From Cellulophaga sp. RHA19 (lineage in GTDB: Bacteria; Bacteroidota; Bacteroidia; Flavobacteriales; Flavobacteriaceae), in the NCBI RefSeq assembly GCF_002813425.1, contig NZ_PHUL01000001.1:2611001-2675000 (forward strand): a stretch of DNA of 64,000 bases. Direction: 5' to 3'. Position 1 is the stretch's first letter; each line of letters starts with the position of its first letter. The notes beneath the pieces were generated by a model, which worked only from the letters and a program-made list of their open reading frames with translations, did no database searches and was not told the DNA's origin. This document shows positions 1 to 64,000 of the stretch, piece by piece. A program made the position numbers and the translations under genes.

Positions 1-69
1 GGAGTATTGACACCATTTGCTTTTGTAATACAGCAGAATAATAGTGTACAAAGTAAAGACAGTAGATAA
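1..69 (+). CDS. C-terminal end of an unidentified protein (cut by left edge)
   Basis: Frame 1 is open from the first base to a TAA at 67-69 and gives 22 residues beginning GVLTPFAFVIQQ and ending in a polar KDSR tail. The start lies outside the window, so no function can be given. The other forward frames close earlier. It is a weak call because 22 open codons in an AT-rich region is not strong evidence; the hydrophobic-then-polar ending would fit the end of a membrane protein, but this is a guess. Confidence 0.4.
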   Translation, partial: GVLTPFAFVIQQNNSVQSKDSR

Positions 70-351
70 TACGGCCTTCTTATATTTAAACAATACACTT
101 TATATTGTGATTTTATAACCATTAATTTTATTGCTATTCTGTATTTGTAACTAAAACGTGAATTTAATAGTAAGCATATGCATTGGCTAATTAATGTTGT
201 GAAATAACATATTTTGTGTGTTTGAACTGCTTTTTTGTACTTGTTAACGACTGCCGAAAAATAATAAACAGGGGCTAAACTACGATAAATATTGATAATT
301 AGTACGTTACAATCTATTTTTTAAATATATTAAAATATGATGCAAAATATT

Positions 352-382
352 TTGATAGATAAAATAAAAAAAATTATCTTTG
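352..382 (+). promoter_or_regulatory. Promoter of tRNA-His
   Basis: A TTG at 352-354 and TATCTTTG at 375-382 are separated by 20 bases, matching the Bacteroidota housekeeping consensus TTG-N(about 20)-TAnnTTTG. The predicted start of transcription falls at about 387, some 11 bases ahead of the tRNA. Confidence 0.75.
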
Positions 383-397
383 CATCCGCTTACAAAT

Positions 398-472
398 GGT
401 GGATGTAGCTCAGCTGGTTAGAGTATCGGTTTGTGGTACCGAGGGTCGCCGGTTCGAACCCGGTCTTCCACC
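398..472 (+). tRNA. tRNA-His (anticodon GTG)
   Basis: The stretch folds as a cloverleaf: acceptor 399-405 with 466-471 region, a GGTT-containing D loop, anticodon loop TTGTGGT with GTG at 433-435, and a T arm with TTCGAAC. G at 398 can pair with C at 472, giving the extra G-1:C73 pair that histidyl-tRNA synthetase reads. CCA is not encoded as such. Acceptor pair 6:67 appears to be a T-T mismatch (bases 404 and 466-467 region), which is unusual but tolerable. No other tRNA adjoins it. Confidence 0.95.
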
Positions 473-480
473 CAAAAGCA

Positions 481-510
481 AAGCCTTATCAATTTTGATA
501 AGGCTTTTTT
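481..510 (+). terminator. Rho-independent terminator of tRNA-His
   Basis: An 11-bp perfect stem AAGCCTTATCA / TGATAAGGCTT with a 4-base loop is followed by a T run to 510. It begins 9 bases after the tRNA. Confidence 0.9.
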
Positions 511-530
511 GATTTTAATAGATGAATAAT

Positions 531-569
531 AAATAAAAAACCCTTTACTAATTATTTAGTAAAGGGTTT
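531..569 (-). terminator. Terminator of the M28 peptidase gene
   Basis: Stem CCCTTTACTAA (541-551) / TTAGTAAAGGG (556-566), extended by AAA/TTT. Read on the minus strand it is followed by a T-rich run (complement of 531-540). It lies 29 bases past the stop codon of the minus-strand peptidase. Confidence 0.85.
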
Positions 570-597
570 ACTTGTTTTAAAAAGCTAGGTTTTTAAT

Positions 598-2160
598 CTA
601 TTCTGTAGGTTTATCTACAACTAGTTTGTTTGCTCTGTTAGCAATTTCCCATGCTGTGTAAAAAACTAATCTAGTTCTGTTCTCTAATAGATCGTAGTTA
701 ATCTTATCTGGAGTATCAGATGGTTGATGATAATCATCATGAGTACCGTTAAAATAGAAAATAATAGGGATGTTGTTTTTAGCAAAGTTATAGTGATCAC
801 TTCTGTAGTAAAAACGGTTGGGATCATTTTCATCATTATAAGTATAATCTAAAACAACATTGGTGTATTTTTTATTTACTTCTTCAGATAAGTTGTGCAA
901 TTCTGTACTTAATTTATCAGATCCAATAAGGTAAATATAGTTTCTGTCTCCTTCACGCTTAGGGTCAATTCTACCAACCATATCAATATTTAAATCAGCA
1001 ACAGTATTTTCTAAAGGAAAAATTGGATCTACATCTGTATAGTGTTGAGAACCTAATAGACCTTTTTCTTCACCAGTAACGTGTAAAAATACAACAGAAC
1101 GTTTTGGTCCGTTACCATCTAATTCTGCCTTTCTAAAAGCTTCAGCAATTTCTAGTAATGCAACAGTACCAGAACCATCATCATCAGCACCATTATTAAC
1201 TTGTCCGTCTGCAGATACACCAATGTGGTCTAAGTGAGAAGATATAACAAGATATTCATCTGGTTTCTCAGAACCTTTAATGTAAGCAACTACATTTTCA
1301 GACTTTACATCTTTATTGCCGCTTTTTAAATCTACATTTAAAGTAGTGTTAACAACTTTAGGTGTGTTATCTGTAGCAATGTTTTTAACAATGGCGTTTG
1401 CTAATTTAGAATTAACTAAAATTGTTGCAAACTTATTAGGTGTTGCAGGTTTAGGAGAAATTCTTTCTCTACCGCTTTTTTTCATTTGAGCAAAATATTG
1501 CTGGTATCTTGGGTAGTTGTTTTCGTCGTAAAAAATAATACCTACTGCACCTTTTTCTTTTGCAGTTTCAACTCTTTTTGCTAATGCTTCAGAAGGGTTG
1601 TTCCAAGAAGATTTTTCTTTAGAACCAGACAATACATAAGTACCATCATCATTTTTAGGTTCTCCTACTTTAGCTATAATAATTTTATCTGTAACGTCTA
1701 GGTTTTTATAGTCAGAGTAGTTTTCTTCTTCTATACCAAAACCTACATATACAACATTAGTGTAGTCTCCAGAAGCAGCAGTAGTAGCAACATAATCCTC
1801 TCCTAATTTGTATTCCGTTCCGTTTATGCTAAGAGAACCTGTAGGTAGTTTAGATATCTCTAAAGGAACATCTTGAAAGTAGTTGCCATCTGCTTTAGCT
1901 GGTTTAATACCTAAACCTATATATTCTTTTTTAATGTATTCTATTGCCTTTTTTTGTCCAGGTTTTCCTGTCTCACGGCCTTCAAATTCATCAGAAGCAT
2001 AAGTGTATAAGTGTGTTTTTAATTCAGCTTCGGTAATAGTGTTACCATAAGTTTCTGGATTAGCTTCCACAGCCTTTTCCGTTTTCTTTTCGCCTGTAGT
2101 TTTCTGAGTCGAATTACAGCTTACAGCCAAAGCTAAGGCCATAAATGCTAGTTTTTTCAT
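598..2160 (-). CDS. M28-family zinc peptidase lipoprotein with PA domain
   Basis: The 520-residue product starts with a lipoprotein signal ending in the lipobox AVSC, so it is predicted to be lipid-anchored in the cell envelope. The C-terminal half carries the M28 two-zinc ligands: HLD in SSHLDHIG (about residue 312), the Asp in NNGADDDGSG, the Glu pair in TGEEKGLLGS, the Asp in NIDMVGR and the His in SDHYNF. A protease-associated (PA) insert occupies roughly residues 125-265. It probably acts as an aminopeptidase or carboxypeptidase on extracytoplasmic peptides; family membership does not fix the specificity. The gene stands alone, has its own terminator, and shows no defect. Confidence 0.92.
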   Translation of the reverse strand: MKKLAFMALALAVSCNSTQKTTGEKKTEKAVEANPETYGNTITEAELKTHLYTYASDEFEGRETGKPGQKKAIEYIKKEYIGLGIKPAKADGNYFQDVPLEISKLPTGSLSINGTEYKLGEDYVATTAASGDYTNVVYVGFGIEEENYSDYKNLDVTDKIIIAKVGEPKNDDGTYVLSGSKEKSSWNNPSEALAKRVETAKEKGAVGIIFYDENNYPRYQQYFAQMKKSGRERISPKPATPNKFATILVNSKLANAIVKNIATDNTPKVVNTTLNVDLKSGNKDVKSENVVAYIKGSEKPDEYLVISSHLDHIGVSADGQVNNGADDDGSGTVALLEIAEAFRKAELDGNGPKRSVVFLHVTGEEKGLLGSQHYTDVDPIFPLENTVADLNIDMVGRIDPKREGDRNYIYLIGSDKLSTELHNLSEEVNKKYTNVVLDYTYNDENDPNRFYYRSDHYNFAKNNIPIIFYFNGTHDDYHQPSDTPDKINYDLLENRTRLVFYTAWEIANRANKLVVDKPTE

Positions 2161-2751
2161 ATTTGGATTTTTAATTGTTCTTGTATTTTGAAAAGTACTA
2201 AAAAATGGGCAATTATAAGTTATGCTTTAGGTTGTTTGTTAACATTTTAATAACAATGCTCTTTTGTTGTGTTTTTGCAAGTGTAGGTTGTTTTTACGCA
2301 TGTTATTGTTAGTTTTATAATTAAATTTATAGTAATAATGTGTTTTTGTTTATTCTGTTACAGTCTTTTTTTAAAGGCTTTACAGTGGTTTTAATGGTTA
2401 TTTAAGTCTTTGTTAGATAACTTCTTGTTTTTTATTAATATTTCAGCTTTTGTATTAACCTTTAGTTAATAAAATTACTTCTGTTGCAATATTTTAATGT
2501 ATTTTGTGTTATTTAACATATTAAATAGTAAGTATTTATACCTTTAATAAAAGTTAGTTATTACCACTGCTTTTAGGTGCATAACTAATTATTTGATTAA
2601 AATTTTACTAAGCAATAATACATATTGTAATTGTTTTAAAATGGAAGAGATTATGTTGGGGTTTACAGCAGGTGTAAAATAATTGATATTATTAATGTTA
2701 GAATAAAAAATAAAAACAACCCATAACAAAACCTCTAACCAACCTTTCTTT
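2161..2751. other. Intergenic region, divergent genes
   Basis: About 590 bases of very AT-rich DNA between the divergent peptidase and channel genes. I see no ORF longer than about 15 codons, no clear TAnnTTTG element in the right place for either gene, and no strong hairpin. It must contain both promoters. Confidence 0.5.
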
Positions 2752-4689
2752 ATGAAGAATTCTTTTTCTGAACGCTTAAACTACAAGGCAGAACGCTTTT
2801 TAAGCAAAGGAGGCTCATCAATCTTTAAGAGTCTTTTAATTATATTTATCGTTGTATTTGTATTTCTGGTAGGATTGCGATTATTACTTATAAATCTTTT
2901 TCCTAGTCTAGATTATACAGGAAACATTTTTAGAGATATTTGGGTTACTTTTTTAGAAATGACAGATCCTGGTAATATGAATCAGGATAATGATGCACCA
3001 ACTTTTTTAAAGGTTTTAACGGTTTTATCTGGCTTAACCGGTGTTATTTTGCTGTCTATGCTTATAGGTTTTATTACAACTGCCTTAGATACAATGTTGT
3101 ATGATTTTAGAAAAGGTAGGGGTAAGGTTATAGAAAGTAACCACACTATTATTTTAGGATGGAATGAGCGTGTAGTAGATGTTATAAGAGAATTGATTTT
3201 AGCTAATGAGAGCGAGTCTAAAGCGTCTGTTGTTATTTTATCTAACACAGATAAAGAAGAAATGGATAACTTAATTACTAAGCGTTTGCCAGATATGATG
3301 ACGACAGAGGTAATTACAACTCAAGGAGATTATGCCAATATTAACGAGCTAAAACGTATTAATTTACACTCGGCTAGGTCTATTATAATACTTGCTGGTT
3401 GTTCTGAAAGTGCAACTTTAAGTAAAAAGAAAGCTAGTGATGTACAATCTGTTAAATCTATCTTGGCAATTACAGCCTGTCAAAATGGTAAAAACGAGTT
3501 GCCAATTATTGCAGAGATTTTTACCAAAGAAAAAAGAGATATTATAAGCTTTTTTGAAGATGATAATATTATTGCTATTGATAGCTGGAATATTATGGGT
3601 AAACTTTTAATACAGACATCGTTAACAAGTGGTTTGGATTCTGTTTATAAAGAGATTTTATCTTTTGATGGCTGTGAAATATACTTTTATGAAGATGATT
3701 GGAATAAGGTGCCTTTTGGAGAATTAAGTTATTATTTAAAAGACGGTATTCCGTTGGGTATTTACTCAGAGGAAGAAGGTTTGGTGCTTAGGCCTCCAGT
3801 AGATAAAGTACTAAACAATGGAGATTCTGTTGTAATTTTAGCAGAAGATGATTCTACAATATCTTTTGAGGGGAAGCAATACTTTTTTCCTAATAGAGAT
3901 AAAAAAATTATTGATGTTCGTTTAGAGCAGAAGAAAAAACGAATTTTAATCTTAGGTTGGCATAAAGTGGCTGAAGTTTTTATAGAGGAGGCTACGGATT
4001 ACTTATTGGAAGGTTCAGATTTTGATATTTTGTTTGATGAACCTACGGATGAATTAACGCAGATAGTTACAGATATTAAAGGTTTATATCCAGATTTTAA
4101 TATCAATTTGCATAATTCTAATCCTTTAGATCTACACAAGCTTGAAGAAATTAATCCAGAGGGTTATGATACTGTTGTAATATTGTCTCAGAGTATGGAA
4201 GAGCAATCTGCAGATAAAATAGATTCTGATACCCTAATTATTTTACTGTTACTACGTAAACTAGTACAAAGCGCAGACGGACTACATATAATTACTCAGG
4301 TTTTAAATTCTGAAAATCAAGAAATAATTACACAAACAAATGTAGATGATTTTATAATTAGTAATAAGCTAATTACAATGATATTGGCGCAATTAAGTGA
4401 AGAGGCTTTAATGAAGACTTTTTACGATGATATTTTCTCTGAAGATGGAAGTGAAATTTATGTAAAACCAGCAACACTTTATTTTGATACTTTTCCGCAG
4501 AAAATAACTTTTGCAGATGCTATTTTTTGTGCACAACAGAGAGATGAAATTTGTTTAGGAATTAGAAAAGGTAATTTAAGCAAAAGCTTAGAAAATAATT
4601 TTGGTATTACTTTAAACTTATCTAAAGACACAGAAATAGAATTATTAGAAGATGATTTCTTAATTGTATTATCAGAAGACGAACTGTAA
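2752..4689 (+). CDS. CASTOR/POLLUX-like ion channel with two RCK/TrkA-N-type domains
   Basis: The 645-residue product has a hydrophobic helix at about 24-50, a pore-like segment (DIWVTFLEMTDPG, about 64-76) and a second helix at about 85-112, followed by two Rossmann-type units beginning IILGWNERV (about residue 132) and ILILGWHKVAEVF (about 400). This arrangement, two helices plus tandem NAD-binding-like RCK domains, is that of the CASTOR/POLLUX/SYM8 cation channel family and its bacterial relatives. Ion selectivity cannot be read from sequence; the usual TVGYG potassium filter is absent. It converges with the Na/Ca antiporter gene, sharing a terminator, and the two may both serve ion homeostasis. 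ATG start preceded by an A-rich stretch, as is common in this phylum. Confidence 0.85.
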   Translation: MKNSFSERLNYKAERFLSKGGSSIFKSLLIIFIVVFVFLVGLRLLLINLFPSLDYTGNIFRDIWVTFLEMTDPGNMNQDNDAPTFLKVLTVLSGLTGVILLSMLIGFITTALDTMLYDFRKGRGKVIESNHTIILGWNERVVDVIRELILANESESKASVVILSNTDKEEMDNLITKRLPDMMTTEVITTQGDYANINELKRINLHSARSIIILAGCSESATLSKKKASDVQSVKSILAITACQNGKNELPIIAEIFTKEKRDIISFFEDDNIIAIDSWNIMGKLLIQTSLTSGLDSVYKEILSFDGCEIYFYEDDWNKVPFGELSYYLKDGIPLGIYSEEEGLVLRPPVDKVLNNGDSVVILAEDDSTISFEGKQYFFPNRDKKIIDVRLEQKKKRILILGWHKVAEVFIEEATDYLLEGSDFDILFDEPTDELTQIVTDIKGLYPDFNINLHNSNPLDLHKLEEINPEGYDTVVILSQSMEEQSADKIDSDTLIILLLLRKLVQSADGLHIITQVLNSENQEIITQTNVDDFIISNKLITMILAQLSEEALMKTFYDDIFSEDGSEIYVKPATLYFDTFPQKITFADAIFCAQQRDEICLGIRKGNLSKSLENNFGITLNLSKDTEIELLEDDFLIVLSEDEL

Positions 4690-4710
4690 AATAGTAACTT
4701 TAAAACATTA

Positions 4711-4747
4711 AAAAGGAGTTTGTTTTACAAAATAAACTCCTTTTTTT
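4711..4747 (+). terminator. Bidirectional terminator between channel and antiporter genes
   Basis: Stem AAAAGGAGTTT / AAACTCCTTTT with flanking A and T runs on either side, placed between two converging genes. The T run on the plus strand spans 4741-4747. Confidence 0.85.
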
Positions 4748-4762
4748 ATATGATACATTATC

Positions 4763-5902
4763 TTAAATAATACTCGTAAACCAGTGTGATATATGAGATA
4801 GACCATTAGAAACTTCATTAATTAAAGGAATGTCATAGCTTAAACCTTTGCCAACAGAATATATTACAAATAACACATAAAGTAGTAATAGTAACTTTGC
4901 GTGTATTCCTTTTATGCCTTTTTTAGAAAGTATAAATATAAAAAATACAATTACGGTTAGTATTAAAAGTAGCACTCGCAATTGCCCTATGTTTTCAATA
5001 GTATCTGCACTCATTTCTATAGGTCCGTATATTAATGTAAACAAGAATAAAGGAAAACCCAAAGCAAAGCAAACATCAAATATGTTACTACCTAAAGCAT
5101 TAGCAACAGCGTCATCATAATTACCTTTCATTGCATCTTTGTAAGATATAATAGTGTCTGGTACACTTGTAGCAGCAGATGCTAAAACAACAGAAACAAA
5201 GTAAATAGGCATACCAGTTGCAGCACCAAATTCCTGGCAAGCTTCTACCAGCCAAAAACAAGCTAATCCTATAAATAAAACGGAAACAATTAGTAATCCA
5301 ATAGCTTTTACTTGGTTTATTTTAGAATCTCCAAGAACAACAGTAGCTAAATCACCTTTAAATAAGGCAACAGCTCTGTTGCCGCCATCAGCCTCTTCTT
5401 CGTAGTCGTTTTCTACTTCACCTGGTCCTTGACTAAGTAGCATATAGCCAACGTAAACAAAGTAAAGTGCCATTAAAATTAAACCGTGGATCCAATTTAA
5501 AGATGTACCGCTAATTACAAATATTAAAGCTAACTCTGCTAAAATTAATGCTATACCATCTCTGTATATTACTTTTTTAGAAACTTCTATTTTAGAAGTT
5601 ATCTTTTTTCCTATTACAACTAAAATTACAACCGCAGGTATAATCATTGCATTAAAAACAGCGCTACCAGCTGTTGTGCCAATACCACCAGAAAACCCGT
5701 CTTTATCTTTTAATACAAACAAAAAAAACAGTGTAGTAAATAATTCTGGTAAGCTGCTACCTATGGCGTTTATAGTGGCGCCTTTTATACCTTCTTTCAT
5801 GTTTCTGCCTAGGTAATTAGATGCCATTTCAAAGCCATCACAGGCTCTCCAAATTATAATACAGGTTATTAATATTAGTCCTAGTGAAGTTAAAATTGCC
5901 AT
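4763..5902 (-). CDS. Sodium/calcium exchanger family protein (CaCA)
   Basis: The 379-residue membrane protein holds the two inverted alpha repeats of CaCA antiporters: AIGSSLPELFTT near residue 46 and ASAATSVPDTIIS followed by NALGSNIFDV near residues 242-275. These carry the acidic and Ser/Asn residues that bind cation. An acidic cytoplasmic loop (about 165-175, NDYEEEADGG) separates the halves, as in the family. About ten to eleven hydrophobic helices are visible. It probably exports calcium or another cation in exchange for sodium or protons across the inner membrane. Confidence 0.9.
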   Translation of the reverse strand: MAILTSLGLILITCIIIWRACDGFEMASNYLGRNMKEGIKGATINAIGSSLPELFTTLFFLFVLKDKDGFSGGIGTTAGSAVFNAMIIPAVVILVVIGKKITSKIEVSKKVIYRDGIALILAELALIFVISGTSLNWIHGLILMALYFVYVGYMLLSQGPGEVENDYEEEADGGNRAVALFKGDLATVVLGDSKINQVKAIGLLIVSVLFIGLACFWLVEACQEFGAATGMPIYFVSVVLASAATSVPDTIISYKDAMKGNYDDAVANALGSNIFDVCFALGFPLFLFTLIYGPIEMSADTIENIGQLRVLLLILTVIVFFIFILSKKGIKGIHAKLLLLLYVLFVIYSVGKGLSYDIPLINEVSNGLSHISHWFTSII

Positions 5903-5991
5903 AAATAGTTTGTTGGTTTTGGGTAAATTTAAATAAATAAAATAGAAAATGTTTAAAAATATTATTGGGTGGCATCAAATGCAATTAATAT

Positions 5992-6005
5992 GTAACATTT
6001 GTTAC
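5992..6005. repeat. Inverted repeat in the antiporter/desaturase divergent region
   Basis: GTAAC-ATTT-GTTAC, a 14-base inverted repeat, sits between the divergent genes at 5902 and 6053. It could be an operator for either gene; no protein can be assigned. Confidence 0.4.
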
Positions 6006-6052
6006 GTTCTATTTGTTAGAAAATATAGATATTTACGACTCTTAATTGTAGT

Positions 6053-6934
6053 ATGACAAAATATTTAGATGCTTTTATTAGTGCTTTTTCAGGTTCTTTA
6101 AGTTGGACCTGGAAGTCTATAATTTTTGATGTGCCTTGGTACACCAACTATTTTTGGGGGTTATTATTAATTTCGTTACTTGTTTGGAGTTTAGAAATTG
6201 TATTTCCTTGGCGTAAAAATCAGTCTATATTTAGAAAAGATTTTTGGTTAGATTTTTTCTATATGTTTTTTAATTTCTTTGTTTTTTCTATAGTTATTAG
6301 TGGTTTTTACAAAGTGCTAGAGTTATTGTTTAACTCTAGTGGTATTACAATTAAAAGCTTAGCTATTGTAGATTTGTCTAAGTTGCATATGGCTTGGCAA
6401 TTATTAATTTTCTTTATAGTTCTAGACTTTGTGCAGTGGTTTACACATGTATTGTTGCATAAATTTCCTGTATTGTGGAACTTTCATAAAGTGCACCATA
6501 GTGTTAAAGAAATGGGTTTTGCTGCTCATTTACGTTACCATTGGATGGAAAACGTATTGTATAAGCCATTAAAAACCTTTGGTGTTTTAGTTTTAGGTGG
6601 TTTTGAGCCAGAACAAGCATATATAGTTCACTTTTTTGCAATTACTATAGGGCATTTTAATCATTCTAACATAAAAATTACGTGGGGACCATTAAAATAT
6701 ATATTTAATAATCCGGTAATGCACTTATATCATCATGCATACACAATACCAGAAGGTTCTTATGGTGTTAATTTTGGAATTAGTTTAAGTCTTTGGGATT
6801 ATATTTTTAAAACAAACTACATACCAGAAGATAGTGGTACAATACGTTTAGGTTTTAAGGGTGATGATCATTTTCCTAAAGGATTTGTAAAGCAGAATTT
6901 ATACGGTTTTACAAAAGATAAAAATGTAGAGTAG
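6053..6934 (+). CDS. Sterol desaturase / fatty acid hydroxylase superfamily protein
   Basis: The 293-residue membrane protein shows the His clusters of the di-iron fatty acid hydroxylase superfamily: HVLLHKFPVLWNFHKVHHS (about residues 137-155), HFNHSN (about 204) and HLYHHAY (about 225). Four or so hydrophobic segments precede and surround them. The enzyme would hydroxylate or desaturate a membrane lipid; the substrate is unknown. The gene is monocistronic, with a terminator directly behind it. Confidence 0.88.
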   Translation: MTKYLDAFISAFSGSLSWTWKSIIFDVPWYTNYFWGLLLISLLVWSLEIVFPWRKNQSIFRKDFWLDFFYMFFNFFVFSIVISGFYKVLELLFNSSGITIKSLAIVDLSKLHMAWQLLIFFIVLDFVQWFTHVLLHKFPVLWNFHKVHHSVKEMGFAAHLRYHWMENVLYKPLKTFGVLVLGGFEPEQAYIVHFFAITIGHFNHSNIKITWGPLKYIFNNPVMHLYHHAYTIPEGSYGVNFGISLSLWDYIFKTNYIPEDSGTIRLGFKGDDHFPKGFVKQNLYGFTKDKNVE

Positions 6935-6978
6935 TGTTTATTGATTTTTATGGTTTAATTAAATTGTAATTATCTATA

Positions 6979-7022
6979 AAAAACCTTTTTTACATAAACT
7001 GTGGTATGTAAAAAAGGTTTTG
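6979..7022 (+). terminator. Bidirectional terminator between desaturase gene and egtD
   Basis: Long stem AAAACCTTTTTTACATA / TATGTAAAAAAGGTTTT with an 8-base loop between converging genes; it can serve both strands. Confidence 0.85.
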
Positions 7023-7046
7023 TGTTTGTCTTAGTTACTCTTTAAA

Positions 7047-7985
7047 TTACTTAACCCAAAGGCTGTCTGTAAAATAATGTTTACAATCTAAAAAGTTTGT
7101 AGCAAGAGTGTAACCTGTTTTTGTGGCTAAATCTTCAATCTCATTAAGGTCGTATTTTTTAGATAACTCTGTCCAAATAAGCTCGTTCTGATTAAAATTA
7201 ATCACTTTATCTAATTTTTTAAGATAAACCTGTTGCTTTTTAAGGCTTACAATGTAACTTTTTACTTCTCCGTTAGTTGGGTTGTAATGGCAATAAAAAT
7301 CAAAATCATCAATTTTAAAATCGGCTTCTAACTCTCTGTTAATACGTAGTAATAGGTTAAGGTTAAAACGTTTTGTAATTCCGTCTTTGTCAAAATACGC
7401 ATTGTGTATGGTAATAGGGTTCTTTTTTAGATCTATGCCAATTAGTAACTTATCCTTAGGCTTCATATTCTTATTAAAAAGCTGTAGTAGCTCTGTGGCT
7501 TCATCATAAGCATAATTGCCAATATTACTTCCTAAAAACAGCAGTAAACTTGGTGTAGTGTCTTGTTTAAGCTCTTTAAGCATTTTAAAATAGTCGCCAA
7601 TTTTAGGTTTAATAGATACATTTGGTAAGCGTTCTTTTAGTTTTTTGGTAAGCATATCTATTGCTTCTTTGCTGATATCTATTGGTATGTAGTGAAAAGC
7701 AATGTTGTTTTTCTCTAAATATTCTAATAGTTTAAAAGTTTTAAACCCGTCGCCAGCACCAAACTCTATAATGTTAAACGGTACTTTAAACTCTAGCGCA
7801 TCAACAATTTGTTTTGCTTGAAGCGATAAAATCTCAAATTCACTATCTGTTAAATAGTATGATTGCATGTGCATAATTTCCTGAAAAATTCTGCTACCTG
7901 CATCATCGTAAAAGTATTTAGAAGAAAGGTGTTTTTTTGGCGTACTTAGGCCGTCTAATATATCTTTATCAAAAGTATAATCCAT
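7047..7985 (-). CDS. egtD: L-histidine N(alpha)-methyltransferase, ergothioneine synthesis
   Basis: The 312-residue product fits EgtD, which adds three methyl groups to histidine from S-adenosylmethionine to give hercynine. Visible marks are the N-terminal YDDAGSRIFQEIMHMQSYYLT region that shapes the histidine site, and the SAM-binding IEFGAGDGFKT (about residue 72). Length matches the family (about 310-330). It follows egtB with a 3-base gap, so the two are translationally close and in the same operon. Confidence 0.93.
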   Translation of the reverse strand: MDYTFDKDILDGLSTPKKHLSSKYFYDDAGSRIFQEIMHMQSYYLTDSEFEILSLQAKQIVDALEFKVPFNIIEFGAGDGFKTFKLLEYLEKNNIAFHYIPIDISKEAIDMLTKKLKERLPNVSIKPKIGDYFKMLKELKQDTTPSLLLFLGSNIGNYAYDEATELLQLFNKNMKPKDKLLIGIDLKKNPITIHNAYFDKDGITKRFNLNLLLRINRELEADFKIDDFDFYCHYNPTNGEVKSYIVSLKKQQVYLKKLDKVINFNQNELIWTELSKKYDLNEIEDLATKTGYTLATNFLDCKHYFTDSLWVK

Positions 7986-7988
7986 AAT

Positions 7989-9137
7989 TTATTGTGCAAG
8001 TCTTATTCCAGAAAATAACCAACGCATATCTGGCTGAAAAAAGTTTCTGTATGTTTTTCTACTGTGGTTCTCTTGTGTTGCTATAGAGGCTCCTCTAAGC
8101 ACGTGTTGGTTAATCATAAACTTACCATTATACTCACCTAAAGCACCTGGAGCTTTAGAAAAGTTAGGGTAAGGTAAATAGGCACTATTGGTCCATTCCC
8201 AAAGCTGACCGTAATTTAGGTATTCTGCGGCAACTTCCCATTCAAATTCTGTAGGTAAACGCATTTGTTTCCATTCCGCGTAGGCATAAGCTTCGTACAT
8301 GCTAATGTGTGTAACCGGTTTATTGGGTTCTACAGGCTTAAAACCATCTAGCGTATAGTAATGCCAAACGTCTTTGACTTTGTGCCAGTATAGCGGTGCT
8401 GCAATTTCATTTTTAGTAATATAATCCCAGCCTTCTGCGTGCCAAAGGTTAAAGTTGGTGTAGCCGCCAGCCTCTATAAATGCAATATACTCTGCATTGG
8501 TGGTTAGGTTGTTGCTAATTTTAAAATTATGAATATAAGTTTTGTGTACACCTAATTCATTATCAAAACTAAAACCTGAAGAGTTGTAGCCTATTTGGTA
8601 CACGCCTTCTTTTATGCATATAAACTCTTGTTTTTGCGTAATATTTTTTAAGGCTATATTATTCTCTAGAGTAGGGAATGTAGGCTGATTTCCAAAAATG
8701 TATTTAATATCATAATAAAATAACTCTTGGTGTTGTTGCTCGTGGTTTATACCTAGCTCTATAATTTCTAAGGCTTCTTTAGGTAGGTTATTATCCAAAA
8801 AGGCAATCATTTTGTTATCTACATAGTTTCTATAGGTATAAACTTCGTCTACAGTTGGCCTAGTCATTAATCCTCTATTAGGACGCAAAACACGTTCGCC
8901 AGCATTGTTATAGTAGCTATTAAAAAGATATGCAAAATCGTCATTATAAACGGTATATTCTGGGCTAAATTCTTTTAAAACAAACTGCTCAAAAAACCAA
9001 GTGGTATGTGCTAAATGCCATTTAGGTGGCGACACAAATTCTGTTGGTTGAACAGAGTAATCTTCAGTTTTTAGGCCTTTACATATGTCTGTAAATTTGT
9101 TACGAGTATTTAGGTATGCGTCTTTTATATTAGTCAT
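7989..9137 (-). CDS. egtB: Ergothioneine sulfoxide synthase-like protein
   Basis: The 382-residue product has an N-terminal DinB-like bundle with the iron ligands in [13 protein letters not shown] (about 40-52) and [13 protein letters not shown] (about 132-144), and a C-terminal FGE-sulfatase fold with [11 protein letters not shown] and a GIRLAQ end. EgtB is a non-heme iron enzyme that oxidatively joins hercynine to a thiol donor. No egtA (gamma-glutamylcysteine ligase) or egtC lies nearby, so the protein may use cysteine directly as some type II EgtBs do; that is inference. Its ATG overlaps the upstream hydrolase-OsmC gene by 8 bases. Confidence 0.92.
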
Positions 9138-9576
9138 TTACTATGGTTGTGTCTATAATAATATCACTTTGTAATGTTCTGTGAACAGGGCATTTAGAGG
9201 CTATCTCTTTAAGTCTTTGTTTTTGTATTTCATCTAGGTTGCCTATAAACTTTAATTTTTTAGAAAGATGGTCATATTTAGTTGGTTTATCAACATCTAG
9301 CATTAAATCTGCACTGTGTTTTTTTGCATACGTAATATAAACAAAAACTTCTTGTAAATCCCATTTTTTGCGCTGCGCATACATTTTTAAAGTCATTACG
9401 GTGCAAGCAGCTAAACCTGCACTCAGAAAATCGTAAGGAGACGGACCAAAGTCATCACCTATATCTTCTGGTTCATCTGCAATTAAAGTATGTTTTTTGG
9501 TTTGTATTGTTGTGGTAAAATTGTCTTCTAGTAAGTTAAGGTGTCCAACCAATTGTTCGCCATCTGTAGAGAGCAT
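9130..9576 (-). CDS. OsmC-like half of the broken fusion, internal ORF
   Basis: This open frame from an internal Met (148 residues) carries the complete OsmC domain: [23 protein letters not shown] and CPVHRTL hold the two reactive cysteines. If the frameshift is real it could only be made by internal initiation, for which I see no dedicated signal. It sits directly before egtB. Confidence 0.7.
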
Positions 9577-9845
9577 CTTATTCTCTTTAGGCTCAAAATA
9601 ACGCTGTACCCAAGTACCAATTACATTACCAGCATAAACACTATCTTTTGGGTTGGTAAGTAGGTGGTCTGCTTGGTCTAAACTTACAAAGCTTTTAGGG
9701 TGGTGTGCGGTTAAATAAAGCTCCTGAGCGTTGTCTACACCAACTATGGTGTCTATAGGTGAGTGCAGTATTAAAATAGGTTTACGCAGCTCTTTCGTGA
9801 TTTTAGGTAAATCGGTTTTACTAAAATCTTCAGCAAATTCTTTAT

Positions 9846-10349
9846 TTATTTTAAATGGCCTGCCCCAATATTAACTTCAACAGCACCTTTTTCTGGTATA
9901 CTACCAACATCGTGAGTAAATAAATGTGTAACGTGATTAGCTGTAGAAGGTGCGCCAATGGTAGCAACTGCCTTAATATTATCTAATTTTGATGCTGCTA
10001 CAATAACGGCTGCCCCACCAAGTGAGTGTCCAACCAGTAGGGAGGGAGCGTCATAATGTTCTTCTAAGTAATTATTTACGGCAATAAGGTCTTCTACGTT
10101 GGCAGAAAAATGACTGTCTGCAAATTCTCCTTCACTACGTCCAAGCCCAGTGAAATCAAACCTAAGAACACCAAAACCGTGACTAGTTAAAGATCTACTA
10201 ATGTTTTTTACTGCTGTTAATGTGCTACTACAAGTAAAACAATGAGCAAAAATGGCAAAGTAGTTTGGTTTTTGGTTTGCAGGCAGCTCTAAATATCCTT
10301 GTAGCTGTAATCCATTTTTATTTTTTATATGTAATCTAGTGCTCTTCAT
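9846..10349 (-). CDS. Alpha/beta hydrolase half of the broken fusion, truncated
   Basis: A 167-residue fragment with the oxyanion-hole [10 protein letters not shown] region and the nucleophile elbow GHSLGGA (about residues 107-113). The catalytic Asp and His are lost because the frame ends at 9846; they are encoded in the neighbouring frame at about 9630-9760. A product of this frame alone should be inactive. Confidence 0.75.
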
Positions 10350-10864
10350 AAGTTAGTTTTGATGTGTTAACGTGCTTAGAAAACTTGTTTAGTAACAGTT
10401 GTACTTTATGTGTAATGTGTGTTTTGTAAAAGGGTTTATTAGTTTTTTTTGATAGTAATTTTTAAACTTTTTTTGTGGTGGTTAAAAGGTTAAAAATGTG
10501 TAAACTTTTGTGATAATTTCATTTTCAAACTTAGGTTGTAAATCGTTTACAGTGGTTTTAATTTAGTGATGGAAAACACATAAAATTCCGATCGGTATTT
10601 TTTATAAAACACATATTTTTTAATGTTTTATATTATTTTTAAAAATTTGTTAACCAGTACTTTAAAGGTTTTAATTTGAATATAAAGTTTAATAATGAAT
10701 ACTTGAGGTAAATTTGTATTTTATCCTATTGAAGAAATAAAAATTTGTTACACACTCTGCACCCCAATGAACAATTTATAAACAGCTTTTGTGCACAAAT
10801 GGCATCTGCCATCTAATGCAATTATATAAAGTTGTTTTTCTATCATTCTAAACTAAAAGAAAAA
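10350..10864. other. Intergenic region
   Basis: About 515 AT-rich bases between the hydrolase start and the end of the DUF427 gene. I see no ORF of substance. A small inverted repeat ATGGCA-TC-TGCCAT lies at about 10798-10811. No convincing TAnnTTTG element faces the hydrolase gene. Confidence 0.5.
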
Positions 10865-11146
10865 CTATTCTACAACTTCTACACCTTTCCAAAAAGCAAC
10901 ATAACCTTCTATTGGTTTTGCCATTTTTGACACCTCTGGGTAATGCCAAGCAGCATCTTTATTTTCCTTACCATCTACAGAAAGGCTATAGTAATGGGCT
11001 TTTCCTTTCCAAGGACATGTAGTATGTGTAGTTGATGCTGTAAAAAACTCTTGCTTAATGCTCTCTTTAGGAAAATAATGATTGTTTTCTATTACTATAG
11101 TATCGTTACTCTCAGCGATAACAGTGTTGTTCCAAATTGCTTTCAT
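10865..11146 (-). CDS. DUF427 family protein
   Basis: The 93-residue protein shows the DUF427 core: MKAIWNNTVIAESNDT at the start, the YFPKESI segment and CPWKGKAHYYSL in the middle, ending KGVEVVE. Family biochemistry is not settled. Its last residues and length match single-domain DUF427 proteins. It follows the flavodoxin-like reductase gene by about 107 bases and is probably the last gene of the minus-strand run that starts at msrB. Confidence 0.9.
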   Translation of the reverse strand: MKAIWNNTVIAESNDTIVIENNHYFPKESIKQEFFTASTTHTTCPWKGKAHYYSLSVDGKENKDAAWHYPEVSKMAKPIEGYVAFWKGVEVVE

Positions 11147-11253
11147 AAATGTGGTTTTTAATTTATTTGTTATTGTTGGTTATTTTGTCGGAAAAAAGGG
11201 TTTAAAATTACAGTGCAACTATGGTGTTGCTTAGCAGTTAATTAGCTGTTTTG

Positions 11254-11988
11254 TTATCGGTATTCGGGGTTTTCAAAGCTCCACTTTTTGCCATTATCCC
11301 AGCCTTCACGAGAATTACCATAACTTGGGTAACCACCTTGTTCTTTCAACATTTTTGCTAAATGCATAAGGTTGTAGGTCATAAAAGTGGTATTTCTGTT
11401 GGTAAAGTCAGACTGCAAGCCAACAGGGGTGTCTAGTTTTTCTCCTTTCCACTCGGTGTCTCCGTAGCTAGGTCCTGGGCCAACCTCACCAATCCAACCA
11501 GCATCTGCTTGTGGTGGTATAGAATATCCAATGTGCTGTAAAGAGTATAAAATACCCATTGCGCATTGCTTAACACCATCTTCGTTGCCTGTTATGATTG
11601 TGCCACCAACTTTTCCGTAGAACAAATACTGTCCCTTTTCATTTGTCATACCACTCATAGCGTATAGTCTTTCAATAAGTTTTTGAGCAATAGAAGACTT
11701 TTCTCCTAACCAAATGGGAGTCCCCATTATAAGGATATCTGCGTCTATAATTTTTTTAAATAGTTCTGGCCATTCATCTTTTTTCCAGCCATGTTCTGTC
11801 ATATCTGGATAAACACCACTAGCAACATCGTGATCTACAAGTCGTAATTGATCTACAGTTACATTCTCTTTGCGCATTATTTGCTTAGAAACCTCCATAA
11901 GTTTAGAAGTATGACTTTCTGATGGTGATTTTTTTAGCGTACAGTTAATGTACATTGCCTTTAAATTACTAAAATCTGTTTTTTGCAT
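11254..11988 (-). CDS. NAD(P)H-dependent FMN reductase / flavodoxin-fold protein
   Basis: The 244-residue product has a flavodoxin-like fold: YINCTLKKSPSESHTSKL (phosphate-binding loop, about residues 14-31), LIMGTPIWLGEKSS (about 86-99) and GGTIITGNEDG (about 128-138). These place it in the NADPH-dependent FMN reductase superfamily; the substrate is unknown. It follows selO by about 29 bases and shares its direction, so co-transcription with the Msr and SelO genes is likely. Confidence 0.87.
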   Translation of the reverse strand: MQKTDFSNLKAMYINCTLKKSPSESHTSKLMEVSKQIMRKENVTVDQLRLVDHDVASGVYPDMTEHGWKKDEWPELFKKIIDADILIMGTPIWLGEKSSIAQKLIERLYAMSGMTNEKGQYLFYGKVGGTIITGNEDGVKQCAMGILYSLQHIGYSIPPQADAGWIGEVGPGPSYGDTEWKGEKLDTPVGLQSDFTNRNTTFMTYNLMHLAKMLKEQGGYPSYGNSREGWDNGKKWSFENPEYR

Positions 11989-12017
11989 AGGATCTGTTTT
12001 TTAGTTTTGACCAGATA

Positions 12018-13580
12018 TTAAGAGCTACAGGATAGCATAGAACAACCTACTTTGTTTTTTGCCCAATCTGGTCTTTTGGCAAACCACTTTTGATGTTCTG
12101 GTTGTTCTTTGTACGGATTTTTTAATAGCTGATATAACTCATCTAACACACTATAATTTCCGTTATCAGCTGCGTCAATTGCTAATTGAGCCATATAGTT
12201 ACGTAATACGTACTTAGGGTTGGTTAAATTCATCTTTACTTTACGTTCAGAATCTATAGTTTTTTCTAACTTTAACCTGCTCGCATATGCTGTAAACCAA
12301 TTAATCCAATGTGCTTTGATGTCATTTGTAAGTGCAGTAGGAGTATACAAAGCTTCTTTAAGCTGTTTTAGAGCGTCTTTAGGAGCTTCTGTGTTAAATG
12401 CAGTTAAGTTTCTGTAAAAGATGGTCATATCGGTCTCTAAACGCTGCAAATTAGCTTCTAACTCTTCAATTAGTTTAAAGTCGGAATCAAATTCAGAATA
12501 CAAACCAATTTTAGAACGCATCATTTTTAAAGAAGCTTTATCATAACCAAGTTTGTAATTGTCTAAAATGGCTTCTAGAGGAGCGGCCTCATTAACCAGC
12601 GGAAACAAAGCATTTGCCAATTGAAAAAGATTCCATAACCCAACATTAGGTTGATTGTTGTAACGGTAACGCCTATTTTCGGCGTCTGTAGTATTTGGTG
12701 TCCAGTCCGGATTATAATCGTCTAACCAGCCATAAGGACCATAATCTATAGTTAAACCTAAGATAGACATATTATCTGTGTTCATAACACCGTGCACAAA
12801 ACCTACACGTTGCCAATGCACAATCATATCTAACGTACGTTCTGCAACTTCTTTAAAAAATGCAATGTATGTTTCTTTAGATGGGTTGCCTAAATGCGAA
12901 AAATGATTTTTAATAGTGTAGTCTACTAAGGTAGTTAGTGTAGAAATATCTTCTCTTGCTGCCAATAATTGAAAATTTCCAAAGCGTAAAAAACTTGGCG
13001 CAACTCTGGTAACAATAGCTCCTTTTTCATAAGCAGCATTACCATTGTACAACATATCTCTTAATACACTATCTCCTGTAAGTGCTAAAGATAAAGCTCT
13101 TGTAGTTGGTACACCTAAATGGTACATAGCTTCGCTACATAAATACTCTCTTACAGATGATCGCAATACAGCTAGACCATCTGCTGTTCTAGAATACGGA
13201 GTTTCTCCTGCTCCTTTAAGCTGTAAAGCCCATATTTTATTGTTGTGTTCTACCTCAGCAAGGTTAATAGCTCTACCATCTCCTAATTGTCCGGCCCAAT
13301 TGCCAAATTGGTGTCCGCCATAACACATAGCATACGGTTTAGTGTCTGCCATAACGCTATTACCTGTAAACACGTTTAAAAACTCTTTAGTAGCACTATC
13401 TTTTTTAGTTAGCCCAAGAGTTTGCAACATATCATCAGACACGTGTATTAACTCTGGATTCGCTGTTTTTTTAGGTGTAACATAAGAAAAACAAGCATTG
13501 GAGACCTGTCTTCTAGAATTTTCTAAAATAGGATCTGCGGGTAATTGTGATGTGAATCTATTTTTTAAGTTAAATTTCAT
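12018..13580 (-). CDS. selO: SelO/YdiU pseudokinase-type protein adenylyltransferase
   Basis: The 520-residue protein carries the SelO marks YGGHQFGNWAGQLGDGRA (about 107-124), LQLKGAGETPYSR (about 138-150) and HGVMNTDNMSI with IDYGPYG (about 264-283), which form the inverted ATP-binding active site. SelO transfers AMP to proteins and is linked to redox control. It ends CSMLSCSS, so Cys stands where many eukaryotic homologues have selenocysteine. The start codon is 3 bases after the GNAT stop, suggesting coupled translation. Full length compared with the family. Confidence 0.94.
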   Translation of the reverse strand: MKFNLKNRFTSQLPADPILENSRRQVSNACFSYVTPKKTANPELIHVSDDMLQTLGLTKKDSATKEFLNVFTGNSVMADTKPYAMCYGGHQFGNWAGQLGDGRAINLAEVEHNNKIWALQLKGAGETPYSRTADGLAVLRSSVREYLCSEAMYHLGVPTTRALSLALTGDSVLRDMLYNGNAAYEKGAIVTRVAPSFLRFGNFQLLAAREDISTLTTLVDYTIKNHFSHLGNPSKETYIAFFKEVAERTLDMIVHWQRVGFVHGVMNTDNMSILGLTIDYGPYGWLDDYNPDWTPNTTDAENRRYRYNNQPNVGLWNLFQLANALFPLVNEAAPLEAILDNYKLGYDKASLKMMRSKIGLYSEFDSDFKLIEELEANLQRLETDMTIFYRNLTAFNTEAPKDALKQLKEALYTPTALTNDIKAHWINWFTAYASRLKLEKTIDSERKVKMNLTNPKYVLRNYMAQLAIDAADNGNYSVLDELYQLLKNPYKEQPEHQKWFAKRPDWAKNKVGCSMLSCSS

Positions 13581-13583
13581 TAC

Positions 13584-13859
13584 TTAAGCTTGTTCAATTA
13601 TAGTATTCCACTTATCACTTCTTTTGGCAATAGCTTTTACATAGCCACAAACAGCTACAGCTTTGTACCCTTGTGCAGTAAGTAGCTCAAAAGTTTGTTC
13701 TACTAATACTTTACCAACGCCTTTTCCTCTTAAACTAGGAGGTACTTCAGAATAGACCAAGTACATTTTGCCATCTTTAAGTTTGTAATCTACAAATGCA
13801 GTGGCACCTTCTACATCCATAGTAAATTTTTGATTTTCTTTATTATGTATAACTTTCAT
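13584..13859 (-). CDS. Small GNAT-family N-acetyltransferase (YjdJ-like)
   Basis: A 91-residue single-domain GNAT with the acetyl-CoA-binding loop PPSLRGKGVGKVLVEQ (about 41-56) and the YSEVPP strand before it. This short form is common next to redox genes, and its acceptor is unknown. It ends 3 bases before selO and follows msrA by about 54 bases. Confidence 0.85.
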   Translation of the reverse strand: MKVIHNKENQKFTMDVEGATAFVDYKLKDGKMYLVYSEVPPSLRGKGVGKVLVEQTFELLTAQGYKAVAVCGYVKAIAKRSDKWNTIIEQA

Positions 13860-13913
13860 TCTTTTTAAAATTTAAAAAACCTGCAAGTCATAAAGAATTA
13901 CAGGTATTGTATG

Positions 13914-14465
13914 TTAAGCTGTTACGCTTTTTAATTTATCTGCGTGCATTTGTCGCAGTTTAGCTAATTTAGGATCTATAACTACCGTACAATAGCCCAT
14001 TGTTTTATTGTTTTTATAAAAACTTTGGTGGTCTTCTTCGGCATCATAAAAAACACCTATGGGACTAAGTTCTGTTACAATAGGGTCTGCGTAATACGGA
14101 GCCATTTCTGCTAAAACAACCTCAGCAACCTCTTTTTGCATTTGGCTATGGTAATAAATTACAGATCTGTACTGTGTGCCAGCATCTGCACCTTGTCTGT
14201 TTAATGTAGTAGGGTTGTGGGTGGTCATAAATATAACCAGTAAATCTTGGTATGATATTTCTGCGGCATTGTAGGTAACCTGTACCACCTCTGCGTGCCC
14301 AGTTAAGCCAGAGCATATTTCTCTGTATGTTGGTCTACCAGGCGCAATACCACCTGTATATCCAGAAACTACCTTTTCTACACCTTTAACTTCATTAAAA
14401 ACTGCTTCTGTACACCAAAAGCATCCTCCACCAACAGTTAACGTTTCTAATTTTCTATTCTTCAT
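13914..14465 (-). CDS. msrA: Peptide-methionine (S)-S-oxide reductase
   Basis: The 183-residue protein has the MsrA active site GGGCFWCTEAVF near residue 12, with the catalytic Cys in GCFW. The typical VSGYTGG, SGLTGHAEVVQV and PTTLNRQGADAGTQYRS stretches follow in order. It repairs the S isomer of methionine sulfoxide. Its ATG overlaps the msrB stop codon by 3 bases. Confidence 0.96.
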   Translation of the reverse strand: MKNRKLETLTVGGGCFWCTEAVFNEVKGVEKVVSGYTGGIAPGRPTYREICSGLTGHAEVVQVTYNAAEISYQDLLVIFMTTHNPTTLNRQGADAGTQYRSVIYYHSQMQKEVAEVVLAEMAPYYADPIVTELSPIGVFYDAEEDHQSFYKNNKTMGYCTVVIDPKLAKLRQMHADKLKSVTA

Positions 14466-14923
14466 TCTTGTATTTCCTTTCTATTTTGTAATTGTAAAGC
14501 TTCTGAGTTTATGCAATAGCGTAAACCACTAGGTTCTGGTCCGTCTGGAAAAATATGACCTAAATGAGCATTGCATGTATTGCATAAAACTTCTACCCGT
14601 ATCATTCCAAAACTACTATCTTTTACATATTTAATAGCATTTTCTTTAATGGGTTGTGTAAAACTAGGCCAACCAGAGTTAGACTTAAACTTAATGTCTG
14701 AGTTAAACAATGGCGTATTGCAACAAACACAATTATAGTTACCGTTTACAAAAGAACTACATAAAGCACCTGTGTGTGCTGGTTCGGTTCCTTTTTTACG
14801 TGTAATTCTGTATTGTTCTGGTGTTAACAACTGTTTCCACTCACTTTCCGACTTTTCAACTTTAAAATCTGGCTCTAAATTGCCTTTTACAGCAAAATGA
14901 ATTACATTTTTCCAAGTTAGCAT
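14462..14923 (-). CDS. msrB: Peptide-methionine (R)-S-oxide reductase
   Basis: The 153-residue protein has the structural zinc pairs CVCC (about 71-74) and CNTC (about 118-121), the SGWPSFTQP stretch and the catalytic Cys in GLRYCINSEAL. It reduces the R isomer of methionine sulfoxide, completing the pair with MsrA, to which it is fused by the overlapping stop/start. It is the first gene of the minus-strand block down to DUF427. Confidence 0.95.
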   Translation of the reverse strand: MLTWKNVIHFAVKGNLEPDFKVEKSESEWKQLLTPEQYRITRKKGTEPAHTGALCSSFVNGNYNCVCCNTPLFNSDIKFKSNSGWPSFTQPIKENAIKYVKDSSFGMIRVEVLCNTCNAHLGHIFPDGPEPSGLRYCINSEALQLQNRKEIQE

Positions 14924-15085
14924 AAACCAATTTCCTTTCTACTTTACAATTGTTATGATACTGTTATATTAATTGTGTGTTTTGTCGTACTAAAAGCAAA
15001 TTCCTATCAAATTAAAATAAAGAAGAAATTATGTTACAACACGTAAAACAGCAATAGTTTTAAAGATAAGAAGAACTGAATAGAC

Positions 15086-15511
15086 TTAAGGCGTATTTAA
15101 GCTATCTTTAAGAGTTTTGTACTGTATATTAATTTTTTTAACTCCGTATTCTATCGCTTTTTCTACATCTACGCCCATATAAATGTCTATGCGGTTGCGC
15201 CATTTAGAGTGCATTTTATCTTTAACTAAAAATATACCACTAAAACCTTCTAATTTAACTTTGGTATCTCTTTTTAATCCCAATTGCAGTAAATCTTTAG
15301 AAACGGCTATGTATTTATCGCCAGGAGAAAGACTGTCTCCCCAAGCAGCAATAGTAGGTTGTGAAGATGTTTGGTACGCTAAAGAGTTGTATGCTGTTGC
15401 TTTAACATTTAAGGTTTTCCAAACATACGGATACTCTTTCTTTTTTAAGCTTGTGTTAGAACAAGAAAAGAGTGTTATACAGCATAAAATAAAGACAAGG
15501 TTCTTAATCAT
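15086..15511 (-). CDS. 3D-domain lipoprotein, possible cell-wall enzyme
   Basis: I start the gene at the ATG at 15511, not at the upstream in-frame ATG at 15580, because the product then begins MIKNLVFILCCITLFSC, a clear lipoprotein signal, and because a TATTTTTG promoter element lies at 15537-15544 inside the longer version. The mature protein (about 141 residues in all) has the 3D core: KATAYNS, AWGDSL, and VKDKMHSKWRNRIDIYMG, holding conserved Asp residues. The fold is shared with MltA-type lytic transglycosylases, so peptidoglycan work is plausible. Confidence 0.82.
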   Translation of the reverse strand: MIKNLVFILCCITLFSCSNTSLKKKEYPYVWKTLNVKATAYNSLAYQTSSQPTIAAWGDSLSPGDKYIAVSKDLLQLGLKRDTKVKLEGFSGIFLVKDKMHSKWRNRIDIYMGVDVEKAIEYGVKKINIQYKTLKDSLNTP

Positions 15512-15536
15512 TAATTTAAATATACTATAAATTTCA

Positions 15537-15544
15537 CAAAAATA
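15537..15544 (-). promoter_or_regulatory. -7 promoter element of the 3D lipoprotein gene
   Basis: TATTTTTG on the minus strand, giving a predicted transcript start near 15531, 20 bases before the ATG at 15511. It decides the choice of start. No TTG at the expected -33 distance was seen. Confidence 0.5.
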
Positions 15545-15565
15545 GTATAGGTGCTTTAGGTTCAT

Positions 15566-15598
15566 AAAAAATAAACCCACAACAAAAGCTGTGGGTTT
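15566..15598 (-). terminator. Terminator of the TonB receptor gene
   Basis: Stem AAACCCACA / TGTGGGTTT with an 8-base loop, followed on the minus strand by a T-rich run. It lies just past the receptor stop at 15624. Confidence 0.88.
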
Positions 15599-15623
15599 AC
15601 TAGGCGCAATAAAAATACCGTTT

Positions 15624-17855
15624 TTAAAAAGTTACGGAAACTTTAGCTTTTAAAAAGAAAGGAGTACCAGGTGTAAAGTGAATTTCATCTACAGGGTTAG
15701 TCTCACTAAACAATCTTGTTTCTGTAGCAAACTGACTCTCGTTCCACTCTGTGTCAAACAAGTTCTCTATAATAATTCCGTATGTCCAGTTTTTAGTATT
15801 GTAGCTTAGGTTAAAATCTGATAAAAAGTAACCATCTGCAACAATAGAGTTGTCTTCATTGGCAGGTCTGTCTTTTACATATCTGTAATTTAATCCACCA
15901 GAAAACTTACCAACGTTTTTAAAGGTTAAACCACCTGCAGCAGTTAAAGAAGGTGCTAGTGGTATGTAATCTTCACCATCTACTTCTTCTGTGCTTCTTG
16001 CGTAAGCGTAATTAGCATCACTATAAAAATATAAATTAGGAGTTATATTGTATCTAAAACCTAAGTCTACACCATAACGTTGTGTTTTTCCACTAGGTTC
16101 TACCACACCAGCATCACCAACATATACAAACTCTTGTTCTAGAAATAAGCTCCATAAAGCAGCATTAATAACTAGTTTTGATGATGGTTTAAGAATTACA
16201 CCCAAATCATTGCCATAAGCAGCAGGTAATATTTCTTTACCATTGTTAGCTGTAACCACACGCGTGTCGTTAGAATGAAAACCAATACCCGATTTTAAAA
16301 ATAATTGTACGCTAGGAGAAGCAGCATAAATAAAGTTTAACTTAGGACTAACAAAAACCTTGTCTTCACTTAAACTAGTATAAGCTGTTTGTAGCTTGTC
16401 TATATAATCGTTTTTAAAATAATCTAAACGTAAACCAGGATTAATTGTCCATTTGTTTTTCTTGTACGTAGCGTTTAAAAAACTATACATATTTACTTCA
16501 TCAATATCACCTAAAGCGTACGTTTCTAATGTAGTTTGTCTGTTTGCAGTGTGAGATAACTCTACGTCATTTACATCATCATACCTAAAACCAACACCAG
16601 CTTCTAATTTTAATTGCGAATTGTCTTTATCAAAATGAAAATTATGAGCGTAAACAGATTCGGCTCCAAAAATACTACGAGACTCTTTTTGTTTTATTTG
16701 ATCTCCGTTAACAGGATCATCTAAAAAGAAAGTAAAATTAGAGAACAGCTCAAAATCGTACTTAGATATAAATGCCTTAGAGGTAAGAGATTCGTGCTCG
16801 TTAAATTGTTTGGTATGATTAAACCATAGGTTAGATCTACTAGTTTTACCACCTTCTGTATCGTCTATTGCACCAAACCTGCCAATTAAACCTTGGTCTA
16901 CTGCACGTTGTGGTATTTGACCAGAAGCATCCCATTTACTTTGAAAATGACTAGCCGTAATAGTAAACTCTTGATCTTTGTAATTATTAAAGTTATAGCG
17001 CCCCATTAAGTTTATTCTATTAAAATTCTGAGGAGAATCAAAAACACCATCTGTAAGTACAAGCTCAGAGGCTAAGTACATATTATTTTGTTCTTCATCT
17101 AATAACTTAAGCATACTTACAGCACGTAAACTGTTAAATTGTCCAGCTTCTACAGAAAGTAGATTTTTGTTTAACTTCTTTTTAGTTTTTAGGTTTACAT
17201 ACCCAGCAGTGTTAAAGTTACCAACGTTGGCATAGTAAGGACCTTTGCCAAAATCTATATTATCTACCGTTTCTGGTATAATAAAGTGCATATCTGCATA
17301 TCCTTGTCCGTGTGCATGAGACACCATATTTACAGGTAAACCATCTACGCTTATGGCAACATCTGTACCATGATCAATATCAAAACCACGTAAAAATATT
17401 TGTTCTGCTTTACCGCCACCAGCGTGCTGACCAATAATTAGCCCAGGAACTTTACGTAAAATTTCTTGTGAAGACTTTACTGGGGTGGTTTTAACATCTA
17501 CATTTAAAAACGTACTAAGGGAGTTTACTTTAGATACTAAAACCACTTGATCTAAAGAGACAGCGCTCTCTGTTAAGTTTACTTTTATAGTTGTGTTTAA
17601 ATGCTCTTCAGTAATTATAATTTGTTTTGTAGCATACCCAAGGTTGTAAAAGAAAACAACATCGTTTAAAGAGACATCATTTAACTTAAAAAAACCAGAG
17701 GTGTTAGAGTAGGTGTAATTACCAGTTGTTTGGTTGTACACACTAACACCCTCTATAGGTGTATTGTTGTTAGACATTACAGTACCTTTTAGTTCGTGTG
17801 CTTGTATACTGCCAATGGTTGCCAAAAGCAGTAGTATTGTTATAATATATTTCAT
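15624..17855 (-). CDS. TonB-dependent outer-membrane receptor, probable metal uptake
   Basis: The 743-residue protein has a signal peptide (ends SIQA), a carboxypeptidase-regulatory-like domain (about 20-105, with GTVMSNNNTPIEGVSVYN), a plug domain (about 120-225, RKVPGLIIGQHAGGGKAEQIFLRGFD and DIDHGTDVAISVDG) and a barrel ending in the aromatic KVSVTF signal for outer-membrane assembly. The plug has a His-bearing SHAHGQGYADMHFI stretch. It is preceded by a His-rich membrane protein, which makes a metal (zinc, copper or similar) the most likely substrate; this is context inference. A structured leader lies directly upstream. Confidence 0.88.
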   Translation of the reverse strand: MKYIITILLLLATIGSIQAHELKGTVMSNNNTPIEGVSVYNQTTGNYTYSNTSGFFKLNDVSLNDVVFFYNLGYATKQIIITEEHLNTTIKVNLTESAVSLDQVVLVSKVNSLSTFLNVDVKTTPVKSSQEILRKVPGLIIGQHAGGGKAEQIFLRGFDIDHGTDVAISVDGLPVNMVSHAHGQGYADMHFIIPETVDNIDFGKGPYYANVGNFNTAGYVNLKTKKKLNKNLLSVEAGQFNSLRAVSMLKLLDEEQNNMYLASELVLTDGVFDSPQNFNRINLMGRYNFNNYKDQEFTITASHFQSKWDASGQIPQRAVDQGLIGRFGAIDDTEGGKTSRSNLWFNHTKQFNEHESLTSKAFISKYDFELFSNFTFFLDDPVNGDQIKQKESRSIFGAESVYAHNFHFDKDNSQLKLEAGVGFRYDDVNDVELSHTANRQTTLETYALGDIDEVNMYSFLNATYKKNKWTINPGLRLDYFKNDYIDKLQTAYTSLSEDKVFVSPKLNFIYAASPSVQLFLKSGIGFHSNDTRVVTANNGKEILPAAYGNDLGVILKPSSKLVINAALWSLFLEQEFVYVGDAGVVEPSGKTQRYGVDLGFRYNITPNLYFYSDANYAYARSTEEVDGEDYIPLAPSLTAAGGLTFKNVGKFSGGLNYRYVKDRPANEDNSIVADGYFLSDFNLSYNTKNWTYGIIIENLFDTEWNESQFATETRLFSETNPVDEIHFTPGTPFFLKAKVSVTF

Positions 17856-17876
17856 TTATTGTAGTTTGTTGTAAGC

Positions 17877-17978
17877 GGTATCCTGTATAGAACTATAACA
17901 CAGTTTTACACTTAGATACCAGAATTGTAAACGCATAGTATAGCCATAGGTTGTTAAAACCTATAGTAGCTGGCGTTT
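17877..17978 (-). ncRNA. Structured 5' leader of the TonB receptor gene (candidate cis-regulatory RNA)
   Basis: Two nested hairpins lie between the His-rich gene and the receptor. Near the start codon: GGTATC (17877-17882) pairs with GATACC (17915-17920), enclosing CTGT/ACAG and ATAG/CTAT. Further upstream: AAACGC (17929-17934) pairs with GCGTTT (17973-17978), enclosing ATAGGTT/AACCTAT and GCT/AGC. Neither is followed by a T run, so they are not simple terminators. The inner stems are consistent with a folded regulatory RNA, but I did not recognise a known riboswitch core. Confidence 0.5.
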
Positions 17979-17998
17979 CTTATATAAATAATTGTTCT

Positions 17999-18015
17999 TC
18001 TGCTTTATATAAGCA
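17999..18015. repeat. Small inverted repeat after the His-rich gene
   Basis: CTGCTT-TATAT-AAGCAG, three bases after the stop codon of the His-rich protein. It is a third stem in the same 163-base spacer. Confidence 0.45.
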
Positions 18016-18018
18016 GTA

Positions 18019-18450
18019 TTAAGCTAGTGCGCTTTTAGGAGGTTTTTCTACAATTGCTATATAGCCTTTTGCAGTTTTATTTGTACTAGTGTATATATAG
18101 TTAATGGTTAGTGTAGTGTTATTTTTAATGTTGTATGCAAATGTGTCTGCAATATGCTTGTCTATTTTAATATCTTGTACAAGACTATCATTAGAGTCGT
18201 TTTCTGGTGCGCCAAACAGGTCATTAAAAAAGGTTATAATTTGATGCTCATGATGTATGGCGTGAGAATGACTATGTGCTTTTGTTGAGGTATGGCTGTG
18301 CGAGTGTGTTGCAACTGTATTTTGTGCTTCTATTGCGTGAGAAATAGCGTGTAAACCATCTTTAATTTGGTGTTGCAACGGATGTAGCACGTACAACAAG
18401 CTAATGCTTATTGCTATAATTTGTACTAAAAGTTGCTTAATATTTGCCAT
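18019..18450 (-). CDS. Histidine-rich membrane protein, possible metal-binding partner of the TonB receptor
   Basis: The 143-residue product has one N-terminal hydrophobic helix (about 6-24) and then a run of His and Ser/Thr between about residues 48 and 70 (THSHSHTSTKAHSHSH, HHEHQ), a typical metal-chelating tract. The C-terminal half has no feature I recognise. It is encoded directly upstream of, and in the same direction as, the TonB receptor; a role in binding or sensing a transition metal is inferred from that. Confidence 0.75.
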   Translation of the reverse strand: MANIKQLLVQIIAISISLLYVLHPLQHQIKDGLHAISHAIEAQNTVATHSHSHTSTKAHSHSHAIHHEHQIITFFNDLFGAPENDSNDSLVQDIKIDKHIADTFAYNIKNNTTLTINYIYTSTNKTAKGYIAIVEKPPKSALA

Positions 18451-18508
18451 TTTTTGCTTTAAAACACTATGTTATTGTTCTGTATTTAAGTGTTATTTTT
18501 GCAGCTAC

Positions 18509-18516
18509 CAAAGCTA
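18509..18516 (-). promoter_or_regulatory. -7 promoter element of the His-rich/TonB operon
   Basis: TAGCTTTG on the minus strand fits TAnnTTTG, with a TGG at the expected -33 distance (18537-18539) instead of TTG. Predicted transcript start is near 18504, leaving a leader of about 54 bases. Confidence 0.5.
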
Positions 18517-18637
18517 TAAAAACTTATGCACTCTTGCCATACTAACGAGATAATTTGAGGTAGGGTTTTAAAAAAAGTAAAAAAAATATAAGTTTTTGTT
18601 TTTGGTATATGTAAAAGTGTTTAAAATTTAGCTAGTT

Positions 18638-18793
18638 ATGGCAAAAAAAGGAAGAGAAAAGAATACATTAAATAAGGCAAAGCACACAAAGTTAATGGCC
18701 AGAAAAATTAATAAAAAGAAAAAAGAAGAGGCATTGCGTAAAGAACGCCTTAAAGCTATTATTAAAAAAGCACAACAAGAGAAAGAAAGTTAG
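18638..18793 (+). CDS. Small lysine-rich protein, unknown function
   Basis: An ATG-started frame of 51 codons encodes MAKKGREKNTLNKAK followed by KINKKKKEEALRKERLKAIIKKAQ and ends QEKES. It is highly basic and predicted helical. It stands on its own between divergent genes; short basic proteins of this look are common in flavobacteria, but I cannot name a family. A hairpin CATTGTTT / AAAACAATG lies at 18832-18852 downstream, with no T run. Confidence 0.65.
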   Translation: MAKKGREKNTLNKAKHTKLMARKINKKKKEEALRKERLKAIIKKAQQEKES

Positions 18794-18911
18794 GAAGTAC
18801 TGAGTAAAACGCATTAAGTCTTATGTTGTGGCATTGTTTATTTAAAACAATGTAATATTACAATAGCCTAAAGCTTATTGTTAAAGGCTAGTTTTAGACA
18901 CTATAAATAAA

Positions 18912-20468
18912 TTATATTTTTGCAACTGCAGCTTCTACACATCTTTCGCCATCCATAGCTGCAGAAATTATACCACCTGCATAACCACCACCTTCTCCGC
19001 AAGGGAACAAGCCCTTTATCTCTGGGTGTTCTAATTTTTCTGTTCTTGGAATATTAACAGGAGATGAGGTTCTAGATTCTACACCAATTATATTAGCTTC
19101 AGAGGTGTAATAGCCGTTCATTTTATCTCCAAATGCTTTAAATCCGCCTCTTAAGCGACTGCCAATTAGTTTTGGAAATAGAGAGTGCATAGGAGCAGAC
19201 TTTAATCCTGGTTGGTATGATGTTTCATTTAGTGTTGTAGATAATTTTCCTTCTACAAAGTCTGTTAATCGCTGTGCAGGTGCAACTTGACTTCTTCCGC
19301 CTGCTGTAAAAGCTAGTTTTTCTAAGTCTTTCTGGTATTCTAACCCTTTTAAAACGCCAAACTTATTGTATTTAGGAATATCCTCATCAACATTTATTTC
19401 TACAACAATACCAGAGTTTGCGTATAAATTATTTCGTTTAGATGGTGACATACCATTTACCACAACCTCTCCCGGAGCAGTTGCAGCAGGTACTATAAAT
19501 CCGCCAGGGCACATACAAAAAGAGTATACACCTCTGCCTTTTACCTGTTCTACAAGGCTATATGCAGCAGCAGGCAATAACTCATCTCTTTGTCCACTGC
19601 AATGGTATTGTATGCTGTCTATTATGTGTTGTGGGTGTTCTACACGTACACCCATTGCAAAAGATTTTGCTTGTAGTGCAATTTCTTTTTTATGTAGTAA
19701 ATAGTAAATATCTCTGGCCGAGTGTCCTGTAGCAAGAATTACACTATTTACAGGCATTTCATCACCATTTTCTAAGATAATAGCTTTTAAAGTATTGTTT
19801 TGTATATCAAAATCTACCACTTTAGTATCAAAATGTACTTCGCCACCATATTTTATAATGTTTTCTCTAATATTTTGTACAAGTTTAGGTAGTTTGTTGG
19901 TACCAATATGTGGGTGTGCATCTACCAAAATTTGGTCTGTTGCTCCGTGATACACTAGATTTTCAAAAATTCTACGTACATCACCACGCTTAAGACTACG
20001 AGTGTATAGTTTACCGTCTGAGTATGTGCCAGCACCACCTTCACCAAAGCAATAATTAGAGTCTTGGTTTACAATGTGCTCTTGGTTAATTGCTTTTAAA
20101 TCTCTTCGTCTGTCTTGTACATTTTTACCACGCTCTAAAACAATAGGTTTGTAACCTAGCTCTATACAACGCAGTGCGGCATACATACCTGCAGGACCAA
20201 AACCAATAATATGAACTTCTTTGGCGTTAGAAACATCTTTATAGTCAAACGTATAATTACTGCTTTCTGGAGCAGGTTCTTTTATGTAAACAGATACTTT
20301 ATAATTAAAGTAAATGGTAGGCTTACGTGCATCTATAGACTTACGATCTACTTTTACGGCTGTAATTTCTGATGTTGGAATACCTAAATATTCTGCAGCT
20401 TTTTTGGTTAGAATCCCTTTTATAGGTTCTTCTTTTAATGTTGTTCTAAGCTGAATGTTTCTTACCAT
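18912..20468 (-). CDS. NAD(P)/FAD-dependent dehydrogenase (COG2509-like)
   Basis: The 518-residue protein has an N-terminal region of about 90 residues, then the FAD-binding GFGPAGMYAALRCIELGY (about 92-109), LERGKNVQDRR and YCFGEGGAGTYSDGKLYTR. The C-terminal part has SSPVNIPRTEKLEHPEIKGLFPCGEGGGYAGGIISAAMDG. These match uncharacterised FAD-dependent dehydrogenases of the COG2509 group. The start at 20468 is forced because there is no other Met nearby in the N-terminal region, yet the promoter element sits only four bases upstream (see separate entry). Confidence 0.88.
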   Translation of the reverse strand: MVRNIQLRTTLKEEPIKGILTKKAAEYLGIPTSEITAVKVDRKSIDARKPTIYFNYKVSVYIKEPAPESSNYTFDYKDVSNAKEVHIIGFGPAGMYAALRCIELGYKPIVLERGKNVQDRRRDLKAINQEHIVNQDSNYCFGEGGAGTYSDGKLYTRSLKRGDVRRIFENLVYHGATDQILVDAHPHIGTNKLPKLVQNIRENIIKYGGEVHFDTKVVDFDIQNNTLKAIILENGDEMPVNSVILATGHSARDIYYLLHKKEIALQAKSFAMGVRVEHPQHIIDSIQYHCSGQRDELLPAAAYSLVEQVKGRGVYSFCMCPGGFIVPAATAPGEVVVNGMSPSKRNNLYANSGIVVEINVDEDIPKYNKFGVLKGLEYQKDLEKLAFTAGGRSQVAPAQRLTDFVEGKLSTTLNETSYQPGLKSAPMHSLFPKLIGSRLRGGFKAFGDKMNGYYTSEANIIGVESRTSSPVNIPRTEKLEHPEIKGLFPCGEGGGYAGGIISAAMDGERCVEAAVAKI

Positions 20469-20472
20469 ACCG

Positions 20473-20480
20473 CAAAAGTA
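20473..20480 (-). promoter_or_regulatory. -7 element adjoining the start codon (leaderless candidate)
   Basis: TACTTTTG on the minus strand ends four bases before the ATG at 20468. In this consensus transcription starts about five bases past the element, i.e. on or next to the A of the ATG. No good -33 TTG was found, so confidence is moderate. Confidence 0.5.
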
Positions 20481-20632
20481 CCATTTTAAAAGAATTTCTC
20501 TTTTTTTGTTTTTGAATTATTTTAGGTTGATGATGTAATTCCGTTTTCAATGTATAATAATTGCTATTTTTGTAAACTTAGTATTGTTAAAATAGTTGTT
20601 TTTAGATTCGTAGTTTTTTGAGAAAATCAATT

Positions 20633-20708
20633 TATATGTTTAAAATCATATATTTTAAATTATATGTTATATAGCATATAATTGTGTTTATATGTTAAAT
20701 AGCATATA
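20633..20708. repeat. Three 20-bp inverted repeats at 28-bp steps (operator array)
   Basis: Each copy is TATATG-N8-CATATA, at 20633-20652, 20661-20680 and 20689-20708. The inner eight bases are TTTAAAAT, TTATATAG and TTAAATAG. Copies are separated by 8 bases each, so the step is exactly 28 bp. The third copy overlaps the -7 element of the satD promoter; the -33 TTG lies in the spacer between copies 2 and 3. This is the layout of a repressor-binding array. Confidence 0.85.
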
Positions 20709-20712
20709 TTTG
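20682..20712 (+). promoter_or_regulatory. Promoter of the satD operon
   Basis: TTG at 20682-20684 and TATATTTG at 20705-20712 with a 20-base gap, the same spacing as for tRNA-His. Predicted transcript start near 20717, only about 10 bases ahead of the ATG at 20727. Confidence 0.8.
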
Positions 20713-20726
20713 ATAAAAAATAAAAA

Positions 20727-21329
20727 ATGATAGCAGTTATAACAGGTGATATTATTAATTCTAGAACAGAGGATGTAGCTGTTTGGTTGCCAGTACTTAA
20801 GTCAGAATTACAAAAAATAGGTACAGACCCTAATGATTGGGAAATATACAGAGGAGACAGTTTTCAATTAAAAACAACACCAAAGTTGGCGTTAAAAGTA
20901 GCTTTTAAACTAAAAACGGTACTAAAGCAGTTTAAAACATTAGATGTTAGAATGGCAATAGGAATAGGAGAAGAGAGCTATATTGCAGATAAGGTTACAG
21001 AAGCAAACGGTAGTGCTTATGTAAATTCTGGCGAGTGTTTTGAAGAGTTAAAAAAGCAAACTTTAGCAATAAAAACCCCTTGGAAAGATTTTAATGTAGT
21101 TTTAAATTTAGTGTTAGATGTGTTAGAGCTGACTGTTAATAATTGGACACCAAATTACGCGCTTTTAATAAAAGAAAGCTTAGAAGATACAACTGTAACA
21201 CAAAAAGAGTTGGCAGAAAAACTAGATAAAAAACAAAGTAACATAAGTACTAGTTTAAAAAAAGCTGGCTTTGATGAGATTTTAAAAATATTAGATTACT
21301 ATAACACACAAATAGAAAAACTATGTTAG
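20727..21329 (+). CDS. SatD-family protein with cyclase-like motifs and a helix-turn-helix
   Basis: The 200-residue protein begins AVITGDIINSRT (D8), then YRGDSFQL (D44) and VRMAIGIGEE (75-83). This order resembles the metal-binding strands of class III nucleotidyl cyclase and GGDEF folds (an Asp after the first strand, a GD turn, an RxAIGxG strand). Residues 158-182 (TQKELAEKLDKKQSNISTSLKKAGF) look like a DNA-binding helix-turn-helix. It belongs to the SatD family, named after a streptococcal acid-tolerance locus. I infer a nucleotide- or stress-sensing autoregulator acting at the three operators upstream; the cyclase resemblance is by eye only. It overlaps the next gene by 7 bases. Confidence 0.75.
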   Translation: MIAVITGDIINSRTEDVAVWLPVLKSELQKIGTDPNDWEIYRGDSFQLKTTPKLALKVAFKLKTVLKQFKTLDVRMAIGIGEESYIADKVTEANGSAYVNSGECFEELKKQTLAIKTPWKDFNVVLNLVLDVLELTVNNWTPNYALLIKESLEDTTVTQKELAEKLDKKQSNISTSLKKAGFDEILKILDYYNTQIEKLC

Positions 21330-22042
21330 TATTTACCTTAAAGTTGCTTTTAGCTCATATTTTAGGCGATTTTGTGTTGCAACCCAATAGTTGGATAAAA
21401 GACAAGCAAGAAAAGAAACAAAAATCTGTATACCTTTATTTGCACATACTTGTACATTTAACTGCTTTGCTTGTAATTTTTGAGTTTAACTTAACCTACT
21501 TTTTAGGAATAGGAACAATTATAATTACTCATTATTTAATAGATTTAGCAAAACTTATATTACAGAATGATGCCAATGCAAGAGTGTTATTTTTTTTAGA
21601 TCAAGCATTGCACTTGGTAATATTAGTATTGGTAGCTACTACTTATACAGATTATAGTTTAGACCTAGCTTATTTAACTACTCCTAATGTAATACTATTT
21701 TTAATAGCTATTTTTTTACTTACAAATGTGTCTTCTATTTTAATGAAAGTTATAATTTCTAAATGGAAATTAGAGGACGACACAAAAAAATCACTAAAAA
21801 ATGCAGGTGCTTACATAGGTGTGTTAGAGCGCTTGTTTATTTTTATGTTTATTGTTTTGGGACAATGGAGTGGAATAGGGTTTTTACTAACAGCTAAATC
21901 TGTTTTTAGGTTTGGAGATTTATCTAAAGCAAACGATCGTAAGTTAACAGAATACATATTAATAGGAACTTTAATAAGCTTTGGGTTGGCTATTTTAATA
22001 GCTTTAGGATATAATTATATAATAGAACAATTACCTAAATAG
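21323..22042 (+). CDS. DUF3307 membrane protein
   Basis: The 239-residue protein opens with LKLLLAHILGDFVLQPNSWIKDKQ, the hallmark of DUF3307, and has about six hydrophobic helices. Members often lie beside SatD-family genes (known association), and here the start ATG overlaps the satD stop by 7 bases, so translation is coupled. Function is not known; a membrane partner or target of the SatD regulator is inferred. Confidence 0.85.
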   Translation: MLVFTLKLLLAHILGDFVLQPNSWIKDKQEKKQKSVYLYLHILVHLTALLVIFEFNLTYFLGIGTIIITHYLIDLAKLILQNDANARVLFFLDQALHLVILVLVATTYTDYSLDLAYLTTPNVILFLIAIFLLTNVSSILMKVIISKWKLEDDTKKSLKNAGAYIGVLERLFIFMFIVLGQWSGIGFLLTAKSVFRFGDLSKANDRKLTEYILIGTLISFGLAILIALGYNYIIEQLPK

Positions 22043-22049
22043 TATTGTT

Positions 22050-22790
22050 ATGAAGTTAGGGAACGAAAAAACATCGCCTTCTAAAATGCAAAAAATGTTA
22101 CATTTAAACTATGATAGGGATGATGATATTTGGCTAACTAATACTCAGACTTTACGTAAATTAATAGGTGTTTTAGGCATTATATTACCTGTGCTATTAT
22201 TTGGTTTTTTATGGCTTACAACAGAGCATCCAAGCACATTAGAATCTATTAGTCATTATTACTATACACGTGCAAACCCTATTTTTATTATAGTTGTAAG
22301 TATTATGGCTATATTTTTAATGGTATATAAAGGCAGAGAGCCTATAGATTTTTATGTCTCTTTTATAGCAGGGCTTTTTGCAATTTTATTACTACTGTTT
22401 CCTACAGATAATATAGCGGTTACGTGTTGTGATGCAGATGCAGCATATAGTGTAACATATATAGAAGATAGTGTTTGGCGTGTACGTTTTCATTACATAG
22501 CAGCAGCTATATTTTTGCTAAGTCTTAACTATATGTCGCTCTTTATTTTTACAAGATCTAACAAACCAAAGGCAGAACGCACTAAAGAAAAAAAGCAGCG
22601 CAATACCATTTATAAAATAAGCGGAATATTAATGTTGTCTGCATTAACTGTAATAGTGCTAGGTTTATTAAAAGTAATACCAGAAGATGTGTATTACCAA
22701 AACCACATTACTTTTTGGATGGAGACCGTTGCTATAGAGTGTTTTGGAATAGCTTGGTTAGTAAAAGGAGAAACTATTTTTACTGATTAA
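22050..22790 (+). CDS. Six-helix membrane protein of unknown function
   Basis: The 246-residue protein has six hydrophobic segments (about 35-57, 75-92, 100-117, 146-167, 185-205 and 220-240). A loop between helices 3 and 4 holds a Cys pair in AVTCCDADAAYS, predicted outside the membrane if the N-terminus is inside. It resembles DUF998-like proteins in layout, but I could not assign the family. It starts 7 bases after the DUF3307 gene, so it is the third gene of the operon. Confidence 0.7.
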   Translation: MKLGNEKTSPSKMQKMLHLNYDRDDDIWLTNTQTLRKLIGVLGIILPVLLFGFLWLTTEHPSTLESISHYYYTRANPIFIIVVSIMAIFLMVYKGREPIDFYVSFIAGLFAILLLLFPTDNIAVTCCDADAAYSVTYIEDSVWRVRFHYIAAAIFLLSLNYMSLFIFTRSNKPKAERTKEKKQRNTIYKISGILMLSALTVIVLGLLKVIPEDVYYQNHITFWMETVAIECFGIAWLVKGETIFTD

Positions 22791-22794
22791 AAGT

Positions 22795-22829
22795 ATAAAA
22801 CCCCTGAAAAAATCAACAATTTCAAGGGT
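22795..22829 (-). terminator. Weak hairpin, possible terminator for the response regulator gene
   Basis: CCCCTGAAA pairs with TTTCAAGGG with one mismatch at 22801-22828; the minus strand continues with TTTTA. It lies between converging genes. Confidence 0.4.
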
Positions 22830-22939
22830 CTTATGGTAAAATATGGACAATCTACATAAATAGCCTAGACTATTTAAATTTTAGCATAAGCAAATAGCAT
22901 AAGTAGGTTTTTGTATGTTTTTGCTTTGCTTGTGTGCTT

Positions 22940-23569
22940 TTAAGCACAATCTAACTGTCTTAGCCTGTCCAATGCTTCAGACTTAGAATTTACATTAAGT
23001 TTTAAGTATATGTTTTGAATATGAAAGTTTACTGCACTTGCAGTAACAAATAATTTTTCTGCTATTGTTTTGTACGTAGCTCCTTCAAACAATAAATCTA
23101 TAATTTCGTTTTCTCTTTTAGAAAACTCACTAAAAGATTTACGCTGAAACATAGATATTACTTGCTTAGCAATATCATTACTAAGTGCAGCGCCATCAAC
23201 TTTAATAGAGTTTAAGGCATCATAAAGCCTCATTTCTGTAAGCGGTTTAGTTAGGTAACCATTTGCTCCGTTTTTAAAAGCTTTTTTAATTAGCGTAAAA
23301 TCATTTTGTTCACTAACAATTATAATTTTAGCATTAATTGCTTTCTTTTTAAATTTAATAAGTACGTCTATACCACCTAATTCTTCTTCAGGAATATCTG
23401 TAATAATAATATCTGGTGATACAGTTGTAGAAGATCTTAAAGCTTCTTTTGCAGAACCATATATACCAATTAGGTTGTAGTCTGAGTATAACTCAAAATA
23501 GTGCTTGTACGTTTTTTTAAACAGTGGATCGTTATCTATTACAATAACATTTAAATTTTTAGTTTGCAT
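22940..23569 (-). CDS. NarL/FixJ-type response regulator
   Basis: The 209-residue protein has a receiver domain (phospho-acceptor Asp in IIITDIPEEE about residue 57, conserved Lys in LTKPL about 108) and a LuxR-type helix-turn-helix at about 145-205 (FSKRENEIIDLLFEGATYKTIAEKLFVTASAVNFHIQNIY). No kinase is adjacent; the nearest is at 28.3-29.9 kb. It is orphan and its targets cannot be read from the sequence. Confidence 0.88.
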   Translation of the reverse strand: MQTKNLNVIVIDNDPLFKKTYKHYFELYSDYNLIGIYGSAKEALRSSTTVSPDIIITDIPEEELGGIDVLIKFKKKAINAKIIIVSEQNDFTLIKKAFKNGANGYLTKPLTEMRLYDALNSIKVDGAALSNDIAKQVISMFQRKSFSEFSKRENEIIDLLFEGATYKTIAEKLFVTASAVNFHIQNIYLKLNVNSKSEALDRLRQLDCA

Positions 23570-24322
23570 AAGTTGGGGGTTTTTGCATACTTAAAAGCAT
23601 ACAGGTTAAGTTTATAAGTGAAATTTGGGGTAGTATTTATTTTTAAAATAGGCCATAGAAATCCATTCTTAACTATTTTTTACAATAATTAAGTACTATT
23701 TAATAGATAAATATTATACTTAAAATTAAAAGGGTAGGGGTTACTCTTATTTTTTAATTTTAGCTACAATACTATATAAATAATAGTTTTCTAGACAGTC
23801 AAAAAAAATTAAATACTGAGATTAAAATAACGTTTACAGCGTAGATGATCATTTTTTTGTAGGGGTAAAAATGACTGCTGATTGCAGTTTTTGTAGGCTT
23901 GTTTTTGGTTACTTTTTAAAGTGTAAAAAAGTGTCATATAATTTGGGTTTTTCGGGGGTTAAAGAAACCTTTTTACAAGCTTCTAAATTTAATTTTTAGA
24001 GTAGATAAATATTATATTTTAATTGATTTAAGCTTTTTCCTAACGTTCATTTTAATAGAAAAAGCTTTGTTTATTAAATAGGTTCTATACTATTTATCTG
24101 TATCTCTATACTAAAGATATGACTTTTGCGTTATCTGGCAAAATTTAAAAGTAAGTAAAATCGTATTTAAAAATAGTTAAACTGCATTTCAACGTCACTT
24201 TTGTGCTTTTGAGCGTTTATCAGGAAAGGGCTAATCGATAAAGTGTTAAAAAATTAACACCTTATTTAGAATAATTCTAAAGTATGTTTATTAGATGAAA
24301 TACACTTTTTTGTAAAAAAAAA
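23570..24322. other. Long intergenic region with one strong hairpin
   Basis: About 750 AT-rich bases without an ORF I would accept. A 10-bp perfect inverted repeat AAGCTTTTTC / GAAAAAGCTT (24030-24039, 24058-24067) has an 18-base loop and is followed on the plus strand by TGTTTATT; it is not downstream of any plus-strand gene, so a small RNA is possible. Confidence 0.4.
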
Positions 24323-24373
24323 TAGTCCAAAAGACAAGTATAAGAACGTTATATACTTTGTCTTTTAGGACTA
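24313..24373 (-). terminator. Terminator of the PD40/PorP gene pair
   Basis: A long stem with two bulges, TAGTCCAAAAGACAAGTATA (24323-24342) with its complement ending at 24373, is followed on the minus strand by a T run. It lies about 80 bases past the PorP-SPOR stop at 24451. Confidence 0.8.
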
Positions 24374-24450
24374 CCCGCAACCCCCGATGCGTAATTTTCA
24401 CTTATAAAATAACCCAATTTTTCCTCTTGGGAGAGGCAACTTATATTGTA

Positions 24451-26463
24451 TTAATCTTCATATATATTTGAAGCTGTAGCAGTTGAAGCAGAATATGTAG
24501 GTTTGTCTACCTTTAATATCCATTTTTCATCCTGGTATTTACCGTTTAGGTTAGATGCGTATGCATCTTCAGCATCTTGCATATAACTGTAGTCTGCTAA
24601 GTACACATAGTAAAGATCATTTTCTTTATTATAAAATTGCTTAGCATCTATATTTTCTTTTTTAAGTTTAGCCATAAAAGCATCTAAGTACTTTTTTGTT
24701 TTATACACATTTGCAATAACGTAGAAGCCAGACTTAACACCATCCATATCTGATTGGTTTACTACTTTTAAAGGAATCTTCTTAAATTTTTTGTTCTCTG
24801 TTGTTGCAGCAACTTTTTTATCTGCATCTAACTTATAAGTAACCTTTTTAGTTGTTGTAGCTGCTACAGCGCTGTTAGGTACTGTGTTTACTTCTTGTGC
24901 TGTAGTTTGTAGGTTTTGTTTAATATCGTTTCTTAAAATACGTACTATAGACTCAAACTTTTTTTCTAAATCTCTGCTTCTAGCATTTTCTATAGAATCT
25001 TGTCTTAAAATAAGCTCATCTAAAATTAATCTGTTTTCATAAGCTAAAGAGTTTACGTCTGTTTGTACAGTTGTTTGCTCTGTAACAGCTCTAGATTTAG
25101 AAGCTCTTTTATTTTTACGGTTGTCTTTTTTCTTTTTGCTATTTAATGTAACACTTTGCGACTCAAAGTTTTTTACAATTGAGTTAAACTTATCTTGCAC
25201 TTTGTTTTTTGGAGTATTTGTAGTGCTAGCGTATGTGTTTATGTTGCTATTGTTAGTAGTGTTACTTTTAGGAGTATTGTCTTGCTCTCTTTTTAAGCTA
25301 TTTTGCTTTGTTATTAATGCTAATATTTCATTTTCTCTTTTTTTGCTAGAAATAGCCATTCTGGTAGCAACTTTACCGCTTTCTAATGCTACAATTCTTT
25401 CTTTATCTCTTTTTTGATCTTCCATAAGAGCTAAAATTTGCTCTTCATAATTTCTTATAATATTGTCTACTTTACGGTCTTGTGATTCTTGCTTATCATT
25501 AGTAGCAAATGCAGGACCGTTGTTTTTAAATGTATATGCTAAAGACAACTCATGGTTCCACCCTAAATCTGTTTCGTTGTTCATTATATCTTTTTCTAGC
25601 AAATAACCTAAAGACATTTTGTTGTTTAAGTTAAATCCTAACCCCATAGATACTCCGTGTTCGTTGTCTATTGTAGATTGTAACCATCCGTACTTAGGTA
25701 AATCTAATAACATAGAACCTATATAAGATATGTTTCCGTTTTCGTTTTTACCCACTTGTACAAGAGGCATAAACCTTGCTTCTGCAAATAAACCTCTAGT
25801 AGCATTAAATGGTTGTGTGTATTGTAAAGATGCCTTTACACTTTTATCATTAAAGTTAGTAGAAAAAGCATTTGTTGTTTGGTTATATCTTACTAAATCT
25901 TTAGCGTAAATACCAACATCAAATCTACCAACAGATAGTGTAATAGCAGGCTGTATAGCTAATTTACTTTCTTTTTTAGCATCTATTAACTGTAAATCGT
26001 TATTGTCTGCTACAATTCTGTTTTTATCTAATCCCTCGTTAAAATAAGTAACATTAGCGCCAAATGTAAGCATACTCTTTTCACCTAGTTGTACAGCAGT
26101 TGCATAATTTGCATTAAAGCCAAACTCTTGTACAACACCAGCCCACTGACTGTAAATACCAATACCAAAAGCGGCATTGTCGTTAATTTTACTACTAAAA
26201 CCTACAAAATAGTTTTGTACGTTATCATCAAAAGTTGCGTACTGGTTTCTATGCAAAATGTTTAAGTAAGATTTATTTTCTCTTACCAATGAAAAGGTAG
26301 GATTTATTAAAAATCTATTAAAAAACATTTGATTGTGGTACGAATTGCTTGAACTATTTTCTGAAACAGTAGCTTCTTGTGCAGTTACTGTTTGTAAGCC
26401 TAATACAATACATATTAAAGCTAGTAAATAGATTTTGTTAGATGATGAAACTTGACTTTTCAT
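24451..26463 (-). CDS. PorP/SprF-type outer-membrane protein with C-terminal SPOR-like domain
   Basis: The 670-residue protein has a signal peptide, a PorP/SprF barrel at about 40-315 (MFFNRFLINPTFSLVREN, ATAVQLGEKSMLTFGANVTY, GLGFNLNNKMSLGYLLEKD), two long helical charged stretches at about 330-375 and 470-520 with a Ser/Asn-rich linker between them, and a SPOR-like end at about 575-650 (SGFYVIANVYKTKKYLDAF, NKENDLYYVYLADYS). PorP/SprF proteins are needed with T9SS for export of type B cargo. The SPOR-like end suggests it touches peptidoglycan. Usual PorP length is about 320, so the extension is the oddity. Confidence 0.85.
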   Translation of the reverse strand: MKSQVSSSNKIYLLALICIVLGLQTVTAQEATVSENSSSNSYHNQMFFNRFLINPTFSLVRENKSYLNILHRNQYATFDDNVQNYFVGFSSKINDNAAFGIGIYSQWAGVVQEFGFNANYATAVQLGEKSMLTFGANVTYFNEGLDKNRIVADNNDLQLIDAKKESKLAIQPAITLSVGRFDVGIYAKDLVRYNQTTNAFSTNFNDKSVKASLQYTQPFNATRGLFAEARFMPLVQVGKNENGNISYIGSMLLDLPKYGWLQSTIDNEHGVSMGLGFNLNNKMSLGYLLEKDIMNNETDLGWNHELSLAYTFKNNGPAFATNDKQESQDRKVDNIIRNYEEQILALMEDQKRDKERIVALESGKVATRMAISSKKRENEILALITKQNSLKREQDNTPKSNTTNNSNINTYASTTNTPKNKVQDKFNSIVKNFESQSVTLNSKKKKDNRKNKRASKSRAVTEQTTVQTDVNSLAYENRLILDELILRQDSIENARSRDLEKKFESIVRILRNDIKQNLQTTAQEVNTVPNSAVAATTTKKVTYKLDADKKVAATTENKKFKKIPLKVVNQSDMDGVKSGFYVIANVYKTKKYLDAFMAKLKKENIDAKQFYNKENDLYYVYLADYSYMQDAEDAYASNLNGKYQDEKWILKVDKPTYSASTATASNIYED

Positions 26464-26572
26464 AGTAGTAAAAATTACGGTTATTTTTGGGGTGAAAGTG
26501 ATAAGTACTTTTTTTTACTTAAGTACTGTAAAAGAATTATAAACTAAGGGGGTGGTTTATAATACTTGGTTC

Positions 26573-27790
26573 TTAATCTTCAAAAACAGATGTTGAGTAG
26601 TTTATTGATGATTCATCATTAACAGCCTCTAAAGAGTTAAAATCTCTTTTGTTACTGTTGGTATAAGTAAAGGCTACTTTTTCTACATTACCTTGTCCTC
26701 GGTTAGACATTACATAGCCCATTCCATTTTTAGATCTTAAGTCTAAAGAAAAATCATCTTTGTCGCTATTAATTTTACTTCCTAAGTTTGCAGCAATACC
26801 AACTTTACGTTGTCCAACTTCTACCATATATATATCTAGTCCGCCATATCCTTTATGTCCGTTAGATGCAAAAAATAAAGAGTTTCCGTTTACTACTTTA
26901 GGATACAAGTCGTTTTTTTCTGTGTTTACTTTTTTTCCTAAGTTTTTAGCAACTCCAAATTCTCCTTTTGAGTTAATAGAAGCTACATATATATCAAACT
27001 TACCAAAAGTACCAGGCATATTAGAAGCAAAAAATAAACGTTTACCATCTTCAGAAACAGTAGGGTGCATTGCCGAGTAGTTTTTAGGTGCTAAAGCAAT
27101 TTCTTTTACGTTTTTCCATTTTCCGTTAACATTTTCAGCTCTATATATTTTATGAACTATTTCTTTTTTAGAAAAAATTCCGGTAGCTGGCTTCACATAA
27201 ACACCTTTACTAAAGTAAGCTGTTTTACCATCTGCAGTTACTGCAACTGGTGTTTTGTATGCATTGTGTTTATCTTTAATTTCTTCTAAGTAATTATTTT
27301 GCTGAGATACTGTTTCTAGAGAAGAATTACCTCTTGGGTTAAAACTATAGTCGCCATATTTACCAGCATAAGTAGTATTGTTTTTTTGCTTTGTAGTTTT
27401 ATAATCACTAGCAACAGCTTTCATCCAATCTTTATTGTCACTAGCATTGTCTGTAGTGCTTACACCAACTTTTTTAAGTGCAAATTGGTAACGTTCTTGG
27501 TAGCTATTGTTTAGCATTTTATCTTTGCTAACATCTTTTAGTTTCTTGTACCAAAAAATAGCTGTTTTGTATTTTTTTACTAAAAAGTTAGCGTTACCAA
27601 GATCTTCGTAAATCTCTTTGTCTGCGTAACCTAAGTTTTTAAGTTGTTTGTAGTTGTCAATTCTTTTTTGAACTTCTACGGTTGTAGTTTTTGAAGAGTT
27701 ATGAGCAACTGATTTTTGTGCTGATAACGAATAGCAAAAGAAAGTAGATATACATACTATTGCTGCTTTGTGGGTTATTAAATTTTTCAT
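26573..27790 (-). CDS. PD40 beta-propeller protein with TPR-like region
   Basis: The 405-residue protein has a signal peptide, a helical repeat region (about 40-110, YADKEIYEDLGNANFLVKKYKTAIFWYKKL) and PD40-type WD40-like repeats (about 185-375, TADGKTAYFSKG, SEDGKRLFFASNMPGTFGKFDIYVASI, NGNSLFFASNGHKGYGGLDIYMVEV). Such proteins are partners of PorP/SprF and OmpA-like proteins in T9SS and gliding gene sets; the peptidoglycan-binding OmpA domain often fused to PD40 is absent here. It is the upstream gene of the pair, 109 bases before the PorP gene. Confidence 0.85.
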   Translation of the reverse strand: MKNLITHKAAIVCISTFFCYSLSAQKSVAHNSSKTTTVEVQKRIDNYKQLKNLGYADKEIYEDLGNANFLVKKYKTAIFWYKKLKDVSKDKMLNNSYQERYQFALKKVGVSTTDNASDNKDWMKAVASDYKTTKQKNNTTYAGKYGDYSFNPRGNSSLETVSQQNNYLEEIKDKHNAYKTPVAVTADGKTAYFSKGVYVKPATGIFSKKEIVHKIYRAENVNGKWKNVKEIALAPKNYSAMHPTVSEDGKRLFFASNMPGTFGKFDIYVASINSKGEFGVAKNLGKKVNTEKNDLYPKVVNGNSLFFASNGHKGYGGLDIYMVEVGQRKVGIAANLGSKINSDKDDFSLDLRSKNGMGYVMSNRGQGNVEKVAFTYTNSNKRDFNSLEAVNDESSINYSTSVFED

Positions 27791-27928
27791 AAGATAAGGG
27801 GTTATATTATTCTTACATCAAAGATCTAGAATTAACCCGTTACTTATACTAGTAAATATTCATAGGTTTTTGTAAAAAAGGCTCATTTCATCGATTAAAA
27901 TCATTTTTTATATGCTGAAATGCACTTT

Positions 27929-28309
27929 TTAGAGCTTTTCGACTAGTTTTCCACATATAATTTCAAACTCAGCCTTTAACTGATTTTCATCAATAGGTTT
28001 ACGAATTATGTGCATTGGGTTTGTTTTATTTGCTCTTTCTATTGTAGATGCATCAGAGTTACCAGTTATAAAAACAAATGGTATTTGATAATCTTTATTT
28101 ATTACCTCTGCAACTTCAATACCGTCTTTATCTCCGCTTAATCCTATATCTAATAATATAATGTCTGGTGAAAAAAAGCGTAAGGCAGACATAGCCTCGT
28201 TACTATTACTTGCTGTTCTAACAATATTATTGTCTATACCTTCTATAATGCTCTCTATAAACATTTGGATAATCATATTATCCTCTACTATGAGTACTTT
28301 TAATGCCAT
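27929..28309 (-). CDS. Single-domain receiver (CheY-like) response regulator
   Basis: The 126-residue protein is only a receiver: VEDNMIIQMFIESI (acidic pair), phospho-acceptor Asp in IILLDIGLSGDKDGIEV (about residue 54) and Lys in IIRKPIDENQL. It has no output domain. It starts 3 bases after the histidine kinase stop and is almost surely its partner. Confidence 0.92.
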   Translation of the reverse strand: MALKVLIVEDNMIIQMFIESIIEGIDNNIVRTASNSNEAMSALRFFSPDIILLDIGLSGDKDGIEVAEVINKDYQIPFVFITGNSDASTIERANKTNPMHIIRKPIDENQLKAEFEIICGKLVEKL

Positions 28310-28312
28310 AAT

Positions 28313-29872
28313 TTATGATGTTTGTTCTATTTCTTGAAATGTGATGATGTAATTTGTTCCTTTTTTAGAGTTGTCTTTTTCTATGTTACCTCTAAGTTGT
28401 AGGGCTAGCTTGTGTATAAGTTTTAAACCCAGTGATTTTGTGTTTCTAAAATTTATACTTTTTGGAAATCCTTTTCCGTTATCTCCTATTAATAGTAAAA
28501 AATTTGGGTACACCAGTTTTTTTACTTCAATACTTAAAGTACCCTCTTCTGTATTTGTAAAGCCGTACTTTAATGAATTTGTAATTATCTCGTTAATCAT
28601 TAAACCTAATGGTACAGAGGTATCAATATTTAAAAATAAATCTGTTGCTTTAATGTCTAATTTTATGTTTGTGTTATTGCCTTTCATAGAAATTAGCATT
28701 GTGTTTGCTAATTGGCTCATATACTCACCATAATTAATTCTACTTAAGTCATTAGAGCGGTATAACATTTCATGAATAATAGCCATTGAGTTTATTCTAT
28801 ATTGGCTATACCTAAATAAAGCTCTAGTTTCTTCGTCTTTAATAAAGCTAGACTGCAGGCTTAATAAGCTAGTTATAACCTGTAAATTATTTTTTACTCT
28901 ATGGTGTATTTCTTTTAAAAGTGTATCTCTTTCTGATAATCTAGACTCTACTGTATGGTTTAATTGAGATATATTTTCGTTTTTAATGTATAGGCTATAT
29001 ACAATAATTAAAAAAATGAGCAATCCTAAATTAAGTAAAGCAGCATTCTTATAGGTCTCAAACTCAAACAGAGCAATTTTTTCTTTGGTATTATTGGTTT
29101 TGTGTGTTGTATATATGGTCCAATTGTGGTTGCCCTCTAAGCTTAATTGTTTTGTAAAAAATAAATTATTACCATTTTCATCTTTTTTATTAAAGTCTAC
29201 GTCATCTTTTTTATATAATTTTTTACTGTCTCCATAGAATATTTCACCTTTTGCATTTAAAATGGTTAGGTTATAATTATCTAAGTTTTTAAACCAGTTT
29301 TTTGCATTTAAGTTTAAACCAACAATTCCTTGTAATTTTTTATTTGCATATACTGGTGTAAAAAATCGTATTGTTGGTCTGTATGGTTTTTCAATTTGTT
29401 TTTTCTCTACATTAAGATCTAAATGAGAAACATAAACTTCGTTTTTATGTAATTGTATAGCTTCTTTAAAGTAATACCTGTTAGATTTATCTTGAAATTT
29501 TTCAGATGAAGTTAAAGAGTCTATATCTACACGTATAACTTCTATACCTTTAGAGTTAATTAATCTAGCCTGAAAATAATTTGGGTCTACATCTATAAAA
29601 CTTTTTAATTTTTTTTCAATTTCTAAGATAGATACGTTATTTTCTAAATCTAATTCTACTAATTGACTAATAAATAATACGTTTTTTCTACTAATATTAT
29701 ATAATTCATTTAGTTTTGATTCTGATTCTACTAGCTTGTTGGTAGATTTAATACTCTCTACCAAAACTATATTTTTTGTGTACGACTGTACTTGATTATA
29801 TGAAACGTTCCATATAATCACAGAAATTATCAAGAATAGTACTACAGATATGAGTATGAGTTTTTTGCCCAT
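28313..29872 (-). CDS. Membrane histidine kinase with extracytoplasmic Cache-type sensor
   Basis: The 519-residue protein has an N-terminal helix (about 4-24), an extracytoplasmic domain to about 265 resembling Cache sensors (DPNYFQARLINSKGIEVIRVD, FFTPVYANKKLQGIVGLNLN), a second helix (about 275-295), a HisKA_2-type phospho-acceptor helix pair with His in LKEIHHRVKNNLQVITSLLSLQ (about 317-338), and an HATPase domain with NEIITNSLKYGF and GDNGKGF. HisKA_2 kinases typically signal to single-domain receivers such as the neighbour. The sensed signal is unknown. Confidence 0.92.
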   Translation of the reverse strand: MGKKLILISVVLFLIISVIIWNVSYNQVQSYTKNIVLVESIKSTNKLVESESKLNELYNISRKNVLFISQLVELDLENNVSILEIEKKLKSFIDVDPNYFQARLINSKGIEVIRVDIDSLTSSEKFQDKSNRYYFKEAIQLHKNEVYVSHLDLNVEKKQIEKPYRPTIRFFTPVYANKKLQGIVGLNLNAKNWFKNLDNYNLTILNAKGEIFYGDSKKLYKKDDVDFNKKDENGNNLFFTKQLSLEGNHNWTIYTTHKTNNTKEKIALFEFETYKNAALLNLGLLIFLIIVYSLYIKNENISQLNHTVESRLSERDTLLKEIHHRVKNNLQVITSLLSLQSSFIKDEETRALFRYSQYRINSMAIIHEMLYRSNDLSRINYGEYMSQLANTMLISMKGNNTNIKLDIKATDLFLNIDTSVPLGLMINEIITNSLKYGFTNTEEGTLSIEVKKLVYPNFLLLIGDNGKGFPKSINFRNTKSLGLKLIHKLALQLRGNIEKDNSKKGTNYIITFQEIEQTS

Positions 29873-30314
29873 AGTATAGGTGGAAAAAAGGGGGTTAAAG
29901 GTTTGTAACTTTTAAATGGTACTATAAAGCTACAAAATACTTCTTGTTTATGTAGTATTTTTAACACCTAAAATTTTAACTATTTTGTTACAATAGTATA
30001 GAAAGCAGGCATTTAATTATAGACTGTATCTTTTTATGTATGGTTGGTAAATACTAATTTGTTCTTTTTTTACCTAAATGTTAAAGACTTCTTAATTAGT
30101 TATTTGATATTTGTATTGTTTATGTTTTTATGAACTTTTATATTTATTATTTATCTGTAAGTTTGCTTATTTATTACAGATTATTCTTTTAATAATATAG
30201 TCTTATCTTACATAAAATGTAGTTAAGTATTGCATTATAGAATAGCTTAATCCTTTTGTTTTAAATTAATTAAATTATGTAGTATTTATTTTTATTTCTT
30301 TATAAGAAATTACT

Positions 30315-30322
30315 TACCTTTG
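30315..30322 (+). promoter_or_regulatory. -7 promoter element
   Basis: TACCTTTG fits TAnnTTTG; predicted transcript start near 30327, 34 bases before the short ORF at 30361. No TTG at the expected -33 distance. Confidence 0.5.
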
Positions 30323-30360
30323 AATTCCCCAAGCATTTTACAAACTTAATTATTTACGAT

Positions 30361-30477
30361 ATGAAGAAAATTGTACTCAAATTCTACTTTATTGCTAAAA
30401 ACAAGTTTTTGGCTTGTAACTCTTTCTATAATAACTATTTAAAATTTAGTCATTCTATATTAGGCTGTACAGCTTAA
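30361..30477 (+). CDS. Short ORF, possible leader peptide
   Basis: An ATG-started frame of 38 codons, MKKIVLKFYFIAKNK followed by a Cys- and Tyr/Phe-rich stretch and ending ILGCTA. It follows a good -7 element and lies 350 bases ahead of the secreted-enzyme gene in the same direction. It may be a leader peptide or chance; no homology known to me. Confidence 0.35.
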   Translation: MKKIVLKFYFIAKNKFLACNSFYNNYLKFSHSILGCTA

Positions 30478-30830
30478 AGTTTTGTTTTATAAAAAACATA
30501 TAGTGTGTAATTATACAATATAGCTGCTTTTTAGATTACAGTTAATACTCTAACAGGTTATATTATTAGTTGTAGCTGTGCTTTTTTATGAAAACAGACT
30601 TTTGCTCTTACATAAAAATATAATAAATCTTATGACTACTTACTAAAGTTTTTTAAACAAAAAAGTATAGACATTAGAAAGTTCCTTGTGCGTAAATTTT
30701 ATAATTTATCTTCAAGGGCAATAGGACTGGTATGTCTATTCTTATCTGTTAAAAACAAAGTCAAAATCTTTTATTTAGGTCATAAGTAATTTATTATCAA
30801 TTAATTAATTCTTAATTTAATTTTACTACT

Positions 30831-33800
30831 ATGAAATTATTAAAACCTTTTTTATTAGTTACATGCTTGTTTGTAAGCGTGTTTTTAAAGGCTCAAACTC
30901 CAGACGGAGAACTAAAACGATGGCACAAATTATCGTTAACATTTAATGGGCCAAGTACAACAGAGACCTCTAACCCAAATCCATTTTCAGATTACAGGTT
31001 AGACGTTACATTTACACACATAAGCAGTAGCAGAAGTTATACTGTGCCTGGTTATTTTGCAGCTTGTGGTGATGCAGAAAACACAGGTTGTAGCTCTGGT
31101 AATAAATGGAGAGTAAATTTTGCTCCGGATGATATTGGAGCTTGGAACTGGACAGCTGTTTTTAAGTCAGGATCAAATGTAGCTATTAATGGTGGTGGTT
31201 CTAATGCAGGATTTATGAATGGTGCAACCGGAACCTTTAACATTGCAGAATCTGATAAATCTGGTAAAGATTTTAGAAGAAAAAACCTAGGTAGGCTACA
31301 GTATGTGGGAGAACACTATTTAAAACATACTGGTACTAACCCTAATAAACCAAATGGTCCTTGGTTTTTAAAAGTAGGCGCAGATTCTCCAGAAAATAGG
31401 TTTCACTACGTAGATTTTGATGGTACACCTGGTAACACAGCAGGTGGTAACAAAAGTAAAACTTGGCAAGCACATACTAGAGATTATGTAGCTACAGATG
31501 CTAGTGCTTATACCTGGAACGGTGGTAAAGGAAAAGGTTTGCTAGGTTCTATTAATTACTTATCTGGTCAGGGAGCAAATGTGATATCTTTTTTAACATG
31601 GGCAGCTGGTGGTGATGATGGTGCTGTTTTTCCTCATATATTAAAAGTTTCATCAAGCGATTATTCTAGTACGGGTAAATCTGGACAATGGAATAAATTA
31701 CATAAAGATAGGTTTGATGTATCTAAACTTGCCCAGTGGGAGAAAGTGATGGAATACGCTGATAAAAAAGGAATGTATCTGCATTTTAAAACAATGGAAA
31801 CAGAGAATTGTGAAAAAATGGATGGTCATACTTTTGGTAGAGAAAGAAAACTGTATTACCGCGAGTTAATTGCTAGATTTGGTCACCATTTGGCATTAAA
31901 CTGGAACTTATCTGAAGAAACGACACTTAAAGATGAAGTTGTAAAATCTACAGTTAATTACATAAAAAACCTAGATCCGTATAAGCACCATATTGTATTA
32001 CACACATATCCAGGACAACAAGACCAAAGATACAATCCGTTAATTGGTAATAAATCTAACCTTACAGGTGTATCTGTACAAACAAGTCAAAATAATGTAC
32101 ATAAAGATATACGTAGATGGGTAATAAACTCAAGAAATGCTGGTAGAAAATGGGTGGTAGCAAATGATGAGCAAGGTAGTGCAACACAAGGTATTATGGT
32201 GTCTGACAAGCAGGTTAGAGAAAAAGTACTTTGGGCAACATTTTTAGCTGGTGGTGCTGGTGTAGAGTATTACAGTGGTTACACTAGTGATGATGGAGAT
32301 CTTAACGGTCAAGATCATAGAAAAAGAGGAGCTAAATATAAAGAAGGAAGCTATGCTCTTAACTTTTTTAATGAAAACCTTTTATCTGGTATAACAAAAA
32401 TGGTTTCAGATGATGGTATTACTGCAGATAGTAAAGATTATGTTTTTGCTGAAGAAGGAAAAACATATGCTATTTACAGACCAAACGGAGGAAGCACATC
32501 TTTAAGCTTACCTAGTGGTAACAATAAATATAATGTGCAATGGTTTAACCCTAGAGCAGGAGGTAATTTAACAGCTAAAACTACTTTGGGTTCTAATTTA
32601 GTAGCTCCAGATAATAATGACTGGGTTGCTTTAGTTACAAGTAAAAATGACGACGGTAATGCAGGTGGTTGTACTAATAACCTAGCAGCAACACTAACTC
32701 AAGATGCTTATTTGCAAGGAACAACAAGGTTTAATAACGGCGATTTAAGAGTTGAGAGTGGTAAAAGACTGGCTTACCTACAATTTACCGTACCAGCAAC
32801 AACTAAAACGGTTACAAGTGCAAAACTAGAGTTAACAGTTTCTAGTGATGGTGGTAATGGCTTAATAGAGGTTTTTAAAGGTAGTGCAAACAGTTGGTCA
32901 GAGGCTAACTTGTCTAATTCTAACAAACCATCAGAAGGTGTTAAATTAGGATCATTAAATACCAATTACAGTATTGGTAATACATACACTTGGAACCTGT
33001 CTAACGTAACACCAGGACAAACAATTTCTTTAATTGTAAAGCAAACAGGTGGTAATGATGTTTCTTTTTCTTCAAAAGAAGGAGTGGCTTCTCCAAGACT
33101 TATTTTAAATATTGAGTGTGATGAAGTTAGTAGTGCAGTTGATACTTCTATTTCTTTACCAGGAATTTTAGAAGCAGAAAGTTTTACAGATCAATTAGGT
33201 ATTGAAGTAGAAAACACATCTGATGTTGGTGGAGGAAAAAACATTGGATATGTAGAAAGTGGTGATTTTACCAGCTACAAAGTAAGTGTAGCAGAAGCAG
33301 GTGTTTATAAAGTGCAGGCTAAAGTAGCAACAAAAACTACAGGAGGTAAAATTAAGATTAATGCAGATGGTACCAGTGTTGGTGAACTAACAGTTGCAAA
33401 CACAGGAGGCTGGCAAACTTGGCAAACGGTAAGCACAACTGTTAATTTAGAAGCAGGAGAGCAAACACTTCAATTAAACTTTACAGGTGGTTCTGGTTAT
33501 TTATTTAATGTAAATAAGCTAATTTTTGAAGAAGATGTTACTACCGTAGAGCCTGGCAATGATTGTATTGCTGTAGAAAAAAATGGAGTAGTAGCTGTAG
33601 AAGCAGAACATTTTCATAGTCAGTCTAAAGATGGAGATAGAAAATGGTATACTTTTAATGAAACTACAACAGGTACTACAACTCCAGATCCAGATGCAAA
33701 CCACTATAACGGAGCAAGTGGTAGTGGATATTTAGAAATTTTACCAGATACAAGGGTAACTCACAGTGACCCTCTTAACGCTCAGAGTTTCTCTAATCAA

Positions 33801-34442
33801 CCAGGAAAAATAGCAATAGTAGATTACAAAGTAAAGTTTACTAGTCCAGGAAAGTATTTTGTATGGGTAAGAGCATACTCTACAGGATCTGAAGATAATG
33901 GTGTACACGTTGGTATTAATGGTACTTGGCCAGCTTCAGGACAAAAAATGCAATGGTGTTCTGGTAAACAGCAATGGACTTGGGAGAGCAAACAACGTAC
34001 AAATGCAAATCATTGTGGAGAACCACAAAAAATATTTGTTGATGTACCAAGTGCAGGAGTGCATACAATTTCTTTTTCAATGAGAGAGGATGGGTTTGAG
34101 ATGGATAAGTTTGTACTTTCTAAGACGTATACTAAACCTGTTGGATCTGGACCAGAAGAAGTTTTAGAGGGCTGTTCTAGTTCTAGTTCTAGAAGTGCTG
34201 CTGTTACTTTAAAAGTTATGAGTAGTGAGGTTAAAGTTTTTCCTAACCCTGCACAAGATTATATAACTGTTTCTGGTGTTACTACTGGAGAACAAATTAT
34301 TGTATATGATTTTACAGGCAATGTAGTACTTAAAAAAGTAGCTAGTACTACAGCTGAAACCTTAGATGTATCAACCTTAAAATCGGGTAAATATATAATT
34401 AAAACTCAAGGAGAAAAAGGCATTCATTTTTTAAAAAAATAA
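30831..34442 (+). CDS. Secreted multidomain glycoside hydrolase-like protein (DUF5060, CBMs, T9SS type A tail)
   Basis: The 1203-residue protein has, in order: signal peptide (1-21); DUF5060 beta-sandwich (about 25-140); a barrel-like domain (about 145-510) with acidic candidates in LNWNLSEETT (about 362) and VVANDEQGS (about 448), resembling clan GH-A; a beta-sandwich (about 515-615); a DNRLRE/CBM96-like domain (about 620-765); a CBM6 (about 770-905, GGGKNIGYVESGDF); a second CBM6-like domain (about 910-1105); and a T9SS type A tail (KVFPNPAQDYITVSG to FLKK). It should cleave an extracellular polysaccharide at the cell surface. The exact glycosidase family and substrate are not decided by sequence reading. 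Confidence 0.82.
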   Translation: MKLLKPFLLVTCLFVSVFLKAQTPDGELKRWHKLSLTFNGPSTTETSNPNPFSDYRLDVTFTHISSSRSYTVPGYFAACGDAENTGCSSGNKWRVNFAPDDIGAWNWTAVFKSGSNVAINGGGSNAGFMNGATGTFNIAESDKSGKDFRRKNLGRLQYVGEHYLKHTGTNPNKPNGPWFLKVGADSPENRFHYVDFDGTPGNTAGGNKSKTWQAHTRDYVATDASAYTWNGGKGKGLLGSINYLSGQGANVISFLTWAAGGDDGAVFPHILKVSSSDYSSTGKSGQWNKLHKDRFDVSKLAQWEKVMEYADKKGMYLHFKTMETENCEKMDGHTFGRERKLYYRELIARFGHHLALNWNLSEETTLKDEVVKSTVNYIKNLDPYKHHIVLHTYPGQQDQRYNPLIGNKSNLTGVSVQTSQNNVHKDIRRWVINSRNAGRKWVVANDEQGSATQGIMVSDKQVREKVLWATFLAGGAGVEYYSGYTSDDGDLNGQDHRKRGAKYKEGSYALNFFNENLLSGITKMVSDDGITADSKDYVFAEEGKTYAIYRPNGGSTSLSLPSGNNKYNVQWFNPRAGGNLTAKTTLGSNLVAPDNNDWVALVTSKNDDGNAGGCTNNLAATLTQDAYLQGTTRFNNGDLRVESGKRLAYLQFTVPATTKTVTSAKLELTVSSDGGNGLIEVFKGSANSWSEANLSNSNKPSEGVKLGSLNTNYSIGNTYTWNLSNVTPGQTISLIVKQTGGNDVSFSSKEGVASPRLILNIECDEVSSAVDTSISLPGILEAESFTDQLGIEVENTSDVGGGKNIGYVESGDFTSYKVSVAEAGVYKVQAKVATKTTGGKIKINADGTSVGELTVANTGGWQTWQTVSTTVNLEAGEQTLQLNFTGGSGYLFNVNKLIFEEDVTTVEPGNDCIAVEKNGVVAVEAEHFHSQSKDGDRKWYTFNETTTGTTTPDPDANHYNGASGSGYLEILPDTRVTHSDPLNAQSFSNQPGKIAIVDYKVKFTSPGKYFVWVRAYSTGSEDNGVHVGINGTWPASGQKMQWCSGKQQWTWESKQRTNANHCGEPQKIFVDVPSAGVHTISFSMREDGFEMDKFVLSKTYTKPVGSGPEEVLEGCSSSSSRSAAVTLKVMSSEVKVFPNPAQDYITVSGVTTGEQIIVYDFTGNVVLKKVASTTAETLDVSTLKSGKYIIKTQGEKGIHFLKK

Positions 34443-34451
34443 TTAACCTAT

Positions 34452-34485
34452 AGCTATTTGGGAGTATATCCCAAATAGCTTTTTT
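34452..34485 (+). terminator. Terminator after the glycosidase-like gene
   Basis: A 12-bp perfect stem AGCTATTTGGGA / TCCCAAATAGCT with a 5-base loop and a T run; it lies between this gene and the next, 14 bases before the next ATG. Confidence 0.92.
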
Positions 34486-34499
34486 AAAAATTAAAAATT

Positions 34500-36437
34500 A
34501 TGAAAACTTCTCTTTTTAAACAAGTTTGTAATGTTGTTAGCTGCTTAGTTTTTTTATTATTAATAGGTCAAAAAGTAAGTGCTCAATTAAAAGTAGGTGA
34601 TCCAGGAGTAACGTTTGATGCTAGTAAGTATGATAACCGTTACCCGCAAATGAAAGAATGGCAAAAAGCCGGTGTTAGAGGTGGTATTCCGTTTTTAAAA
34701 GATGTAAAAATTGTAAAAACACTTACAAACGGAGCAAATAGTGACGCTATTAATAGTGCTATAAATGATGCATCTAAACAAAGTGGGTTAGTAGCAGTTT
34801 TACTTAAAAATGGAACTTATACTATTGATAAGCGAATTAAAATGAAATCTAATGTCTCTTTAATAGGAGAAAGCAGAGATAATGTAAAGTGTATTATAAA
34901 AATGAACAGTGGTGATGCTTTTAGTTTTTATAAGGTTCGTAAAAGTGGTATTTACACACTAACTATACAAGGTAGTTGGGGAAAACCTAAATACGACTGG
35001 AACTATAGTTTGGATGCTAATGATGAGCTAAAAAGTAACAATAATATCTCTGTTAAGTTTAATGACTCTGAAGATTGTTGGTTAGATAAAGTTAACATTT
35101 TAAATTCTGCTAGAGATCCTGTTAGAGTACCAGCAAATCATATAACGTTAAGAGATTTAAACGTTGATGGTGCGCATAAAAAAGCAGGTGGCGCACAAGG
35201 ATATTTTTTTATTCAAGGTGCATATAACTTAATTACGGGTTGTAAGGTTACACATTTAAGACATATTTCTTTACAAGGAGGTAATGTAGAGTACAATGTG
35301 GTTTATGATAATGATTTTAGACAAGAGGTAAGTTTCCATAGCGGAGATAAAGGCAATAATTTAATAGAGAATAATAAAATTACTTTGCCTTTTGATATGC
35401 CAAACTCTAAAGCAGATACACCTAATGCGGTTTACAACAATAGTAATGAACCTAACTATTATGCTATTATGGGACCTTGGTCTAGTCAGCATCAAAACTC
35501 AGAAAAGCCTAATTTTATTTTTAAAAATAACTGTTTAGAAAAAAACCATAATAATGCTAGGCCTTGGTCTAATCCTAGTTTATTATATAAGGGACCTAGA
35601 CAAGTAAAGCCATCTAATCCTGCTACTAATTTCCCTGCATTATCTGCAAGTTTAACACCTAAGGGAGGTACATTGTATCCTATGATTTTGAGTAAAAATA
35701 CAGGAGGCTCTAATGCTTGTAATAGTACAGTAACGGTTGCTGGGGCTAATGATGCATACTTACAGCAATCAGCTAAATATAATACTAATGAGTTAAGAGT
35801 AGAGGGCAATGAACGAGTTAGTTACTTGCAGTTTAAAATACCTGCTAATTCTGCATCTATTGTAAATGCTAAGTTGCAATTAACTGTGTCAACAGATAGT
35901 GGTAGTGGCCGAATTGATGTTTTAAAAGGTAAATCTAATAGTTGGACAGAAGATAACTTGTCTACTACAAACAAACCTTTACAAGGTGCTAAATTAGGTA
36001 CATTAACAACTACTTATACAAAGGGTGAAACTTATAGTTGGACACTAACGGACTTGCAACCAGGAGAAACTTTAACCTTAGTTGTAAAACAAGTTAATGG
36101 TAACGATGTTTCTTTTTGGTCTAAAGAAGGTGTAAAACCACCAAAATTAGAGCTAAAGTTAAGTTGTAATTCAGCTGCTTCTAAAAGCATACTAAGTTTA
36201 GAGGAAAAAGAACTTACATCTGCTATAAAAGTATATCCTAATCCTACGCAAAATTATGTAACAGTTTCTAATATAAAAGCAGGTCAGGAGCTTATTATTT
36301 ATGATTTTTCAGGAAATGTAATATTTAAAAAAGTAGCTAATAGTTCTGCAGAAACCTTAGATACTTCTGGTTTAAAACCAGGAAAATATATAATTTCAAT
36401 TCAAGGAAAAAAAGGCATTCAATTTATAAAAAAATAA
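34500..36437 (+). CDS. Secreted right-handed beta-helix protein with DNRLRE domain and T9SS tail
   Basis: The 645-residue protein has a signal peptide (1-28), a parallel beta-helix (about 40-395, with repeated turns such as MKSNVSLIGES, NHITLRDLNVDGA and GNNLIENNKITLP), a DNRLRE/CBM96-like domain (about 400-550) closely similar to that in the upstream protein, and a T9SS type A tail (KVYPNPTQNYVTVSN, ending FIKK). Beta-helices of this sort are found in polysaccharide lyases and hydrolases; no catalytic motif was recognised. It directly follows the glycosidase-like gene and likely attacks the same polymer. Confidence 0.8.
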   Translation: MKTSLFKQVCNVVSCLVFLLLIGQKVSAQLKVGDPGVTFDASKYDNRYPQMKEWQKAGVRGGIPFLKDVKIVKTLTNGANSDAINSAINDASKQSGLVAVLLKNGTYTIDKRIKMKSNVSLIGESRDNVKCIIKMNSGDAFSFYKVRKSGIYTLTIQGSWGKPKYDWNYSLDANDELKSNNNISVKFNDSEDCWLDKVNILNSARDPVRVPANHITLRDLNVDGAHKKAGGAQGYFFIQGAYNLITGCKVTHLRHISLQGGNVEYNVVYDNDFRQEVSFHSGDKGNNLIENNKITLPFDMPNSKADTPNAVYNNSNEPNYYAIMGPWSSQHQNSEKPNFIFKNNCLEKNHNNARPWSNPSLLYKGPRQVKPSNPATNFPALSASLTPKGGTLYPMILSKNTGGSNACNSTVTVAGANDAYLQQSAKYNTNELRVEGNERVSYLQFKIPANSASIVNAKLQLTVSTDSGSGRIDVLKGKSNSWTEDNLSTTNKPLQGAKLGTLTTTYTKGETYSWTLTDLQPGETLTLVVKQVNGNDVSFWSKEGVKPPKLELKLSCNSAASKSILSLEEKELTSAIKVYPNPTQNYVTVSNIKAGQELIIYDFSGNVIFKKVANSSAETLDTSGLKPGKYIISIQGKKGIQFIKK

Positions 36438-36446
36438 TAATCAAAA

Positions 36447-36478
36447 GCCGCTTAGCTATTATAGTTAAGCGGTTTTTT
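36447..36478 (+). terminator. Terminator between the two beta-helix genes
   Basis: Stem CCGCTTAGCTAT / ATAGTTAAGCGG (one G-T pair) followed by a run of six T. The next ATG is at 36491. Confidence 0.88.
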
Positions 36479-36490
36479 AATACTCTTACT

Positions 36491-39229
36491 ATGATATTAA
36501 ATAAACAAAAAATAAAAGCATATTTGTTCTGTGCTTTTCTATTATTAAGCGCACTATCTGTAGTTGCACAAAAAAACTATTACGTTAGTGCTTCTGGTAA
36601 CGATGCTAACAACGGAACATCTGAAGCATCTGCATGGAAAACAATAAATAAAGTAAATAACTCAAAAAACAATATTAACGCAGGTGATATTATCAATTTT
36701 AATAAAGGAGACGTTTTTTATGGTTCTTTGGATTTAAAAGGAAAAAAAGGATCATCTGGTAAATCTATTGTGTTAAAGGCGTATGGTTCTGGTACAAAAC
36801 CAGTAATTAGAGCAACAAAAAGGGTTAATAACTGGACACGCCACAGTGGTAATATTTGGAAAACAAACCTAGGTAAGGTAAATAATGGTAGAATTGCGTC
36901 TCTGTTTTTAAACAACCAAGCACAGCAAATAGGTAGGGAGCCAAATGTTAGTGCAGCTAATGGTGGTTACAGAACAATAAAATCTCACGCAGGAAATAAT
37001 AAATCTATTTCAGAAGCATCAAGTTTACCATATGCATCAAACAGGTTTAAAGGCGGTGAAATTACTATTAGAACTACAGACGATAATGTAAAGGTAGAAA
37101 CAGTTACATCTCACGGAGGTACAACGGTAAATTTTAGTTTATCTGATCCTAGTGCAGGTTTTGAAAACAATTTGGAAAACAATTTTGGATACTTTTTTCA
37201 GAATCACGTTAACACATTAGACAAAAACGGAGAATGGGCACACGATACCAATGCTGGTGTTTTGTATTTGTATAGCAATGGTAACCCTAACAATTTAAAT
37301 GTAGAAATACCATCAGGGGAAGAGGCTTTAGCTTTAAATAATACCAATTTTATTAAAATTCAGGATTTAAGAGTAGAAGGAGGTTTAAGTCAGACTTTAT
37401 CTATTAGCGGTGCATCTAACTTAACTATTACAAACTGTAATTTTTACAATGGTAATAACTACTTGTCTTTAGGTTTTACCTTAAGCAATATTAAAGTAAC
37501 AAATACTGTTTTTGAAGAAAGTAATAACGTAGCAATACGTTGGGAAGGTATAAATGGATTAACCTTTAGCAATAATACAGTTAAAAATATTGGTATGCGT
37601 ACTGGTATGGGGGCACCAGGTTTTATTGGTTATACAGGAGTTAGGTTTATTAGTAAATCTGGATCCTCTACTAACATTATAGAAAAAAACACAATTAAAG
37701 ATATAGGATATCATGCATTAAATTTTGGTGGAGGTAATTTAAAAATTAGGTATAACAACATTAGTAATTATTGTTATACTAAAGATGATGGTGGTGGTAT
37801 ATATTCTGTTGGTAATAAAAACGGAAATAACAGCATTTATAACAATATTGTACACGATTCTCCTGGTGCAATTAGAGGTATACCAAGTGGTAGAGGCTTT
37901 AAAACAGCTGGTATTTATATAGATAACGATTCCCAAAACCAGTTAATTTATGAGAATACAGTATACAATATAGTAGGTTGGGGTTTAATGGCAAACTTGT
38001 CTAGTAAAAATACAATTAAAGATAATACAGTTTATAATTGTGATAATGGATTGGTACTATCTACTTATAGCAATAGTTTTGGTGCTGGTGGTAGTGTAGC
38101 AAAATCAACAAATAACACTATAACTAATAATATTTTGTTTTGTAAAAATCCAAATCAATTTTCTGCAAGGTATACCAACCAAATTACAGATGCTGGTTTT
38201 AATACCTTTTTAGGAGATGTAAATAGTAATTATTACTGTATGCCTTTTAATGGAAGTAAACAAATTAGTATAAGAGCAGGCAGACAAAATACAGAGTATA
38301 ACTTAGGTGAATTTAAATCTAAATATCCTAATTACGAGGAAAAAGGAAAGAGTGCTCCGGTTACTTTTGCAGCAACAGCAAACCCTAATACTTTTATAAA
38401 ATTTGAAGTAAATAATACAGGTGTTGCAAAATCTGTGAGTTTAGGGTCTACAGAGTATGTAGATGCTAAGCATAAAAATTACACAGGCAATATAACTTTA
38501 GCTCCTTACTCTGCTATAGTATTATTAAAAGGTAAGGGTGATGATGCTTTGCCAATAACTTCTCAGTTAATAGATAACGGTATGTATACTTTGGAGTCTG
38601 TAACCTCTAACCAAAGACTTTTATCTAGAGCCTTAGAGACATTTAACGCTAAAATGGTAAATCCAGGTAATTTTGATGATCAAAAATGGATTTTTACACA
38701 TTTAGGTGATAACGTATACACTATAAAGAACAAAGCAAACAATAGATTTTTAGAAGTGCCTAATGCTAAATGTGAGAATAAAGTACAAGTAGCAACTTAT
38801 ACTAGTGCAGCTGGCAAACACCAACAGTGGAAAGTTGTAGAAAACGGAACTAATGTATACGGCTTATTGCCTAACCACTGCCAAACACAAGGTTTAGACC
38901 GTAATAACGGAACACTTAATACCAATGCTATAACTTATACTTATGAAAAAGGAAATGGCAATCAAAAATGGAAAATAGTACCAACAACAGCTAGTTTAAG
39001 AAGCAGTGAAGCTGTTTTAACAGTATATCCTAATCCTGCAAGTGAATTAATAAAAGTAGCAGGAGTAAAAGTAGGAGACAAGCTTGTAGTTAGGAATATG
39101 AATGGTGTTGTTGTAAAAGAAATGAATGCAACAGCAGAAGAAGCGGTTATTATTTTAGACAATTTAAAATCTGGAATGTATATTATTTCTATACCAGGAA
39201 CAGAAAGCAAACAGTTTTATAAACAGTAA
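36491..39229 (+). CDS. Secreted right-handed beta-helix protein with ricin-type lectin domain and T9SS tail
   Basis: The 912-residue protein has a signal peptide (1-26), a parallel beta-helix (about 27-600, starting YYVSASGNDANNGTS, the usual opening of this fold), a small beta-sandwich (about 610-680), a ricin-like carbohydrate-binding domain (about 690-830, with QKWIFTHLGDNVYTIKNKAN and HQQWKVVENG repeats, NQKWKIVP) and a T9SS type A tail (TVYPNPASELIKVAG). It probably binds and cuts a surface-accessible polysaccharide. Third of three such genes in a row; each has its own terminator before it. Confidence 0.82.
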   Translation: MILNKQKIKAYLFCAFLLLSALSVVAQKNYYVSASGNDANNGTSEASAWKTINKVNNSKNNINAGDIINFNKGDVFYGSLDLKGKKGSSGKSIVLKAYGSGTKPVIRATKRVNNWTRHSGNIWKTNLGKVNNGRIASLFLNNQAQQIGREPNVSAANGGYRTIKSHAGNNKSISEASSLPYASNRFKGGEITIRTTDDNVKVETVTSHGGTTVNFSLSDPSAGFENNLENNFGYFFQNHVNTLDKNGEWAHDTNAGVLYLYSNGNPNNLNVEIPSGEEALALNNTNFIKIQDLRVEGGLSQTLSISGASNLTITNCNFYNGNNYLSLGFTLSNIKVTNTVFEESNNVAIRWEGINGLTFSNNTVKNIGMRTGMGAPGFIGYTGVRFISKSGSSTNIIEKNTIKDIGYHALNFGGGNLKIRYNNISNYCYTKDDGGGIYSVGNKNGNNSIYNNIVHDSPGAIRGIPSGRGFKTAGIYIDNDSQNQLIYENTVYNIVGWGLMANLSSKNTIKDNTVYNCDNGLVLSTYSNSFGAGGSVAKSTNNTITNNILFCKNPNQFSARYTNQITDAGFNTFLGDVNSNYYCMPFNGSKQISIRAGRQNTEYNLGEFKSKYPNYEEKGKSAPVTFAATANPNTFIKFEVNNTGVAKSVSLGSTEYVDAKHKNYTGNITLAPYSAIVLLKGKGDDALPITSQLIDNGMYTLESVTSNQRLLSRALETFNAKMVNPGNFDDQKWIFTHLGDNVYTIKNKANNRFLEVPNAKCENKVQVATYTSAAGKHQQWKVVENGTNVYGLLPNHCQTQGLDRNNGTLNTNAITYTYEKGNGNQKWKIVPTTASLRSSEAVLTVYPNPASELIKVAGVKVGDKLVVRNMNGVVVKEMNATAEEAVIILDNLKSGMYIISIPGTESKQFYKQ

Positions 39230-39250
39230 TACTTAAAAATTAGTAAAATG

Positions 39251-39281
39251 CCACCTAAATGTAACGTTTGGGTGGTTTTTT
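39251..39281 (+). terminator. Terminator after the third secreted-enzyme gene
   Basis: Stem CCACCTAAA / TTTGGGTGG (one G-T pair) with a T run to 39281. Confidence 0.85.
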
Positions 39282-39306
39282 AGTTTTCTGTTACTCTGCT
39301 TACTTG

Positions 39307-39340
39307 TTACGGCACGAGCGTGACGCTCGCGCTAGCGGGG
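39307..39340. repeat. REP-like palindromic element, copy 1
   Basis: CGAGCG-TGA-CGCTCG followed by CGCTAGCGGGG. The GC content stands out against the AT-rich surroundings. Copy 2, in inverse orientation, is at 40091-40122; the stem differs by compensating base changes, which supports a conserved folded shape. The pair flanks one gene. Confidence 0.75.
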
Positions 39341-39352
39341 GTAAATAAAAAC

Positions 39353-40042
39353 TCAATCGATTATGGAATTATTAAAATCTTCATTTTCAAGATAACTTAT
39401 TAATCTTTGTAATATTTCATAATCTTTTCCATATTTCGTTGCATTTATCTCGACTCCTTTTTTATAAGCACTTAATGCCCATTCTTTAAAATCAATATAT
39501 TTAGAACTATTACATAATTTCATTATTATAAGAACTTTAAAATTAGTTTGTCCTGGTATATAGTTCGCATATTCTTCTTTTGACAAGTCATTTAAAATTT
39601 CATCATTTACAGACTTGGCATTAGGAAACTTTTCAAAAAACGGTAGAATATAAGAATCTATGTGACTTATTATTTCATTTTCAAACTCTTTAATATCTAA
39701 GTCTGTTTTAAGGGGAAGGCTTTCTAATTCATCAAATATTTTATTATATTTTTCTTTGTTTTTATACAAATCGTAGTTCACTACAACAGCTTCATAAACA
39801 TTTGGTCTAAGCTCTATAAATCTACTTAGTATATCTATTACATTAGTAAAAGATATTCTTCCATAAACATTGACAAAACCTTTTGTTGTATCATCAAGTT
39901 CAAGAGTTATTTGATAATTACTATGTTTATTTGATTTATAAAAACTTAGACTTCCACTACGCTCTGAATAAGTTGATTCTGTTAATCCTCTATTTTTTAA
40001 AATTGGAATTAAAGAATTAAAAATTTGTTTATTAAGCTTCAT
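39353..40042 (-). CDS. Unknown cytosolic protein flanked by REP-like elements
   Basis: A 229-residue protein without signal peptide or transmembrane helix. It is charged, opens LNKQIFNSLIPILKNRG and contains an acidic helical region. I recognise no family; it has the look of small cytosolic immunity-type or DUF proteins but this is only impression. It is enclosed by inverted copies of a GC-rich palindrome and lies in a patch of other orphan genes. Confidence 0.6.
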   Translation of the reverse strand: MKLNKQIFNSLIPILKNRGLTESTYSERSGSLSFYKSNKHSNYQITLELDDTTKGFVNVYGRISFTNVIDILSRFIELRPNVYEAVVVNYDLYKNKEKYNKIFDELESLPLKTDLDIKEFENEIISHIDSYILPFFEKFPNAKSVNDEILNDLSKEEYANYIPGQTNFKVLIIMKLCNSSKYIDFKEWALSAYKKGVEINATKYGKDYEILQRLISYLENEDFNNSIID

Positions 40043-40090
40043 ATTAATTTGTTTTTAACACTCCTCCTTCATTAAATAACTTTATAAAAT

Positions 40091-40122
40091 CCCCGCTAGC
40101 GCAAGCATCTTGCTTGTACCGT
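40091..40122. repeat. REP-like palindromic element, copy 2 (inverted)
   Basis: On the minus strand the element reads CAAGCA-AGA-TGCTTG followed by CGCTAGCGGGG, parallel to copy 1. The G-C pairs at stem positions 2 and 6 are replaced by A-T pairs on both sides. Confidence 0.75.
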
Positions 40123-40139
40123 TAAACAAACTAAAAGTT

Positions 40140-40397
40140 TTACTTGTTTTTACTAAAGTTTCTTATAATTTTATAGATGTAATAAGCGCTTAAAACAAGT
40201 AAAGTTCCTTTACCTAAAAATACACCAAATTTGTTGTTGTGTAGGTATCTTAATATTGCTTCTAACAAACCAGCTCGCCAACTAGAAGGAAATTCCTCCA
40301 TAGGTGTCCAAAAGTCATAAATATAGTAGAGAAACTCTAAACAGAGTACCGCAAATAAGTTATGTAACAGCTCTTGTGTTTTATCTGAGAGTTTCAT
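40140..40397 (-). CDS. Small membrane protein, tandem copy A
   Basis: An 85-residue protein. I start at 40397 (MKLSDKT), aligned with its neighbour, rather than at the ATG four codons upstream. Two hydrophobic helices are visible (about 10-30 and 57-78). It is about four-fifths identical to the protein from the next gene. Shared core: LLHNLFAVLCLEFLYYIYD, LHNNKFGVFLGKGTLLVLS and YYIYKIIR. Confidence 0.7.
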   Translation of the reverse strand: MKLSDKTQELLHNLFAVLCLEFLYYIYDFWTPMEEFPSSWRAGLLEAILRYLHNNKFGVFLGKGTLLVLSAYYIYKIIRNFSKNK

Positions 40398-40419
40398 TAT
40401 AACATACAAATTATTAAAC

Positions 40420-40674
40420 CTACTTTTTACTAAAGTCCCTTATTATTTTATAAATATAATAGGTGCTTAAAACAAGTAAAGTTCCTTTACCTAAAAATAC
40501 ACCAAATTTATTGTTGTGTAGGTAAGCTAATATAGCTTCAAATAATATAGGTCGCCAACCCGAAGGTTGAGTTTCACTAGGCGTCCAATAATCATATATG
40601 TAGTAGAGAAACTCTAAACAGAGTACCGCAAATAAATTATGTAACAGCTCTTCTGTTTTATCTGAGAGTTTCAT
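40420..40674 (-). CDS. Small membrane protein, tandem copy B
   Basis: An 84-residue paralogue of the previous protein, same orientation, 22 bases upstream. The two differ mainly in the loop between the helices, where copy B has TPSETQPSGWRPIL and copy A TPMEEFPSSWRAGLL. Family unknown. The strong hairpin upstream separates this pair from the secreted protein. Confidence 0.7.
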   Translation of the reverse strand: MKLSDKTEELLHNLFAVLCLEFLYYIYDYWTPSETQPSGWRPILFEAILAYLHNNKFGVFLGKGTLLVLSTYYIYKIIRDFSKK

Positions 40675-40686
40675 ATTTAAAATATT

Positions 40687-40728
40687 AACTCTTGCCTAAA
40701 TATTTTATAAAATATTTAAGCAAGAGTT
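40687..40728. other. Long hairpin between the duplicate pair and the secreted protein gene
   Basis: A 42-base inverted repeat: AACTCTTGC / GCAAGAGTT enclosing an A/T-rich palindrome of 22 bases with one mismatch. No T run follows on either strand, so it may be an RNA-processing or attenuation hairpin instead of a terminator. Confidence 0.6.
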
Positions 40729-40791
40729 TCTGTAAGTTAATAAAGTTTTATTTATCTAAATAAAATTCTGTTTTAAAATTTAATGTGTTAT

Positions 40792-42165
40792 TTATTTACA
40801 ATTTTTATAAGCTGTAATTATTTTTTTTAAACCTTCAGCTTCATCTAAGTTAATTTCTGCAGTATTTAAATTCTCTTTAAGGGAAGGACAATCATTTAAA
40901 TATTCAAATAATTTTTCAAACATTTTTTCTGAATTGTCTTTTTTGAATATTGTAGAACCCTCTACAATAAGCCCTTTTTCTTCACTGTCTTTCTTTAGAA
41001 TATGGTATGTACTAGTTATAGATTTATATAACTTTAAGTTTTTAGAGTCATCTATAATTAAGTTAAATTTAGGTCCAGTTACTCCTTTAGTCGCAATCCC
41101 TGCATAGCAATCTCCAGATTCTTTTAAACATATTTTTACACCATCCTTAGCTTTGTAAGTTGTGTATTTATCTTTACCATTTTCTTTTTTTGTTATTAGG
41201 GACGCTACACCACCATAATTTTTAATAGAAGACATTCCAGATTTTTCTGATTCTAATTCATAAAACTCTATTGTTACAATACCTTCTATTTTTTCTCCTT
41301 CTGTCGTATAAACTATTGCTTCTTTTTTGTAAATATTGTCAGAAGTTTTCATTTCTGCCAATACTTCGTTTTTATGATTTTCTCTATTGATATTAAATTG
41401 CTTTGTTTGCATATCACCAAGAGTATAACCACTCATTATCATACGCTCTATTACTCTTTTTGCAATTTCATCACTATTGGTAGATTTTAAAGTATAATCT
41501 ATGCCATTTTTGTTAAAAAGTGAAATTTCTCCCTTCTGATAAGTACCAGTTAAAAAATTAGTGGCATCGTATACCTTTACAATTGTTTGTTTTGTAGAAC
41601 TATTGTAATTTGTTTTATAATGGCCGATAATAATGTCCTCTGCACCACCTTTTATAATGTTATTTTTATCAAATTTCAGGTTAAAATTTTCAACAACTTT
41701 ATAAGCTTCTTTAAATTGGGCTATTTTATCATCTACAATAGAGTTTCTGGGTCTTGGCTTAGCAAAAAAAGCATTAATTTTATCATAGTTAATACCAGTG
41801 TCGCTTATAAATTCATTTTTTTTAACTAAATGTCTAACAATATTTTTTTCATTGCTAAGTGAAAACTTTAATCCAGTATCATCATAATCAAAAAAGTAAA
41901 TATCGTTATTGTTTGGTTTACTAAATTTAAAAAATTTAAATGTTTCATCTCCTTTTAAGGATATTATGTTTTCTGATTCTACCTTAAAACTAAGTATGTC
42001 TTTATCGTTTAAATCTTTAAGGTCATAATGATTTAGCTCTATTTTAATAAGCTTACAAACTTCATTTTTATTAAGACTTAAAATATCTTTTTTTACCTTA
42101 ACATCTTGGGCTATAGATGTTAATGATGTTAAAAACAAAGCAGCAATGAGTATTTTTTTTTTCAT
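40792..42165 (-). CDS. Secreted protein of unknown function
   Basis: The 457-residue protein has a signal peptide cut after SIAQ, then a mostly beta, lysine-rich chain. The end (about 405-457) carries a Cys in NDCPSL and another at the terminal NCK. No recognised domain. It belongs to the same orphan patch as the tandem genes, all on the minus strand, and may be co-transcribed with them. Confidence 0.6.
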   Translation of the reverse strand: MKKKILIAALFLTSLTSIAQDVKVKKDILSLNKNEVCKLIKIELNHYDLKDLNDKDILSFKVESENIISLKGDETFKFFKFSKPNNNDIYFFDYDDTGLKFSLSNEKNIVRHLVKKNEFISDTGINYDKINAFFAKPRPRNSIVDDKIAQFKEAYKVVENFNLKFDKNNIIKGGAEDIIIGHYKTNYNSSTKQTIVKVYDATNFLTGTYQKGEISLFNKNGIDYTLKSTNSDEIAKRVIERMIMSGYTLGDMQTKQFNINRENHKNEVLAEMKTSDNIYKKEAIVYTTEGEKIEGIVTIEFYELESEKSGMSSIKNYGGVASLITKKENGKDKYTTYKAKDGVKICLKESGDCYAGIATKGVTGPKFNLIIDDSKNLKLYKSITSTYHILKKDSEEKGLIVEGSTIFKKDNSEKMFEKLFEYLNDCPSLKENLNTAEINLDEAEGLKKIITAYKNCK

Positions 42166-42584
42166 AATTATATTTAATTTATTTGATGAATATTTTTAGT
42201 TATTTGTGAACTCTCTAAAGTGTTAGAGTTTATGGTAATTTAATTATTGTAGACAAGTTACTTTAGTAGTTTTTTCAAGCTATTTTTTGCTGGCAATATA
42301 AGAATTTACTTTGTTTTGTAGTAGTTTAGTTTTAATCACTTGATTTATATTCTTACACATAAATTCCCTTTCCATAACAGTTATAATAGGTTCTTTACTA
42401 TTGTTCTATTAATGAATTATGTATACTGTTTAGTATTTATTTTAGATGAAATAATTAATATAGTCGACGTATTGCATCTTTGATTTAAGAATTTACTTAC
42501 TATTGATATTTACTAATTATGACTTATTTATTAATTAAAAATAATTTTCTATATTTGACTAACCAGAACAGAACAGAACGGTTT
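42166..42584. other. Intergenic region between unknown secreted gene and the xylose operon
   Basis: About 420 bases with the divergent promoters. It carries the -7 element TATATTTG at 42550-42557 and a short tandem repeat of AGAAC (three units, about 42564-42578) directly after it. Confidence 0.6.
42550..42578 (+). promoter_or_regulatory. Promoter and AGAAC repeat of the xylose operon
   Basis: TATATTTG (42550-42557) gives a transcript start near 42562, followed by three AGAAC units. This rules out the in-frame ATG at 42519 as the regulator's start. The repeat lies where a repressor would block elongation. Confidence 0.65.
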
Positions 42585-43571
42585 ATGAAATTTAAAATTA
42601 ATTCTAACAGTGATATTCCAAAATACTTACAATTGGTTAATGCAATTAATGATGCTTTAGCTAGTAATACTTTAACTAGTGGTGATGCTTTACCTTCTGT
42701 AAATAATGTATGTAAAGATTTTAGTTTGTCTAGAGATACCGTATTTAAAGCATATTCTATTTTAAAAGAAAATGGTGTTATAATATCTGTTCCAAATAAA
42801 GGATATTATATAGCAAATGATACTAAAAAAGTACTTCTAGTTTTAGATACTTTTAAAGCGTACAAAGAAGTTTTATATCATTCTTTTGTAAATAACTTGC
42901 CTAAAAATGTAATTGTAGATGTGCAGTTTCACCATTACAAAATAGAAAACTTTAAAACCATATTAAACAACAGCAAAGGAAAGTATTTTAAGTATGTTGT
43001 TATGAGTTTTAATGATAATGAAGTTGCCGAGGTGTTGTCTAATTTTGATAATGACGACCTGCTTTTAATAGATTGGAATATACACGCAAAAGAATATAAC
43101 AATTATGTATTTCAAGATTTTGGCGTTTCTTTTTCTAATGCTTTAAAAGAGGCTATCTCTAATTTAAAAAAATACAAGCGGCTGGTATTTGTGTATCCTA
43201 CATTCACATTTCATCCTTTTGAAACGGTTACATATTTTAAGAAATTCTGTAAGGAAAACAATTTAGATTTTGATGTTGTATTAGATGTAAATGACTTTAA
43301 GGTTCTAAATAATGAAGCTTACATAAGTGTAAGTGATAGAGTTTTAGGTAATTTTTTAGAACAGTGTAAAGATCAAAATCTGGAGCCAGGTACAGATGTA
43401 GGTTTCTTGTCTTATAATGAAACTCCAATGAAAAAATTTATATATAAAGGTATTAGCGTTGTATCTACAGATTTTAAAGCCTTAGGTTCTACAGCTGCTT
43501 CTTTCGTTACTAATGATGAGCCTTTGCAAAGCTATATTCCAACAAAATTAATATTAAGAGAATCTTTATAA
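42585..43571 (+). CDS. GntR-family transcriptional regulator with sugar-binding-like domain
   Basis: I start at the ATG at 42585 ([10 protein letters not shown]), 328 residues, because the promoter lies inside the longer version. Residues about 1-75 are a GntR winged helix ([33 protein letters not shown]). The rest resembles the periplasmic-binding-protein fold of LacI-type regulators ([21 protein letters not shown]), so it may sense a sugar. It is 2 bases before xylulokinase, marking it as the operon's regulator. Confidence 0.88.
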
Positions 43572-43573
43572 GT

Positions 43574-45058
43574 ATGTATTATATAGGGTATGATATTGGT
43601 AGTTCTTCTGTTAAAGCAGCATTGGTAGATGCAGATACAGGCAAACAAATAATTATTGTTAATGAGCCAGAAAGTGAAATGGAAATTATTGCTCATCAAC
43701 CAAATTGGGCAGAACAAGATCCTAATGAATGGTGGAAACACGTTTGCAACGCTACAAAACGAGCAATTAAAGAATCTGGTATTAACGCATCTAAAATATC
43801 TGCAATAGGTATTTCTTACCAAATGCACGGTTTAGTAATTGTAGACAAAGAGTTAAAGTCATTACGTAATTCTATTATTTGGTGTGATAGTAGAGCTGTA
43901 GAAATAGGGGAAAATGCTTTTAATAAAATTGGCAAAAAAGAATGCGCAGCAAGACTTTTAAATTCACCTGCAAATTTTACGGCATCTAAACTAAAATGGA
44001 TTAGAGATAATGAACCAGATGTTTATAGTAAAATTTACAAATATATGCTTCCAGGAGATTTTATTGCAATGCAACTTACAGGGGAAGTAAACACTACAAA
44101 AAACGGATTGTCTGAAGGGATTTTGTGGGATTTTAAAAATGATGAATTGGCTTCGTTTTTATTAAATCATTATGGGATAAATGAAGGGTTAACACCAACC
44201 ATTGTATCAAACTTTAAAAATCAGGGTGTTGTAACTAATAATGCATCTTTGGCTTCTGGACTTCCTGTTGGTATTCCTGTAAATTACAGAGCCGGAGATC
44301 AACCAAATAATGCACTTTCTTTAAATGTATTTAACCACGGAGAGGTTGCAGTAACCGGAGGTACATCTGGTGTAGTATATGCAGTAACAAGCAATTTGCA
44401 GTCTAAAGAAACATCTAGAATTAACCATTTTGCTCACGTAAATTATACTCAGAATACGCCTGTATTAGGTAAACTCTTAAATATAAACGGTGCCGGAATT
44501 CAATACCGTTGGTTAAAACAGAATTTAGGAGCTACTAGTTATGATGAGATGAATAAAATGGCCTCTAAAATTTCTGTAGGGTCTAATGGATTAAGTTTGA
44601 TACCATTTGGTAATGGAGCAGAACGTATGTTTAATAATAAAACTATAGGGACTCATTTTTGTAATCTAAACCTAAATAAACATACAAACGCACATTTATA
44701 TAGAGCAGCATTAGAAGGTATTGCTTTTTCATTTGCTTATGGTATGCAAATATTAATAGAGGATAATACAGCTATTAATGTTATTAGAGCAGGAAACGAT
44801 AATTTATTTAGGTCTCAAATTTTTTCTGAAACAGTAGCTACTTTAATTGGTTATGAAATAGAAATATACAATACCACAGGCGCTGTTGGTGCAGCAAAGG
44901 TTGCGGGTGTAAAAAATGGTGATTTTACAGTATTTAAAAACAATAGCACAACTAATGATCACATAAAAACATACAAACCATTAAAAGATAAAACTCCTTA
45001 TGTTTTGGCATACGAGAAATGGAAAAACGAATTAGAAATCATTTTAAAACATAAATAA
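43574..45058 (+). CDS. xylB: Xylulokinase
   Basis: The 494-residue FGGY kinase has the phosphate-binding start [15 protein letters not shown], the sugar-site residues in [14 protein letters not shown], the [10 protein letters not shown] stretch and the C-terminal [13 protein letters not shown]. It phosphorylates xylulose to xylulose 5-phosphate for the pentose phosphate pathway. Placed between GntR and xylA with gaps of 2 and 1 bases. Confidence 0.95.
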
Positions 45059-45059
45059 T

Positions 45060-46385
45060 ATGGCATTAATTGGCAATAAAGAATATTTTAAGGGTATTGG
45101 AGATATCAAGTTCGAAGGGAAGGAGTCTACAAATCCTTTAGCGTTTAAATATTATAATCCAGACCAAATGGTAGCTGGTAAAACAATGAAAGAGCATTTT
45201 AAATTTGCTATTGCGTATTGGCATTCTTTCTGTGGTCAGGGTTCAGATCCTTTTGGGCCTGGGACTCAAAATTTTCCTTGGGACTCTTCATCAGACCCAT
45301 TACAAGCAGCAAAAGATAAAGCAGATGCTGCATTTGAGTTTATTACAAAAATGGGATTTGATTATTATTGTTTTCACGATTTTGATTTGATTAATGAAGG
45401 TTCAACTTTGGTAGAATCGGAAAAAAGAATTCATAGTATTACAGATTATCTTAAGGATAAAATGGAAGCTTCAAAAGTGAAGTTACTTTGGGGAACATCA
45501 AACTGTTTTTCTAACCCAAGGTATATGAATGGTGCTGCTACTAATCCAGATTTTAATGTGGTTGCAAGAGCAGGAGCACAGGTAAAATTAGCATTAGATA
45601 CTACTATTGCTCTAAACGGAGAAAATTATGTGTTTTGGGGTGGTAGAGAAGGTTATATGTCTTTGTTAAACACAGATATGGGCAGAGAGTTAGATCATAT
45701 GGCGCAGTTTTTAACTACAGCTAGGGACTATGCTAGGTCACAAGGGTTTAAAGGTACATTTTTTATAGAGCCAAAACCTATGGAGCCAATGAAACATCAA
45801 TACGATTTTGATTCGGCTACTGCAATTGGTTTTTTACGTAAGTATGGTTTAGATAAAGATTTTAAAATTAATATAGAGGTAAATCACGCTACTTTGGCAC
45901 AACATACTTTTCAGCATGAGTTAGAGGTTGCAGCTAACGAAGGTATGCTTGGTAGTATTGATGCAAACCGTGGTGATTACCAAAATGGTTGGGATACAGA
46001 CCAATTTCCTAATAACATACAAGAAACTACAGAGGCAATGTTAGTATTTTTAAAGTCTGGAGGTTTACAAGGTGGTGGTGTTAATTTTGATGCTAAAATT
46101 CGTAGAAATTCTACAGATTTAGAAGATGTTTTTTTAGCACATATTGGTGGTGCAGATACTTTTGCTAGAGCACTGTTAACAGCAGAAAAAATTATAAATT
46201 CTTCTGCTTATGATGAGCTTAGAAAAAAACGTTATGCTTCTTTTGATACAGGAAAAGGTAAAGACTTTGAAAACGGAAAATTAAACCTTCAAGATTTACA
46301 TAAAATAGCATTAGAAAATGGTGAGCTAGATTTAAAAAGTGGCAAGCAAGAATTGTTTGAGAATATCATAAATCAATATATATAA
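45060..46385 (+). CDS. xylA: Xylose isomerase
   Basis: The 441-residue enzyme has the class II marks: [16 protein letters not shown], the catalytic His in [25 protein letters not shown]-type metal-binding region ([17 protein letters not shown]) and [20 protein letters not shown] with metal-binding Asp and Glu. It converts D-xylose to D-xylulose. The length matches the long class. Confidence 0.97.
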
Positions 46386-46399
46386 TAAAAATATAACTT

Positions 46400-46440
46400 A
46401 AGGTGCATAAGCCACATAAACTGGCTTTGCACCTTTTTTT
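46400..46440 (+). terminator. Terminator after xylA
   Basis: Stem AAGGTGCA / TGCACCTT with inner GCCA / TGGC, followed by a T run to 46440. It separates xylA from the transporter gene, so the transporter probably has its own promoter or depends on partial readthrough. Confidence 0.9.
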
Positions 46441-46473
46441 ATTAACAAGTACCAACCAAAAACCTTAAAACTT

Positions 46474-47904
46474 ATGAAAACCTCAACCAATACCTTAACC
46501 AATACCTTATTTCTATGGAGACTAACCTTGGTAGCTACTTTAGGCGGACTCCTATTTGGTTATGATACTGCAGTAATATCTGGAACAGTAAGTTCTCTGG
46601 AACAGTTTTTTGTATTACCATTTGGGTTGTCTGAAACAGCATCTAATGTAAGACTTGGCTTTTTAGTGTCTAGTGCGCTAATAGGATGTGTTATTGGTGG
46701 TGTTTTTGGAGGTTTAATAAGTAAAATACTTGGCAGAAAAAAAGGGTTAATCTTAGCAGCTACTTTGTTTTTAATATCAGCCTTAGGTTCTGCTATGCCA
46801 GAGCTGTTTATAAAACCAATAGGAGAGGCAGACCATACTTTTATGTATATATTTATCTTATACCGTATTATTGGAGGTATAGGTGTTGGTTTAGCGTCTA
46901 TGTTATCACCTTTATACATTGCAGAAATTGCTCCAGCTAATAAAAGAGGAAAGTTAGTTTCAATGAATCAGTTTGCTATAATTTTTGGTATGCTTATAGT
47001 TTATTTTGTAAACTATTCTATTTCAAATCAAGGAGATGAAAATTGGTTAAATACAATTGGTTGGCGTTGGATGTTTGCTTCAGAAATAATACCTGCAAGC
47101 TTGTTTTTACTGTTATTGGTTTTTGTACCAGATACACCAAGATCTTTAGTTTTAAAATCTAATCCAGATAAAGCGCTAGACGTTTTAATTAAGGTTAATG
47201 GTGAGCGAGAAGCTTTACATATTTTAAATCAAATTAAAAATACGGTTACAAGTAATTCTGCTAAATTATTCTCATATGGTATACCTGTTATAATAATAGG
47301 AATTTTGCTATCTGTTTTTCAGCAATTTGTAGGCATAAATGTAGTCTTGTATTATGCTCCTGAAATTTTTAAAAGTATGGGGTCAGAAACAGATACTGCT
47401 TTATTACAGACCACTATTGTTGGAGCCATAAACCTACTTTTTACAATATTAGCTATACAAACAGTAGATAAGTTTGGGAGAAAACCATTAATGATTATAG
47501 GAGCTATAAGTATGGCAGTGTCTATGTTTGCTCTAGGAACCTCTTTTTTTACAGCGTCATTAGGTGTTTTTGCATTATTGTGTATGTTAATTTATGTTGC
47601 AGGTTTTGCTATGAGTTGGGGACCTGTTGCTTGGGTTTTGTTATCAGAAATTTTTCCTAATAATATTAGAGGCAAAGCACTGGCAGTAGCTGTTGCTGTA
47701 CAATGGGTAGCTAATTATTTGGTGTCTTTGACTTTTCCTATGATGGATAAAAACAGTTATTTAATTGAAAAATTTAATCACGGTTTTGCATATTGGGTTT
47801 ACGGTATAATGGCAGTTTTAGCAGCATTTTTTGTTTGGAAATTTATACCAGAAACAAAAGGAAAAACATTGGAAGAAATGAATGATTTGTGGCGTAAAAA
47901 ATAA
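46474..47904 (+). CDS. Sugar/proton symporter of the MFS sugar-porter family
   Basis: The 476-residue membrane protein has the sugar-porter signatures FGYDTAVISG near residue 28, LGRKKG, RIIGGIGVGLASMLSPLYIAE, PDTPRSLV and PETKGKTLEEM at the C-terminus. Twelve helices are visible. Its position behind xylA makes xylose the likely substrate (XylE-like), but glucose or arabinose cannot be ruled out. Confidence 0.93.
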   Translation: MKTSTNTLTNTLFLWRLTLVATLGGLLFGYDTAVISGTVSSLEQFFVLPFGLSETASNVRLGFLVSSALIGCVIGGVFGGLISKILGRKKGLILAATLFLISALGSAMPELFIKPIGEADHTFMYIFILYRIIGGIGVGLASMLSPLYIAEIAPANKRGKLVSMNQFAIIFGMLIVYFVNYSISNQGDENWLNTIGWRWMFASEIIPASLFLLLLVFVPDTPRSLVLKSNPDKALDVLIKVNGEREALHILNQIKNTVTSNSAKLFSYGIPVIIIGILLSVFQQFVGINVVLYYAPEIFKSMGSETDTALLQTTIVGAINLLFTILAIQTVDKFGRKPLMIIGAISMAVSMFALGTSFFTASLGVFALLCMLIYVAGFAMSWGPVAWVLLSEIFPNNIRGKALAVAVAVQWVANYLVSLTFPMMDKNSYLIEKFNHGFAYWVYGIMAVLAAFFVWKFIPETKGKTLEEMNDLWRKK

Positions 47905-48233
47905 CCCATATTTTAAGTCATTCAACTTAATTTCTTGTTATAAATTTTAGCCTAAACAAAGAAATTTTTAGGTTAAAAAGCTATTAAAACACGATAAAAT
48001 TCATTTGTGTTTTTTGTTCTTCATTTTCTCTTGAGCGCTCTATTATAGTACGTTCACCGATGTTTTTTACATATTTAAAAAAATCATTTTAACTTTTAAT
48101 TTTTCTTGATGTTCACAAATGTAGTTGTGGCAACATTCTGATGGCGTTTTACAACAAAATATTGCAATTATGCCTACTAAATGTTCTTTTTGATAGTATT
48201 AATAATAGTGAAGTTACAAACAAATACCATCTG
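47905..48233. other. Intergenic region before the adhesin gene
   Basis: About 330 AT-rich bases. An 8-bp palindrome GAGCGCTC lies at 48033-48040. No clear TAnnTTTG element in the proper place; no terminator with T run seen after the transporter. Confidence 0.4.
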
Positions 48234-51200
48234 ATGAACAAAAGAATACTTATTTTACTTTTCTTACTTCTCGGCTTTAGTTTTTCAATAAAAGCCCAAT
48301 TAAGTGATCTCCATTATTTGCCCCCATTAAAGCAAGGTCAAAATAATCAAGCTGTACAACAACAGGCTGTTTATTTGTCTACACCAGAGCCAACAACTTT
48401 TACGGTTAATGCTTACAGAGGTACAAATACAACACCAATTGCAACGTTTAACATTTCAAATGTTAGTCCGGCTGTATACACACTTGGTAACGGAGACAAC
48501 AATATTACGTTGGTTACAAATGAAAATACGGGTGTTGTATTAAGCAACAGTGGTTTACGTTTTGAATCTCCTAGTGGAAATAAATTCTATGTTAATTATA
48601 GAGGTTATTCTGCAGCTCAGGCCGCATCTTTAACATCTAAAGGTAGAGTTGCAATGGGAACAAGTTTTAAATGGGGAGGTATTCCTAATTTAGGACAGCA
48701 CTCATCTAAATCTAATACATTAGGTATAATGGCTACAGAAGATAATACTGTAGTAGATGTATATGGTTATGATCCAGATTGTGTATTTAGAAACGGTAAT
48801 GATGTAGATGGTCATACAGATAATACTTATCAGATAACATTAAACGCAAATGAGTCTTTTGTTTTTGAAGCTTACGTTGGTAACTCTCCAACTCAAGCTC
48901 AAAGAGATGGGTGGATTGGAGCATCTATTAAATCTACAAAAGATATTGTAATTAGTAATGGTGGTATGAACTTTGGTCGTCAGGCAGGTTCATCAAACCG
49001 AGATGCAGGTATAGATCAACCTGTGCCAGAAAATAGATTAGGAAAAGACTATGTTTTTGTAAGAGGTAACGGTAATACAAATGGTACAACAGAGTTTCCT
49101 TTAATTATAGGAACAGCAGATAACACAAATATATATGTTAATGGTGGCACAACACCAATAGCAACAATTGATGAAGGAGAGTATTTTGAGGTGCCAAGCA
49201 GTTACTATTCTGGTAACAGTGTTGGTGCAAATATGTTTGTACAAACCTCTAAAGATGCTTATGCTTACCAATGTATGGCAGGTGCAGCAGAAGTGTATAC
49301 ACAAGGTTTAAACTTTGTTGCTCCTGTAAACTGTTTGCTGCCAGATAATATGGATAATATTCCTAATATTAGAAATATGGCAGGTACTACTGTAACAGGT
49401 GGTGTAACTATTATTGCGGCAACTAATACTCCAGATGCAAACATAAAAGTTTATGAAAACGGAACAGAAATAACATCTATGCCAGCTTCTGTAGCAGTTG
49501 CAGGAACATCAGACTGGAAAACATTTTTTATTCCTAACTTAGATGGTAATATAAGTGTACAATCTACAGGACCAGTAGCTGTTGGCTTTTTTGGTTATAA
49601 TGGTGCCAGAGGTGTTGCAGGATATTTTTCAGGTTTTGATACAGTACCAGAAGTTATTTTAGAAATAAGAGGAGGTAGTGGTTGTTTTGTTGGATCAGAA
49701 ATATATGAAGCAACAAATAATTTTGATGCCTACCAATGGTATGAAGACGGAGTACTTATACCAGGAGCAAATAGTCCTAATTATGCGCCTTCTGGAGCAG
49801 GAGAATTTTTTGTAAGAGGAACAAAAGGACCTTGTACTTATGATTCTCAGCCAATTAAAGCACTTTATTGTGATCCAGATGTTGTTTTAGACAAAACGGT
49901 AGACAAGTCTGAGATAGTAGAAGGTGAAACTGCGACCTTTACAATTAAGGTTCGTAACTTAGGTCTTGGGCCATTAACCAATCTTCAAATAACAGATAAT
50001 ATACCAACAGGCTTAACATTGGTATCTAACTTTACAATAACAGGTTCATTTAGTGGTAATGTTTGGAACATAGGTACACTAGATGGAGGAGAAACTGCTG
50101 AATTAGAATTAGTGGTTAGAGGAGATGAGATAGACATACTTCCTTTATTAAATTTAGTAAATACAGTAACTAACACACAAGATCAAACAGATACAAATAG
50201 AACTACAGATAGTCCAACAGCAAGAATTATTGTACATAATGATTATGATAATGATGGTGTAATTGACTCTATTGATTTAGATGACGATAATGATGGTATC
50301 TATGATTCTGTAGAGCAACTTTGTACTATATCTGGAGATGTAACTTTTGGAACTCCTTCATCAACAGTACAAGGAGGAACACCAATAACAGAAATTTTTA
50401 CCAATTTTAATGATTTTTGGAGAAGTTCTTCTACAAGTATAAATAGTGTAAGACCAAACTTATCTCATGAATTATTAGCTTTTACTTCTGGCGGAACAAC
50501 TTTTTCTACAGGTGTCATAGATGATGATCTTTTTGACGCTAATAGTAATGGCTTAATGGATGGTATTGACACTAATAACGATGGTTTTGCAGACTTAACC
50601 GTTTCAGAATCTAATTGGTTAGGGTTAACGCCTTCTAATAATATTTTTGGAGAAATGACTATAGAGGGTAGTCTTAACGATGGTGATGTAAATAATGCTT
50701 TAGGTTTAACAGTAGTAGGAGACCCTACAACAGACCCACTAAACCCTTTATTAACTAACGGTCAAAATAGTTTAGATTTAGGTACAGCAATTGCAAATAT
50801 TGGAAATAACTGGACCTATGAAATAGATCCGATTGTAGCAGCTACAGTTGGTGATGGTATTCCAGATATTTTATTAACACAAGTTGCACAACCAGGTGGT
50901 GCAGGGCATATTATTAGTTTGTACGATGCTACAGGTGCTCCTTTAGGTAATGCTGTACAAATACAAGCTTCAGGTAGTGGAGCATTGTCTACAGTAGTTG
51001 GGGCTTATAATTTAGATGTCTATTACCCAAATGGTAGCGTTTTCTTTGCAAACACAACCAGAGAATATCGTTTAGCTACTATTGAATTATCTGAATTTGG
51101 TATACCAGCTAGTAGTATAAGTGATGTTGCATTTTTACGTTTAGAATTATCTAGTGATGCAGACATTGCTTTTTTAGCTTACAATACAGACTCATTCTCT

Positions 51201-54200
51201 GGATTTTGTGCTAATTTAGATACAGACGGCGATGGTATTCCAGATCACCTGGACTTAGATAGTGATGGTGATGGGTGTAGTGATGCTAACGAATACTATA
51301 AAGATGATAATGCAGATGGTGGTGATGATGGTGTTTATGGTGTAGGAACACCTGCTGTAGACCCTACAGACGGTACAGTAATTGCCGCTTCATACACACA
51401 GGTTTTTGCTCCAGAAATTTTATTAGAAAATACAGTTGAAGATTTATCTGGTACCGATATTAATGGTGATGCAGTTAGCTTAGGGCAAACAATGCAGTAT
51501 GTACTTCGTTTTCAAAATACAGGAGATGATGATGCTACAAATTATACTATTAGAAATATACTACCAGAGAATGTTATTTTAGACGGAGTAGATTTTTCTG
51601 GTGCTCCAGGAGCATCTTATACAGAAGATGTTGCTAATCACACATTAAACTTTACTATTCCAAATAGCTTAGTAGAAGTAGGAGATCCAGAATATATTAT
51701 AAGAATAAAAGTATCAATTACAGCCAATTGTTCTGAGTTTGTAGCAGCTTGTTCTTCAACATTAGAAAACATAGCATACTCTACTTACCAAGGTACAGTA
51801 AATACAAATACTTTTTCAGATGAGGGTGGTGCAACTTCTATAGGAGCTTGTACAAGAGATCCAGAAGTGGCTAGTAATTCAATTTTAGATGATTTAGCAG
51901 CTTGTAACCAAGCAAGAACAGTACAATTGTGTGGAGATGATGTTGTTTTGTCTGCAGGTACTGGTTTTACGGCTTACAACTGGGTATTAGATAATAATGA
52001 TAACGGCATTGTAGATGCTGGTGATACGGTATTAAATGATGGTGATCCAGATACAGATCCTAGTACATACTTAACAACTGTTATTGGTAATTTTATTGTA
52101 GAAAAAACAGGAGATGCTACTTGCCCTAATTTAATAGAGCGTATAAAAGTAGAACGTTTTGGTACTACGCAAACAAACCCTGTATTAGACTATTTTAATT
52201 TTGTAAATAGTGATGCTAACCCAGATAATGATATGCAAGGTGAAATAGCTACTTGTCCTATAGACGGTAGTTTATTACCTAAAATTTATTTATGTGGTGC
52301 AGCAGATGAGGCTACAATACAGTTAGGTATTACAGATGCAGATAGTATTACTTGGGAAAAATTAGATGATACTAGTTGTTCTGATGCTGGTGATGACTGT
52401 GCAAATAAAAATGGAACCTGTACTTGGAATGCTGTATCTAATGTAGATAACTATACAGCTACAGAAAGCGGAGAATATAGAGTTGTTGTTCGTTACTCAG
52501 GTGGTTGTTTTAGTCGTTTTTACTTTACAGTTTTTAAAAATGAATTAGATATAGAATTTACAACTAAAAATATCTTATGTGATACAGATGGTAACATAAG
52601 AGTAACTAATGTAGGTGCTGGTTACGGTTTTCAGTTGGTAGATGCAATTAGTGGTGCAGTAGTTGTTCCTTTTTCAGCTAACAACGGACCAAACTTTGAT
52701 ATTGCTACAATTGGTACATATAGAGTACAAGCAACACAATTAAACCCAGCAGATAATACACCTATAGACGGTGCTTGTATTTTTGAAACTGAAGATATAG
52801 GTATTAGGGAAGATATTTTTACTGTTAATATAACTACAACTCCAGAAGATTGTAATACGGGTGGTACAATATCAGTACAAGTAACTAACGCATTACCAAA
52901 TTACGGTTACGAACTTCGTTTAGATGATGGGGCTAATGGAGGCGATGGTTCTCCATTACGTAACCATCCAACTGTGAATGATAATACATATGAGTTTACA
53001 GGTGTTTCACCAGGAGATTATATTGTAATTACAACTACACAAGATGGTTGTTTAAATTCACAAGATATAACAGTAGGTGAAATAGAAGAGCTTAAATTAG
53101 GTGCCGTTACTACAGAAAATATTACTTGTACAGCCGGTGTTGTAAACTTAACTCCTACGGGAGGTTTACCTAGCCCTGTATATGAAATGGCTATTTGGAG
53201 TAAAGACGGAGTAGCATTATATGCCGATGAAGCTTCTATTCCAGATTCAGCCTTTACAGAAAGTACTACTTTCTTATTTGGATACAGAGGTGCGCCATTA
53301 ACTTATTTTGATAATGAGGAAGGTGAGTACACTTTTATAGTAAGAGATAAGAATGGATGTTATGCTACGTCTGTTCCTGTTATTATTGAAGATTTAGGAA
53401 CTCCAGAAATAACAGCAACACATAGTACAATTACCTGTGCAGATTCTGCAACATCTACACTAACAGTTAATGTTACAGGTGGTACAGCACCTTACAGATA
53501 TAGTCTAGATGGTGGTACAAATTACCAAACAGTAAACACATTTAATAATTTAGCTGCAGGTATTTATACTATTACAGTTATGGATTCTAGCGGAGCTACT
53601 ATAGACACAGGTTGCGAGGTAAGCGAAGATTATGAAATAGACCAACCTTTTAGGTTATCTGCTTCTGCATCTATTATAGAAGACGCTTCTTGTAACCCAG
53701 CTGGAGCCTTAATAAAAATATTAAATCCTAATGGAGGAGATGGTACATACGAGTATAGTTTTAACGGCGGTACAAGCTTTAGTGCTACAGATACAGCTAA
53801 TTTAGCTCCTGGAGATTATGAGTTAGTACTGCGTGATGGTTTAGGTTGTACTTACGAAATGGAAATTACAGTTCCAGACCCAATTACAGCACCAACATTT
53901 TCTAGTAGTGTTACGTATGACTGTATTGGAGATGGTACAATAACTATGACACCGTCTAACACAACAGACTTTAGTTATATTTATAAGTTAAATACAATAG
54001 ACAATACACCACCAAGCAATAATGTATTTGCAGGAGTTAGTAATGGTAGTTATACGGTTACTGTAGACTATGCAAGTGTATTAACTGCTGGTCAGTCTAC
54101 ATTGTTCTATGAGAGTTTTGGAGCAGGTGCTACTACACAAATAGCAGAAATAGGATCAGATTATTGTTATGAACCGCAAAGTGGTGCAGAAACAGCTTGT

Positions 54201-57200
54201 AATCGTGGTCCGGCTGGTATTCTAGTAAATGGTGAGTACACAGTTACTAACACTGTTACCAATCCGGTTCCTAGCTTCAGAAGCCCTAACGACCATACAG
54301 GTTTAACAGACGGTCGTTTTTTAGCTATAGATGTTAGTACATTCTCAGATGTATATGCAGCTCCAGTTTTAAACGGTGTTTTATGGTCTAGAAACGGAAT
54401 AGAAGTATTAGCTAACCAAGATATTACTTTTTCATTATGGGCATATAACTTAATGCAAGTAGGTAGCAGCGGTAATAACCCAGAAATGACAATAGAATTA
54501 GTAGATGGTTCTGGTACTGTTATTTCTAGTGTAGCAACTGCAGAAATACCTAAAAATACAAGTGCAGACGACTGGCATAACCGTACGGTTACTTTTAACC
54601 CAGGAGCTAATACAACTGTAGGTATTGTTATACGTAATAACGTAAATAGTAATGATGGTAACGATTTAATAATAGATGACCTTAGAGCTACACAAGCACC
54701 AGAAGCTTGTGCGCAATCTGCAGATGTTACTGTTGTAGTAGAAGATAATAAAGAGTTTAGTGCAGCATTACTTGGAACAAAAGATCCTAATTGTAATGGT
54801 GGTTCAGATGGTAATATCCGTTTTGAGGTTTCTAATTTTGATGCAGCAACAGGATTTGAATATTCTGTAGATGGAGGTACAAACTGGGTAACATCTTTAA
54901 CATCACCAGTAACAACAGCATCTAATTTAGCAGATGGTGCATACAATGTACTTATTAGAAAAGTAAGCGATAATGCTTGTGTTACAGATATTGATGCAAC
55001 ATTAACAGATCCAACAGCAATAGTACCAAGTTTAAGTGAGACTTCTGCATATACGTGTTTTAACACAGGCGCAACATTAACAGCTTCTGCTACAGGTGGT
55101 TCTCCAGGTTATGAATATCAGTTAGAAAGAGCTGCTGATAATTCTATTGTAAGAGCATACCAAACAGATGTTAACTTTGTAAATGTTACAGAAGGAGATT
55201 ATGTAGTTCGTGTTAAGGATGATAAAGGTTGTGAGCTTGCTTCAACAGTAGCTGTAACAGTAGATAAATTTGAAGATATAGATTTTGATTTAACTGCTAC
55301 ATCTTGTTATGATGGAGCAAACAACGCTACTGTAACTGTTACAGTTACAAGTGGTAATGGCGACTACAATTTTAGAATAAATGGAGGTGCTTGGATTACT
55401 CCAATCCCATCAACTTCTAATACGCATACATTTACAGGTTTACCAAATGGTAGTTATGATATTGAAGTTACAGATGCTTTTGGATGTGTATCAGTATTAA
55501 AAACAATAGTTATACAACCAAACTTAAATGCAACTGTAAATGTTGTAGATGTAAGTTCTTGTGCAGATGGTAGTATAACCGTAGATGCTAGAGGTGGAGA
55601 TGGTAATTTAGCTTATGCTTTTGTACCAACAACAACTCCTGTTACTGCAGCAGATTTTTCAGTAACAGATACATTTGCTGTAGCAGCAGCAGATGCAGGT
55701 AGTTATGATGTGTATGTTTGGGACAATGGAGCGGCAGACCCACATTGTGAGTATATGGAAACTGTTACAGTGAACCCAGCAACACCTTTAACTTTTACTG
55801 CAGATCCAACAGATCCTGATTGTTATAACGGCTTAGGAACAATAGCAATAGAAATAACTTCTGGTATTGCACCTTATACTTATGAGATTGTAGATATAGA
55901 TAACGCTGGTGCCTCTAACGAGACAGTTACCAATGTAATTAACAACACCAAAACATTTTACAACTTAGCACCAGGAAATTATACAATTAATATTACAGAC
56001 GCAAGTGGATGTGCAGTAACAACTACTCCTAATGTAACCATTAATAACCCTGATGAGTTGACGGCAGATATTATAGGTATTACACCTGTTACTTGTACAG
56101 GTACTGCTAGTGATTTTGGTTTTAGATTTGATGCTTATCCATCTACTTTAGGAACTATAGAATTTAGTGCAGATGGTGGTGCTACCTGGACTGCAGATAA
56201 CTCTGTACCTGGAACGACAGATAGGTTAACTGGTTATTTGTCAGGAGATAGTGTTTACCCTTCTATGAGAACGGTAGATGGCTCAGGAAATACAATTTGT
56301 CAAACAGATTTTCCAAGGTATACAATTCCTTATCCTTTAGATAATTTAGATATTACGATAGATGCTGTTGTTGTAAATTGTAATGAGTTACAAGTTAAAG
56401 TACAAGGTTCTGAGGGTACTCCGGGTTATGAGTATGCAATTTCTGAAGATCCAGCAAACTTTAACCCTGCTGCTGCTACTTGGATAGCTGGTGGGTCAGT
56501 AAATGATTCTTCTGGATCTGCTGTACCGGTTACAGCAGGTCACGGTAATTACTTGTGGACAGGCTTAACTCCTGGTAGAACATATGTTTTTTATGTGCGT
56601 GATTTTAACGGTTGTGTTCGTCAGAGTGATGTGAATGTAAACGATATTGTAAATCCACTTCCTTTAGATGTAGATTTTACATCTACTCCTTCTTGTGATG
56701 GAGCAGATAATGCAACAATAGATTTTACAATTACAGATAATGATCTCCCTTTTGGATCACAATACAGATGGGAATTGTACAATATAGCAGGTAACATTAT
56801 TAGATCTAGTGGTAATGGTACTACTCCTGGTATGGCAGGTACTATAGTTACTTTTGATAGTAATTTACAAATAACCAATTTGGTGCCAGATGAATATTAC
56901 ATTGTAGTAACAGAAATTGATGGTGCTACAGATACGTGTATATCTGCATCAGAGAATGTGTTGTTAGAAGAATTAGAACCTATTACTGCTACTTTAAGAA
57001 AATTAGAAGATATTGCTTGTGACACTCCTGGACTTATTGCAGTAGAGAGTATCACAGGTGGTGGCGGTACATATACATTTACGCTTACAGATCCTTCTGC
57101 AACAGTAATTGCTACTGGTACACCAGATAATCCTTTAGAAATTCCTGCTGGTTCTGTAGCAGGTAATTATACTGTTAGTATTAGTGACCAATATGGTTGT

Positions 57201-60200
57201 GAGTATCCTTTAGGAACAATTAATATGTTATTAGCTGCTAATCCAACAATTGATGGTATTGAAGTTGATAACTGTAGTACATCTACAACGGTAACAGTGA
57301 ATACAACTATTGGAGATTCATCAACTTTAGTTTACTCTATAGATGGTGGTGCAAATTACGTTTCTAACGGAGGTGTATTTACAAATGTAACTGTGGGCAA
57401 CTATACTATTTTTGTAAAAGATGGTAATGGGTGTATAGATTCTAGCACTGTAGATGTTTATCCTTCATTGCAGGCGTCTGCTACTCTAGAAGAAAGTTTA
57501 GGTTGCACCAATGATGCCGAGATTTTAATAAAGGCAACAGATGGATCTGGTAATTATGAATATAGAATTGTTAACTCTTCTGCCACTGAAATTGTAGCTA
57601 GAACAGGTTTCACAACTTCAGTAAATGCAGTAGTAACAACTGCAGATACCTATACTGTAACTGTATATGACACTAATTCTGTTCCAGAATGTTTAAGACA
57701 ATTTACAGTTGTAGTTGCACCAGCAATACAGCCAAACTTTACAGCTACGCCAACAGACGTAACTTGTAATGGTGGTGTAGATGGTGTTATTAAAATTACC
57801 GAAGTAAATAATGGTAATAACCCATTAACATATACAATATCACCAGCAGCAACTTATGACCCAGTTACAAATTCGTTCTCTGGTTTATCTGCAGGATCTT
57901 ATGACGTTACAGGTACAGGGCCAAACGGTTGTGTAACTACTAGAACATCTGTAGTGGTAGGTGAGCCAAATGTAGTAGCGTTTGCTACACCAGTTGTTAA
58001 CCAATTTGGTTGTACATCAGATAATACTGCAAACAATGCAACTATTGTTTTAGATGAAACTAGTATAATAGGAGGTAGTACTACTTACGTTCGTTATGAG
58101 TTTGAAGATGTAGCTACTGGTACTGTATTGCAAAGTGGTACAAATGCAACATATAACTATACAGAGTTTGCTGGAGGTAATGTTATTGTTCGTGTTATTG
58201 ATGATAAAGGTTGTAGTGCAGAGCAAACAGTTACAGTGTTAGCATACAATCAATTGCTAACGGCCAATGCTGTTGTAACAGACGCAATAGCTTGTTCTAA
58301 TGCCGGCGAAGATATTAGGGTAGATGTTACAGGTAGCATTACAAGTTATACTACTGGTGCTAACCCTGGTGATTATCAATTTACATTATTGCCAAGTGGT
58401 ACACCTCAAGCATCTAATTTGTTTGCAGATTTACAACCAGGTACGCATACTATATTAATAGAAAATACAACTACTGGTTGTCAAATAACTACAGAGCACA
58501 TTGTAGCAGAGCCTAATACTTTTGATGTTCATGTTGAGATAGTATCTGATGTTATTTGTTTTGGTACTGAAGGACTAGTTAGGTTAACTATAAGTGATGC
58601 CACTTATACAGGAGGATTTACATACAGAATTTATGAAACTAATAATACACCAGCAGATCCTTTAGATGATGGTATGGCTATTAGAAGTGGTAGTTCTGCA
58701 GATTTTGGACCTACTGCACCTATAAACCTAGACGCTGGTAATTACAGAGTAGAGGTAATACAAGATGGTTTCCCAGATTGTACTCAAAATAGATTGTTTA
58801 ATGTAAAGTCTCCAAGTGCTGCTTTAGCATTAGATCCTATAGCTACAGAGGATGTTGGCTGTACAAATGATATGGGTACGGCAAATATTAAACCAACAGG
58901 AGGTTTAGCTCCATATACAATTTCTATTGTAAATAATGTTACTCTGGCTACAGAAACAGTAAGTGGTGTTAACTCATACTTATTCCAAAACTTAGCTGCA
59001 GGCCAATACACTGTTACTGTAGATGATGCTCTGGGATGTTCTAACACTTTCTCTAATGCGTTTAATTTGGTAGTTCCAGATCCTATTTCAGGAACAATTA
59101 CAAACACAGATTTAGTTTGTTATGGAGATTCTGATGCAACAGTAACCTTAACTGTAAACCCAAGAAATGTTACTACTACTTACAAGTATGTATTAAATAA
59201 ATACACAGATGCTAGTGGTAGTACATTAGAAACAAGTAGTGTTAGTCAGTCTGCAGACACATTTGGTAATTTAAGTGCAGGTTTCTATAGCATAAGTGTT
59301 GTAGATGCTATGTACTGTGACTTTGAATCTTCAATTATAGAAATTGTAGATCCATTAGAACCAAATGCTAGCTTGGCTACAGAAACATCATTAGGTTGTA
59401 CTACAGGTGCAGCATTAGAGTTGTCTGCTACAGGTGGTACTGCTCCTTATACTTGGAGTACAGATGGTGTAATATTTACAGCAATGAACAATGCAAACGG
59501 TCCAGGAACGCATTTGTTTACAGGCCTTTCAGATGGTACATATCAATATTATGTTAGAGATAATTTTAACTGTATCTCTACTGTATCTAATGTTGTTGTT
59601 ATAGATCCAATTGCACCTTTAACACTTGTTGTAGATGAAAGTGCAGCGGTTATTAATTGTAACGGAGAAAGTACAGCTGTAATTACTGCTAAAGCAGATG
59701 GCGGGTTAGGTAACTATGAATACGGATTATTTACAGACGCTACGTTAACTAATCAAGTTAGAGCATACCAAACCTCTGAAATATTTGCAAACTTACCAAT
59801 GGGTACGTACTATGTAAATGTACAGAGTCAGGATTGTGAAACATTATCAAGTGTAATAAATATAACAGAACCAACACCATTAAATGTAGTACCAGATATT
59901 ACAAATGTGAGTTGTAATGGTGATGATGATGGTAGTATTGTATTAAATGTAACTGGTGGTACAGGTAATTATCAATATGCAATATCTCCAGATCTTAATA
60001 AATTTGATGATGAAAATATGTTTGATGAGCTTGTTGCTGGTGATTACAGTGTAATTGTACAAGATGAAAATGGATGTTTTGATCTTATAGAGTTTACAAT
60101 TACCGAACCAGTAGAGTTACAAATGAGTTTAGCATCTACACCAGAAATTTGTGCAGGTGAAGAAGATGGTACAATTACAGTAACTGTAACTGGAGGCACA

Positions 60201-61079
60201 GCGTCATACAGTACTAGTATAAATAGTAATGCTGATGCAGATTTTGTAGAGGGCAAAATGACGTATACAGATTTAGCAGCCAATAGTTATGTAATTTTTG
60301 TTAAAGATGCTATGGGTTGTATTACTAATGAAATTGTAGAAATTGCAGCAGGTGCAAACCTAACAGCATCGGCTGAGGTTATGTATGAGTGTACTGGTGA
60401 TACTCCAAATAACAGTGTTGCTATAATTTTTGAAGATCCAACAGTTACAGCAGATGTACTGTATGGTTTAGATACTACAGACCCAGCATTAATGGTATTA
60501 GATCCAGACTTTACAAACTTGTCTCCTGGTATGCATTATATTACTATTGCACACGCTAATGGATGTATAAACACGGTAGATTTTGAAATAGAAGACTTTA
60601 CACCATTACAACTAATTGCAGAGCAGCAAAGTATTAATGAAATTACAGCTTTAGCAACTGGTGGTAAACCAGGGTATACATACTACTTTAACGATGTTAA
60701 TAATGGAGATGATAATACATTTTACATTAAAAAGACAGATACGTATACAGTAAGAGTTGTAGATGAAAACGGATGTGAGTCTATACAAACCATATTTATG
60801 GAATTTATAGATATTGAAATTCCTAATTTCTTTACACCAGATGGTGATGGTCAAAACGATTTTTGGATACCTAAAAACATAGATCAGTTCCCAGATATTT
60901 ATATTACTATTTTTGACCGTTATGGTAGAGAAGTATATAAATTAGAGGATAATGAACAAGGTTGGGATGGTTTATACCAAAATACAAATTTACCAACGGG
61001 TGATTATTGGTATGTTATTAAATTAAATGGTGAAAGTGACGAAAGAGAATTTATGGGTCACTTTACATTATACAGATAA
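48234..61079 (+). CDS. Giant SprB-like surface adhesin with type B T9SS tail
   Basis: I start at the ATG at 48234 (MNKRILILLFLLLGFSF, signal cut after SIKA), not at 48141, where the extra 31 residues are not signal-like. The product is about 4280 residues. In order: an IgGFc-binding-like domain (about 150-480); an Ig-like domain (480-545); a DUF11 domain (550-660); a calcium-binding Asp-rich repeat (670-690, DNDGVIDSIDLDDDNDG); a long linker; a second Asp-rich repeat (995-1020); a second DUF11 (1060-1205); about 25 SprB-type repeats (1540-4120) of the pattern NGGSDG...YEYSLDGG...; and a CHU_C type B T9SS tail (about 4193 to end). SprB-type proteins are mobile adhesins for gliding. No PorP/SprF gene lies next to it. 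Confidence 0.9.
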   Translation: MNKRILILLFLLLGFSFSIKAQLSDLHYLPPLKQGQNNQAVQQQAVYLSTPEPTTFTVNAYRGTNTTPIATFNISNVSPAVYTLGNGDNNITLVTNENTGVVLSNSGLRFESPSGNKFYVNYRGYSAAQAASLTSKGRVAMGTSFKWGGIPNLGQHSSKSNTLGIMATEDNTVVDVYGYDPDCVFRNGNDVDGHTDNTYQITLNANESFVFEAYVGNSPTQAQRDGWIGASIKSTKDIVISNGGMNFGRQAGSSNRDAGIDQPVPENRLGKDYVFVRGNGNTNGTTEFPLIIGTADNTNIYVNGGTTPIATIDEGEYFEVPSSYYSGNSVGANMFVQTSKDAYAYQCMAGAAEVYTQGLNFVAPVNCLLPDNMDNIPNIRNMAGTTVTGGVTIIAATNTPDANIKVYENGTEITSMPASVAVAGTSDWKTFFIPNLDGNISVQSTGPVAVGFFGYNGARGVAGYFSGFDTVPEVILEIRGGSGCFVGSEIYEATNNFDAYQWYEDGVLIPGANSPNYAPSGAGEFFVRGTKGPCTYDSQPIKALYCDPDVVLDKTVDKSEIVEGETATFTIKVRNLGLGPLTNLQITDNIPTGLTLVSNFTITGSFSGNVWNIGTLDGGETAELELVVRGDEIDILPLLNLVNTVTNTQDQTDTNRTTDSPTARIIVHNDYDNDGVIDSIDLDDDNDGIYDSVEQLCTISGDVTFGTPSSTVQGGTPITEIFTNFNDFWRSSSTSINSVRPNLSHELLAFTSGGTTFSTGVIDDDLFDANSNGLMDGIDTNNDGFADLTVSESNWLGLTPSNNIFGEMTIEGSLNDGDVNNALGLTVVGDPTTDPLNPLLTNGQNSLDLGTAIANIGNNWTYEIDPIVAATVGDGIPDILLTQVAQPGGAGHIISLYDATGAPLGNAVQIQASGSGALSTVVGAYNLDVYYPNGSVFFANTTREYRLATIELSEFGIPASSISDVAFLRLELSSDADIAFLAYNTDSFSGFCANLDTDGDGIPDHLDLDSDGDGCSDANEYYKDDNADGGDDGVYGVGTPAVDPTDGTVIAASYTQVFAPEILLENTVEDLSGTDINGDAVSLGQTMQYVLRFQNTGDDDATNYTIRNILPENVILDGVDFSGAPGASYTEDVANHTLNFTIPNSLVEVGDPEYIIRIKVSITANCSEFVAACSSTLENIAYSTYQGTVNTNTFSDEGGATSIGACTRDPEVASNSILDDLAACNQARTVQLCGDDVVLSAGTGFTAYNWVLDNNDNGIVDAGDTVLNDGDPDTDPSTYLTTVIGNFIVEKTGDATCPNLIERIKVERFGTTQTNPVLDYFNFVNSDANPDNDMQGEIATCPIDGSLLPKIYLCGAADEATIQLGITDADSITWEKLDDTSCSDAGDDCANKNGTCTWNAVSNVDNYTATESGEYRVVVRYSGGCFSRFYFTVFKNELDIEFTTKNILCDTDGNIRVTNVGAGYGFQLVDAISGAVVVPFSANNGPNFDIATIGTYRVQATQLNPADNTPIDGACIFETEDIGIREDIFTVNITTTPEDCNTGGTISVQVTNALPNYGYELRLDDGANGGDGSPLRNHPTVNDNTYEFTGVSPGDYIVITTTQDGCLNSQDITVGEIEELKLGAVTTENITCTAGVVNLTPTGGLPSPVYEMAIWSKDGVALYADEASIPDSAFTESTTFLFGYRGAPLTYFDNEEGEYTFIVRDKNGCYATSVPVIIEDLGTPEITATHSTITCADSATSTLTVNVTGGTAPYRYSLDGGTNYQTVNTFNNLAAGIYTITVMDSSGATIDTGCEVSEDYEIDQPFRLSASASIIEDASCNPAGALIKILNPNGGDGTYEYSFNGGTSFSATDTANLAPGDYELVLRDGLGCTYEMEITVPDPITAPTFSSSVTYDCIGDGTITMTPSNTTDFSYIYKLNTIDNTPPSNNVFAGVSNGSYTVTVDYASVLTAGQSTLFYESFGAGATTQIAEIGSDYCYEPQSGAETACNRGPAGILVNGEYTVTNTVTNPVPSFRSPNDHTGLTDGRFLAIDVSTFSDVYAAPVLNGVLWSRNGIEVLANQDITFSLWAYNLMQVGSSGNNPEMTIELVDGSGTVISSVATAEIPKNTSADDWHNRTVTFNPGANTTVGIVIRNNVNSNDGNDLIIDDLRATQAPEACAQSADVTVVVEDNKEFSAALLGTKDPNCNGGSDGNIRFEVSNFDAATGFEYSVDGGTNWVTSLTSPVTTASNLADGAYNVLIRKVSDNACVTDIDATLTDPTAIVPSLSETSAYTCFNTGATLTASATGGSPGYEYQLERAADNSIVRAYQTDVNFVNVTEGDYVVRVKDDKGCELASTVAVTVDKFEDIDFDLTATSCYDGANNATVTVTVTSGNGDYNFRINGGAWITPIPSTSNTHTFTGLPNGSYDIEVTDAFGCVSVLKTIVIQPNLNATVNVVDVSSCADGSITVDARGGDGNLAYAFVPTTTPVTAADFSVTDTFAVAAADAGSYDVYVWDNGAADPHCEYMETVTVNPATPLTFTADPTDPDCYNGLGTIAIEITSGIAPYTYEIVDIDNAGASNETVTNVINNTKTFYNLAPGNYTINITDASGCAVTTTPNVTINNPDELTADIIGITPVTCTGTASDFGFRFDAYPSTLGTIEFSADGGATWTADNSVPGTTDRLTGYLSGDSVYPSMRTVDGSGNTICQTDFPRYTIPYPLDNLDITIDAVVVNCNELQVKVQGSEGTPGYEYAISEDPANFNPAAATWIAGGSVNDSSGSAVPVTAGHGNYLWTGLTPGRTYVFYVRDFNGCVRQSDVNVNDIVNPLPLDVDFTSTPSCDGADNATIDFTITDNDLPFGSQYRWELYNIAGNIIRSSGNGTTPGMAGTIVTFDSNLQITNLVPDEYYIVVTEIDGATDTCISASENVLLEELEPITATLRKLEDIACDTPGLIAVESITGGGGTYTFTLTDPSATVIATGTPDNPLEIPAGSVAGNYTVSISDQYGCEYPLGTINMLLAANPTIDGIEVDNCSTSTTVTVNTTIGDSSTLVYSIDGGANYVSNGGVFTNVTVGNYTIFVKDGNGCIDSSTVDVYPSLQASATLEESLGCTNDAEILIKATDGSGNYEYRIVNSSATEIVARTGFTTSVNAVVTTADTYTVTVYDTNSVPECLRQFTVVVAPAIQPNFTATPTDVTCNGGVDGVIKITEVNNGNNPLTYTISPAATYDPVTNSFSGLSAGSYDVTGTGPNGCVTTRTSVVVGEPNVVAFATPVVNQFGCTSDNTANNATIVLDETSIIGGSTTYVRYEFEDVATGTVLQSGTNATYNYTEFAGGNVIVRVIDDKGCSAEQTVTVLAYNQLLTANAVVTDAIACSNAGEDIRVDVTGSITSYTTGANPGDYQFTLLPSGTPQASNLFADLQPGTHTILIENTTTGCQITTEHIVAEPNTFDVHVEIVSDVICFGTEGLVRLTISDATYTGGFTYRIYETNNTPADPLDDGMAIRSGSSADFGPTAPINLDAGNYRVEVIQDGFPDCTQNRLFNVKSPSAALALDPIATEDVGCTNDMGTANIKPTGGLAPYTISIVNNVTLATETVSGVNSYLFQNLAAGQYTVTVDDALGCSNTFSNAFNLVVPDPISGTITNTDLVCYGDSDATVTLTVNPRNVTTTYKYVLNKYTDASGSTLETSSVSQSADTFGNLSAGFYSISVVDAMYCDFESSIIEIVDPLEPNASLATETSLGCTTGAALELSATGGTAPYTWSTDGVIFTAMNNANGPGTHLFTGLSDGTYQYYVRDNFNCISTVSNVVVIDPIAPLTLVVDESAAVINCNGESTAVITAKADGGLGNYEYGLFTDATLTNQVRAYQTSEIFANLPMGTYYVNVQSQDCETLSSVINITEPTPLNVVPDITNVSCNGDDDGSIVLNVTGGTGNYQYAISPDLNKFDDENMFDELVAGDYSVIVQDENGCFDLIEFTITEPVELQMSLASTPEICAGEEDGTITVTVTGGTASYSTSINSNADADFVEGKMTYTDLAANSYVIFVKDAMGCITNEIVEIAAGANLTASAEVMYECTGDTPNNSVAIIFEDPTVTADVLYGLDTTDPALMVLDPDFTNLSPGMHYITIAHANGCINTVDFEIEDFTPLQLIAEQQSINEITALATGGKPGYTYYFNDVNNGDDNTFYIKKTDTYTVRVVDENGCESIQTIFMEFIDIEIPNFFTPDGDGQNDFWIPKNIDQFPDIYITIFDRYGREVYKLEDNEQGWDGLYQNTNLPTGDYWYVIKLNGESDEREFMGHFTLYR

Positions 61080-61099
61080 GCAATTTTAAAATTGATATT

Positions 61100-61129
61100 A
61101 ACCCTTCTAAATTTTTAGAAGGGTTTTTT
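61100..61129 (+). terminator. Terminator of the adhesin gene
   Basis: A perfect 11-bp stem AACCCTTCTAA / TTAGAAGGGTT with a 4-base loop and a T run. Confidence 0.93.
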
Positions 61130-61159
61130 ATTTTGGCAAGCTTTTAAAATTGTATTTAC

Positions 61160-61167
61160 TACATTTG
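61160..61167 (+). promoter_or_regulatory. -7 promoter element of the small gene at 61197
   Basis: TACATTTG fits TAnnTTTG; predicted start about 61172, 25 bases before the TTG start codon. A TTG at 61133-61135 is a few bases too far for an ideal -33 element. Confidence 0.5.
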
Positions 61168-61196
61168 AAAAATTATTACACAAATAAACTTTAAGG

Positions 61197-61391
61197 TTGG
61201 ACTCCACCAAATTTGTATTATTTACCGCAGACAATAAATACGTAGTAGAGTATTTATTGCAACAACTTATACTTAGCGATAGTATTACAGAAGCCTTAAT
61301 TTTTGAAGAGTACGACCTAGCAGTAGGTTTTAGAAAAATGCTAGCTAAAAACTGCAAATTAGACTGCTCTATAAATACGTATATAGAATAA
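61197..61391 (+). CDS. Small protein of unknown function, TTG start
   Basis: A frame of 64 residues opens at a TTG (no ATG in frame) and reads MDSTKFVLFTADNKYVV and ends SINTYIE. It contains two Cys residues in NCKLDC. A promoter element lies at a fitting distance. A stop (61185-61187) closes the frame just upstream, so the start must be the TTG or a downstream codon. Real but unidentified, or a chance frame. Confidence 0.45.
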   Translation: MDSTKFVLFTADNKYVVEYLLQQLILSDSITEALIFEEYDLAVGFRKMLAKNCKLDCSINTYIE

Positions 61392-61518
61392 TTTTTTTGC
61401 TCCATTAAAAAACAATCTCTAAATTACTCTCTGTAAGAACTATCTTTTAATTTTATAGGAAAGAAGTCTTAGATCATAAGCTTTTATTAGAATTTCAAGG
61501 TAAACAAATAACAATTAA

Positions 61519-61878
61519 TTGAATAAAACAATAAGAAATAATAAAGCAAAAAATAAGATACTAAAATATCTTACAAAAGATTTTAAATATTATTTAATTT
61601 TTGATGTTTCAAAAAATGAAAATATTGATGAAGATTTAACTTTTGTATGCGCTGAAGAATTAGAAAGATTAGAATTTATCGATATAATGGACGTTTCTAC
61701 TCAGCAAGGCCCAGGAATTAAATTAAAACTAACTAGAAAAGGGAGTTTATTTTTAAAGGATGGAGGTTTTCCATTTACTAAGTATGAAGTATTTAAATTA
61801 TTTATCAAAAACCATAAAACAACAATTATTTCAATACTAGCACTTATTTTAAGTATTATTAACTTTTTTATAAAATAA
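61519..61878 (+). CDS. Unknown protein with winged-helix-like region and C-terminal membrane helix
   Basis: The 119-residue frame opens with TTG, MNKTIRNNKAKNKILKYL. A winged-helix-like pattern (DLTFVCAEELERLEFIDIM, GPGIKLKLTRKGSLFLKDG) is followed by a helix (about 98-117, TIISILALILSIINFFI). No family known. It lies 7 bases before the next gene. Confidence 0.5.
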   Translation: MNKTIRNNKAKNKILKYLTKDFKYYLIFDVSKNENIDEDLTFVCAEELERLEFIDIMDVSTQQGPGIKLKLTRKGSLFLKDGGFPFTKYEVFKLFIKNHKTTIISILALILSIINFFIK

Positions 61879-61884
61879 ATTAGA

Positions 61885-62373
61885 GTGGGACTATTCAATT
61901 TCTTTAAAAAAAAGAACACCAACACAAGTAAAAGTGAATCATCTTTAGATGACAAACAAAATAATTTTATAAATGATATGACTAAATCTGCTGATTTTTT
62001 TGTGAGTAGTAGTTCAGAAAAATTTAAAGGATTAGATTATTCCGTTAAAAGTTTAGAGGTTGTTGATAATATGTTAGACGAAGCGTCTGATTTTTATAAG
62101 CAAATGGATAAGGAACAACAGCAAAATTTAATTACAACAGTTGGTTCATATATTTTTGAAGTAGCACGGCAAAATTTTGGAGGAAAATATTTTTGGTATG
62201 ATAAATTAAACCAGCCAATATTAGTTACTGGTCAACCTAATTTTGAAGCTTCAATTATTGCTAATGACAAAGTAGAAAAAAGATTAGTTAATGGTGTAGA
62301 AGATAATATTCCTTTTTATTTTGAGGGCTATGTGCAACTTATTAATGCAGAGAAATCAGGAATGATTGTTTAA
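61885..62373 (+). CDS. Unknown protein, GTG start
   Basis: A 162-residue frame starting GTG, MGLFNFFKKKN, then a Ser/Asp/Lys-rich linker and a globular part with KYFWYDKLNQPILVTGQP. No signal peptide and no membrane helix. It is 29 bases before the DUF4272 gene and may be in the same transcript. Confidence 0.55.
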   Translation: MGLFNFFKKKNTNTSKSESSLDDKQNNFINDMTKSADFFVSSSSEKFKGLDYSVKSLEVVDNMLDEASDFYKQMDKEQQQNLITTVGSYIFEVARQNFGGKYFWYDKLNQPILVTGQPNFEASIIANDKVEKRLVNGVEDNIPFYFEGYVQLINAEKSGMIV

Positions 62374-62402
62374 TATCAATCTTATAAAAAACAATAATAC
62401 AT

Positions 62403-63617
62403 ATGATATGTACCGTATACACACATAAAATTGGTGTAGATAAAATTGTAGAAGTACTAAAAAAAAGTATTTCTAATGTAAGTGTAAATACTACAGGAAA
62501 CTCTAGTAAAGTAGTAGCAGAAACCAAAGGTGGTTTGTTTGGTAAAGGCAGTAAATTACTAATTAATTATAGAGAACGGTTACAGCCAGATTATCAAATT
62601 CATGCAACAGAAGATTGCCCTTTAAACGAGAACTTAAAAGGTTTGTATGGTTATATAAATTCTTTGCCTACCAATAATGAAAATGTAAAAGGCTTGTGTT
62701 TAGCCAAAGTACAAACATTAAACGCAGAGTTTTCTATTCAGCAAGAGGGTACCATTAAAAACTTAAAAGAAATAATATTAGAGTTAGCACAAGAATTAGA
62801 TGCCGTACTTTTTGTACAGCCAGACGCTCTAATTTCAAAATCTAATGGTCAGCATTTTTTAGATAAAAATTTAGACTTAATTATAGATGGTGATGGTAAT
62901 TGTGAAATAGAGGAATTAGTTGTAAATATAGACTCTAAGTATTATGACAAACCTCAAACAGAAGCTACAGAGGACCAAAAATTAAGAAAAGAACAAAATG
63001 ATGCCTTTATAGCATCAAAAAATATAAAAGTAAATAAGAATTTACCATTTGTAGAGAGTGAAGATAGTGTAGAAATTCGTTCAGCAAAAGAAATAGCAGA
63101 GCGTGTAACTATACTAGCTGTTACTAATTTTGTTGCATTTAATTCTATGTCGGGTTCAGATGCATTAGAGTATATAAGTAAATATAATTTAATTGATTTA
63201 GTAACACCAAAAGAATTAGATTTTTTACAAAACCCTACCGAAGACAAAAAAAGTCAAGAAACTTGGAAATGCGAGTGTATTTGGGTGCTTTTTTGGGCAT
63301 TAGACAAGACAACAGAAATAGGTTTTCCTAACGCATTGGCTGACTTAAATAATATACCAACAGAGCAATATCCCGTAGGTAAAGATAAAGATCCTTGGAA
63401 TTTTATAAACGCACAAACTAGTGTAAAAAGTACAGCAGAAATATTAAATGCAAACGACTTATATTACCGTTTAGATTGGGCTTGTGTAGACGCAAGAATT
63501 AATGGTTTACAAATAGAAGAAGTACACCCAGGCGTAGTTTACGAGCGTCATTACGCATTAAACTGGCTTATAAATTACAACAATGCCCAGTGGGATGATG
63601 TTAGTTGCGACACTTAA
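62403..63617 (+). CDS. DUF4272 family protein
   Basis: The 404-residue protein has its DUF4272 part in the second half (about 215-400): RSAKEIAERVTILAVTN, WKCECIWVLFWAL, VYERHYALNWLINY and NNAQWDDVSCDT. Members are cytosolic and of unknown function; some lie near toxin/immunity loci, which is only a hint. ATG start. Confidence 0.85.
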   Translation: MICTVYTHKIGVDKIVEVLKKSISNVSVNTTGNSSKVVAETKGGLFGKGSKLLINYRERLQPDYQIHATEDCPLNENLKGLYGYINSLPTNNENVKGLCLAKVQTLNAEFSIQQEGTIKNLKEIILELAQELDAVLFVQPDALISKSNGQHFLDKNLDLIIDGDGNCEIEELVVNIDSKYYDKPQTEATEDQKLRKEQNDAFIASKNIKVNKNLPFVESEDSVEIRSAKEIAERVTILAVTNFVAFNSMSGSDALEYISKYNLIDLVTPKELDFLQNPTEDKKSQETWKCECIWVLFWALDKTTEIGFPNALADLNNIPTEQYPVGKDKDPWNFINAQTSVKSTAEILNANDLYYRLDWACVDARINGLQIEEVHPGVVYERHYALNWLINYNNAQWDDVSCDT

Positions 63618-63646
63618 AATTTTAAATTGAATAAAAATCTAAAAAT

Positions 63647-64000
63647 ATGCCTAGAGCTATTATTTTAATTATTGTTGTATTTGCTGCAATTATAATTTTT
63701 TCTGTTTTTATTATGCCTAAAAAGAAAAAGAATAATATAGCAGTTGTTAACGACACTAAAAGTTTAAAGTCCAGCAAGGTTCCTGTTGTGGTTGCTAATC
63801 AATCTTTATCTTATGCAGATAGACTTTTAGAAACCAAAAAGTATTATCCTTTTGCTATGTGGCAAACAAACTTTACAGAGTTTAATATGGAGCAGTACAC
63901 AGAGGAAAATTGTAGTGCAGCAAGGCATATTTTTAATACCTTAATAGCTAATTTAATTACTTTAGGAGAAAATGGAAAAGAAATAGAGAAAGTTTCCTTT
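63647..64000 (+). CDS. Membrane-anchored protein of unknown function (cut by right edge)
   Basis: An ATG at 63647 opens 118 codons in frame to the last base. The product starts PRAIILIIVVFAAIIIFSVFI, a single membrane helix, followed by a basic KKKK stretch and then a globular part with SLSYADRLLETKKYYPFAMW. It lies 29 bases after the DUF4272 gene and probably belongs to the same operon. Confidence 0.8.
   Translation, partial: MPRAIILIIVVFAAIIIFSVFIMPKKKKNNIAVVNDTKSLKSSKVPVVVANQSLSYADRLLETKKYYPFAMWQTNFTEFNMEQYTEENCSAARHIFNTLIANLITLGENGKEIEKVSF

Follow-up and report, generated by a model that had tools for sequence, protein, structure and literature searches.

The SatD family (PF16264) is named for secretion and acid tolerance and has been treated in the context of acid tolerance or essentiality; the passages on it in two papers mention neither DNA binding nor an operator (PMC10326533, PMC11323703), whereas the SatD described here is a member of the family whose gene is preceded by an array of inverted repeats. 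A literature search, which covered full text for open-licence articles, found nothing on DNA binding by SatD, on satD operators or on the function of DUF3307, the protein encoded by the adjoining gene. For the LacI family, a study of the recognition code based on local regulation reportedly sought base-residue rules from regulators and nearby sites in many genomes (PMC2978694), and the approach taken here for SatD is like it. SatD differs from the LacI family in having a predicted cyclase-like domain and operators set in fixed 28/29-bp arrays, mostly of three.

The window (the whole stretch of 64,000 nucleotides analysed, from Cellulophaga sp. RHA19) carries three dyads of the form TATATG-N8-CATATA upstream of satD (Table 1). 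The earlier note had claimed three identically armed palindromes at a 28-bp step, the third lying over a -7 box with a TTG in the spacer before it; direct reading of the sequence bears out both points, with no difference in the arms among the three dyads, and the satD ATG at 20727 follows the array. With TAnnTTTG as the -7 consensus and TTG at -33, these two are candidate elements of the satD promoter. As the gap inside the dyads and the gap between them are both 8 bp, the half-sites follow each other at a constant spacing of 14 bp. On sequence grounds we consider it highly likely that this array is the operator of SatD, whose dimers, placed every 28 bp, would shut off the satD-DUF3307 operon.

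Table 1. Features of the satD locus (positions count from the first nucleotide of the window)
Feature	Position	Strand	Remark
Dyad 1	20633..20652	no strand	TATATG-N8-CATATA; putative SatD operator
Dyad 2	20661..20680	no strand	starts 28 bp after dyad 1
TTG, candidate -33 element	20682..20684	+	between dyads 2 and 3; spotted by eye
Dyad 3	20689..20708	no strand	right arm beneath the -7-like box
TATATTTG, candidate -7 box	20705..20712	+	overlaps right arm of dyad 3
satD, 200 aa	20727..21329	+	predicted palm domain ~1-117, then helices and HTH
Codons of residues 170-179 (covarying helix)	21234..21263	+	helix in structure model; covariation
DUF3307 membrane-type protein	21323..22042	+	PF11750, 116.2 bits; overlaps satD 3' end

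The array scored 36 of 36, against 28.1±0.8 in dinucleotide shuffles (n=40), none of which reached 36; this places it 9.5 standard deviations above the shuffles. A single exact TATATG-N8-CATATA is at chance level, with four in the 3.93-Mb genome against three of a control pattern, so the rarity is a property of the array and not of the single dyad. The fourth single dyad (29797) lies within the ORF 28313-29872. A search of the window genome for a further array found no second one, and a wider regulon there was rejected, both single sites checked (29797 and locus L007) being inside ORFs. In the 397 genomes of the window's family, runs of three TATATG half-sites were found in five, at 13 places, and all 13 have a SatD ORF at most 1.5 kb away.

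Upstream regions of 190 satD loci were scored, made up of 80 named loci (the best 80 of 227 relatives) and 110 whole-genome loci (24 and 86 from two surveys); 187 remain once identical copies are removed, and some species sit in both the named and the whole-genome sets, so that the loci are not independent. Excluded were L036, whose start codon falls outside the matched stretch, L010 and L012-L015, which duplicate named-locus sites, four of 34 matches that yielded no locus and 13 weak places from the phylum survey. The detector looked for three palindromes with 6-bp arms around N8 at steps of 24-33 bp, with 30 shuffles per region. An array at z of at least 3 was found in 156 of the 190 regions. 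Although steps of 24-33 bp were permitted, 155 of the 156 arrays use 28- and/or 29-bp steps (28/28 in 109, 29/29 in 37, a mixture of 28 and 29 in nine), and the remaining one is 29/30. In the coding control, 200 bp of satD passed through the same detector, the maximum was 27 of 36. Thirty-four regions fell below z 3, and for some SatDs the array is thus possibly absent; 11 of these regions come from a single family with longer proteins (f32), and some others resemble degenerate arrays by eye.

Recurrence of the repeats upstream of homologues, a point raised in the earlier note, holds for the geometry, while the letters differ between clades. The 153 non-identical regions at z of at least 3 contain 35 forms of consensus half-site, part of them from weak arrays, the commonest being TATAAG (39), TATCGG (25), TATTAG (12), TATCTG (10), TATTAC (9) and TATATG (8). 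Three dyads are present in 119 of these regions and four in 24, with a maximum of 12; on extension, where distances of 27 and 30 were also permitted, neighbouring good dyads lay 28 bp apart 243 times and 29 bp apart 91 times. Across 395 genomes of the window's phylum, in which satD is patchy (a match in 99), a pattern of three TATCGG half-sites with at most one mismatch occurred at 26 places, 19 of them at satD (eight genomes) and seven elsewhere. In the phylum of L088, a named Kangiellaceae MAG, SatD was found in 13 of 299 genomes; all 13 have a DUF3307 match, and seven a 28/29-bp array scoring above 40 mononucleotide shuffles. Operator-like sites at a gene's own promoter that are conserved in relatives mark an autoregulated HTH regulator, and the satD loci present such sites. 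The choice between a 28- and a 29-bp step was also examined against SatD columns; the top column was S151, which points to no clear interface, and this line was rejected. At one locus (L181), 12 dyads spaced exactly 29 bp precede satD.

The half-site bases were compared with the residues of 145 distinct SatD proteins, reached from the 153 arrays by way of 150 with a score of at least 29; the sequences share descent, and covariation counts are not independent. Covariation was clear at bases 4-6, weak at 1-2 and absent at 3, which gave no signal; mutual information was highest with Q170 for bases 1 and 2, T175 for 4 and 6 and N172 for 5. These residues lie in the helix 170-179, which is present in a structure model built without operator data. 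Given the rest of SatD, operator similarity had a partial correlation of 0.38 with residues 163-174 and 0.47 with residues 169-180, against a size of at most 0.16 in the remaining 30 of 32 twelve-residue SatD windows. DUF3307 shares its operon history with SatD and was used as a control. Given the helix, DUF3307 similarity fell to 0.01; given DUF3307, the helix kept 0.45, a value that 0 of 500 permutations reached (142 of the 145 loci). The best DUF3307 columns at bases 4, 5 and 6 reached 0.61, 0.65 and 0.67, against 0.95, 0.99 and 0.93 for the helix, and at bases 1-3 the DUF3307 column about equalled the best SatD column. Outside the helix, SatD columns 15 and 135 (bases 4, 5) and 184 (base 5) also beat DUF3307.

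Part of a code can be read from these columns. At residue 172, N goes with T5 (19/23), A with A5 (42/47) and S with G5 (35/53, the rest A); at residue 175, E or D goes with C4 (43/45) and K or R with C6 (26/28); at residue 170, Q goes with T1 (129/131). A natural pair that is 71% identical agrees with this code, L089 (QSNISEAL) having TATCTG and L056 (QSSISEAL) having TATCGG. In 72 matched pairs, helix columns came top for bases 1, 2, 4 and 5, and N143 and A3, neither in the helix, for bases 6 and 3, respectively. Among the 14 closest pairs whose consensus differs, nine agree at residues 170, 172 and 175; their half-sites are TATTAG against TATAAG, which means that A or T at base 4 is not read by these three residues. 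Since the half-site bases track residues 170, 172 and 175 and hardly the rest of SatD or DUF3307, SatD very probably binds its own array. Autoregulation by the helix-turn-helix protein encoded behind the repeats, the simplest reading according to the earlier note, is well supported by the recurrence of the array at satD and by this covariation.

The window SatD matches PF16264 over residues 2-182 with 34.7 bits (cut-off 29), which places it in the family. Its model has a pLDDT of 95.1, and the N-terminal domain is predicted to be a nucleotidyl-cyclase-like palm, whose putative fold would resemble the palm of class III nucleotidyl cyclases, GGDEF and Cas10 proteins (PDB 4wp9, 4zvg, 3ung and others). 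Two aspartates are kept in SatD, D8 (189 of 191 sequences) and D44 (192 of 193 sequences). By profile comparison they align with the aspartate pair conserved in class III cyclases; they stand where the cyclases have their metal ligands and are a candidate metal-binding pair. The SatD-cyclase profile score was 36.1, against at most 20.4 in column shuffles (n=30), and the global profile alignment of SatD with the cyclases is weak (probability 17). Unlike these proteins, SatD combines one short domain with an HTH; the comparison covered the predicted fold and the two aspartates. A sequence search for PDB relatives of SatD gave none below E 0.09. PADLOC-DB models (2023 library) gave only short matches to the window SatD (146-178 to PDC-M64C/B; 39-66 to AbiEii, E 0.011), which do not assign it to a known anti-phage defence system, and none to the window DUF3307.

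According to the mechanism we propose, SatD would use its C-terminal HTH to dock as a dimer on each 20-bp palindrome, with the helix 170-179 as the reading element. In the 29-bp arrays of Chryseobacterium, the added base sits, by eye, between the dyads and leaves the inner N8 unchanged; the dimer site is therefore likely to be the 20-bp palindrome. Three adjacent dimers at 28 bp would span the -33/-7 region and turn off the satD-DUF3307 operon: since dyad 3 lies over the -7-like box and the TTG falls in the spacer ahead of that dyad, occupancy is expected to block the promoter. The level of SatD would in this way be self-limited until a signal frees the promoter, and the cyclase-like palm probably senses or makes a nucleotide. 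A step of 28 bp corresponds to about 2.7 helical turns, so adjacent dimers would lie on different faces of the DNA. The fixed 28/29-bp step argues for contact between them; taken by itself, it only suggests the cooperative binding or protein filament that the earlier note had put forward. In Chryseobacterium (e.g. L096-L118) only about 4 bp separate the end of the -7-like box from the satD start codon, and the satD mRNA may there be leaderless.

SatD is likely to act as a repressor. It could instead be an activator or a switch whose dual role depends on a signal, and at some loci the array does lie further upstream, the centre of the last detected dyad being 43-66 bp before the start codon (e.g. 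L143, L155, L125, L126). In the window, however, the -7-like box overlaps the last dyad, and in 66 of the 145 loci a TAnnTTTG with at most one mismatch overlaps or abuts the last detected dyad, lying at +6 or +8 from its centre; we find departure from simple repression unlikely. That a different regulator sits on the array, with satD merely its target, would fit the patchy occurrence of satD among genomes, but it is very improbable, as the half-sites follow the SatD helix and not the remaining SatD or DUF3307, and distant SatDs with similar helices share operators: L167 and L084, with N-domains 32% identical and like helices, both have TATCGG. Inverted repeats are capable of folding, and the palindromes might be RNA hairpins (a terminator or attenuator) or the relic of a mobile repeat. 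Such a reading is hardly credible when the arms covary with the protein and the step remains 28/29, when the array overlaps promoter-like boxes and when the window genome holds just this one array. If the array is read as the operator of SatD, a widespread uncharacterised operon becomes a regulator that can be tested and whose DNA code can in part be read, and the ~35 operator forms, all built to the same rigid layout, are a natural series.

DUF3307 follows satD in 188 of the 190 loci. Its residues H12, D16, H41, H45, H70, D74, D93 and H97 (L039 numbering) are invariant in all 80 aligned proteins, and this His/Asp set suggests that DUF3307 is a membrane metalloenzyme. Upstream of satD no conserved neighbour was retained, the FAD gene being nearby in just four of the 80 named loci. 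SatD was also found on 11 plasmid records, with DUF3307 adjoining it in all five that were viewed. Among the five plasmid loci, the 28-bp array is strong in L253 (z 11.6), and the others score lower, with z values of 5.1, 3.8, 3.7 and 2.5. On a 3.77-kb E. coli plasmid (L250, NC_019077.1), satD-DUF3307 is the sole evident cargo, the remaining listed genes being rop, mobA and one hypothetical. Megablast of the pEC34A satD-DUF3307 segment gave no match in E. coli genomes.

Arrays of the SatD type also occur in viral and mobile DNA. G138, whose own satD has TATCGG half-sites, bears a second, two-dyad TATCGG array in a mobile-looking region; of the seven places away from satD in the 395 phylum genomes, two belong to this array and five are single places. 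A match between a mobile-looking array and the SatD of its host is thus seen in G138. Among IMG/VR contigs, the exact pattern was found in 37 stretches for TATCGG, 37 for TATATG, 8 for TATCTG and 30 for TATAAG (loci L263-L336 and L365-L402). The controls, TATCGG at a 31-bp step, a scrambled half-site and TATGAC, the last two outside the 35 SatD consensus forms, each gave 0; the wrong-step control covers TATCGG, and half-sites rich in A+T are expected more often by chance. In the first three sets, two complete dyads were present in 56 of 82 stretches (43 distinct arrays) and fewer in 26. By simple ORF calls, the 43 arrays lie between convergent (9), divergent (5) or co-oriented genes (20), inside an ORF (4) or at a contig end (5), and four extend in 28-bp register with a second specificity, TATCGT/TATCGG beside TATATG (L300, L302, L320, L329; L333 by eye). 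Within the 112 viral loci, perfect dyad pairs at steps of 20-40 bp occurred at 28 (49 times, nearly all through selection) and 29 and at no other step; the step-29 pairs, at seven places (four distinct by eye), were unselected and are all TATAAG.

These viral arrays are likely sites for the SatD of the host and may be used as a decoy or as a regulatory site. It is rather doubtful that they serve an unrelated viral regulator, their likeness to SatD operators being coincidental. In favour of such a regulator, the 82 stretches, often partial contigs, yielded neither SatD nor DUF3307, with weak HTH-profile matches in L281 and L369 only, and the Cellulophaga phages phi10:1, phi38:1 and phiST (53.7, 72.5 and 79.1 kb) have no array in their first 50 kb. 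The half-sites used by SatDs were nevertheless those found, against none for half-sites outside the SatD forms or for TATCGG at a 31-bp step, and viral TATAAG arrays share the 29-bp step with Chryseobacterium satD. Outside the TATAAG set, viral SatD and DUF3307 were found only in L337 and L338, both retrieved for SatD. In annotated phages, BLAST with the window array gave nothing convincing (four marginal matches, E 4), and a search for SatD gave no match.

Prophages exploit the host LexA repressor. Binding of host SatD to the viral arrays would make them a parallel case of viral DNA holding sites for a host repressor; unlike in the LexA case, they are often off promoters (9 of 43 between convergent genes), and a few mix specificities. 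The arrays suggest that viruses carry sites for a cyclase-like regulator of the host, and binding by host SatD would tie phage infection to a membrane protein and a nucleotide-type domain. Tentatively, satD-DUF3307 is possibly a mobile two-gene module whose cyclase-like repressor viruses target: they may carry paired operators, at times joining two specificities in one 28-bp register, and thereby titrate or exploit SatD in one host or in several. A virus-host arms race, if true, would explain the frequent change of SatD and operator specificity on a fixed array geometry. Two viral contigs with TATCGG arrays, L288 and L298, share the source number 2829961646 and were taken as one isolate genome. 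The second array of G138 (L257 1500-1550; G138:C1:418038-418085) precedes a short lipoprotein-like ORF, and in the viral contig L278 a similar short lipoprotein-like end stands, by eye, immediately ahead of the array.
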